This document shows, piece after piece, positions 1 to 38,895 of a DNA stretch of 38,895 nt (the stretch's first letter is position 1; every line of letters starts with the position of its first letter). The DNA comes from Acidobacteriaceae bacterium (lineage in GTDB: Bacteria > Acidobacteriota > Terriglobia > Terriglobales > Acidobacteriaceae), in NCBI GenBank assembly GCA_025361625.1, contig JANYKL010000108.1, positions 1-38,895 on the forward strand, given 5' to 3'. The position numbers and the translations under genes are program-made. The notes under the pieces are model-generated. The model did no database searches. It saw only the letters and a program-made list of their open reading frames with translations, and was not told where the DNA came from.

Positions 1-58
1 CGTTCCTTCCCCTGCACCCCATCCTGGCTGGAACCGTAAGACCGGACAGCCATCCTTA

Positions 59-310
59 TTAATACAGGTGGGGCCAAATGTGAGTATCAAGGTGGGGCCA
101 AATCAGGTTGTCAAACGCAGGTATCCCTAGACTGTGAAGGAGATGGCCGTACTTGATGAGTGAACCGCTATAAGGTAGACCGTTGAAAGTCGCCTTTACA
201 GGGACTCTTGCTTTGGTGCCGAATTCCTTCTCGGTATCATACGGAAAAAGCACATAAGCCCCTCCGCCGGCGCCTGCTTCAATTTTTGCCTTGAATTTGT
301 TTTTCTTCAT
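59..310 (-). pseudogene. DUF1905 protein, 3' end replaced by an IS21-like terminus
   Basis: The first ~65 residues match the DUF1905 (YdeI-associated) beta-barrel pattern: KFKAKIEAG, then GGGAYVLFPYD, then the family's RVPVKATFNG and YSGSLIKYG...LHSLGIP. Family members continue after LGIP with an acidic helix and a strand ending near PR. Here the frame turns at AFDN into a tail (NLIWPHLDTHIWPHLY) encoded by the repeated element end at 67-119, so the protein is truncated. I chose ATG at 310; a TTG at 322 in the same frame is an alternative, and neither has a strong ribosome binding site. The family's function is unknown. Domain recognition is solid; loss of function is inferred. Confidence 0.72.
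67..119. mobile_element. Terminus of an IS21-like insertion sequence
   Basis: GGTGGGGCCAAAT occurs at 67-79 and again at 91-103, a 24-bp period, and the block ends in ...GTCAAACGCA. Read on the minus strand it starts TGCGTTTGAC and carries two GGCCCCACC repeats. IS21-family elements typically have TG...CA ends with several internal transposase-binding repeats, which fits. It sits exactly where the DUF1905 reading frame stops matching its family. No transposase gene is visible; it would lie left of the window or be lost. Confidence 0.55.
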
Positions 311-533
311 TTGCTTAGGCAATTTCTCACGCTGCGGCCCTCAATTTACTTAGGATTAAACTATTTCCCCTCACAGCGCTCCACCCAACGATAACTTCCG
401 GGGCGTCGGCTAAACTCTCCTAACGGGATAACTAAAGGTTCGACCGGAATAGTTGTGGGCATTAATGGAGTTGCTGCTTGCGCCAGTCATTAGTGAACGG
501 TGGCCGACGTGAAAAGACTGTCTCCTGATCCGG
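311..533. other. Non-coding stretch, nothing recognised
   Basis: No convincing coding frame, RNA gene or repeat is visible between the DUF1905 start and the kinase-TPR remnant. Confidence 0.5.
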
Positions 534-815
534 CTATTGCAGCTTCGCGTACTCCGTCTCAGCTTGCTTCAGAATGGGAATGTCGGGTTCAGCGTCTTTC
601 CACAGCGCGAAAATCCTGATACGCGGTTTTCGCTTTGGCACTGTCGCCTACGATCGCGTAGGCGCGCCCACAGCGAGACGAGCCAAGACTCCTGTTTTGC
701 AGGCCACTACTATGCCGCAGCGGTTGACAATTTTCTGGAACTCGACGACGGCAGGTGCGCCATTTTTCGCTGCAACGTAGGCCTAACCTCGAACATACGC
801 GGGATAGTTGTGATC
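534..815 (-). pseudogene. Remnant of the C-terminus of a TPR-containing Ser/Thr protein kinase
   Basis: Read right to left, three frames together spell a familiar acidobacterial kinase C-terminus: NYPAYVRG, an in-frame TAG, AYVAAKNGAPAVVEFQKIV, then YAIVGDSAKAKTAYQDF, and after a 2-base loss ALWKDAEPDIPILKQAE and TEYAKLQ followed by a stop at 534-536. The order and spacing match the TPR region ending ...LWKDADPDIPILKQAKAEYAKLQ that I know from the many predicted Ser/Thr kinases with TPR tails in Acidobacteria. The kinase domain itself is absent. The forward open frame over the same bases is a shadow. Confidence 0.75.
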
Positions 816-932
816 TTGGGAAACGTTACGGCTGCGCGTAAGGGTTCCCTTCCTCCAAATGCACCGATACCAGCGTTCAACACCTCGCACATCTTCTCAT
901 GTCCGGTAGACCGGGCCGTGCTTGAACAAATT

Positions 933-954
933 GGGAGGGCTGGCGCGCCCTCCC
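933..954 (-). terminator. Hairpin downstream of the GloVer protein gene
   Basis: GGGAGGGC (933-940), a 6-base loop and GCCCTCCC (947-954) form a perfect 8-bp GC-rich stem 14 bp past the stop codon. On the transcribed strand it is followed by AATTTGTT, a weak U-tract, so intrinsic termination is plausible but not ideal. Confidence 0.6.
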
Positions 955-967
955 GCAAATTATTTTG

Positions 968-2686
968 TTATGGCATAACAGTAAATGTTGCCGAAATAGC
1001 TGTTCCGCCCACAGTCGTAACGGTGATTTTCCCGGTTTTCGCCCCTGCCGGAACGGTGACACTCACCGAGCTGTCGGACTTTACGGTGAACGAGGCGTTC
1101 ACGCTCCCGAACGTCACTTTCGTGGTTTGCGTGAGGCCGGTGCCGTTGATACTGACTGCGGTTCCAACACGCCCGCTGCTCGGCGATATGATAGTAATAG
1201 TCGGTATCATTTTGAATTGCTGGTTGATGCTAGTCAAGTTGCCAGCCGGACTAACCACAGCGACGGTTCCGGTTTTGGCACCCACCGGGACCTTGGCGGT
1301 CAGATACGTACCCGAAGAAACAATATAGGAAATGGCATTCACTCCGCCGAAAGATACAGCAGTAGCTCCCGTGAAACCTTGTCCGAGGATGCTGACCATG
1401 CTTCCCACTGTGCCACTGGTGTTTTGCAGTCTGATGAATGGGGGAGCGCCGACATTCAAACTGTAAAATACTCCGCCGCCTTGCGTGTCACCACGGTTGG
1501 TGTCGCCGTACAAAATCCCATTGGTATGCTGCACCATCGTTACTTCCGGGGTAGCGCCATGAGTGTTGTCAAAGTTGTAGAGTACGGAAAACGCGCCCGC
1601 GGATGTGACTTTGAAAATGGTGCCATAACCAAGAGTGCCCCCAGCTGAAGTCGTGCCGTAGAAATTGCCATCACTGGCTTGCACTACGCCGGCATCGGGA
1701 TTCTGGCCGTCGGGGCCGTTAAAGCTATGGAGGACTGTCAACGCGCCCGTGGGTGTCATCTTAAATACGACGCCCAATTTTTTCGCCCCACCCTCAGACG
1801 TGGTGCCATAGAAGTTGCCATCGCTCGCTTGAGTTACCGGACCGATCGGCCCTGCGCCGTCCGTCTGAACAAACTCGTGGAGGAATGTGACTTGACCACT
1901 GGCCGTCATTTTGAAGATTGTCCCGCAGCTAAAGGAAGCAAACGCGGCGACACAAGTACTCGATAGAGACTTGCCGCCGGCGGTCGTTGTTCCGTAGAAG
2001 CTACCATCGGTACCTTGAATGAAGGGCGCATTGGGGGTGTATCCACCACTGCTCAAGCTGAATACATGAAGAATTTTGTATTTGCCCGTCGAGGTTATTT
2101 GATACGCCATGCCGTCACCCGTACCATCCTCGGAGTGGGGTGTGGTTCCATAAAAATTTCCGTCCGCGCCTTGAACCGGAGGGGAATCTGGAATGTAGCC
2201 ATCGATACACGGATATTTGCAAGTGCCGAAGTTATATAACGTGGTGAGGGTCCCACTCGGTGTCAGCTTGAAAATGGTTCCGGCGTTGAAAATTCCCGAA
2301 TTCTGTGTTGTGCCGTAAAAGTTCCCATCGTTTCCCAGCGAAAGACCTCCAAGAGGTGAATAGCCTGTACCAGTCGGCTTGAAGTCGTAAACCGTGAGAA
2401 CTCCTGAGGATGGGTTTATGCTGAATGCCGCGCCGCAGTAGGAGCAGGCCCCGAGCGGAGTATTCGGCGCGGTGCTGTACAGGTTGCCATCGCGGCCCTG
2501 GCTGATTACACCCGAATATCGAGGGTTTTCGGGGTCTCCAGCTTTAGCCCCGAATTCATAGAGCGGTGTATAGATTTGAGCGGCTGAGTAATTGGCAGTG
2601 CAGGCGATCAACACAAGCAATGCGAGCGCGACGGTAGGCAACGGAGCCAAGGGCTGGGAGGTGTCCCGAGCCAACGATGGGTGCAT
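968..2686 (-). CDS. Secreted GloVer-repeat propeller protein with C-terminal IPT/TIG domains
   Basis: A 572-residue exported protein. Residues ~15-36 form a signal peptide (hydrophobic LALLVLIACTA, cleavage near SAAQ). Residues ~40-410 hold about eight copies of the GloVer tandem repeat, each with a DGNFYGTT-like strand followed by GTIFKLTPSG / LTVLHSF, expected to build a beta-propeller. Residues ~415-572 hold two IPT/TIG immunoglobulin-like domains (VSILGQGFTGATAVSFGG, then the same pattern near VSINGTGLTQTTKVTFG). Such proteins are abundant in soil Acidobacteria and their ligand is unknown. No anchor is visible, so it is probably released or held at the surface by other means. It stands alone, with a hairpin just after the stop. 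Confidence 0.9.
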   Translation of the reverse strand: MHPSLARDTSQPLAPLPTVALALLVLIACTANYSAAQIYTPLYEFGAKAGDPENPRYSGVISQGRDGNLYSTAPNTPLGACSYCGAAFSINPSSGVLTVYDFKPTGTGYSPLGGLSLGNDGNFYGTTQNSGIFNAGTIFKLTPSGTLTTLYNFGTCKYPCIDGYIPDSPPVQGADGNFYGTTPHSEDGTGDGMAYQITSTGKYKILHVFSLSSGGYTPNAPFIQGTDGSFYGTTTAGGKSLSSTCVAAFASFSCGTIFKMTASGQVTFLHEFVQTDGAGPIGPVTQASDGNFYGTTSEGGAKKLGVVFKMTPTGALTVLHSFNGPDGQNPDAGVVQASDGNFYGTTSAGGTLGYGTIFKVTSAGAFSVLYNFDNTHGATPEVTMVQHTNGILYGDTNRGDTQGGGVFYSLNVGAPPFIRLQNTSGTVGSMVSILGQGFTGATAVSFGGVNAISYIVSSGTYLTAKVPVGAKTGTVAVVSPAGNLTSINQQFKMIPTITIISPSSGRVGTAVSINGTGLTQTTKVTFGSVNASFTVKSDSSVSVTVPAGAKTGKITVTTVGGTAISATFTVMP

Positions 2687-2699
2687 ATTTCTCCTTCGA

Positions 2700-3325
2700 T
2701 TTGTATATGGATTGTCCTGCTACCCCTGGGATGGATGCGTTGACTGAAGCGGGACTAACCGTGGCAATAAACTAGCCCTTATTACACCCCTGAGTCAAGC
2801 TAATGGAGTCTTCCAATAAATGTGGACACCCTTATTCTTCAAGAGATTCGAGGGTTGTCTCGAGGCTCTTACCTTAGCTCAAAGAACACGTGCGACATGT
2901 TGCCTCGTAATTTTGGCCGGTATGTAGCACACAGTGGCGTGACATTTTTCCGTTTTCGTAACGCGGCCAGAACCGGCGCGAGGTTCGATGAATTTTTGGA
3001 CGGGCTCGATGTGAGAATGAGCATGCGATTCCGACTAACTATAGCTTGGCAGGAGTGCCTGGCGTAACCCGCTTCAAGCCATCATTCACTGGACTTCAAG
3101 GCATACTGAGATCCGCATGTTCCCTTCCGACCGGCCGTCTCAGCCGTTCCCGGCCTGATCGCGATCGCCTTCTACCGTCCGGCTTGTGCACAATTCGGTT
3201 TTTGGTTGTGGCTCATGCGATGGTAATGCCTCGTTGCATGGCGGGCCGACAAAGACAAAGCTCTCATCCTGCGATGCGTTCGTATCTCTTTGCAACGTCA
3301 GACCAACATCCAGACACCACCTCGT
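2700..3325. other. Intergenic region, nothing recognised
   Basis: About 620 bp between divergent neighbours. Short forward frames at 2822-3067 and 3046-3345 overlap each other, have no convincing ribosome binding sites and resemble nothing I know. No remnant of a neighbouring family could be read in either strand. Confidence 0.5.
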
Positions 3326-4312
3326 TTAGGAAGAGTTTTGGTTAGAATCGGGGTCCGACTTTAGCATCGTGTCCGGTCGTTTCCGCATTAGCACCTTGCG
3401 ACCCTCTTCTGTGAACTCGACGGTGTCCATCAACTGATTGATCAGGAATACGCCTCGCCCGCCTCCCTTAAATAAATTGTCGCCTTCGAGCGGGTTGGGC
3501 ACGGCCGCCACATCGAACCCTGCTCCAGGGTCGCGGACTACAATGACGAGTTCCCCTGTCGAGTCAAAGGTGACGCAACACTGCACTTGCTTTTTTGGAT
3601 CGTTCTTGCAACCGTGGCGGATAGCGTTTGCCAGCGCTTCATCCAAGGCGAGTTCGACGTCCATAATCTCTTTCTCGGGCCATCGTTTGCTCGCGAGGAG
3701 TTCACTCACGCCAGAGGTCACCTTTCCCATTGCTGCCAGATCGGCGGGAATTACGATGTTTAGTTTGCAGGTAGAGCAATAGGGGATAAGAGCAGTGAGC
3801 GTCTTGATGCCTTCGAGAGCGACGCGCAACTCTTCAAGGTTGCGCCGCAGTTCGAGTTGCGCTGCCACCTGGCGCTCAAGCGCCTGGAGCGCGTGATTCT
3901 GATCGTCAGTGAGCTTACGCGGGACATAATCGATCACGCACAGAGTGCCAAGCGCGTAGCCATCCTCCGTCGTGATCGGGGCCCCTGCATAAAAACGGAT
4001 GTGCGGATCGCCCTGCACAAGCGGGTTGTCGCGGAATCGCGCGTCATTCAACGCATCGGCTACGGTAAAAACGCCTTGTTGGCGAATGGCGTGTGCGCAG
4101 AAGGAGACGCTACGCGAGGTCTCCCGGGCCTCAAGACCAACCCGCGACTTAAACCACTGGCGGTCCTCGTCCACCAGAGTGATTAGGGCGATCGGGGTAC
4201 CACAGATCTGCGAAGCGATCAGCGTTAGGTCATCGAATGCCTGCTCCGGGACTGTGTCCAAGATTCTGTACTGGCGTAGGGCATTCAGCCTTCCATCTTC
4301 GTTAGAGATCAC
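3326..4312 (-). CDS. GAF-domain protein with RsbW-like ATPase (anti-sigma type) domain
   Basis: A 328-residue cytoplasmic regulator. Residues ~15-150 are a GAF domain of the type found in bacterial sensors (RLNALRQYRILDTVPEQAFDDL, IALITLVDEDRQWFKS, FYAGAPI, ALGTLCVID). A short PYCSTCK motif follows at 177-183, a linker often seen before kinase modules. Residues ~190-310 are a GHKL ATPase of the RsbW/SpoIIAB group: N-box DEALANAIRHG (224-234), G1 DPGAGFD (261-267), G2 GGGRGVFLI (283-291). There is no H-box histidine, so it probably acts by switching partners or as a Ser/Thr kinase on an anti-anti-sigma factor, with the GAF domain sensing a signal. No anti-sigma antagonist or sigma gene is next to it, so the partner is unknown. 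Confidence 0.88.
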   Translation of the reverse strand: MISNEDGRLNALRQYRILDTVPEQAFDDLTLIASQICGTPIALITLVDEDRQWFKSRVGLEARETSRSVSFCAHAIRQQGVFTVADALNDARFRDNPLVQGDPHIRFYAGAPITTEDGYALGTLCVIDYVPRKLTDDQNHALQALERQVAAQLELRRNLEELRVALEGIKTLTALIPYCSTCKLNIVIPADLAAMGKVTSGVSELLASKRWPEKEIMDVELALDEALANAIRHGCKNDPKKQVQCCVTFDSTGELVIVVRDPGAGFDVAAVPNPLEGDNLFKGGGRGVFLINQLMDTVEFTEEGRKVLMRKRPDTMLKSDPDSNQNSS

Positions 4313-4624
4313 GATGTCTTCCTCCGACGCGAAGCGATTCTAACCTCTGTGGATCGTCATACTGACACGAAATATACAGCAATTTACGAAGGGCGGGCGT
4401 GGGTTCGTTACCAGCCTCCGAGTCACTCGTTGAAACGCTGGCGGGGCAACTGCGTCGTGAACTTGGCTTTCGGATGCTGGCCAATCGCGGCTTGTGCTGT
4501 GACCCGGCAATCGTTCCTTATGCCCGAATAAATACTGATAATGAGGTGGTTACCATCATTCCAACTTTGGCCGCTATCGACTGTCGGCCAGGCTTCTGCA
4601 CGCGGACGCTTTTCCTAATCGATG
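4313..4624. other. Intergenic region, nothing recognised
   Basis: Upstream of the GAF-HATPase gene and before the decayed fragment that starts near 4625. The forward frame running 4399-4917 crosses the decayed fragment and resembles no known family, so I do not call it. Confidence 0.45.
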
Positions 4625-4840
4625 CGAAGGCGGCGTGGTGCTCCCCCGGCCTCGCATTCGGTGAGAACTTACTCGGACGACAAGGGGAGCGCGTCAGAAT
4701 TGGCTACGAAGCAAGCTCGACGGCAAGGATTATCCCGTCACTGGAAAGCCTTTTGTCAGATTCGATTTCGTATCAGCGCGTGGAAACACGTCAAAGGGCA
4801 CTACCAACTTTAGACACCCGAGATTGGTACGGCGATGATC
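4625..4840 (+). pseudogene. Remnant of a small secreted acidobacterial protein
   Basis: Pieces in shifted frames read GAPPASHSVRTYSDDKGSAS, then KLDGKDYPVTG, then SDSISYQRV, then SKGTT. Order and spacing match a family of small exported acidobacterial proteins of unknown function that I know by the pattern SKFxPGPPPKSxxRTY ... KYDGKDYPVTG ... SxxIxxKRVDxxTxxGTxKKDGKV. The signal peptide and most of the C-terminal half are missing and at least two frameshifts separate the pieces. Recognition is from memory of the family pattern, so confidence is moderate. Confidence 0.55.
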
Positions 4841-4939
4841 AGAAACGTGTAGCCGGTCCGCCCACCCGGACGATGCGAGACATTTATTCTTTGAAATTTT
4901 TGGCCGGCGAGAAGTAGTATGCTCAGTACGTAAGGGGCT

Positions 4940-5974
4940 ATGGAATCGCACTCAATTGCAATCTGCGAGAATGCTGGAGAACGTGAATCGGTGATGAAGC
5001 TGGTGGAGATCTCTGCTGGCTACTGGTTGCCACGAGCCTTACATGTGGTGGCGGATTTGGGGGTCGCAGACGCACTCGATGAGGAACCCCGGTCAGCAGA
5101 CTACCTTGCTGCAGAAGTCGGCGTTAACGCTGATGCGTTGGACCGAGTGCTGCGACTTCTAGCGTCGCACGACGTGTTCCGTCGGAATGAAGGTAAATAC
5201 GAGCACAACGCCCTTTCTCTTGCACTACGCAGCGACCATCCGCAGTCGATGCGAGCATATGTCCGCCTGGTGGGCCTTCCTGTTTTCTGGAAGAGCTGGG
5301 GAGCGCTTGAGGAGGTAGTTCGCAGCGGCAAGCCGGCAGTGACCGACATTTTTGCATATTTGAAAGAGCATCCCCGGGAAACGGAGATCTTCGACGCGGG
5401 TATGAAGTCGAAGGCCCAAAGTGCAATTTCACCCGTCATCGCGGCCTATGACTTTTCCCAGCTTGGCACAATTGCTGACATTGGTGGAGGCCTCGGGCAC
5501 TTGCTCAAGGCAATACTGAAATCGTCCCCGAAATCGCGCGGGGTTTTATTTGACCAGGCACATGTCATCGAGCGCGTTGAACCCGATCAGGCAATCGGCA
5601 CCCGATTGACATTGCAAGCCGGTGACTTTTTTCGCGGCCCGCTTCCATCCTGCGACGCTTACATGGTTATGGAGGTCCTCCACGATTGGACCGACAAGCA
5701 ATCGCGTCAGATCCTACAGCAGATCCGTAGCGCGGCGTCAGGTGCGGCGAAGCTGTTAGTGATCGAAACTATGTTGCCTAGTGCAAGCGCGTGGACGGCG
5801 GGGCAAGGCGAACACTTCGGCCACAGTCTCGACATCAACATGTTAGTCCTCACAGGCGGGCGCGAGCGGACATCGGATGAATTTGCGCGGTTATTTGCCG
5901 ACTCGGGATGGCGGTTCTTGCGTGTAATGCCTACGGCCAGCCCGTATTCCATCGTAGAGGCGATCACCGCTTAA
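4940..5974 (+). CDS. SAM-dependent O-methyltransferase (plant-type/hydroxyindole family)
   Basis: A 344-residue protein with the two-part build of this O-methyltransferase family. A winged-helix dimerisation domain comes first (LHVVADLGVADALDE, LAAEVGVNADALDRVLRLLASHDVF, residues ~35-90), then the Rossmann-fold catalytic domain with SAM motif I IADIGGGLGHLL (~177-188), the acidic region following it, and EVLHDW (~247-252), where the His is the usual catalytic-base position. It should methylate a hydroxyl of a small aromatic or secondary metabolite; the substrate cannot be read. ATG at 4940 has AAGGGG only 2 bases upstream. A second ATG at 4994 (MKLVEISAGYW) follows GGAGAA at a better distance and is where family similarity begins, so the true start may be there. 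It stands alone. Confidence 0.88.
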   Translation: MESHSIAICENAGERESVMKLVEISAGYWLPRALHVVADLGVADALDEEPRSADYLAAEVGVNADALDRVLRLLASHDVFRRNEGKYEHNALSLALRSDHPQSMRAYVRLVGLPVFWKSWGALEEVVRSGKPAVTDIFAYLKEHPRETEIFDAGMKSKAQSAISPVIAAYDFSQLGTIADIGGGLGHLLKAILKSSPKSRGVLFDQAHVIERVEPDQAIGTRLTLQAGDFFRGPLPSCDAYMVMEVLHDWTDKQSRQILQQIRSAASGAAKLLVIETMLPSASAWTAGQGEHFGHSLDINMLVLTGGRERTSDEFARLFADSGWRFLRVMPTASPYSIVEAITA

Positions 5975-6131
5975 AGTGGTGCTGGGCGCAAGCAAGATAC
6001 GGACTGATTGTCCTCCGGTCCACTGTGGGCTATAACTTCTGGCCCAGTCGGATTCCGGCACGACGTAGTCGCCCCATGCGGCGCTCTATCGGGACTCTGA
6101 TTCATGCTATGCATAGTAGACACGTTTTGAA

Positions 6132-6375
6132 ATTTTTAATGAGACCGGCAACACGGAGGTCGACGTGTCTCCTTTTCCCGGCGTCAATGGCAAGTGGCAG
6201 GTGTTCGGGGGGCGGGAGCCGAAGTGGCAACAACGATCAAGCAATTGTTTTATATGTCTACGGACGAAAAGATTACGACATTATCCGGTCATGCCGCCTC
6301 TGGCTTCAGGTTGGTACATTAGTGCCCCTGTTTCGGCCGTCTCCACATCGCGCAGAATGCGGATCGGGTCATGAG
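6132..6375 (+). pseudogene. Remnant of a PD40/WD40-like Ser/Thr kinase C-terminus
   Basis: From 6138 the frame reads NETGNTEVDVSPFPG, then GKWQVFGGREPKWQQ. After an indel it continues LFYMSTDEKIT, and after another shift GFQVGTLVPLF. This is the last propeller blade of the large acidobacterial family of Ser/Thr protein kinases with PD40 tails, whose typical reading is VYVxPFPG-GGKWQVSTGGGxEPRWRRDGKELFYxSxDGKLM ... F-GxPxPLF. No kinase domain remains. Degradation continues to ~6450, where nothing clear can be read. Confidence 0.72.
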
Positions 6376-6756
6376 AGAAACGTGCTGCGGACTGCCGGCA
6401 GCATTGTCGCTAACACTCAATGCTGCGCTGCGCGCCCCGCTTGCTGTTGGGATGGCATGCTGATACAACCATTCGGTCTTGACAACTTCATGGATTTGGA
6501 GCAAACATAGATAAGATTCGTAGGGTAACTCTTGGGTATGCCAATACCCGAGTGCATATCGATCGTAAGCTGCGATCTACAAGTATTGTCGCGAACGTAT
6601 ATCTATTCCTTTGGATGATTAAGCATCGTCTTCAACGTATCTCCTTCTGAATATTTTGCCCGAATGCTGCAGGGTTTCTCACTGCATCTTGGGCGGACTG
6701 TCGCAGAGTTTGTACCGCCCCCCCCAGGAGGGGCGCGTCGGAGGAGTTTTTCAAAA
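6376..6756. other. Intergenic region with one hairpin
   Basis: After the PD40 remnant no coding frame is convincing. The only structure seen is the inverted repeat at 6531-6552, listed separately. Confidence 0.45.
6531..6552. promoter_or_regulatory. Inverted repeat, possible operator or hairpin
   Basis: CTTGGGTAT (6531-6539), loop GCCA, ATACCCGAG (6544-6552): nine pairs including one G-T. No T-run follows, so it is not a standard terminator. It lies 205 bp before the next gene. Confidence 0.35.
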
Positions 6757-8073
6757 ATGCGTAAATTATCTACTTTGAAACCGATACCCAAGATTCCAAG
6801 ATCGCGGAGCCGAGAAAAGCCCATTTCGAAGGCGAGTGGAACGGCGACTAACAGCTGCATCATCAGCGCTGGTGAAGTCTTCGGCGATGGTGCGATGATC
6901 GAACTGGTCTCCGGTTCTTCTGGGCTGGATAAACCCGATCTCTTGCTATGGACCGGGAGCAAAGCGATTGTGGGATTGCGCGTCGAACATGGCGACTGCA
7001 TTTACAAGCCACCTCAACTGCCTCTGAGTCTATGCCGGGCAACGCGGTTCCCTTCCCGGTGTCACGACTACGGCTCGGCCGGCGTCCTGCTTGCCGCTAT
7101 CACCGATTTGTTTAAGAAGCATTTGCATTTTCCGGAACGGGAGTCAAGTCTGCTCTCCCGTTTTGCCATCAGCACTTGGTTGGCTGATTGCTTGACAACC
7201 GCTGCAACTTTGATGATTTCTGGGCCTGATCATGAACTGGGAATTGATGTGTTGCGTCTGCTCAGCTGCCTGTGTCGCCACCCCCTGATGTTGACTGGGG
7301 TCACTCAGGCGAGCTTTCGGTCATTGCCCACGCAATTATCCCTTACCTTGCTTCTCATCCAGCAACAAATGAACCCCAGCATGCAGCGACTGTTCCGCGA
7401 ATCGAGTTACCGCGGGTTGCACTTGCCAGGAAACCGAGGAAGCGTCGTCGATCTTTATGGTCCGAAAGCGATCTTCTGCGGGAACGATCATGCGCTCGGT
7501 ATTTTTGGCGGTGGAGGGATCCACATTTCTTTGACGCCATCACAATTGCAATCCTCGGCGTTGGATGAGCAGGTTCAAAACAAAATTGCTAACGATTTTC
7601 AGCCGCGCCTTTTGATGTACCGGCTGAAGAACTTCGGAAAGGTGCGTGAGTCAGCTGATGTCTCTGGATTTACCTCTGCAACGCGCGCGATCGCCCGCAC
7701 TCTAGCGGCATGCTTTCCGGAAGATTCGGAACTGGCACGCGATACGGTTGAGCTGCTCCGACCACAAGACGAGGAGGCCCGCGGCCAACGCTCCTGTGAC
7801 GTCAACTGCGCGATCGTTGAAATATTGCAAGGCACTATTCACGACCGAAAGCAGAAGGCAGTAAGGGTAGATGAACTTACGAACTTGGTGAACGCACTCC
7901 TACGATCTCGGGGAGAAACTCTCACATACCGAGCTGAAGAAATCGGCTGGAAGCTTCGTGACCTGAATATTCCTCGGCATACTAGAAGCTCTGGGCGGGA
8001 GGTTGTGCTTGGTGTAGGCACTAGCCAAAGCGTGCACAAATTAGCACGATTTTACGATTTGCCATGCGCATAA
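6757..8073 (+). CDS. Unknown protein, degenerate P-loop ATPase-like core
   Basis: A 438-residue protein. The start is ATG 6757, since GGAGGAG at 6740-6746 lies 10 bases upstream; an earlier in-frame ATG at 6664 has no such site and gives an odd Pro/Arg-rich leader. The core resembles the helicase/primase-like ATPases whose P-loop reads GPPGSGKTTLLRLLxCLCRR, but here the segment reads SGPDHELGIDVLRLLSCLCR (residues 155-174), so the P-loop Lys and Thr are gone. The acidic Walker B pair is likewise replaced (LTLLLIQQQM, 196-205). The downstream stretch SSYRGLHLPGNRGSVVDLYG and PKAIFCGND keeps the order expected after Walker B. The C-terminal ~120 residues look like a helical/winged-helix region. 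It is probably a non-hydrolysing derivative; the role is unknown. It may belong with the unknown gene 75 bp downstream. Confidence 0.65.
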   Translation: MRKLSTLKPIPKIPRSRSREKPISKASGTATNSCIISAGEVFGDGAMIELVSGSSGLDKPDLLLWTGSKAIVGLRVEHGDCIYKPPQLPLSLCRATRFPSRCHDYGSAGVLLAAITDLFKKHLHFPERESSLLSRFAISTWLADCLTTAATLMISGPDHELGIDVLRLLSCLCRHPLMLTGVTQASFRSLPTQLSLTLLLIQQQMNPSMQRLFRESSYRGLHLPGNRGSVVDLYGPKAIFCGNDHALGIFGGGGIHISLTPSQLQSSALDEQVQNKIANDFQPRLLMYRLKNFGKVRESADVSGFTSATRAIARTLAACFPEDSELARDTVELLRPQDEEARGQRSCDVNCAIVEILQGTIHDRKQKAVRVDELTNLVNALLRSRGETLTYRAEEIGWKLRDLNIPRHTRSSGREVVLGVGTSQSVHKLARFYDLPCA

Positions 8074-8148
8074 CGTGCATACGATGGTCGTCCCGAGTGC
8101 CAGACGAAACCCAATGTTTGTAAATGACTTATGGAGGTTATGTAGGTT

Positions 8149-8898
8149 ATGGAGGTAACGTACAACATATTAGAAATCGGGGGAGCAATGCCAACAAGAA
8201 AGTCGAGGCTCACCAAAACCGAAGATCAAGAAAACCGTAACAGCCTGTCACAGCTTGAAGGAATGGGCATTCCCATCGGCCGCCCCCTCGATCGTCTGCA
8301 CGAACCCGATTGGATCACGTTAGAGCAGACGGGCTATGAATTGGCCGGTATTTACGAACTACTTTTGAACGAGGTTGTAGTTGTTGTGCCTGCCAAGATG
8401 ACCATTCAGAAATCTGGGATTTTGGTTACGCACATCGCATTGATCACACCATGGGAAAATTGGTCACTTGATTTATGTGATCCAGAAGAAAGCTTATATT
8501 ACGAGAATCTAATCGTCGGGTTTTGTCACCTCCCGGCCGCCGTTCTTAACCGGTGGCTGATAAGCGAGCTCCCTTTACGCCGTCGCCAAGTCGAGGGAGT
8601 GATCATCGCGCACGGCTACACCTCTGTTCCCCGCGAATGCCACGACCAGTCGCGTGTAACGGTGGAGTTATTACTCAGAGACGAGCGGCGCAAGGAATTC
8701 AGCTTCGACTTCAAGGTCGAGGTGGACCGCAGGGTGACGCGTAAATATGAAAAGCGAGAGAGAGAGTATCGTGCACTTCCGCAATCGGCTAGAGGGGGCC
8801 TATTCGAGCCTCTGCGAGCACAACCTGCAGAGCAGAGCGTGTCTCATTCGAGGAAGGTTCATCCGAAAAGCTGCTGGATCACTTCTACCGACTCTTAG
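8149..8898 (+). CDS. Unknown protein, C-terminus altered by a FemAB gene fragment
   Basis: A 249-residue protein of no family I can name. The middle (IPIGRPLDRLHEPDWITLEQ ... VVVVVPAKMTIQ ... LITPWENWSLDLCDPEES ... RRRQVEGVIIAHGYTSVP) is regular alpha/beta sequence with no signal peptide or membrane segment, then a basic region RVTRKYEKREREYR (~195-210). ATG 8149 is preceded by TTATGGAGGTTA repeats; ATG 8188 (MPTRKSRL), right after GGGGGAG, is an alternative. The last ~21 residues are encoded by DNA that matches, in another frame, a FemAB-type gene (8832-8903), so the native C-terminus is lost. It follows the degenerate P-loop gene by 75 bp in the same direction, so the two may form a pair. 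Confidence 0.6.
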   Translation: MEVTYNILEIGGAMPTRKSRLTKTEDQENRNSLSQLEGMGIPIGRPLDRLHEPDWITLEQTGYELAGIYELLLNEVVVVVPAKMTIQKSGILVTHIALITPWENWSLDLCDPEESLYYENLIVGFCHLPAAVLNRWLISELPLRRRQVEGVIIAHGYTSVPRECHDQSRVTVELLLRDERRKEFSFDFKVEVDRRVTRKYEKREREYRALPQSARGGLFEPLRAQPAEQSVSHSRKVHPKSCWITSTDS

Positions 8899-8903
8899 TT
8901 GTG
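8832..8903 (+). pseudogene. Fragment of a FemAB-type acyltransferase gene
   Basis: From 8841 the frame reads VSFEEGSSEKLLDHFYRLLVV. Base for base, 8841-8903 matches 18997-19059 of the intact FemAB gene in this window at about 59 of 63 positions, and the match extends left through GCAGAGCG with a 6-base deletion. It ends abruptly at GTTGTG. The differences mean it came from a related copy or has since diverged. Confidence 0.85.
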
Positions 8904-9188
8904 GGAAGTTCACCACATAGGTAACGACAAACGCGCTTGTAGTGATTACAGGAGCCAACTGCTGGATTGTCGGCTAACCGGAAACAATGTCGATGTAAAT
9001 TAGATGAGGTCGACTTCCCGTTAGCCCGTATTCCGACAGTTGAGCACTGGCTGGTGAAACCGTGAAATATCGTTCCCTAAGTAATCCGAATCGCTGCACT
9101 CTTCATGGCGGCACCTGCGCAATTGCAGACTGCTGGCGGACCGTCTACAATCGCTGCCGCAACGAAGACGTACTTCCGTGGAGTAGCT

Positions 9189-10037
9189 ATGCAATCGGTT
9201 TTGATCACCGGCACGAGCAAAGGGATCGGTTACGAGACGACGCTGGCGTTCGCACGCTGCGGGCACCAGGTGCACGCGACCATGCGCAACCCGGAGCAGT
9301 GTCCCACGCTGCCCGAAATAATCGCCCGCGAGAAGCTGCCGATTACGATTGCGGCGATGGATGTTGACTCCGATAACTCCGTCCGCGATGCGATCAGAGG
9401 GATCGTTGCAAAACATGGACCAATCGATGTGTTGGTGAACAACGCCGGTATCGAGCGTTTTGGGTCCATCGAAGAGCTTTCGATCGAAGAGTTCCGCGCG
9501 TCCATGGAAACGAATTACTTTGGCGCGCTGCGATGCATCCAGGCGGTCGTTACTTCGATGCGAGAGCGTCGCAAAGGCACGATCATTAATATCAGTTCTG
9601 TCGCCGGAACCTTTTGCCAGCCCCCGGCGACGGCGTATTGCGCCTCAAAGTGGGCACTGGAGGCCTTGTCCGAAGGACTGGCATGCGAGATGAAGACGTT
9701 CGGAGTGCGGGTTGCATTGGTTGAGCCTGGCATCGTTGACACCGCTATGGCACGACGCATCGTCGAGAATGTGCCTTCGCTCTACGCACACCGGGCACGG
9801 ATCGCGACTTGGTTCGCGACCAATCTCTCGGAGGCTCCAGTCTCGCCGAAGGTTGTCGCGGCGAAAGTGCTGGAGGTCGCGAAAAACGGGACATGGCAGC
9901 TGAGGTATCCGGTTGGACCAGATGCGCTCCCACTGATTACATGGCGGAAGTCAATGTCGGACGAGGATTGGGTTGATCTCCATTCGGCGGATGATGAAAC
10001 GTTCAATCGCCGGATGGCTGCAGGTACTGGCGCGTAG
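9189..10037 (+). CDS. Short-chain dehydrogenase/reductase (SDR)
   Basis: A 282-residue classical SDR. The NAD(P)-binding motif TGTSKGIG is at residues 7-14, NNAG at 84-87, a catalytic Ser in INISSVAG (~135) and the catalytic YCASK (Y150, K154); all are intact. The start is ATG 9189, because GTGGAG lies just upstream and the Rossmann fold begins six residues later; a longer in-frame start at 9105 adds 28 residues with no family similarity. The C-terminal region includes VALVEPGIVDTAM, the usual PG motif after the active site. It should oxidise or reduce a small alcohol or ketone with NAD(P)(H); the substrate is not deducible. There is no operon partner. Confidence 0.9.
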   Translation: MQSVLITGTSKGIGYETTLAFARCGHQVHATMRNPEQCPTLPEIIAREKLPITIAAMDVDSDNSVRDAIRGIVAKHGPIDVLVNNAGIERFGSIEELSIEEFRASMETNYFGALRCIQAVVTSMRERRKGTIINISSVAGTFCQPPATAYCASKWALEALSEGLACEMKTFGVRVALVEPGIVDTAMARRIVENVPSLYAHRARIATWFATNLSEAPVSPKVVAAKVLEVAKNGTWQLRYPVGPDALPLITWRKSMSDEDWVDLHSADDETFNRRMAAGTGA

Positions 10038-10355
10038 CGACCATTAGCGCGGTGTTTCGCTTTTGAAACGATTACACATTGCAGGTTTGGGCGTTCTTTT
10101 TTGCTCGGACCCGATTGGGCCATGTGGCCGCACATCTGGTGGCAGGTCATTTCGGTCCTGGTTCTGAGCAAAAGCGATTGGCCTGCGAGAGACGGCGAAA
10201 ATGGCATTTCGTCCTCCGGCGCAATTCAAGCGGCCATAGGCGTTCATTCAGACAGTCAGCGCTAGGGGCTTGGGCGGCTCATTAGCCTAGAGTTGCACGA
10301 GTGCGTGGATACATAAATCAGAAATATGTAGTTACAATCTAGTCGAGTTTACTGA
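10038..10355. other. Intergenic region, nothing recognised
   Basis: Lies between the convergent SDR and NRPS genes. No terminator with a T-run and no remnant could be identified. Confidence 0.45.
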
Positions 10356-12926
10356 CTAAGGCTCCGGTTCCTGGCCCACAGCTTCAGCTCCGTCGGATGA
10401 TTTTGCATCGAGGACGCGTTTAAGCAATGTTTCAGCGTCGTCTGCGGGGAGGGTCTCGAGTTGTGCCAGCAACGCCTCCAAGCTCACATTCGGCGCTGGT
10501 CGCGGTCTTCGCCGCAGTGCCGGTGTCCGCGATTTTATCCCGGTTGCCTGCGCTTTTTCTACTTCGACTCCAAGGCCCGCGATCGTCGGCTGCTCAAACA
10601 TTGTTCGCACGGCTAGTTCCACATTAAATTCCCTGCGGATCCTCGACATCACCTGCAACACCAATAGCGAATGCCCGCCCAGCTCAAAAAAATTCTGGTC
10701 CACGCCTACCTCCTTCAGCTTCAAGACCTCCGCCCACATCGCCGCCAGCTTCTGCTCTACCTCCGTCCGCGGCGCCACCACGATCTGCTCCGCCAAGCTC
10801 ACTCCCGGTACCGCCGACAACGCCCGCCGGTTCACTTTGCCGCTCGATAACAGCGGCAACTCATCCACCTTCACAAAACTCGCAGGAACCATGTGTTCCG
10901 GCAGCTGCGTCCGCACATACCGCCGCAACTCTCGCGCACTCGGCGCCTTGCCTTCCTTGCCCACTACATACGCGATCAAGCGCTGCTCTACGCCCGTTCC
11001 ACTCAACTCCACTACCGCTTCCGCTACCCACTCGTGCCGGCCAAGCACCGTCTCAACCTCACCCAACTCGATGCGCATCCCGCGCACCTTCACTTCACTG
11101 TCTAAGCGGCCAAGATATTCCAGTTCGCCAGTCTCTCTCCCCGCCACGTCTCGCGTCACACGCCAGCGCCCCATATCGCCCGTCCGGTAAAGCTTTTCGG
11201 ACTTCTCGGGGGCAATCCTATTCTTCACAAATCGTTCTGCCGTCAACTCCGGCTGCCGCCAGTAGCCGAGCGCCAGCTGCGCGCCCCCTACATAAATCTC
11301 ACCGCGCACTCCGACCGGAACCGGATTCGTCCGCTCATCCAGCACATAAACCTGGCTGTTGCTGGTCGGTCGTCCGATCGGCACCGAGGTCGCCGCTTCC
11401 ATCTCCGCAGTCTCCTCTTCCTCCGCCTTCACCTCGTGCCAAGTCACGTCCGCCGCCACCTCCGACGATCCGTAGATATTCAGCAGCGTCGCTCTCGGAC
11501 ACGCCTTCCTGAACATCTTCGCCAATTCCCACGGCAGCATCTCCCCACCACACCACCACAGCTTCAAGTGCGGTAGCCGCTCCCCTAGATTCGGCGCATG
11601 CTCGAGCAGCGCCCGTAACAGCGGCGGCACCAAAATTATTCGCGTCACCCGGTTATCCCCTAGCGTCCGCACCATCACTTCCGGGTCCAGCACCGCCTCC
11701 TGCGGCAAGATCACGCTCGGAACTCCCGACAAAAGCGGGCCGAAAATCTCACACACCGAATCGACGAATCCTACATTCGTTTTCTGACAGTCCACTTCCC
11801 CTGCCTGAAACGGATAGCGCTCCCTCATCCACTCCATCCGGTTCAAAGCTCCTCGGTGCGTTCCTTCTACCCCCTTCGGACGCCCACTAGAACCCGACGT
11901 GTACAGCACGTAGAGACGCTCCGATTCGCCAGTTGAAGGCTTTGAAGCGAAGTTTGCAATCGGCTCTTTCTTTAACGAATCCTTTTCACGGTCTAGTAAA
12001 ACTAAGTCGCGCTGCGACTCCGGAAGCTTGTTCCGCAACTGGCTGATGGTTATTACGCAGATAACCTCGGTATCTGCAATCATCGAGGCCAGGCGTTCGA
12101 CGGGATAAATGGGGTCGAGCGGAACGTAAGAGGCCCCGGTTTTTAATACTGCGAGCAAGGCAATCGTTAACTCTGGTGATCGATCCAATGACACTCCAAC
12201 TAGCGACCCGGATTGCACACCCTTCTTGCTCAAGAAGTGCGCCAATTGATTTGCCTGTTCGTTCACCTTCGCGTAGCTAAATTCCTGGTCTCGATAAATC
12301 AGCGCGGTTGCATCTGGAGCGCGGGCCGCCTGCTCTTCAAACACTTGATGAACGCGGCCCTGCTTCGAGTAAACAGCCCCGGTGTCATTCCATTCAAAAA
12401 CGGTTCGGTCGAATTCGCTCGCATCCATCAGCTGGATGAGCGCAATTGGCTCGTCGGGGTTCTTCAAGCCGGCCAAAATCAGATTGCGGAAATGCGACAT
12501 CTGGCGAAGAACGGTCGTCATGTCGAACAAGTCTGTGTTGTATTCGAAGCGGCAGTGAAAGCGATCGTCTTCAAACGCCTCTACGGAAAGATCGAATTTG
12601 GCAATCCCGGTCTCAAAGTCCAGCTCTTCCATCTCTAATCCCGAAATTTCGAATATCTGTTTCGGAATGTTTTGAAAGGTGAACATCACCTGGAACAAGG
12701 GGCTGGTATTGATCCAACGTTGCGGGACCAATTCTGGGAGTAATTTTTCGTATGGCACATCCTGATGCGAGTAAGCGTCGAGCGCGTATGACCGAACTTG
12801 GCGCACTAGCTCTCGGAAGGTGATGTTCGGATCGAAGTCGGCACGGAAAACCAGAGTGTTGACGAAAAATCGCCGAGGCGATAGCGAAACGTTACCTGGG
12901 TAACTCTGGCATAAATTTCTCCGCAC
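10356..12926 (-). pseudogene. NRPS module fragment: partial condensation, adenylation, carrier protein
   Basis: An 856-residue frame. Residues ~19-165 are only the second half of a condensation domain (FFVNTLVFRAD, HQDVPYEKL, PLFQVMF); the HHxxxDG half is missing. Residues ~190-700 are a complete adenylation domain with A3 YTSGSSGRPKG (342-352), YRTGDMGRW (~580-588) and A10 Lys in PLLSSGKVNR (K697). A thiolation domain follows with FFELGGHSLL (phosphopantetheine Ser ~753). The tail (~790-856, LEALLAQLETLPADD) is a typical inter-module linker with no thioesterase. Pocket residues aligned to GrsA read V-D-C-L-W-C-I-A-D-K; the usual first Asp is replaced by Val. The A and T domains could still be functional, but the C domain cannot be, and no partner module is nearby. 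The first ATG is only the nearest start in an open frame, not a supported one. Confidence 0.85.
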
Positions 12927-12939
12927 CTAAAATAGCCCT

Positions 12940-15717
12940 ATGGGTTCGTATTCAGTCGGGCCAGTGAGGGCATGGGTGGTAGCTGGTTCGCTGCTGGTGT
13001 GTGCCCAGCTAGTCTTCTCTCTGTCGATGAAGCCGTCATTCCCGTTGACGGCGTTTGGTGACCTCACTCAATGCATTCTTCTACTGGGTGCCTTGCTTTC
13101 TGTTTTTCCGCTTGCCCACCACAATGACGGCCGAACTAGGCTTTTTTGCTGGTTGATGACTTTCGGGTTTGGATTGTGGCTCTCGGCGCAAGTCCTTTGG
13201 ACATACTTTGAAGTTTATCGACGCCAGGAAGTTCCGAATCCGTTTGGGGGGGATATCGTTCTCTTCCTGCATATCGTACCCATGATGGCTGCTTTGGCGG
13301 TGCAGCCTCATGTCCGCCAGGCGGGCCGGTCGGTTCGTGTCGGCTCGCTTGATTTCCTGCTTTTGCTCATCTGGTGGCTATATCTTTATCTTTTTGCCGT
13401 CGTTCCTTGGCAGTATATTTCGCCAAACGAACGGGTCTATGGTCACAGTTTCGATGTCGCGTACCTGGCGGAGCACTTTGTCTTTGTGGCTGCCCTGTTG
13501 CTTTTTTGGCGCAGCAGTCTGGGTTCTTGGAAGACTATTTATGCTCACTGGCTCGGTGCCAGTTGCTTGTATGCCCTCATTTCCGTTATCGCCAGCGTTG
13601 CTATTGATTATCACGTCTATTACACAGGCAGCCTCTATGACGTTCCATTGCTGGCGGCGATGGTTTGGTTTATTGGCGCAGGCTTCGTTACCCGTATGAA
13701 TTTGTATAAAGGGCAACCTGCGGTAACTACCGATATAACGACCGAAAAAGAGCACGCTATCTGGGCTGCGCGAGTGGCGATGGTAGCGGTCTTCTCCACT
13801 CCACTGATGGTAGCCTGGGCCGAGTTTGCTCCAAACACGCCCGGGCGCGTACGTACTTACCGGGTGCTGCTAACGATAGGAACCATGCTAGTAATGGGCG
13901 TCCTGGTTTTCTTGAAGCAGCACCTTTTGGATGGCGTGTTGATCCGGCTACTTCAGGCGTCCCGCCAGTCCCTAGACAATTTGAAACGCCTGCAGGGTCA
14001 GCTTGGGCAGGCGGAAGAAAAGTATAGGGCTATCTTTGAGGATGCGGTTGTTGGAATTTTTCAGATGACACCTGATGGTCGTCCTCTAAGCGTCAACCGC
14101 GCCTTAGCGGAAATGCACGGCTACGATTCTCCGGAACAATTCTTGGCGGAGGTTCCGAACGTAGCACGCCAACTGTTTGTCGATCCCAGCCGCATGGATG
14201 AATTGGAACAGATGCTGGCCAACAACGGCGTTGTGCGTGGTGTCGAAGTGGAGGTTTACCGTAAAGACCGCACGAAAAAGTGGGTGTTGATGAATCGGCG
14301 AGCCGTGCGTGACGCCGAGGGCAACATCGCGCTGCACGAAGGCACGATAGAGGACATCACCGACCGCAAAGCTGCCGAGGAACGGGTCCAATATTTAGCC
14401 TACTATGATGCGCTTACAGGACTGCCCAATCGAACCCTCCTCCAGAATCGATTAACTAAGGCGCTTGCCAGCGCTCGTCGTCAGAACGACAAAATTGCTC
14501 TTTTGTTCCTCGACCTCGACCGGTTCAAAAACATCAACGATTCCCTCGGACATTCGGTCGGCGACCTTCTCCTACAAGGCATCGCAGAACGCCTTAAGAT
14601 ATGGGGACGTGAACAAGACACAGTGGCGCGACTAGGCGGAGACGAATTCCTCATCCTGCTGACTAGCGTAAAGAACATCTCGGACGTAGCTGTTGCGGCT
14701 GAGCGGATGATAAATGCAATGGCCGCAGAATTCGACATTCAAGGGCACTCCCTCAGCATTAGTTGCAGCCTCGGTATTAGCATTTTCCCGGAACATGGTA
14801 CCGACGGCGAAACCCTGATCAAGAATGCCGATGCTGCCATGTATTGCGCTAAGGATTATCGAAACAACTTTAGGTTCTTTACGGAAGACATGAATGCTCA
14901 GGTGGTAGAGCGAATGACTTTTGAGAGCAGCCTGCGACTCGCACTTGAGAAGAAAGAATTCTTTCTGGTGTACCAACCGCAGATGAATATCGGTAGTGGA
15001 AGGATCACTGGATTAGAAGCGCTCCTCCGCTGGCAACACCCGGAATTGGGTCTGGTACCACCTGATAGGTTCATACGAATTGCGGAGAACTGCGGACTGA
15101 TCGTGCAAATCGGCGAGTGGGTGCTCAGGACGGCCTGCAGCCAGGCCCGAAAATGGCAAGACGAAGAGCTTCGCGCAGCATCGATAGCGGTAAATATATC
15201 GGCGGTCCAGTTCCGTCATGAGGGCTTCTGCGAACTCATTAAGCGAGTGCTCGAGGAGAGCGGTCTTGCCCCTAAGTACCTTACCCTGGAACTGACAGAG
15301 AGCCTCTTGCTAGCTAATGGAGATTTGACTCTCGCAGTCCTCCAAGAACTGAAGGCGATGGGAGTGACCCTAGCAATTGACGACTTCGGGACTGGGTATT
15401 CTAGTTTCAGCTATTTGAGACAGTTTCAGGTGAGCAAGCTCAAAATCGACCGTTCGTTCATCCGAGACGTCGCTTCGAATCCTGATGACGCGGCGATCAC
15501 GATTGCGATCATCAGTATGGCAAAAAGTCTTAATCTGAAGGTGATTGCGGAAGGCGTCGAAGACGAAGGGCAAATGTCATTCCTTCGAGCGCATCAATGT
15601 GATGAAATCCAAGGTTTCTACCTAAGCGAGCCATTAAGGGTCGACCAAACTGCGGCTAAACTGCGAGGGGAATATTCCGAAAAGGTCCGAGCAGAAGCAA
15701 GCGGGGGGAACTCTTGA
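12940..15717 (+). CDS. Membrane PAS-GGDEF-EAL protein (c-di-GMP synthesis/degradation)
   Basis: A 925-residue inner-membrane signalling protein. Residues ~1-330 have about eight to nine hydrophobic segments forming a MASE-like sensor. A helical linker (~335-360) leads to a PAS domain (~360-475, YRAIFEDAVVGIFQMTPDG, then VEVYRKDRTKKWVLMN). The GGDEF domain (~485-645) has the intact catalytic GGDEF at 566-570 and inhibitory site RxxD at 557-560 (REQD). The EAL domain (~660-905) has E693-A-L, DDFGTG (814-819) and KIDRSFI. Both enzyme signatures are intact, so it could make or hydrolyse c-di-GMP. The start is 14 bp from the NRPS fragment, head to head, with no obvious ribosome binding site. A PilZ-domain c-di-GMP receptor candidate is encoded at 34141-34479. 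Confidence 0.93.
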   Translation: MGSYSVGPVRAWVVAGSLLVCAQLVFSLSMKPSFPLTAFGDLTQCILLLGALLSVFPLAHHNDGRTRLFCWLMTFGFGLWLSAQVLWTYFEVYRRQEVPNPFGGDIVLFLHIVPMMAALAVQPHVRQAGRSVRVGSLDFLLLLIWWLYLYLFAVVPWQYISPNERVYGHSFDVAYLAEHFVFVAALLLFWRSSLGSWKTIYAHWLGASCLYALISVIASVAIDYHVYYTGSLYDVPLLAAMVWFIGAGFVTRMNLYKGQPAVTTDITTEKEHAIWAARVAMVAVFSTPLMVAWAEFAPNTPGRVRTYRVLLTIGTMLVMGVLVFLKQHLLDGVLIRLLQASRQSLDNLKRLQGQLGQAEEKYRAIFEDAVVGIFQMTPDGRPLSVNRALAEMHGYDSPEQFLAEVPNVARQLFVDPSRMDELEQMLANNGVVRGVEVEVYRKDRTKKWVLMNRRAVRDAEGNIALHEGTIEDITDRKAAEERVQYLAYYDALTGLPNRTLLQNRLTKALASARRQNDKIALLFLDLDRFKNINDSLGHSVGDLLLQGIAERLKIWGREQDTVARLGGDEFLILLTSVKNISDVAVAAERMINAMAAEFDIQGHSLSISCSLGISIFPEHGTDGETLIKNADAAMYCAKDYRNNFRFFTEDMNAQVVERMTFESSLRLALEKKEFFLVYQPQMNIGSGRITGLEALLRWQHPELGLVPPDRFIRIAENCGLIVQIGEWVLRTACSQARKWQDEELRAASIAVNISAVQFRHEGFCELIKRVLEESGLAPKYLTLELTESLLLANGDLTLAVLQELKAMGVTLAIDDFGTGYSSFSYLRQFQVSKLKIDRSFIRDVASNPDDAAITIAIISMAKSLNLKVIAEGVEDEGQMSFLRAHQCDEIQGFYLSEPLRVDQTAAKLRGEYSEKVRAEASGGNS

Positions 15718-15940
15718 CCGAGGATGAATTAATGGAGTATTACACTTCTCACGACGAACGGAAGCCTTTGCTTGCGCCATCAATTAACCCAAGGCGGGGA
15801 GACGAAAGTCTAGCCTCTACCAGATCAGTTTCAGGGCCACCGAATCTTGGCGAGAAAATGTTTCATAAACAGCAAGGGCGATCTCTGGCTAAGACTGATG
15901 ATCGCTCGTTTAATATCCAGTTCGCACTAAACATATTTTT

Positions 15941-17302
15941 TTACTCTGAATGCTGATTTAGATCGTTTCGAAAAACTTGCCCACCCTTCATCACAAACTT
16001 AACCCTCTCGAGCTCCGTAATGTCCTTTACCGGATCTCCGCTCACCGCTATGATATCGGCAAATTTTCCCTTATCGATGGATCCGATTTTATCTTTCCAG
16101 CCCATCATTTCCGCATTCACAATAGTCGCTGCCTGAATGGCCTTGACCGGTGACAAACCATACTTCACCAGGGTGGCAAACTCCGCGCCTTGGGTCCCAT
16201 GTGCATGTGTTCCGCCAGGAGTCGAGTGCACACCACTTCCAAACGTCAGTACCACACCCTTTGCGATGGCTTTCCGCGCGCTCGCTTCCTGAAGCGCCGC
16301 CAGGCTATTCTCGCCGCCGGTGGCCTTCGTATCAGCCGGCAAATAGTCTTCAGTCAGATAGTGCTCAGCGGTCAGGTCGAGATAAATATGCTTCTGAACC
16401 ATCATCTTAATATCGTCATCGTCCAACACGTTGCCGTGTTCCAGCGAATCTACGCCAGCCTCGATACAGCTCTTCAGTCCTTCCCCGCCGAATGCGTGGC
16501 ATGCCACTTTTTTGTGATGGCGATGCGCCTCGTCTACGATTGCCTTAACTTCTTCGAGCGTGAATGTGGAATCGACCGTCAACTTCCCATCGCTATCGAA
16601 CCAATAGCCAGCAGTCGCATGAAGTTTTATCCAGTCGGCGCCGTAATGAATTTCTTCGCGCACGATCTTACGCGCTTCCCACGGAGAATCCGCAACATCA
16701 TATCGATTGCCAACTTTCATTTCCCATGAGCCCACAGTGCCTTCCCCGGTTGCTACCAGGCCAGGCGTCGATACTTGCAATCGCGGGCCGGTCATAAGTC
16801 CACGATTAATCGCGTTCTTGATATCGACATCCGCGTACCCACCCCCATGGCTCATTAAGTCGCGCAAAGTTGTGAACCCGGCTCGGAGATCGGTTTGCGC
16901 ATCCGACAAGGCCACCAAGGTTCGGTACTCGCGACTAGTGTTGACGAAGCTGACGTTGCTCGAAAAAATATGCGTGTGGGCGTCTATCAAACCGGCCAGC
17001 ACCGTAGCGTGGCTTAGATCTATGACCTGCGCCCCAGGGGGAATTGTTACGATGCCGCTGGCACCTACGTCTGTGATCTTATCGCCCTTGATCAAAATCA
17101 TTTGATCACTAAGCGTTTGCCCGGATTTGCTGTCAAAAAGATGTCCCGCCTTAACGGCGACGACCTGGAGCTGTTGCGGCGATGGGACATTCTTCTTCTG
17201 CTCAACTGGAGGCTGCCCTTCCTCCTGTGCCGGCGCCCTTGGCGGCGTTCTCAGAATCGAAAGAACTGCGATGACCATGAGTAATAAATCTTTTCGTAGC
17301 AC
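15941..17302 (-). CDS. Secreted amidohydrolase (imidazolonepropionase-like), catalytic Asp replaced
   Basis: A 453-residue protein of the metal-dependent amidohydrolase superfamily. A signal peptide (LLLMVIAVLSIL, cleavage near APAQ) points to export. Metal-site motifs: DAHTH (H109, H111), the bridging Lys in DWIKLHAT (K226), His in VACHAFGG (H269) and His in SLEHGN (H289). The final strand, which in the family reads FGTD/FGSD with the catalytic and metal-binding Asp, here reads FGSGVHS with Gly at 357. The C-terminal GKFADIIAVSGDP signature is normal. Family members hydrolyse cyclic amides or peptides such as Xaa-Pro. Without the Asp, activity may be lost or altered. It converges with the GGDEF-EAL gene, with about 220 bp between the two stops. 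Confidence 0.88.
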   Translation of the reverse strand: MLRKDLLLMVIAVLSILRTPPRAPAQEEGQPPVEQKKNVPSPQQLQVVAVKAGHLFDSKSGQTLSDQMILIKGDKITDVGASGIVTIPPGAQVIDLSHATVLAGLIDAHTHIFSSNVSFVNTSREYRTLVALSDAQTDLRAGFTTLRDLMSHGGGYADVDIKNAINRGLMTGPRLQVSTPGLVATGEGTVGSWEMKVGNRYDVADSPWEARKIVREEIHYGADWIKLHATAGYWFDSDGKLTVDSTFTLEEVKAIVDEAHRHHKKVACHAFGGEGLKSCIEAGVDSLEHGNVLDDDDIKMMVQKHIYLDLTAEHYLTEDYLPADTKATGGENSLAALQEASARKAIAKGVVLTFGSGVHSTPGGTHAHGTQGAEFATLVKYGLSPVKAIQAATIVNAEMMGWKDKIGSIDKGKFADIIAVSGDPVKDITELERVKFVMKGGQVFRNDLNQHSE

Positions 17303-17794
17303 TTTATCTCCGGGAAACCTGATTCGGAAAATGGTAATCGAACTTGGTTGATTCTACTATCGAGGAAATTCCTGCCAGGAATTCGTGCTTTCAAGATACG
17401 CTCTCGCCCCTTGAATATTAATTCTTTAGAAAGATACAGAGACTCAATTAAAATTGTTAGCGATGGAACAGCCTGGAAAGTGGTTTGCCCCGCATATCGC
17501 GTCTTTTGATCACGTCCGTCGGACGGCTGCTTTTGGGAATGCTCGAAAACAGCATAAAAACCGCCGGAGGCACTTACTTATTTTGCGACGCAGCGATAGT
17601 GTCATCTGCACCGGCAACAAATCGCGATGCCGGACCGGGCAAGGCCTCGGGTACTCTTATCCGCCGCAGGGTACTCCACAGTTGGCAGGCCAAAACACCC
17701 GTTGGATATTTGAGGCTTGGTTGGGCCTTCGCGCTGCTGGAGATGATTCAGTCTCAAAGCCGCAGCATGGCTCTCCCGGGGATGTCGAGCCGGA
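17303..17794. other. Intergenic region, nothing recognised
   Basis: Two overlapping forward frames (17454-17798 and 17485-17823) resemble nothing known, lack clear ribosome binding sites and run into the promoter of the toxin-antitoxin pair. I leave them uncalled. Confidence 0.45.
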
Positions 17795-17833
17795 TTGAAT
17801 GGTACATTACGACCATGGTATAATGACCATGGT
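17795..17833 (+). promoter_or_regulatory. Toxin-antitoxin promoter with paired palindromic operator
   Basis: A -35 box TTGAAT (17795-17800), an 18-base spacer and a perfect -10 box TATAAT (17819-17824). The 8-base palindrome ACCATGGT occurs at 17812-17819 and 17826-17833, flanking the -10 box, as part of the direct repeat GACCATGGT. Two adjacent palindromes 14 bp apart over a -10 box are the classic layout for autorepression by an antitoxin-toxin complex. The antitoxin ATG follows at 17852. Confidence 0.8.
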
Positions 17834-17851
17834 TAGAGGCGTTTAATCAAA

Positions 17852-18085
17852 ATGAAAACAATGGCTGCCGGTTCTTTTAAGGTTCATTGTCTTGCGGTCA
17901 TGGATGAAGTTCAGGCTAAACGCGAGACCGTCGTGATCACAAAACATGGCAAACCAGTAGCGAAGCTTGTCCCTGTCGAGAAAGGAGCAGATGACATCTA
18001 CAATTTTCTCGCCGGCAAGGGAGTTATCACAGGCGATATCGTTTCCGCTGCCATATCGCATGAAGAGTGGGGTGAACTCAGCTGA
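17852..18085 (+). CDS. Phd/YefM-family antitoxin
   Basis: 77 residues. The N-terminal half is the Phd/YefM fold (MAAGSFKVHCLAVMDEVQ, then VVITKHGKPVAKLVPV), which binds operator DNA as a dimer. The C-terminal half (DDIYNFLAGKGVITGD ... EEWGELS) is the toxin-neutralising tail. It lies just after a promoter with two palindromes and overlaps the toxin gene by 4 bases (CTGA), the usual antitoxin-first arrangement. It should neutralise the PIN-domain toxin encoded next and repress the operon. A degenerate second copy lies at 26569-26797. Confidence 0.92.
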   Translation: MKTMAAGSFKVHCLAVMDEVQAKRETVVITKHGKPVAKLVPVEKGADDIYNFLAGKGVITGDIVSAAISHEEWGELS

Positions 18086-18474
18086 TTCTTGTCGATACTC
18101 ATGTTGTCGCCTGGTTGGCGCTCGACCAAACTCGCCTCTCCAAAAATGCAAGAGTGGCCATCGACAACGCGCGTCAAAACGAGGACGGTTTAGCCATCTC
18201 CGACATTACTCTCCTGGAGTTGGTCACGCTCTCGAGCAAAGGACGCATCCGTCTCGACATCAGCCTCGAATCTTTCCTGCGTGAGGTCGAGACGCGCTTC
18301 ATCATCCTGCCGATAAGCGGCCGCGCCTGTGTGCGCGCCCTCGGACTTCCAGCAACTTATCCAAAGGATCCCGCCGATCGCATTATAGGAGCGACCGCGC
18401 TGGTCGAGGGACTACCTCTGCTTACTGCAGACCGCAGGATCCGACGGTCCCGGGCTCTTCACACGATTTGGTGA
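18082..18474 (+). CDS. vapC: VapC-like PIN-domain ribonuclease toxin
   Basis: 130 residues. The frame has a stop at 18073-18075, and the conserved PIN N-terminus LILVDTHVVAWL begins at CTG 18082, so initiation is most likely at this CTG, overlapping the antitoxin stop. The next ordinary start, TTG 18115, would delete the first catalytic Asp. Acidic active-site residues are present: Asp in VDTH, Glu in LLELVTL, and the Asp pair in KDPADRIIGATA, followed by LPLLTADRRI. VapC toxins are Mg-dependent RNases that cut tRNA or rRNA. Only 24 bp separate its stop from the FemAB gene start, so co-transcription with the exosortase block is possible. Confidence 0.9.
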   Translation: MILVDTHVVAWLALDQTRLSKNARVAIDNARQNEDGLAISDITLLELVTLSSKGRIRLDISLESFLREVETRFIILPISGRACVRALGLPATYPKDPADRIIGATALVEGLPLLTADRRIRRSRALHTIW

Positions 18475-18498
18475 TTAAAGCGCGACTGGTGCAAAAGC

Positions 18499-19536
18499 AT
18501 GAAAGTCTGGCAGATTGATCCACTCCTCGATGATCGCTGGCCGGACTTTTTGGAGTCGAACCCTCCCGCTTCGGTGTTTCACACGAGAGGGTGGTTGCAA
18601 GCTTTGCGGCAAACTTATGACTATCAGCCTGTCGTTTACACCACGAACGAACCGGGGCAGAGGTTGACCCACGGCTGGGTCTTCTGCAGCGTTCGGAGCT
18701 GGATTACAGGTAAACGACTTGTTTCCCTTCCCTTCTCCGACCACTGTGACCCGCTAGTCGAGTCGCCCGAGCAACTTCATGTACTGGCAGACTCGCTCAC
18801 AAAGTCCCAGCCCGGCGAAGGCTGGAAATACATCGAGTGCCGGCCTCTGAATGCAAAACTTGGCTCTACGGACTTTGTGAAGTTTGACGAATTCTGTTTT
18901 CATACCCTCGATCTTTCTAGGGATCTGAGCGAACTGTTTCGCGGCTTGCATAAGGATTCCACCCAACGAAAAATTAAGCGCGCAGAGCGAGAGGGCGTCT
19001 CATTCGCGGAAGGTTCATCTGAAAAGCTGCTTGATCACTTCTACCAACTCTTAGTTGTGACCCGGCGTCGTCACAGCCGTTTGCCTCAACCGCGCAAGTG
19101 GTTTTCGATTCTGGCCGGGTGCATGGGCGACAAGCTGGTGGTTCGAGTTGCTTACTTCAATGGAACGCCGATCGCAAGTATCGTCACGCTTCGATTCAAG
19201 ACGACACTGACTTACAAATACGGTTGCACGGATGAACGATTTTTTCGGCTTGGAGGAATGCAATCGCTTCTCTGGCGAGCAATTGAAGTGGCAAAGCAGT
19301 CAGGACTATTGGAATTTGACTTAGGGCGCTCAGATGCAGGTGATCGCGGCCTGATTGTTTTCAAGAATCGACTCGGAGCCAGGCCACTTGCGTTGAACTA
19401 TTTCCGGTTTCCCGCAAGAGAAAAAGCGCTGTCGTTTGCCACTGATGCTACAAGATATTTCGAAAAATACATTCCGTTTACTCCAACCAGGATACTCGTG
19501 GGCGGAGGTAAACTGTTTTATAAACATTTTGGCTAG
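18499..19536 (+). CDS. FemAB-type acyltransferase, exosortase-associated
   Basis: 345 residues of the FemAB/GNAT-like family that accompanies exosortase/PEP-CTERM loci. N-terminal motif PPASVFHTRGWLQALRQTYDY (~20-40), then LVSLPFSDHCDPLVE, a basic helix STQRKIKRAEREGVSF and the GNAT-like core LLVVTRRRHSRLPQPRKWF ... TYKYGCTDERFFRLGG ... LEFDLGRSD. Family members transfer an aminoacyl or acyl group in envelope or exopolysaccharide synthesis; the exact substrate here is unknown. The predicted location is cytoplasmic. It starts the run of exosortase genes, 24 bp after the toxin gene and 68 bp before the deacetylase. A 63-base stretch of it (18997-19059) recurs as a fragment at 8841-8903. Confidence 0.85.
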   Translation: MKVWQIDPLLDDRWPDFLESNPPASVFHTRGWLQALRQTYDYQPVVYTTNEPGQRLTHGWVFCSVRSWITGKRLVSLPFSDHCDPLVESPEQLHVLADSLTKSQPGEGWKYIECRPLNAKLGSTDFVKFDEFCFHTLDLSRDLSELFRGLHKDSTQRKIKRAEREGVSFAEGSSEKLLDHFYQLLVVTRRRHSRLPQPRKWFSILAGCMGDKLVVRVAYFNGTPIASIVTLRFKTTLTYKYGCTDERFFRLGGMQSLLWRAIEVAKQSGLLEFDLGRSDAGDRGLIVFKNRLGARPLALNYFRFPAREKALSFATDATRYFEKYIPFTPTRILVGGGKLFYKHFG

Positions 19537-19604
19537 TAAATGTGCTGCTTGCTTACAAAACCCGCGGAATTAGCATGAGATAATTGCGCGCGAAGAACTT
19601 ATAA

Positions 19605-20987
19605 ATGCCAGTCACAGGCGAGCTGGAGCGAGTGCTCATCGAACGCTATCGATCTCCAGCGGCGCTGCTGAGACTGGGCCTGATCGATTCCCTTTCCGAG
19701 AGAAAAGATTTCTTTCGTTACGGTCCCCGCATAACTTGTTACGGGCGAATGGCGCAGGGCGCCAGCACATTGAGTTCGCAGTACGATGCGGCGCAAGATT
19801 CGGTTGCCCGAGACTCGGTTCCCTTCCTGTCTTTCGATCCCTCGGAAGTGGTCGACAATCTCCGCATGGAGCGGTACGTGCGAGCGGACTCTGTGATTCG
19901 TTCGACCGCGAAAAAAGTCTATTACTCAACGCGACCATTGTTACCCTTTTCGTTTCGAAAACAAATTCAAAAGTTTCAGGTGCGGGACTGGGAGAAGATT
20001 TCCTTTCCTAGTTGGCCGCTTGACACAACGGTCGAAGACCTGTGCGAAGCGCTGCTTCTCGACATACTAAGAGCGAGCGGCCATGATCGAATACCGTTCA
20101 TCTGGTTCTGGCCGGAAGGCAAGTCCAGTTGCTTCGTCATGACCCATGACGTAGAAAGTAGCATCGGTAAAGATTCCTCGTCTGCGTTGATGGACCTCGA
20201 CGATTCGTTCGGAATCAAGGCCTCGTTTCAGGTTGTTCCACAAGGGCGATACGCGGTGACACCTGAGTATTTAGACTCGATTCGCAATCGCGGATTTGAA
20301 ATAGGGGTTCAAGATTTCAACCACGACGGCAAATTGTTTGATGATCGCAGCGAATTTCTGCGACGAGCGGCCTTGATCAACCAACGTCTGCGCGATTGGG
20401 GTGCGAAGGCATTTCGATGCGGCGTGCTCTATCGCAAGCCTGACTGGTACGACGCGTTTGAGTTTTCGTTCGACATGTCGGTCCCGAATGTCGCGCATCT
20501 GGATCCTCAGCGCGGGGGCTGTTGCACGGTGATGCCTTATTTCATTGGCAACATTCTGGAACTGCCGCTGACAACCACGCAAGACTACACGCTGGTTCAC
20601 CTTCTTAAGCAGCGCAGCATCGATCTTTGGCGGCGGCAAATCGGCCTGATCTTAAGCAAAAATGGATTTGCCAGTTTTATCGTGCATCCTGATTATCTGC
20701 ATCAGGGTGATACTCGGTCACTCTACAAAGAGTTGCTCGGATATATCAGGGAACTAAAAACCACCGCGAACATTTGGTGCACGCTTCCATCCGACGTCGA
20801 TGATTGGTGGCGGGCGCGTAACAAAATGACGCTTATACCAGATGGGAACGAATGGAAAATCGTGGGAGAAGGTAGCGAGCGCGCCTGCGTTGCGTATGCT
20901 CGGAATATCGACGGCAAGTTAGCCTACGAATTGCACAGCGCGTCGGCTTTAACTCGACCCGCAAGCAGACCCGCAGCCCAGTCGTGA
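19605..20987 (+). CDS. Polysaccharide deacetylase-like protein
   Basis: 460 residues. The NodB-like region begins at FVMTHDVESSIGKD (catalytic Asp ~182, with H181 and E184 around it), continues with SFQVVPQGRYAV, EIGVQDFNHDGKLFDD (where the family usually has the metal-binding His pair), FRCGVLYRKPDWYD and ASFIVHPDYLHQGD near 360. The ~140 residues before it are a helical extension. There is no signal peptide, unlike many deacetylases. It probably removes N-acetyl groups from an exopolysaccharide intermediate linked to exosortase sorting. FemAB lies 68 bp upstream and the exosortase 19 bp downstream, so the three genes look like one transcript. Deviations in the His pair leave metal-dependent activity uncertain. 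Confidence 0.82.
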   Translation: MPVTGELERVLIERYRSPAALLRLGLIDSLSERKDFFRYGPRITCYGRMAQGASTLSSQYDAAQDSVARDSVPFLSFDPSEVVDNLRMERYVRADSVIRSTAKKVYYSTRPLLPFSFRKQIQKFQVRDWEKISFPSWPLDTTVEDLCEALLLDILRASGHDRIPFIWFWPEGKSSCFVMTHDVESSIGKDSSSALMDLDDSFGIKASFQVVPQGRYAVTPEYLDSIRNRGFEIGVQDFNHDGKLFDDRSEFLRRAALINQRLRDWGAKAFRCGVLYRKPDWYDAFEFSFDMSVPNVAHLDPQRGGCCTVMPYFIGNILELPLTTTQDYTLVHLLKQRSIDLWRRQIGLILSKNGFASFIVHPDYLHQGDTRSLYKELLGYIRELKTTANIWCTLPSDVDDWWRARNKMTLIPDGNEWKIVGEGSERACVAYARNIDGKLAYELHSASALTRPASRPAAQS

Positions 20988-21006
20988 CTCTCATTGGCCA
21001 TAACTT

Positions 21007-21924
21007 ATGAGTGCCTTGTCATCGAAAGCGAAATTTCGCCGAGCGACACAACACGCGCTTTTTGCGTGCTTACTGCTCGCCTCTATGCTGGCTTTTTGGG
21101 CGCCGCTTGAAAGTTTAGCTCGTTTCGCTTTTGAGCACGACTGGGGAACTCATATTTTCTTTATCGTTCCGTTGAGTCTTTATTTTATCTATCTCAAGCG
21201 GAACGACATCGTATCCAGCCGTCAGGCGAACCCTGTCTTAGGTTCCATTTTGCTTGCGGTCGCAGCGATCTCAGCATGGATCGCGCATGCGCTTCGGGCT
21301 GAGGCTAGTGGTCGGCTGTCACTTCAGATCCTGACTCTGATCATGATCTGGCTCTCCGCATTTATCCTTTGTTACGGGGTGGAGGCGTTTTTGCAGATGC
21401 GTTTCGCCCTGCTCTTGCTACTTTTACTGGTGCCGATCCCCGGGATCGTAATTGATAAAGCTGTTTTCTGGCTTCAGGGAGGGTCAGCAGCGGTCGCTTA
21501 TTGGTTGCTGCGGCTTTTCGGAGTGCCCACGATGAAGGAAGGTTTCATCCTGCATCTGCCGGCGCTCGACCTCGAAGTGGAAAAAGAGTGCAGCGGCATC
21601 CGCTCGAGCCTTGTGCTTTTCGTAACGACGCTGGTCGCTGGGCAGTTTTTTCTACGTTCTTTTTGGTCAAAGAGCCTGCTGTTGTTCACGATTTTGCCCA
21701 TCGTTATCATTAAGAATGGCTTCAGAATCGTCTCCATCGCACTCCTGACGTTGTATGTAAACCGCGGGTTTTTGCATGGCTGGCTTCACAGGTCTGGGGG
21801 TATCGTCTTTTATTTGTTAGGGTTACTGGCTCTTTACCCGGTTATCCAGCTTCTGCGGGGGCTCGAAAACGTCGCGAATCAATCGCGAACAGAAGCCATG
21901 CCGGTGCCAGCTCCCCGATCGTAA
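21007..21924 (+). CDS. Exosortase (membrane transpeptidase-like sorting enzyme)
   Basis: 305 residues with about eight hydrophobic segments. All three proposed catalytic residues are present in their motifs: Cys195 in KECSGIRSS, Arg240 in KNGFRIVSI and His261 in WLHRSGG. Exosortases cut PEP-CTERM tails at the outer face of the inner membrane and pass the protein on, probably to a surface glycan. This protein ends soon after the last hydrophobic segment and lacks the EpsI/DUF3485 extension seen in some relatives; no separate EpsI gene is nearby. The start ATG is 19 bp after the deacetylase stop. Its likely substrates are the two genes that follow. I cannot place it in a named Xrt subclass. Confidence 0.9.
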   Translation: MSALSSKAKFRRATQHALFACLLLASMLAFWAPLESLARFAFEHDWGTHIFFIVPLSLYFIYLKRNDIVSSRQANPVLGSILLAVAAISAWIAHALRAEASGRLSLQILTLIMIWLSAFILCYGVEAFLQMRFALLLLLLLVPIPGIVIDKAVFWLQGGSAAVAYWLLRLFGVPTMKEGFILHLPALDLEVEKECSGIRSSLVLFVTTLVAGQFFLRSFWSKSLLLFTILPIVIIKNGFRIVSIALLTLYVNRGFLHGWLHRSGGIVFYLLGLLALYPVIQLLRGLENVANQSRTEAMPVPAPRS

Positions 21925-21931
21925 AGCTTGT

Positions 21932-21951
21932 GGTTGCAAGCTCTTGCAACC
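21932..21951. promoter_or_regulatory. Perfect 9-bp inverted repeat upstream of the PEP-CTERM pair
   Basis: GGTTGCAAG (21932-21940), CT, CTTGCAACC (21943-21951), followed at once by a third half-site GTTGCAA (21952-). It lies 7 bp after the exosortase stop. There is no T-run, so an operator is more likely than a terminator. A TTGACA at 21971-21976 could be a -35 box, but the -10 region is weak. Confidence 0.5.
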
Positions 21952-22068
21952 GTTGCAAAAATTATCAGACTTGACAGATTTCCTGAGCGTATTAAAGTAA
22001 CGCTATGTGGTACTGCCTCTTTGTGGGGCAAAGTCCGCTTATCTTTTTCCCCCACGAAAGAAGCCGAA

Positions 22069-22761
22069 ATGAATCGAATTTTGCGGTTTAGCGCCATAGC
22101 GATCACGTTAGTCCTGGCCGTGATTGGGTTCGCTATGCCTTCCTATGCCGACAGCCAGTCTGTGTCGGGATGCAGCAACTGTAACGGATACACGTTCCAG
22201 GCGAATCTTACCCCGACTGGCAGCAACACTTATTCGCTTACTTACACAATCACGAATGTCAGCGGCGCCAGCGCGAATCCCTATAACTGGTCTATCACCT
22301 TGTTCGGAAACGGAAGCAACGTTACCTCTGCTACGAATCTCACGATGTCGGACGGGAATCAGGGAGCCTACTTAGCGGCGGACGGCAAATCAAACAACGG
22401 TAACGCTAATTGCAATACAGCGATTGGTGGGGCCGTATGCGTTGAACCGAACGGCACAGGCACATTATCAAAGCTGAGCAAAGGCCAATCTTTAACGTTT
22501 ACGATGGACATCACGTGCTCGAACTGCACGGAACTGGCGAACTGGATTTTTCTTTCTTCGGGAAACTGTCTGGACAATGCACGAGCAAATTGCTATGCGA
22601 TCAGCACCGAGGGTACGGGAACGCCTACCGGCGTGCCTGAGCCATCAAGTTGGGGCCTATATGCCGTAACGCTTTTGACTTTGGGGGCCTTCTTCTGGAA
22701 GTTCGCACGCAATCATGGGGCGGCAAACCTCCAGCCCATACTAAGAGAGATGACTAGATGA
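22069..22761 (+). CDS. PEP-CTERM protein, eight-cysteine type, copy 1
   Basis: 230 residues. Signal peptide 1-27 (ITLVLAVIGFAMPSYA). The mature part is rich in Asn, Ser and Thr with beta-sandwich-like sequence and eight Cys at 35, 38, 115, 124, 150, 153, 167 and 175, including GCSNCNGY and ITCSNCTEL. The C-terminus is a PEP-CTERM sorting signal: VPEPSS at 189-194, a hydrophobic helix 195-211, then basic KFAR. I chose ATG 22069 because the signal peptide starts there; upstream codons in the same frame (to 21928) cross the operator-like repeat and are not protein-like. It is the presumed substrate of the exosortase 144 bp upstream. The next gene overlaps its stop (ATGA). The function of the mature domain is unknown. 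Confidence 0.9.
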   Translation: MNRILRFSAIAITLVLAVIGFAMPSYADSQSVSGCSNCNGYTFQANLTPTGSNTYSLTYTITNVSGASANPYNWSITLFGNGSNVTSATNLTMSDGNQGAYLAADGKSNNGNANCNTAIGGAVCVEPNGTGTLSKLSKGQSLTFTMDITCSNCTELANWIFLSSGNCLDNARANCYAISTEGTGTPTGVPEPSSWGLYAVTLLTLGAFFWKFARNHGAANLQPILREMTR

Positions 22762-23441
22762 GTCGAATCTCGCACTTCTGCTCGATAGCATTGCTTCTCG
22801 CTGCGGCCGTGACTGTGCTTGCTTTACCTGGTTATGCCGATAGCCAGTCCCAGTCGGGTTGTTCCAATTGCAATGGGTACAGCTTTCAGGCGAATTTAAT
22901 CCCTACGGGGCTCAACACTTTCAAACTTTCCTACACCATCACCAACGTGAGTGGAACTGCGAATCCTTATAGTTGGTCAATCACTCAGTTTGGCCCGGCC
23001 AATACAATTTCGTCGGTTTCAAATCTGAAAGTGTCCGACGGCAGTCAAGGCGCGTACACCTTGTGGGGTGGCAAATCGAATACAGGGAACAACTGTAATG
23101 GTGCGGTAGGTGGTGCGATTTGCATTGACCACGCCGGCAGTGGGTCTTTAGCTAAGCTTGCCCAGGGTCAATCCCTCACCTTCACGATGGATGTTACCTG
23201 CTCGAATTGTTGGGAACTGGCAGAATGGATTTTTCTCTCCGGCAACTGCCTCTCTAACGACAAGTCACACTGCTATGAGATCAGCAATGGAGGCTACGGA
23301 GGCACTACGGGCGTTCCCGAACCCTCGAGTTGGGCTCTTTACGCGGCCACCTTGGCAATGTTGTCTTTCGCGTATTGGAAATTCGGCAGGCCAAGAAGCG
23401 GGGCGACCCCTCGAAGGCTTGCTTACAGTACAGTTCAGTGA
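22758..23441 (+). CDS. PEP-CTERM protein, eight-cysteine type, copy 2
   Basis: 227 residues, a tandem paralogue of the preceding gene, which it overlaps by 4 bases. Signal peptide 1-27 (ALLLAAAVTVLALPGYA). All eight Cys of the mature part are conserved (35, 38, 113, 122, 148, 151, 164, 172), as are QANL-PTG, YTITNVSG and QSLTFTMD. The sorting signal is VPEPSS (186-191), a hydrophobic helix, then KFGRPR. The conserved even number of Cys in an exported protein suggests four disulfides. Strict translational coupling suggests that both proteins are needed together, perhaps as a heteromer; this is inference. A terminator follows 29 bp after the stop. Confidence 0.9.
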   Translation: MSRISHFCSIALLLAAAVTVLALPGYADSQSQSGCSNCNGYSFQANLIPTGLNTFKLSYTITNVSGTANPYSWSITQFGPANTISSVSNLKVSDGSQGAYTLWGGKSNTGNNCNGAVGGAICIDHAGSGSLAKLAQGQSLTFTMDVTCSNCWELAEWIFLSGNCLSNDKSHCYEISNGGYGGTTGVPEPSSWALYAATLAMLSFAYWKFGRPRSGATPRRLAYSTVQ

Positions 23442-23470
23442 TCGTTCCCTAATTTTGAGTAACCCAAAAC

Positions 23471-23497
23471 CCCGGCCCAACAGCCGGGATTTTTTTG
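23471..23497 (+). terminator. Rho-independent terminator after the PEP-CTERM pair
   Basis: CCCGGC (23471-23476), loop CCAACA, GCCGGG (23483-23488), then A and seven T residues. It separates the exosortase/PEP-CTERM genes from the TPR gene. Confidence 0.85.
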
Positions 23498-23617
23498 ATC
23501 TCGAGTTTTCTTCCTGGGTCAACTCCGGACAAGCTGTTCGCAAATAACGTTTTTGAAGCTTTAGAATTGAAGATGATTTGCGGATCATCAGACACACGTT
23601 ACCCAATGAGGTCTGAC

Positions 23618-25894
23618 ATGAATGCACGTCGCCTGAAAACCGTTCTTATCTGCCTGTGCTTTGGCACCCTCTTGACCGAATGCAGCCGCGACCCAAACGT
23701 CCGGAAACAAAAATATTTTGAGAGCGGCAATCGGTATTTTGAGAAGGCTAAATACGCCGAGGCGGTTGTCGAATACTCGAGCGCGATCCAGATAGACCCA
23801 AATTTTGCCGTTGCACATTTCAAACTTGGGGAGAGTTATTTAAAAGAGCAACGCTTTCCGGAGGCATACCGGGAACTGCGTCGAACCATCGAACTCGACC
23901 CCCATAACGCCAGCGCAGCATTCGATTTGGGATTGCTGATGATAGCGGGGCGGTCGTACAAAGAGGTGCCGCCGCTCGCCGCCGGAATGTTGGAAGCCGA
24001 TCCACAAAATGCGAAGGCGCATTTGTTATTGTCTGAACTCAACCGCTCCGAGGGCAACATGGCCGTGGCGTTCGAGGAGATTGAGCGAGCGATCGTGCTG
24101 GCGCCACGGCAGGCTGACTTGTACGTCCAGCTTGCTACCCTGCAAAGCACGAGCGATCGAACGCAAGCAGCCGAAGATAGCCTCAAAAAAGCTCTGGAAA
24201 CCGATCCGAAGTTCATTCCTGCGATACAGGGCCTAGCCAGCCTGGAGGAGACAGAAGGCCGCTTGGATGACGCTGAGAAGCAGTTGCTGTACGCGATTCA
24301 GATCGATCCGAGCGCCGTTGAACTTCGTAAAGATCTGGCCCGTCTCTACCGGAATGAACATCGTTTCGGCGAAGCTGAGCAGCTCATGATTCGGGCCAAA
24401 AGGGAGTTGGGGCAGAATGGTACCTCTTACCGAATTTTAGGCGAGTTCTATAACAACTCCGGCGATGCGGATAAGGCACTGAAAGAATTCGCGGCCATCT
24501 CGAGCGCTCATCCGGACGATGTTCAAACCAAGGAAGATTACATTCGTCTTCTGCTTTCTAACAACAAGCCCGAAGAGGCTAGCAAACTGAACGACGAAGT
24601 TTTGGCCCAGCATCCGAAAGACGCGGGCGCTTTGATCATTCGCGCATCGATATTGAATTCGCAGTCTAAATTTTCGGAAGCGGCCAGGCTGTTGGAAGAT
24701 GCCGTAAAAGACGTTCCAGAAAATGCGTACGCTCATTATCAGCTCGGCGTAGCTCTGAGCAGGACTGGAAATGCGAAACGCGCCGAGCAGGAATGGTTTC
24801 AGGCCGCGAAACTGGCGCCTGACATGATCGAGGCGCAGGTAGCCCTGGGGCAAGTCGCTCTTTCGACCGACGATTCGACACTTCTCCGTGACACGGCAAA
24901 CACCCTCATTCGAAATAATTCGTCGGACCCGCGTGGCTATATTTTGCGGGCCGCGGCTGAGGCCAAGGGCAAACAATCCGCTGCCGAGGAACAGGATCTG
25001 GTCAAAGCGATTCAAGTTGAACCGGCGAACCCTACAAGCTACTTTGCCATGGGCAATTTCGAGCAACGTCAAGGCAAAGATGACGCAGCGCTAAGATTTT
25101 ACGAGCAAGCTTTGGATCGCGATGCTAATTACTTCCCTCCCTTGACGAGCAGCGTCGAAATTCTGATGCGCGGAAAGCAAAACGCGAAAGCGCTCGACCG
25201 TGTACGAGCGCAGACCACCCGCGCTCCGAACAATGACGCCGTCTATTTCTTACTCGGCGGCCTTCAGATCGCAAATCAGGATCTCCCCGGTGCTGAGCAA
25301 TCCTTGCAAAAAGCGATTCAGCTCAATCCATCCAATACCGATGCCATCGTTCTGCTTTCAAAAGTGGCAATGGCGCGTGGCGAAGGGGATAAGGCTTTAG
25401 CCATTGCCTACAAATCAATTTCGGACTCGCCAAAAAGGGTGGACGCTTATTTCTTTGCCGGAACGATGGAGGAATTGAGTGGACGGCCGCAAAAGGCCGA
25501 AGAGGTCTATCGCAAGGCGCTGCAGGTCGACTCGAGTTACGCTCCGGCAGCTAATAACCTTGCGTACTTGATGCTTGAAAACGGGGAGGACATTAATGTC
25601 GCGATCTCACTCGCTCAACTGGCGCGACAAAAAATGCCTGATTCACCGGGTGCGGCGGACACCTTGGCATGGGCCTATTACCAGAAAGGCCTCTATGATT
25701 CCGCGGCCGATCTCTTGACGGAAGCGGTGCAGAAAGCTCCTGATAACGCCACTTACCACTACCACTTAGGAATGATATATCGAAAGCAGAAGAACGACGC
25801 GGCGGCGAAAAAGCAATTACAGCGAGCGCTTCAGATTAATCCTAACTCGCCCGCCGCGGGAGAAATTCGCAAGACTCTGACCGAAATGGGTTAG
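23618..25894 (+). CDS. Exported TPR-repeat protein of the exosortase locus
   Basis: 758 residues. The start ATG 23618 gives a proper signal peptide (LKTVLICLCFGTLLTEC), possibly a lipoprotein with Cys22, although Glu at -1 is unusual for a lipobox. The rest is about 18-20 TPR units, for example YFEKAKYAEAVVEYSSAIQIDPN, EQRFPEAYRELRRTIELDP and GRPQKAEEVYRKALQVDSSYAPAANNLAYL. Large TPR lipoproteins of this kind (PrsT-like) accompany XrtA/PEP-CTERM systems and are thought to act as periplasmic scaffolds for export or assembly. It lies after a terminator, so it has its own promoter somewhere in 23498-23617. A copy of its 3' end survives as a remnant at 36069-36129. Confidence 0.88.
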   Translation: MNARRLKTVLICLCFGTLLTECSRDPNVRKQKYFESGNRYFEKAKYAEAVVEYSSAIQIDPNFAVAHFKLGESYLKEQRFPEAYRELRRTIELDPHNASAAFDLGLLMIAGRSYKEVPPLAAGMLEADPQNAKAHLLLSELNRSEGNMAVAFEEIERAIVLAPRQADLYVQLATLQSTSDRTQAAEDSLKKALETDPKFIPAIQGLASLEETEGRLDDAEKQLLYAIQIDPSAVELRKDLARLYRNEHRFGEAEQLMIRAKRELGQNGTSYRILGEFYNNSGDADKALKEFAAISSAHPDDVQTKEDYIRLLLSNNKPEEASKLNDEVLAQHPKDAGALIIRASILNSQSKFSEAARLLEDAVKDVPENAYAHYQLGVALSRTGNAKRAEQEWFQAAKLAPDMIEAQVALGQVALSTDDSTLLRDTANTLIRNNSSDPRGYILRAAAEAKGKQSAAEEQDLVKAIQVEPANPTSYFAMGNFEQRQGKDDAALRFYEQALDRDANYFPPLTSSVEILMRGKQNAKALDRVRAQTTRAPNNDAVYFLLGGLQIANQDLPGAEQSLQKAIQLNPSNTDAIVLLSKVAMARGEGDKALAIAYKSISDSPKRVDAYFFAGTMEELSGRPQKAEEVYRKALQVDSSYAPAANNLAYLMLENGEDINVAISLAQLARQKMPDSPGAADTLAWAYYQKGLYDSAADLLTEAVQKAPDNATYHYHLGMIYRKQKNDAAAKKQLQRALQINPNSPAAGEIRKTLTEMG

Positions 25895-25953
25895 CCGTTC
25901 ACGCTCGTAACAGAACTTTTCTGCGCGAAGCGCTCCCGGCCCGCCACTTCCAA

Positions 25954-26403
25954 CTATCGATTCGACACACTTGTTTGCTGCAAAGCCACTGCTTGCCAAT
26001 GGTTTCCTTTTTTCACGTACACGCGCGTAAACATTGCTTGCCCGGTCACATCCTTCCCACCTAAGGTGCCCTTGACGTCCGCCTTGCCCGTCACCACCGC
26101 GACGTCGCCAAAAACCCGCACGTTCATTTCCGAAATGTCGTTAGCGGTCAGCTTATTTTGGCCAGACTTGAATCCCTCGATCATTTGAGACTTAGTCGAC
26201 ATCTGACCGTTCATGGTAATGAAGGTGTAATCGTCCGAGGTTTCTTTTTCGAGCTTAGCCCAGTCCCCTTTTACCACTGCAGCCGCCCGATCCATTTCCA
26301 TTTTCTTGATTTGATCGGCGACCCCTTGCGCAACTGCAGAGCTGCAGAACGCGCCAAGTACAAATAGCCATGAAATTGCGATTACAGCCAAGCGTTGCTT
26401 CAT
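25954..26403 (-). CDS. Secreted DUF4440/SnoaL-like (NTF2 fold) protein
   Basis: 149 residues. Signal peptide (VIAISWLFVLGAFCSSAVAQ). The mature part has the DUF4440 pattern: helix IKKMEMDRAAAVVKGDWAKLEKE, strand DDYTFITMNGQM, helix SKSQMIEGFKSG, then NVRVFGDVAVVTGKADVKG and FTRVYVKKGNHWQAVALQQ. NTF2-fold proteins of this group are usually small exported ligand-binding or accessory proteins of unknown substrate. It converges on the TPR gene, 59 bp apart. Confidence 0.88.
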   Translation of the reverse strand: MKQRLAVIAISWLFVLGAFCSSAVAQGVADQIKKMEMDRAAAVVKGDWAKLEKETSDDYTFITMNGQMSTKSQMIEGFKSGQNKLTANDISEMNVRVFGDVAVVTGKADVKGTLGGKDVTGQAMFTRVYVKKGNHWQAVALQQTSVSNR

Positions 26404-26568
26404 AGAAACAGCTCCTCTTGTTGGGCGGATTGAACGCCAACACTTCCTATCCCGTTTATCGGGCGGCCCAGCTTAGGTCCCGCCCGGCTCCCTGTCAAGC
26501 ACCGTGCCGCTACGGGTCCAACCCATCGCGAGGGCGTGTCGAAAAAACCATAGTTAGGGAGCTCCGAA

Positions 26569-26797
26569 ATGAAAACAATGGCTGCAGGTTCTTTCAAGGT
26601 CCTCTTGCGGTCATGGACCAGTTCAGGCCAAACGCGAGACCGTCGTGATCACAAAACACGGCAAACCGGTAGCGAAGCTTGTCCTTGTCGAGAAAGGAAC
26701 AGACGAAATCTACAATTTTTCTCGCCGGCAAAGGTGTTATCACCGGCGAATCGTTTCACCTGCCATATCACGTGAAGAGTGGGGTGAACTCAGCTGA
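26569..26797 (+). pseudogene. Degenerate second copy of the Phd/YefM antitoxin gene
   Basis: Nearly the same DNA as 17852-18085, from MKTMAAGSFKV through VVITKHGKPVAKLV to the CTGA overlap. It has a 4-base loss after AAGGTC, a 1-base loss at GACCAGTTC, an extra T in the AATTTTT run and a 1-base loss before ATCGTTTC. The operator region has decayed too: only ACCATAGTTAG remains, without a -10 box. It cannot make the antitoxin. Confidence 0.9.
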
Positions 26798-27148
26798 TTC
26801 TTGTCGATACTCTGTTGTCGTTTGGCTGGCGCTCGACCAAGCTCAGCTCTCCAAAAATGCAAAAGCGGCCATCGCACAATGCACGTCAAAACGAGGACGG
26901 TTTAGCCATCTCCGACATTACTCTCCTGGAGTTGGTCACGCTCTCGAGCAAAGGACGCATCCGTCTCGACATCAGCCTCGAATCTTCCTGCGTGAGGTCG
27001 AGATGCGCTTCATCATCCTACCGATAAGCGGCCGCGCCTGCGTGCGCGCCCTCGGTCTTCCAGCAACTTATCCGAAGGATCCCGCGGATCGCATCATAGG
27101 TGCGACCGTGCTGGTCGAGGGAGTACCTCTGCTTACTGCGGACGATGC
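26794..27148 (+). pseudogene. Degenerate second copy of the VapC toxin gene
   Basis: Follows the dead antitoxin with the same CTGA overlap and matches 18082-18435. A base is lost in GATACTC(A)TGTTG, removing frame right after the first catalytic Asp, one is gained near GCACAATGC and one lost in GAATC(T)TTCC. The 3' end diverges after CTTACTGCGGAC. Because the shifts offset each other, an artificial 203-codon frame (26679-27290) runs through both dead genes; it is not a real protein. The part VEMRFIILPISGRACVRAL ... KDPADRIIGAT is still readable. Confidence 0.9.
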
Positions 27149-27179
27149 TCTCACTTCTTGCGCCCGAACTGAAAGACAA

Positions 27180-27700
27180 ATGCAAGAGGCGCTCGTTTGC
27201 GGGCGATGCACATTCAAGATCGGGGGACACACCTCTGCATTAATCCCATGCCGGCCGATGAACAAAATCTTGCAATCCAGCGCACCTTAAAATTTAGATA
27301 CAGTTCAACCTTGGGCGTCATTGGGACTGAGATTGGCCCACTGCGGACGAGGCGAAGTCACATGTCGAAGGTGGCCTAATGTAAGCAACGAAATTCCACA
27401 AAATGCTCCTTTATGTAACTCGCATACCTTCCTCCCGTAGCGTCAGAATGACATTGGAGTGTACCCGTGAACGCAAACTTTCGCTCTTGACCGCCCGTAA
27501 GCTGTGCGTACGCTTCCCCTCCCTATATAACTTTTCAAGGACATCGCCGACGCGGACTACCCTTTGTCTTCAACAGTTGGTATCGGGCAGTCGCAGCAGT
27601 TGAAGCACGCCGCTTCTTCTAAGCTCTTCGACGCGTCAAGCCACGACGCTTAGAGAGAGTTAATCCGGACTGCGGGTCGAACGCTAAGACTAATTGGAGA
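27180..27700. other. Intergenic region, nothing recognised
   Basis: Lies between the dead toxin copy and the next gene. No coding frame, remnant or terminator could be supported. GGAGAA just before 27707 is the ribosome binding site of the next gene. Confidence 0.45.
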
Positions 27701-27706
27701 ATTTGT

Positions 27707-28738
27707 ATGCATAAGCCTTTATTGTTGTCTTTGTTTTTGACTTTTTTGTGCGCCAGTTCTTTCGGGGGAGTCTGGATTACTTCGCCGGCGAACGGAGCTA
27801 CGGTTAACGGGCCGGTCAACTTTATCGCGAATTCCAACACTTCGTGCGCTGGCGGCATGGCCACCATGGGAATATATCCGGCGCCTTATCAGCTAAGCTT
27901 TGTTGGCAAAGGTTCGAACCTCAACCACTCTCTTCAGCTGAATAACGGAAAATACGACGTAGTGATCGTGGCTTGGGATTATTGCGGTGGCGCTTCGACC
28001 GCTGCGGTGAGCATTAATGTCACCAACAATGGCGGCGGCGGTGGCAACTCGTTTACCGATCTGCAGAATAGCGGCGGATGGGCGGGTGCAGGGCAGGGCG
28101 CGCCGGACTTCATCGACTGCTCTTCGTGCTCGAAGGTTGCGTGGTCATGGGAGGAAGGCGTCAATTCGCCATCGCTTTCAGGCCGTGCCGCGAAATACAA
28201 CATGTGGGGCAGCGGACCTTACTGGGACGTGCTGTTTAATAACCATCTAATCGGCGACGGATCATCGCAAGGCATGCTGGATCACAATCACACGATTGTT
28301 CCCACCCTTCATGATTTCACCTATGACGTTTACTTTTTCGGAAGCAACCTGGGTGCGTCGCAGGCTCTTGAGTTCGATCTCAACCAGTTCTTCGACGGCA
28401 TGGGCTTCATCTGGGGCCATGAGTGCAGAATCGCGGGCGGCCACGAGTGGGATATCTGGGACAACATCAATCAGCATTGGGTTCCGACCGGAGTCAAATG
28501 CTATCCCAACAACAACGCTTGGAATCACCTGACCATCCATGTGCAGCGTACTTCGGATAATCACCTGCTCTACCAGACCATTACCTTCAACGGACAAACC
28601 ACAAACCTGAATCGCTATTACAGCCCTAAACCAACTCCGGGATGGTACGGCGTGACGGTTAACTACCAGATGGATGGCGACAGCAGGCAGACACCTTACT
28701 CGATTTACCTCGATCAACTCACCTTTTCGTACCAATGA
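27707..28738 (+). CDS. Secreted Ig-like plus lectin-like (concanavalin-type) protein
   Basis: 343 residues with a good ribosome binding site (GGAGAA, 6 bases before the ATG). Signal peptide ~1-21 (LLLSLFLTFLCASSFG). Residues ~22-105 form an Ig-like domain (VWITSPANGATVNGPVNFIANS ... VVIVAWDYCGG). After a Gly-rich linker (GGGGG, ~108-112), residues ~115-343 form a beta-jelly-roll that is paralogous to the protein at 32520-33278 (shared pattern VNSPSLSG, ALEFDLNQF, NHWVPTGVKCYPNNNAWNHL, SIYLDQLTFSY). Related acidobacterial proteins are of unknown function; a glycan-binding or surface role is inferred from the fold. Two terminators follow directly. Confidence 0.85.
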   Translation: MHKPLLLSLFLTFLCASSFGGVWITSPANGATVNGPVNFIANSNTSCAGGMATMGIYPAPYQLSFVGKGSNLNHSLQLNNGKYDVVIVAWDYCGGASTAAVSINVTNNGGGGGNSFTDLQNSGGWAGAGQGAPDFIDCSSCSKVAWSWEEGVNSPSLSGRAAKYNMWGSGPYWDVLFNNHLIGDGSSQGMLDHNHTIVPTLHDFTYDVYFFGSNLGASQALEFDLNQFFDGMGFIWGHECRIAGGHEWDIWDNINQHWVPTGVKCYPNNNAWNHLTIHVQRTSDNHLLYQTITFNGQTTNLNRYYSPKPTPGWYGVTVNYQMDGDSRQTPYSIYLDQLTFSYQ

Positions 28739-28750
28739 TTCACTAACCGA

Positions 28751-28779
28751 AAAAAGACCCGAGGTATTCGGGTCTTTTT
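28751..28779 (+). terminator. Strong intrinsic terminator, 12-bp stem
   Basis: AAAAAGACCCGA (28751-28762), loop GGTAT, TCGGGTCTTTTT (28768-28779): a perfect stem with flanking A- and T-runs, so it could work in both directions. It lies 12 bp after the lectin-like gene. Confidence 0.93.
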
Positions 28780-28782
28780 AGA

Positions 28783-28811
28783 GGGGCGGAGCGACTGCTC
28801 CCCCTTTTTTT
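28783..28811 (+). terminator. Second tandem terminator
   Basis: GGGG, a bulged C, GGAGC, loop GACT, GCTCC, CCC, then seven T residues (28805-28811). It lies directly behind the first terminator. Confidence 0.7.
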
Positions 28812-29091
28812 GTCTCTATCGGTCGTCACCGAAACTTATCTAGATGGGGCGTCGTACCGGCGAAACATGCTGCGACGTGCCAGCCGAAGCCAATGTTACT
28901 GCGGTTTCTGAAGGGGCGCCTTAAGAGGGTCCGGACGTTGCTCCGGTCCGGTAGAAGGCAACGGAACTTTCGGGCTGGTCTAGGAGATGCTGTTGCTTGC
29001 TGATAAATAGGAATAAGATGCCCGATTCTGTTTTCGCCGCGGTCTTAAGATTCACGCTGGGCTAATGCAAAAACGCCCACGCTGACCCACC

Positions 29092-31914
29092 CTAAATCGG
29101 CCCAAACACCACCAACTGCGTAGCCGTCCCGACATATACCTTGCTGTTCACCACCGTCGGAACGGCCCACTTCGTTCCCGCCCCGAGCCCAGGGCTCCGA
29201 TACAGTTCGGTGGCAACGTTCGTCGCGTCGAAGGCGTGAAGGGCCGCTGCTGTCGAGTGATCGACTACCCAGACGATGCCGTTCGTCGAGCCGCTGGACG
29301 ACACGACCGGTTGCCCGCCGGGGAAGAGGAATGAGAACATGCCTTGCGAGGTTGGCGTCGCTGAAAGTTTTCCGGTGGAAGGTTCAAGGTCGAAGGCCCT
29401 GATCACATCATTATTTCCGACGAAGTAGACGTTCTGCTCCCAGAATGCAGGCGCGAGGAAGCAATGATCGTCGGCTTGTCGCCCGCTTGAACCGCCGACC
29501 TGATTATCGAGTTCCTGAATAACCTGGCTGTTCGAAACCGACCCATATTTGCCCATATTGTCGCGATTGATGACAAAGACCGACGGGTATTTTCCGCAAC
29601 CAATCAGCTCGTGTGGAAACGCGCCAGCCTGATCGGGAACGAGGAAGACCCCTCCCGATCCTAAGTCCCAGTCGGCAAGCGAAAGCTGATTCTGGTTGTC
29701 GGGCGTGAAGTAATCGAGCACGGACAGACTTGGGCTTAACTTGACGATGCTATCGGAGAAATTGGAAGTTCCGTCCCAATCTCCGTTCCCGGTCATGAAG
29801 AAGATGTTGCCATCGGCGTCTGCGGCGAGGCCGGAGCCACCCATCCAGAGCCCTCCTCCGACTCCGGTGGGAGTGGAATTCCAGAATGCGACTTGCGCCA
29901 GCGAAGATGCGTTGTAAGCGAACACCCAGCCGTGATAAGGCTGGTGGTCTCCCTGCGAGCCGATGCCGAAGTAGACGTTGCCGCTAGCGAGCAGCAACCC
30001 CGGCCGCTGTAAGTGCTCTTTTGGCTGCCATCCGGTTGCGTTTATCAGCACGGGACTGCCGCTCTGCTCGTGTCCAGTATTAATGTTCAGGGCATGCAGA
30101 CGGAATACGACGAGGTTATTTTCGAGCGTCTCGCTGACTAGATACATTGTTCCAGCCACTGGATCAATCACCGGCGTACCCGTGATTCCGATCTCGGGGT
30201 TGATGGTGCTTCCAACCATCGACTGCTGCACCGTGGTTGCACCCGGCGGCAGCATGCTCACTTGCCAGAGCGGCGCCCCGGCGGCGTCGGCGTCAAACGC
30301 GTAAACAGAGTCGTGCTCCGTTTCTATAAACACGACATTGTGCATCCGGCCAGCGATCGAGAGATTCGATACGTATAGAGGCTGCGCATATACCTGCCCA
30401 TCTACGTTGTCCGCGAACAACTGCCCAAAGTGCGTTGCGTTTACGTTGGCGGGGCTTAACATATTCTCGTTCCGCTGCTGCCCGGTGCGGAGCAAATCAT
30501 TCTTCCATGTCGTGTATGAAGTGACTGCGGAGATCGTCACTGTGATGTTTTGCTGTGTCGTATAGACGAGGCCGGTCGAAGGATCGGAAGCTTGCAATTC
30601 GAGCAGGTGCGGGCCGTTGGCAAGGGTGATGGTTGTGCCGAAAGTATTGGTGTTCGCTTGAAGCGTACTGGCTACGTGGTCGATCCACAACTTCATGTAA
30701 GCTGCGGTCACCGAGCCGTTGTACCTGCCCAGCACCTGAATTGGCGAGCCGACAGCCGCTCCCGCGCCCGGACTTTGAATCGTAACCGTATGCGCCATTG
30801 AGCTTTGAACCGTCACTGCCGCGCTACCCGAATTGTTATTCGAATCTTTAGCGGTCACTGCAAAGGTTCCCGCCGTTGACCCAGCCGTATACAAGCCACT
30901 CGTGCTGATTGTTCCACCCGCGGCAGACCACGTTACTGGAAGACCCGCGCTGTCAGTCGCGCTGAATTGTTGCGTCGCTCCCGCTTGCAAGGTCGCGGAG
31001 GATGGCGTTACCGTTACGCTTCCACCCGAGGAGGAGCCTACCGTCACGCTAGTCGAAGCCGAATACTTCAACCCAGTGGAAGGGTCCGAGGCTTGAATGA
31101 GAATTGTGTGAGAGCCCGCGCTCAGATAGAGACAGATGTTGTAATTATTCGTCTTACTCAGAGCTGTTCCACCGACGCCGTCCACCCAAACTTTCATATA
31201 GGTCGCGACCACCGTTCCCGCGTAAGTCGCATGGACTAAAACCGGCGAGTTCCCCGTCGAACCACTCTGGGGACTCTCAATCGTCACGGTGTGTACGGGA
31301 GCGATAACGACCGACGCAGTCGTCTGGTTTCCGCTGGAGTCGGACGCAGTCACTGCGAACGTACCTGGGGTCGTCCTCGCCGTGTAGAGGCCGCCGCTGC
31401 TCATGATCCCGCCGGTTGCCGACCACGCGATCGACGCGCTGGCGCTGTCAGCAGCAGAAAATTGCTGCGTGCCACCTGACGCAATGCTTATGGAAGGAGG
31501 ATTCACTGCTACCGTTGCAACTGTTACCCGCACCGCTGAAGTATGAACGGCGTTCGACGTATCAATCGCCTTCACCTCAAGCAGGTGCGCCCCGTTGGCT
31601 AGCGTGATGGTCGTATCGAAGACATTTGTACTCTGCTTCACAATTCCGGCGACCTGATCCACGAATAGCTGCATGAAAGTCGCAGTTACGGTGGTGGGAA
31701 GAGCGGCGTGTACCCGGACGGAAGAGTTAGTCATCGCTCCGTTGCGGGGGCTGGTGATATTTACAGTCTGCCCAAACGTTGACGCTGCTAGCGTTAACAG
31801 GGAAAGTAACGTCGCGATGTATCGTATCGAACCTTGTTTGCTTTCGCAGGCTGTCTTAGAAAGGTTGTTTCTTCGGGAGATTGAACTGGCGCGGTTTCTC
31901 ATACGGATTCGCAT
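29092..31914 (-). CDS. Large secreted protein: Ig-like repeats plus PQQ-type beta-propeller
   Basis: 940 residues. A signal peptide lies at ~31-48 after a basic leader (IATLLSLLTLAASTFGQ). Residues ~49-465 hold alternating Ig-like units: three of the type VNITSPRNGAMTNSSVRVHA with a MKLWVDxVxxTxLxxxTN strand, and Big_2-like units with GGTQQFSAADS and WSATGGIMSSGGLYTA. Residues ~466-940 form a propeller starting SYTTWKNDLLRTGQQRNENM and ending VYVGTATQLVVFGPI, similar to PQQ-like quinoprotein propellers (for example VVFIETEHDSVYAFDADA). No quinone-site motif could be verified. It is probably a surface or extracellular protein. A fragment of a related gene (signal peptide plus first Ig strand) is found at 35968-36065. 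Confidence 0.88.
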   Translation of the reverse strand: MRIRMRNRASSISRRNNLSKTACESKQGSIRYIATLLSLLTLAASTFGQTVNITSPRNGAMTNSSVRVHAALPTTVTATFMQLFVDQVAGIVKQSTNVFDTTITLANGAHLLEVKAIDTSNAVHTSAVRVTVATVAVNPPSISIASGGTQQFSAADSASASIAWSATGGIMSSGGLYTARTTPGTFAVTASDSSGNQTTASVVIAPVHTVTIESPQSGSTGNSPVLVHATYAGTVVATYMKVWVDGVGGTALSKTNNYNICLYLSAGSHTILIQASDPSTGLKYSASTSVTVGSSSGGSVTVTPSSATLQAGATQQFSATDSAGLPVTWSAAGGTISTSGLYTAGSTAGTFAVTAKDSNNNSGSAAVTVQSSMAHTVTIQSPGAGAAVGSPIQVLGRYNGSVTAAYMKLWIDHVASTLQANTNTFGTTITLANGPHLLELQASDPSTGLVYTTQQNITVTISAVTSYTTWKNDLLRTGQQRNENMLSPANVNATHFGQLFADNVDGQVYAQPLYVSNLSIAGRMHNVVFIETEHDSVYAFDADAAGAPLWQVSMLPPGATTVQQSMVGSTINPEIGITGTPVIDPVAGTMYLVSETLENNLVVFRLHALNINTGHEQSGSPVLINATGWQPKEHLQRPGLLLASGNVYFGIGSQGDHQPYHGWVFAYNASSLAQVAFWNSTPTGVGGGLWMGGSGLAADADGNIFFMTGNGDWDGTSNFSDSIVKLSPSLSVLDYFTPDNQNQLSLADWDLGSGGVFLVPDQAGAFPHELIGCGKYPSVFVINRDNMGKYGSVSNSQVIQELDNQVGGSSGRQADDHCFLAPAFWEQNVYFVGNNDVIRAFDLEPSTGKLSATPTSQGMFSFLFPGGQPVVSSSGSTNGIVWVVDHSTAAALHAFDATNVATELYRSPGLGAGTKWAVPTVVNSKVYVGTATQLVVFGPI

Positions 31915-32519
31915 CCTTCACTCGCGGTGCAATAAACGCACCACGGTGTGGTATTTCAAAGCCAAAATGGGAGTGAGTTAGAGTCTGGTCGGTTCGGGCT
32001 GTGAGAGGGGCTTAGGGGAGGCGGGGGCTACCTGCGCTGATCGCACACTTCACCTGAACTTCTTTATCTAGCTCCTGGTGCAGTAATCGCAGGGAGGAGA
32101 AAAGCTGCTTACCGCGAAAGTAGCATTTTCACAGTAGGAAACCAGAGCACAAAACGGGAATGCGTTGGCACGAAAGTGGCATTGCAAATCAGCCGCAGGT
32201 TCGACGAACTTGGGCATATTTACGACCCTCAAGTCCGGCTCGACGATTGGGGAACTGCGGGGGACACGCCTCGTACGCGCGTTTGCAGAGAAGCTGGCGG
32301 CGCGCAAATGAAGGGCTATTGCCTGCTCGCCGACCTTTCCACCCACGGCAAGCAGGTCTTGTCTGAATGTATCGCCGACCGGCCGGGGATTGCTGGTGGC
32401 GCATGGCGCCTACGTCTTAATGCGTGCATTGCCACGAGCTTAAGACAACTTATTAAAATTGTTTCGGTTTGTTGGAAGAGCCCTGACGAGTGATTTGTAG
32501 AAGGCGCAGGCGCTTATAC
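31915..32519. other. Intergenic region with two short GAAAGT-GCATT repeats
   Basis: No coding frame is convincing. CGAAAGTRGCATT occurs at 32115-32127 and 32171-32183, which might be the remains of a mobile-element end, but there is no other support. Short opposing frames at 32068-32493 are not like any family I know. Confidence 0.4.
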
Positions 32520-33278
32520 CTAAAACACGGTTGTGACCGTGACATTGTCCAGCCAAGCTGACCAGGGATCCTGGTATCTATTGCCACCCATCTGAAAATG
32601 GACCGTCTCTATCTCGCTCACATCGGATTTTGCTTCGGGAACTCCGTATGTGTTTAGATAATGTTTTATGCTGCCGACCGTGACAGCAATAAAGTGCGTT
32701 TGACCTGCAACGATTTCATACTCGAACCTAAGATGGGTCCATGTATTCGCAGCAAACCTCTTACAGGGCACTCCAGTCGAATTCCAGTGTCCCTGCTGAC
32801 CTCCAGCCCAAGTTCTCCACCCGTTAGCGTAAGAACATTGGGTGCTGAACTTATACCAATTGTGTCCGTGGCGTTGCAGCACTGCGAATTCAACCGTTTG
32901 GCTCGCCATTGGGTTGTCGATGTAAATGTCTGTATCGAGCTGGAATTTGCTAGCAGTAGGAAATCCGTTCCAGCTGTAATGAAAGAGAGCATTCGAATAG
33001 CTACATCCACTAGGTCCACTCAACGTGAAATCAGTGCTGGAACCGCTTAGACTCGGGCTCGTCACCCCTTGGTCAAAACTAAAGGTTGCGCAATGGGGTC
33101 CGTTTGCCCAGATATCTTGTTCTGAGAACCAAGGTTGCGCATTCTGTAAGCTTGATTGGATATTAATTCTTTGGCTGAAAGCCATTGGCGACGCCAACAT
33201 GAGCAGCAGTGAAAGCCATGATTTTTTCATTGTGTCCCATCTGTTGCGAGCAGGGCCAGCTTCAACGCAACTCGGCAT
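32520..33278 (-). CDS. Secreted lectin-like (concanavalin-type) protein
   Basis: 252 residues. The first ~15 codons may be leader; the likelier start is the ATG of MKKSWLSLLLMLASPMAFSQ (33230), which gives a typical signal peptide. The mature domain is the single jelly-roll shared with the C-terminal part of the protein at 27707-28738: VTSPSLSG, FQLDTDIYIDNPMASQTVEFAVLQ, WNSTGVPCKRFAANTWTHLRFEYE, AWLDNVTVT. It lacks the Ig-like domain. Four Cys are present. The function is unknown; carbohydrate binding is an inference from the fold pattern. Confidence 0.85.
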   Translation of the reverse strand: MPSCVEAGPARNRWDTMKKSWLSLLLMLASPMAFSQRINIQSSLQNAQPWFSEQDIWANGPHCATFSFDQGVTSPSLSGSSTDFTLSGPSGCSYSNALFHYSWNGFPTASKFQLDTDIYIDNPMASQTVEFAVLQRHGHNWYKFSTQCSYANGWRTWAGGQQGHWNSTGVPCKRFAANTWTHLRFEYEIVAGQTHFIAVTVGSIKHYLNTYGVPEAKSDVSEIETVHFQMGGNRYQDPWSAWLDNVTVTTVF

Positions 33279-33722
33279 CTAATTTCAGAACAAAGCGAAG
33301 GGCTTAACGATTTCAGAAGGCCATTACTAACCCGCCGTCACGAATCGGCGGAGGCCCGAAAGAGTGAAGTAAAGAGTGGCCGCGCCGTCATCAACCGCGC
33401 TTAATTCCCGATGACTGAGAGGATTTTAGGTACAGTGTCGCCCCGCGGCAAACACGTTAGTTCATGCGCAATATATTCCTGTTGGATAGATCGAACCGAC
33501 CAGCCGTACTTGGCAATCGGCTAGCGTATTTCGCCGAATTTGCTCCTGTCATCGGAACTAACCGAGTACCATGAATTTCCAGGAACTGCGACGATTTACC
33601 GAAGAAATGCGGCGGCGCGGGTTGATTCTGCGGATAAAGAACTACATTGCTTCGATTGTGTTTTGCGATACCTATCTTCAGCTAGAATCAACTAAGATTA
33701 AGATTTACCCAAGGAGATGCAC
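33279..33722. other. Intergenic region upstream of the SWIB gene
   Basis: A short frame MNFQELRRFTEEMRRRG (33571-33753) has no ribosome binding site and overlaps the SWIB gene start; not called. No promoter with good boxes could be supported. Confidence 0.4.
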
Positions 33723-33992
33723 ATGGCAAAGCCAGCAGTTAAAGCCAAGATGAATAGCGCTTTCATGAAACCGATGCAGCCGTCGGAGCAGCTAGCCAAA
33801 ATCGTTGGCACAGAACCCCTTCCTCGCAGTGAGGTAACGAAAAAGGTTTGGGAGTACATCAAGAAGCACAACCTTCAAAATCCGCAGAATAAGCGCGAAA
33901 TCATCGCCGACGACAAATTGCAGCCTATTTTCGGTGGCGACAAGTTGGATATGTTTCAGATGACCAAAGCAGTCAACAAGCATCTGAAGTAG
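33723..33992 (+). CDS. SWIB/MDM2-domain protein
   Basis: 89 residues, starting at ATG 33723 because GGAG lies 6 bases before it (an in-frame ATG at 33717 touches the GGAG). A basic N-terminus (MAKPAVKAKMN) precedes a complete SWIB fold: FMKPMQPSEQLAKIVG, LPRSEVTKKVWEYIKKHNLQ, KREIIADDKLQPIFGGDKLDMFQMTKAVNKHLK. SWIB domains are best known from eukaryotic SWI/SNF complexes and MDM2. Free-standing copies occur in a few bacterial groups, including Chlamydiae (where one is fused to topoisomerase) and some soil bacteria. The likely role is nucleoid or DNA-topology related; this is inference. Confidence 0.92.
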   Translation: MAKPAVKAKMNSAFMKPMQPSEQLAKIVGTEPLPRSEVTKKVWEYIKKHNLQNPQNKREIIADDKLQPIFGGDKLDMFQMTKAVNKHLK

Positions 33993-34027
33993 TCCATCTC
34001 ATTCATCAGTAGTCCATCTCATTCATC
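33988..34027. repeat. Perfect 20-bp tandem duplication at the SWIB stop codon
   Basis: AGTAGTCCATCTCATTCATC at 33988-34007 is repeated exactly at 34008-34027. The first copy contains the TAG stop of the SWIB gene. No variation between copies, so it is a recent slippage-type duplication. Confidence 0.95.
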
Positions 34028-34140
34028 GTCCCAATACAGGCGTATAAGCCCGTGGTTTCAACTTTGGCAGCAATTCGGTTTGCTGCGGAATGCGACAGAA
34101 TATTAGGGACTGGGCTCTTTTCTGTCTTTCAAGAGAGGAA

Positions 34141-34479
34141 TCATTCTGGTTCTTCGTATTCGTCTGGCTTATGCGGAAATTGCTCACCCCAAACTTGCTT
34201 TCCTGACTCTAGACATTTGGCTCCCATATGCTTCTCCAACGATCCCTCACGAGCAGTGATCCAAGAGACTTGAAATAGCGCACGCTTCTTGCGGTATTGG
34301 ATCTCGATCTTATCTCCCACTCTCAAGTCAATTTGAAAACCTCCCAACCGGACGCCGTCGTTGGTGAGATCCATGGTATGAGCAAGGTGTCCCTCTGGGC
34401 TGCCTGCAATCCAAAATTGCACAGGGACGACAGCTTTCTTTCTCATCGATCGTCTTTTACCTATTCGGAATCTTGTCAT
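34141..34479 (-). CDS. PilZ-domain protein (candidate c-di-GMP receptor)
   Basis: 112 residues from the ATG at 34479 (MTRFRIGKRRSMRKK), preceded by AAGGGTAAGAAG; a start 9 codons earlier is possible. It is a single PilZ domain with an arginine motif R-R-S-M-R followed by KAVVPVQFW, then DLTNDGVRLGG, which fits (D/N)xSxxG except for Thr in place of Ser, then LRVGDKIEIQY and ALFQVSWI. PilZ proteins bind c-di-GMP and alter motility or exopolysaccharide. The GGDEF-EAL protein encoded at 12940 could supply the signal. No neighbour shows its target. Confidence 0.85.
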   Translation of the reverse strand: MTRFRIGKRRSMRKKAVVPVQFWIAGSPEGHLAHTMDLTNDGVRLGGFQIDLRVGDKIEIQYRKKRALFQVSWITAREGSLEKHMGAKCLESGKQVWGEQFPHKPDEYEEPE

Positions 34480-34655
34480 CTTCTTACCCTTTCCCGCGGT
34501 GACCACAATCGGACATCTCGTTTGCGAATTTTTACACCCATTTTGCGCCGAGTAAAGAAATATGACGCTCGATTGCTAAAACAAAATGGATGAAGTATTC
34601 GTAATGTACTTCAGCTACTTACTAAGTTGCCGAAGTCCTACGGGGGTCGGAGCAA

Positions 34656-35945
34656 TCAGGTCGAAAAGACTGGCCTCGGCGGTTCCCCCGAAGGGGATAT
34701 TTCTGGACTTTGCGAGGGCCACACGACTGGCTGCACACTGCCGACCACAAAGATCCAAGACATGGCGCCTAGCAGACAAACAGCTGCCGTGATGGCGAAG
34801 GGCCAGAAGAACTGCCCAGTGCGCTCTAGAACAAGACCAGTGAGAGCTGGGGCCACTACGCCAGCCAGATTCCCGACGAAGTTTTGAACTCCCGTCCATC
34901 GACCCGCCGTTTGAGGGCCACCGAGGGTCTGAGTAATTGCCCATAGGTTTGAAGTACACATGCTGAGCGACACGACCGCTAAGATCAGCATGGCGATCGA
35001 GAGAGCCGGAGTTGCAACGACGCAAACCATCAGAAAGATGGCCGAGCAGACCATACCAACGCTGGTAAATGTCTTGCGCACTCGAGTCGGCGTCCCTCCG
35101 GCATCAATCCATCGGTCCGACAGCCAGCCGCATAACGTGCCGAAAGCTGCGGCAGAGAGATAAGCCGCTCCCGCGATCTTAGCCATCTTGTCCATGGAAA
35201 AATGACGCTCACGAACCAGGTAAAACGGAAGCCAAGTGATGAGGAAGTAATTTAAATAGTTCGCGCAAAACAAGCCAGAGCAAGTGCCCCATGCCGTTCG
35301 GAGCTTCAGAATTTCAAAAATGCTGTGAGCTTTTATGGGCGCAAGGGCCACACCCTGTTCGCGGGGTCTAAACTTAAGCCATGGCCAAAGCCAGATAAGG
35401 CTGATGAGACCCAGGACAACAAAGAACGTGCGCCAACCGAATCTGGCCATCAGCGTACCGCCTACGAACATGCCGAACCCAGGTCCAATCAGCAAACCTG
35501 CGGCGATGAGAGAATTGGCAAAACCGCGCTGGTTTTCAGAGAAATGCCGGGCCAGGATCTTTGAGTAGGAGGGATAAGCCACCGATTCTCCAACTCCGAG
35601 AATGAGTCGCACCCCCAATAAAACGCCGAAGCCGTGCGCCAGCCCCGTGGCGGTAGTTGCAATTGACCAAAGGAGGAACCCGGCGGCCATTACCAAGCTG
35701 ACATCGAAGCGGTCTACAAGCCAGCCGGAAAGGAGTTGGAAGATGGCATAAGTACAGAAAAAGGAAGCAAGCAGAACTCCAAGATGAGAGGCAGAAAGCC
35801 CGAGCTCATCTTTGAGCATCGGGGCGGCAATCGACAGGTTGGCGCGATCGATGTAATTAATAAAAACAGAAACCGCGAGAAGGATAAGAACACGGGACTG
35901 AGGCGTCGAAAGCCCCTGCGTCGATTGATGGGTCGCGGTCCTCAT
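34656..35945 (-). CDS. MFS transporter, anion:cation symporter (ACS) type
   Basis: 429 residues with twelve predicted membrane helices. Typical ACS features: helix 1 INYIDRANLSIAAPMLKDELGLS, the conserved loop GWLVDRFDVSLVMAAGFLLWS between helices 2 and 3, helix 4 RLILGVGESVAYPSYSKIL (RxxxGxGExxxxP) and GWLSDRWIDAGG in the second half. Members import organic anions such as hexuronates, glucarate or tartrate with H+. The substrate cannot be told. No catabolic genes adjoin it; the gene is alone. Confidence 0.92.
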   Translation of the reverse strand: MRTATHQSTQGLSTPQSRVLILLAVSVFINYIDRANLSIAAPMLKDELGLSASHLGVLLASFFCTYAIFQLLSGWLVDRFDVSLVMAAGFLLWSIATTATGLAHGFGVLLGVRLILGVGESVAYPSYSKILARHFSENQRGFANSLIAAGLLIGPGFGMFVGGTLMARFGWRTFFVVLGLISLIWLWPWLKFRPREQGVALAPIKAHSIFEILKLRTAWGTCSGLFCANYLNYFLITWLPFYLVRERHFSMDKMAKIAGAAYLSAAAFGTLCGWLSDRWIDAGGTPTRVRKTFTSVGMVCSAIFLMVCVVATPALSIAMLILAVVSLSMCTSNLWAITQTLGGPQTAGRWTGVQNFVGNLAGVVAPALTGLVLERTGQFFWPFAITAAVCLLGAMSWIFVVGSVQPVVWPSQSPEISPSGEPPRPVFST

Positions 35946-35967
35946 AAATTAAATGCGCCCAAGTCTA

Positions 35968-36065
35968 GGGGCGTGTACCCGGACGGAGGAGTTAGTCATC
36001 CGATCCTTTGCGCGGGCTGCTGATATTAGCGGTCTTCCCTAATCCGGCCGCGGTCAGCACTAACA
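35968..36065 (-). pseudogene. Fragment of an Ig-like/PQQ protein gene
   Basis: The bases closely match 31708-31797 of the large Ig-like gene, including GCGTGTACCCGGACGG and GAGTTAGTCATC. Read leftward it spells LLVLTAAGLGKTANISSPRK and then a frameshifted SDD-stop, corresponding to the signal peptide end and first Ig strand (LLTLAASTFGQTVNITSPRN). Start codon and remainder are missing. Confidence 0.85.
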
Positions 36066-36068
36066 AGG

Positions 36069-36129
36069 GCGCTTCAGGTTAACCCTAACTCCCGGGCCGC
36101 GGTAGAAATCCTGACCGAGAAGGCTTAGT
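36069..36129 (+). pseudogene. 3' end of an exosortase-type TPR gene
   Basis: Reads ALQVNPNSRAAVEILTEKA and a stop. The intact TPR gene in this window ends ALQINPNSPAAGEI-RKTLTEMG and a stop (25826-25894). The match is clear apart from a 9-base in-frame deletion and scattered substitutions. It abuts the Ig-like fragment on its left. Confidence 0.85.
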
Positions 36130-36205
36130 GCGTTTAGCGTCTGTTATGCCTCGAGCCGCGGTATGGCACTCACGCAATCGCAGCGCAGGGGCGATATATC
36201 CTTGG

Positions 36206-37246
36206 TTAATGCGCCGCCACGACAAGGATCTTGAATGTGCCGGCCTTGGCTTTCGGACGCCCCGTCGCTCCTGGCTTCTGCTCCTCAAATTCGGCGGTGG
36301 GTAGGTATGCCTTATGGCTACTCGGGTCGATATCCATGGTCTTGGCGCCGACAGCCGTTGATAGGGTCTGCAAAACTTCGAATTTGCCTGATGCATTTTC
36401 GCCAGCCACGACGAGCTTTCCATCACGGCTGCTCGCAAATGCGTTCTTGCCGTCGAACTTCGTCGCGTCCACTCCAGCCCCGATGGGTAGATCCGCCAGC
36501 ACCTTGCCGTCGTCAGCACTCATTACGATCAGCTTCGGCGGGTTCTGACATCCAACAAAAAGGCGACGCTTCTTTGTGTCCATGGACATTCCAACCGGAG
36601 AACCCCCGGGAGCGACCGGCCAATGCGCGATGACTTTTCTCGCCCTAATGTCAACGACTACGACTTCGTTCTTGTCTTGAAGATTGATATAAACCTTGCC
36701 CGCGCCGTCGGCGGCAAGATACTCGGGTTTTCCTCCCAATGCGATGGGCGCATCGATGGTTCCGTTCTTGGGATCCACATCCGGCTTGAGGGTCATCAAA
36801 ACCCCCTCGTCTCCGGAGTCGAATAGCACCAGTCCGCTGGCCTCGTCGAAAATGATGGCGTCAGTATCCGGCTTCGCTGCGATCGTACCGAGCACAAGAT
36901 TCGTCTTGAGATCAAAAATCACGACTGCCCCGCCGCCATCGCCGATAAATCCTCGTCCCACTTTAGGGACAAGAACCACGCCATGATTATGTTTTTGGCC
37001 GGGGATGTCAGCTAAGGTCTTCCCCGAATTAGCATCGAGGACCATCGTGTGCGTGCTTCTCGGAACGTATAGCCGTGAATTCTCTGCATCAACGGTGATG
37101 TAGTCAAACCCGCCCTCACCGCCAACCTGGAATGTTTTTTCAACGGCCCAGCCGGCCTGTGCGGCCGCCCGTCCCCTGAGTCCAAGCAAAACTAGTGTCA
37201 AGAGAACGAGAATTAAAGTTGAAGTAGATTTTCTACGAACGTTCAT
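36206..37246 (-). CDS. Secreted YncE/YVTN-like beta-propeller protein
   Basis: 346 residues. Signal peptide (LILVLLTLVLLGLRGRAAAQA). The mature protein is a seven-bladed YncE/YVTN-type propeller: FDYITVDAENSRLYVPRSTHTMVLDANSGK, DAIIFDEASGLVLFDSGDEG, EYLAADGAGKVYINLQDKNEVVVVDIRARKVIAHWPV, SPVGMSMDTKKRRLFVGCQNPPKLIVMSADDGK, DATKFDGKNAFASSRDGKLVV. These periplasmic propellers bind DNA or proteins in some bacteria, but most have unknown roles. A Lys/Pro-rich loop (EEQKPGATGRPKAKAG) near the end precedes the last strand, FKILVVAAH. Confidence 0.9.
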   Translation of the reverse strand: MNVRRKSTSTLILVLLTLVLLGLRGRAAAQAGWAVEKTFQVGGEGGFDYITVDAENSRLYVPRSTHTMVLDANSGKTLADIPGQKHNHGVVLVPKVGRGFIGDGGGAVVIFDLKTNLVLGTIAAKPDTDAIIFDEASGLVLFDSGDEGVLMTLKPDVDPKNGTIDAPIALGGKPEYLAADGAGKVYINLQDKNEVVVVDIRARKVIAHWPVAPGGSPVGMSMDTKKRRLFVGCQNPPKLIVMSADDGKVLADLPIGAGVDATKFDGKNAFASSRDGKLVVAGENASGKFEVLQTLSTAVGAKTMDIDPSSHKAYLPTAEFEEQKPGATGRPKAKAGTFKILVVAAH

Positions 37247-37534
37247 GGATGGCTCCTAAGTTTCCGCGCAATGATAGCAGGCGGACACACTCCACCAATG
37301 CCGCGTGCTCAAAGATCACGTTTCAAGGTAGATGAGTTCAAGCTCCGGGTAACGAGCGAAAGCGAAAAAGCTGGCTTCTGCGTGATGTGCTCCGGGCAAG
37401 GCGCTCTGGAGTGCCCTTACTTAAAGGTGTTTTCCCCCCGGGGAATTTGCCGATCGCGGAGCCTTTAGAGCGGCAACCCGCGGCGAGCATACCTTATCAA
37501 AAACGGTTACAGCACCTGTTCGGAGGATACTCGA
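37247..37534. other. Divergent promoter region
   Basis: Lies between two divergent secreted-protein genes. The palindrome TTCCCCCCGGGGAA (37432-37445) is the only structure noted; no sound -35/-10 pair was found. Confidence 0.4.
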
Positions 37535-38895
37535 TGAACCGAATCGCATTGGCACTTTGTTTGCTGCTAGGCACGGCAAGCGCACAGATCACTTTCACCT
37601 CAACCGGGTACCCGACCGGCAATGGCTCTACGGGAACAGTGTCCGGAGACTTCAACCTTGACGGACTGCCCGATCTCGCGGTGACCTCGTTCTACGACAA
37701 CAAAGTGACCATTCTGACCAACGTGGGGTCCGGGAACTTCTCGCAAACGGGGAGCTATCCGGTCGCGGGGGCAGGGTGGATCAAGACTGCCGACGTAAAC
37801 CGAGACGGCAAGCTCGACCTGCTCGTGGGCTCGGGCGTGCTTGGCGGTAGCGGAGGAACGACCCGCAATGCGGTTGTGGTGCTGCTGAACAACGGCGATG
37901 GAACGTTCCGCTATGGGCAGACGCTACTGACGGCGAGGTATCCGGTGGATTTCGATGTGCAAAACTTCGACAGTGATGGGTATCCAGATTTGCTGGTGAA
38001 ACAATGCGACTACAACATGTCGAATCCGTTATGCGAAATCGACTACTACCAGAATGCGAGCGGCACGTACCAGTTGGGTACTGTGCTCGTAGCACCGACG
38101 TCGAACGTTGCGGGCAACAACATCGGCGCGGGCAACAGCGTGCATTTTGCAGACTTGAACGGCGACGGGAACATGGATGCGATGTACACGACGAAGACGT
38201 CGCTCGTGACGCGATTCGGAAACGGCAGGGGCTCCTTTACAGCGACGTATCAGGTGGGCGGCATCACTGGCGGGTTCGTGGTGTCAAAGTTTAAAAACGG
38301 CATTACCACACCGGACGTGGCTGCTTTGTCGCCGGCGCCGTGCTCGAGCGGCCCTCCGTGTCAGAGCTATGTGGATGTGTGGTCCAACAACGGCAAAGGC
38401 GTGTTGAGCCGCACTGCGCACACGCTGGGGTGGGGGGACTTCATCCAAGCCACAGATGTGAATGGCGACGACAACATGGATGTGCTGACACTTGTCGGCA
38501 GCACAGCATACGGGCGCATCGATTACTTCCTGGGTAAAGGAGATGGTTCGCTATCTGGGGACACACAGGTTCCGAATCAATTTCCATATACGGCGGAGCA
38601 ACCCATCGCGCGGGACTTTAGGCTCAATGGCCGCCACGACATCGCGTACGCCGAGTTTGTGAGCGGCGGCGAATCCGTGCTATTGAACAACAATGCGGCG
38701 ATCATCTGCGCGCCTCCGAACAGTTCCAAGGTGCAGGCGAAGATATGCGTGCCACGGAACGGGCAACATATCGCTTCTCCCGGCACTTTTGCGATGAAGG
38801 TGTCAGGGAACTCGCCTGCTGGGCTATTGCGTCTTGAGATTTGGATTGATGGGAAGAAGGTGCGTGAATGCCGGAGCGACCAAATTTTTTTCGTG
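37535..38895 (+). CDS. FG-GAP/VCBS-repeat secreted protein, incomplete at the window edge
   Basis: The frame is open from ATG 37535 to the end of the window (453 codons, no stop). The ribosome binding site GGAGGA lies 7 bases upstream. Signal peptide MNRIALALCLLLGTASAQ. It has FG-GAP-type repeats, each with an Asp-rich Ca-binding loop: DFNLDGLPDLAV (~47), DVNRDGKLDLLV (~87), DLNGDGNMDAMY (~207), DVNGDDNMDVLT (~307). They form an integrin-alpha-like propeller. From ~390 the sequence changes to an Ig-like domain (CAPPNSSKVQAKICVP ... LRLEIWIDGKK). Such proteins are common at acidobacterial surfaces; the ligand is unknown. The C-terminus lies outside the window. Confidence 0.88.

Follow-up and report, generated by a model that had tools for sequence, protein, structure and literature searches.

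The question raised by this locus is which enzyme acts on two adjacent, cysteine-rich proteins with a C-terminal sorting tail, and whether these proteins stand alone or belong to a larger system. The locus lies in the 38,895 nucleotides of contig JANYKL010000108.1 (GCA_025361625.1) of an Acidobacteriaceae bacterium, and this whole stretch is called the window in the following. Since the tail is what usually reveals an exosortase substrate, and since one genome may encode two or more exosortases, it is often unclear which enzyme cuts which protein. The window genome itself harbours two exosortases of different clades, one encoded directly upstream of the cysteine proteins and a second, EpsI-linked one on contig C43. 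We consider it likely that the cysteine proteins are substrates of the neighbouring exosortase, and that they represent one version of a promoter-defined system with swapped cargo.

Both putative exosortase substrates are encoded on the forward strand, the first at 22069..22761 (ORF of 230 amino acids) and the second at 22758..23441 (227 amino acids), so that the genes overlap by ATGA. As stated in the original prediction they are tandem paralogues, with 60% identity over the full length. Identical residues are distributed unevenly, with 106/158 aligned positions in the mature part, 13/27 in the signal region and 18/42 in the tail. For the mature part pN is 0.21 and pS 0.81, and because relatives exist in three other genomes as well, the two frames represent real genes and not chance ORFs. 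The N-terminus of both proteins is hydrophobic, in agreement with the signal peptides that had been predicted and that were called here, too, from hydrophobicity. Cysteines are found at positions 35, 38, 115, 124, 150, 153, 167 and 175 of the first protein and at 35, 38, 113, 122, 148, 151, 164 and 172 of the second, which has one extra cysteine (8) in the signal region. The predicted pattern of eight cysteines with two CSNC motifs thus holds for the order and for the motifs, which are identical, while the supposedly equal spacing is off by one to two residues. Just 3′ of the genes lies a terminator-like hairpin (23471..23488, forward strand), behind which come one A and seven T. A hairpin follows the cysteine gene directly in all four loci, the U run being four long in L017 and L018 and three long in L016; terminator-like patterns in the region are not above shuffles (9 versus 10.6), and for L017 an equally good fold is reached by 4 of 200 shuffles.

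By eye the tails of both proteins show the PEP-CTERM architecture of PEP motif, helix and basic end; the VPEPSS announced for each of them is present and is accompanied by a hydrophobic stretch and basic residues. The PEP-CTERM tag models PF07589 and TIGR02595 give 12.1 of 20.7 and 10.7 of 16 bits for the second protein, a weak match that was rejected, and no match for the first. The mature domain had been said to match no nameable family, and indeed no Pfam or NCBIfam family is reached above its cut-off. Two candidates were rejected: the DnaJ zinc domain, which is weak and below cut-off (E 0.008-0.0095), and XDP1 (NF041927), which reaches 15.4 bits versus a cut-off of 125 with the first protein and covers only the C-terminal tail region. 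A tblastn search of plasmids with the second protein gave no match, and a PDB sequence search gave a single match with E 0.27, which was disregarded. Structure prediction, suggested earlier as a check, brought little: the two models (A4 and A7) are beta-rich and weak, with a pLDDT of only 62. Foldseek with the first model found nothing in the PDB at E 0.001 or better, the top matches being appendage-type sandwiches at E 0.03. Because of the low pLDDT and this Foldseek result no fold is claimed for the domain.

The exosortase is encoded at 21007..21924 on the forward strand and carries the predicted Cys195, Arg240 and His261; the first cysteine gene begins 144 nt downstream. It matches PF09721 with E 1.1e-39 (136.8 bits versus a gathering cut-off of 25.7) and the general model TIGR02602 with 108.6 versus 105.55 bits, and is XrtC-like, although none of the listed named subtypes, among them XrtA, B, C, D, V and W, is reached above its curated NCBIfam cut-off. 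The best of these is TIGR04151 with 150.7 versus 300 bits, and XrtA reaches 123.7 versus 208. Three more genes on the same strand complete the cassette. A FemAB-like GNAT-fold acyltransferase (18499..19536; PF13480, E 2e-15) matches TIGR03019, the XrtA-associated FemAB, with E 4.2e-24, but with only 85 of the 260 bits of the cut-off. It is followed by a conserved protein (19605..20987) without a Pfam match that is possibly polysaccharide-deacetylase-like (NCBIfam PdaB, weak, E 0.22). Homologues of the FemAB-like gene are found in exosortase-bearing loci of 11 other genomes, and the same number was obtained for the conserved cassette protein. Downstream of the cysteine genes lies a PrsT-like TPR protein (23618..25894), which is clearly related to TIGR02917 (E 1.7e-83) with 281 bits, under the cut-off of 312.2.

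Other parts of the window deserve mention in their own right. A direct repeat (17850-18432 and 26567-27143, 91.5% over 585 nt) brackets the whole exosortase cassette. It consists of a PIN-domain toxin gene (PIN E 4.8e-13 in copy 1) and an antitoxin-like frame, the second copy looks frame-shifted, and the segment may have been duplicated or moved by way of this repeat, to which no match was found in the other loci at E 1e-5 over 3 kb. A non-ribosomal peptide synthetase module (condensation, AMP-binding, carrier) is arranged divergently from a GGDEF-EAL c-di-GMP protein at 10356-12926 and 12940-15717. At 27707-28738 a probably secreted protein of 343 amino acids with weak Ig-like similarity is encoded, for which no family is above cut-off.

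Searches of the order (200 genomes) and the family (398 genomes) revealed clear relatives of the cysteine proteins in three genomes with one match each: Candidatus Sulfotelmatobacter RYN_10 (G196, locus L017), Acidobacteriaceae RYN_4 (G103, L016) and Acidobacteriales GZL_HYHR_2_bin.60 (G118, L018), where the gene is cut. A peptide-pattern scan of a collection of 84,980 species with one pattern recovered the same three relatives among 61 matches. In L016 the order is FemAB-like gene, deacetylase-like gene, exosortase, cysteine gene, PrsT-like gene; in L017 it is exosortase, cysteine gene, PrsT-like gene; in L018, a locus truncated by the contig end, the partial cysteine gene precedes a PrsT-like TPR gene. 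The PrsT-like homologues directly after the cysteine gene in L016 and L017 are 58% and 61% identical to that of the window. Among 83 loci compared the cysteine homologue occurs only in the window, L016 and L017, and 27 other exosortase loci of the family have no cysteine gene downstream within up to 1.5 kb (less at contig ends, e.g. L029).

Exosortases were matched at E 1e-8 in 150 of 300 family genomes. In a tree of 63 rows the EpsI-linked sequences (14 rows, Exo2) lie on one side of a branch with 100/100 support, and within the other group the window, L016 and L017 form a branch of three, also 100/100. The closest relatives of the window exosortase, 52% and 49% identical, belong to the two cysteine-bearing genomes for which the exosortase sequence is available; the next full-length sequence reaches 42%, a value exceeded by some partial matches. 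The cysteine gene adjoins the same exosortase branch in both other genomes with upstream DNA. The idea of a dedicated enzyme-substrate set is supported by this branch, the cysteine gene, the PrsT-like gene and a common promoter block, all shared with L016 and L017.

A distant relative of the domain was found in L012 (G218, 1393-2157; E 1.9e-14), in which GKSNNGN..CN..VGGAVC is kept and which ends in an MPEPSS tail; its genome (89% complete) shows no exosortase at E 1e-8. Weak matches (E 1e-3 to 1e-4) came from G161, G005 and G149, and the one in G161 was rejected as a relative, being confined to the tail of another tagged protein. A profile of the mature domain, run against 396 genomes sampled from the phylum, matched the own genome and otherwise gave a single weak match of 52 residues. 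A wide occurrence of the domain in proteins lacking a sorting tail, which would have spoken against the original prediction, was not seen in the genomes searched; the cysteine domain is rare in what was searched.

The gap between the exosortase and the cysteine genes contains a conserved, promoter-like block (21933-21998) that the earlier reading does not mention. The cysteine proteins are only 41-52% identical between loci, although the block agrees almost letter for letter in the window, L016 and L017. Its about 70 near-identical bases comprise a dyad GTTGCA-N6-TGCAAC, two to three nucleotides, TTGCAnAAATTATCAGnCTTGACA, 16 nt and TAnAGT. On the forward strand of the window the dyad, a probable regulator site, is at 21933..21950, the core element TTGCAAAAATTATCAGACTTGACA at 21953..21976, ending in the -35 hexamer (21971-21976), and the -10 hexamer TAAAGT follows 16 nt after the -35 at 21993..21998. 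The core was absent from 100 shuffles of the window.

With up to three mismatches the core has 34 sites, distributed over 31 of the 329 family genomes, compared to 1/329 for a reversed-pattern control. At 30 of these sites an ORF with a sorting tag follows downstream (tails of the VPEGG, VPEES, VPEYS or VPEPS type), 29 of them recognised by script and one by eye (VPEYSG, G122), and one ORF lies behind two sites; the background from random positions in similar DNA was 131 of 3540. Without a tagged ORF are the site in G173 and those in L065, L068 and L092, which have three mismatches and neither dyad nor -10. The dyad and the -10 were outside the search pattern, yet they recur. The dyad is perfect in 14/34 sites and has at least 10 of 12 bases in 20/34 (shuffled rate 0.0008), and TAnnnT is located at exactly 16 nt in 24/34 sites versus 8/1178 positions further downstream. 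Over 31 sites the mean majority fraction amounts to 0.92 for the core, compared to 0.36-0.38 for the flanks; these base counts and the sigma-54 test described below omit L065, L068 and L092, while the headline counts cover all 34 sites. A form shorter by one base precedes tagged genes in five exosortase-positive genomes (G318, G260, G067, G151, G195). With a stricter pattern a phylum sample of 246 genomes gave only the own genome and L200, which we judged to be a chance match because it has no tag and simple repeats downstream. With the pattern TTGCAANNNNTTGCAA three genomes yielded the element site, and further places matched in G000 and G196 (one each) and G118 (two), the reversed control of this pattern giving 0, 0, 1 and 1 in G000, G103, G196 and G118.

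The mature parts of the proteins behind the element are mostly unrelated, and some comprise only 13-43 residues. Clustering of 31 entries (30 proteins, as one ORF of G122 is included twice) resulted in 15 BLAST groups: the largest has 11 entries (10 proteins) of the C[DT]D[FY] type with 177-205 amino acids, followed by a cysteine-rich group of four, a glycine-rich group of three, a pair and 11 singletons, whose mature parts include ones of 13, 14, 32 and 43 residues. These lengths are approximate, the signal end having been set by hydrophobicity, and the number of cargo families is uncertain since the clustering is unable to handle very short parts. Very small putative substrates, in which a mature part of about 13-43 residues separates the signal peptide from a VPEGG tail, are encoded in L104 (6305-6562, G087), L099 (G344), L103 (G170), L097 (G285), L161, L169, L170 and L128. 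Tagged genes also occur in tandem, with one element per gene, in L107 (6374-7862, G148) and L095 (G122), which parallels the pair of the window.

At E 0.5 sorting-tag models recognised 0/10 tagged proteins in NCBIfam and 0/10 in Pfam (together 11 different proteins, and not all of those known). We propose VPEGG/VPEES as a new tag class, outside the NCBIfam and Pfam sorting-tag models tried. A VPEGG profile built from 19 tails gave strong matches (E 1.5e-5 or better) in 8 of 110 family genomes, all of them exosortase-positive; we regard three weaker matches (E 8.5e-4 to 0.01) as chance. This corresponds to 8/23 positives versus 0/87 others (Fisher 1e-6; the sample was reconstructed from the listing order). 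Four of the eight genomes (G148, G167, G070 and G242) had contributed rows to the profile, so that the independent matches are those in G067, G151, G195 and G237; with the contributing genomes removed, 4/19 positives versus 0/87 others are left (Fisher 8e-4). The tails of the window are VPEPSS and not of the commoner VPEGG class, and the profile has no match in the own genome.

The element is linked to one side of the exosortase tree. We called a genome positive if it had a match of at least 100 bits to the window exosortase that was closer to this enzyme than to the EpsI-linked one, which applies to 48 of 300 genomes. The core is present in 21 of these 48 and in at most 8 of the 252 others (Fisher 4e-13), three of these up to eight being sites taken as chance; among the 27 positives without a core match five carry the shorter form. 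Outside the 300-genome sample the clade is also found in the element genomes G344 and G357. Of all 31 element genomes 23 have the clade, three have only a chance-like site with three mismatches, and five have only the other clade (G205, G138, G355, G329, G173), which means either a pairing that is not strict or gaps in the assemblies.

In several genomes the neighbourhood of the element points to polysaccharide export. A PrsT-like gene adjoins the element and its tagged gene in seven genomes (G122, G261, G198, G341, G357, G148, G167). In eight genomes (G344, G170, G087, G337, G194, G124, G070, G215) a NusG-type antiterminator and an NtrC-type regulator follow, and in all but G215 this pair is followed by a Poly_export gene within the available stretch. 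A LuxR/GerE-type response regulator is encoded within 2 kb in G344, G173, G341, G170, G087 and G215. Within the neighbour families of export operon and LuxR/GerE regulator, one member each was identified by Pfam. Such neighbours concern 13 of 19 element genomes whose wider neighbourhood was compared, plus a partial stretch of G173, and none was recognised in G285, G329 and G242. Among the window proteins scanned, which are not every ORF, neither a polysaccharide-export gene nor such a regulator was recognised. The system is probably tied to exopolysaccharide.

Several other explanations have to be weighed. The cysteine proteins might be ordinary PEP-CTERM proteins that are cut by the second, EpsI-linked exosortase, their proximity to the first being incidental. 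The window genome has three other canonical PEP-CTERM tails elsewhere, and one of them (L053, VPEPSTWLLASSG) resembles the VPEPSS tails of the pair; the five element genomes with the EpsI-linked clade only would fit as well. However, the cysteine tails stay below the PEP-CTERM cut-off and do not have the [GA]TGL membrane part seen in the other two canonical tails, and adjacency to the same exosortase branch is kept in both other genomes with upstream DNA, which makes this explanation rather improbable. The original prediction had also considered a heteromer. The tight coupling by the ATGA overlap and the similarity of the mature parts would suit an obligate heteromer of the two paralogues, but three of the four genomes have one copy (that of G118 being cut), for which reason the heteromer is not supported, and the tandem tagged genes of G148 and G122, each behind a separate element, suggest simple duplication. 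We therefore regard an obligate heteromer as quite doubtful.

The role of the cysteines and the nature of the block can be discussed in the same way. Two CSNC motifs and the faint DnaJ likeness could indicate that the CxxC pairs bind metal or perform redox exchange instead of forming structural disulfides. In an alignment of five sequences (L018 partial), however, L017 shows C-x3-C instead of CxxC at the first pair, and the last pair, which is 167/175 in the first protein, is missing as a pair in L017 and L018 but kept as a pair in the others, as a local disulfide would predict. This joint loss suggests that the last pair forms a local disulfide and keeps the predicted disulfide-rich domain plausible, while a metal or redox function seems unlikely. 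As to the block, instead of a sigma-70 promoter it could represent an RNA element or a sigma-54 site of the kind described for PEP-CTERM genes of Proteobacteria (PMC1569441). The dyad is foldable (-11.3 kcal/mol), and some GG-N10-GC is nearby in 7/31 sites. In addition, the TTGCA of the block resembles a -12 element. Against this, TGGCA-N7-TTGC is found in 0/31 sites and a GG 12 nt upstream of the core GC in 0/31, so that a sigma-54 promoter (-24 GG/-12 GC) is rejected for the sites tested. The TAnnnT at a fixed distance of 16 nt from TTGACA speaks against this explanation as well, and the dyad, lying upstream of -35 and -10, would be outside the expected transcript. A sigma-54 site or an RNA element is accordingly very improbable.

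Returning to the neighbouring exosortase as the processing enzyme, we infer the following course from the conservation of the cassette, the promoter block and the tag and from their co-occurrence. The cysteine pair would be transcribed from its own sigma-70-type promoter with the upstream dyad, and the proteins would be exported by Sec via their signal peptides, cut near the VPEPSS tail by the exosortase encoded beside them, and presented at the cell surface or within the exopolysaccharide; there, the beta-rich domain may be stabilised by local disulfides. In the family the same promoter would drive tagged substrates whose mature parts vary by lineage, with promoter, tag class and exosortase clade being kept. 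A LuxR-type response regulator, which may bind the dyad, would control the block.

If promoter, tag and enzyme are kept while the displayed part changes freely and can shrink to 13-43 residues, one has to ask what an exosortase substrate must do beyond carrying its tag. It is conceivable, and we suggest it tentatively, that one shared promoter serves few substrates and that the essential act is the attachment of a peptide to the surface or the exopolysaccharide, as a polymer cap or anchor, with the domain as exchangeable decoration and a LuxR-type regulator switching the system on together with polysaccharide export. The substrates are in any case marked by their promoter, including proteins missed by the tag models tried, so that a pairing of enzyme, substrate and regulator can be made from sequence and then tested.

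A promoter mark for exosortase substrates is a known idea. In the part of Haft et al. 2006 (PMC1569441) considered here, 99 of 167 PEP-CTERM genes of Proteobacteria are described as having a common sigma-54-type site in front of them, which among the genomes treated there only Proteobacteria share. That PEP-CTERM/EpsH system, as far as this part of the paper goes, resembles ours in the C-terminal tag, an EpsH-family enzyme with Cys, Arg and His, a PrsT-like TPR protein, the link to polysaccharide loci and a common upstream regulatory sequence before many substrates. It differs in that a sigma-54-type site and a separate upstream motif are found there and a sigma-70-like promoter with a different dyad here; moreover, the exosortase described here belongs to another clade and has no EpsI beside it in the loci seen, the tags are mostly VPEGG/VPEES, and there is usually one element per genome.

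In the open-licence literature searched we found no description of the element, its sigma-70-like form, the lineage or the tag class. None of that literature combines exosortase, PEP-CTERM and Acidobacteria, and a search for VPEGG and XrtC returned no VPEGG among the matches listed. The XrtC/VPDSG-CTERM subtype (TIGR04151) is the best-scoring named model for the exosortase, but at half of the curated cut-off, and the tags here are not VPDSG. The exosortase-dependent surface protein XDP1 (NF041927) and the first cysteine protein are alike in the tail region only, and the latter is not a member. The best functional precedent, by analogy and from the part of the study considered here, appears to be Aquincola tertiaricarbonis (PMC9850573), where the PEP-CTERM gene pepA also lies upstream of prsT, though with an RpoN-dependent promoter. 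Both genes are involved in floc formation there, and in an rpoN1 mutant a larger share of the polysaccharide was cell-bound when PepA was overexpressed.
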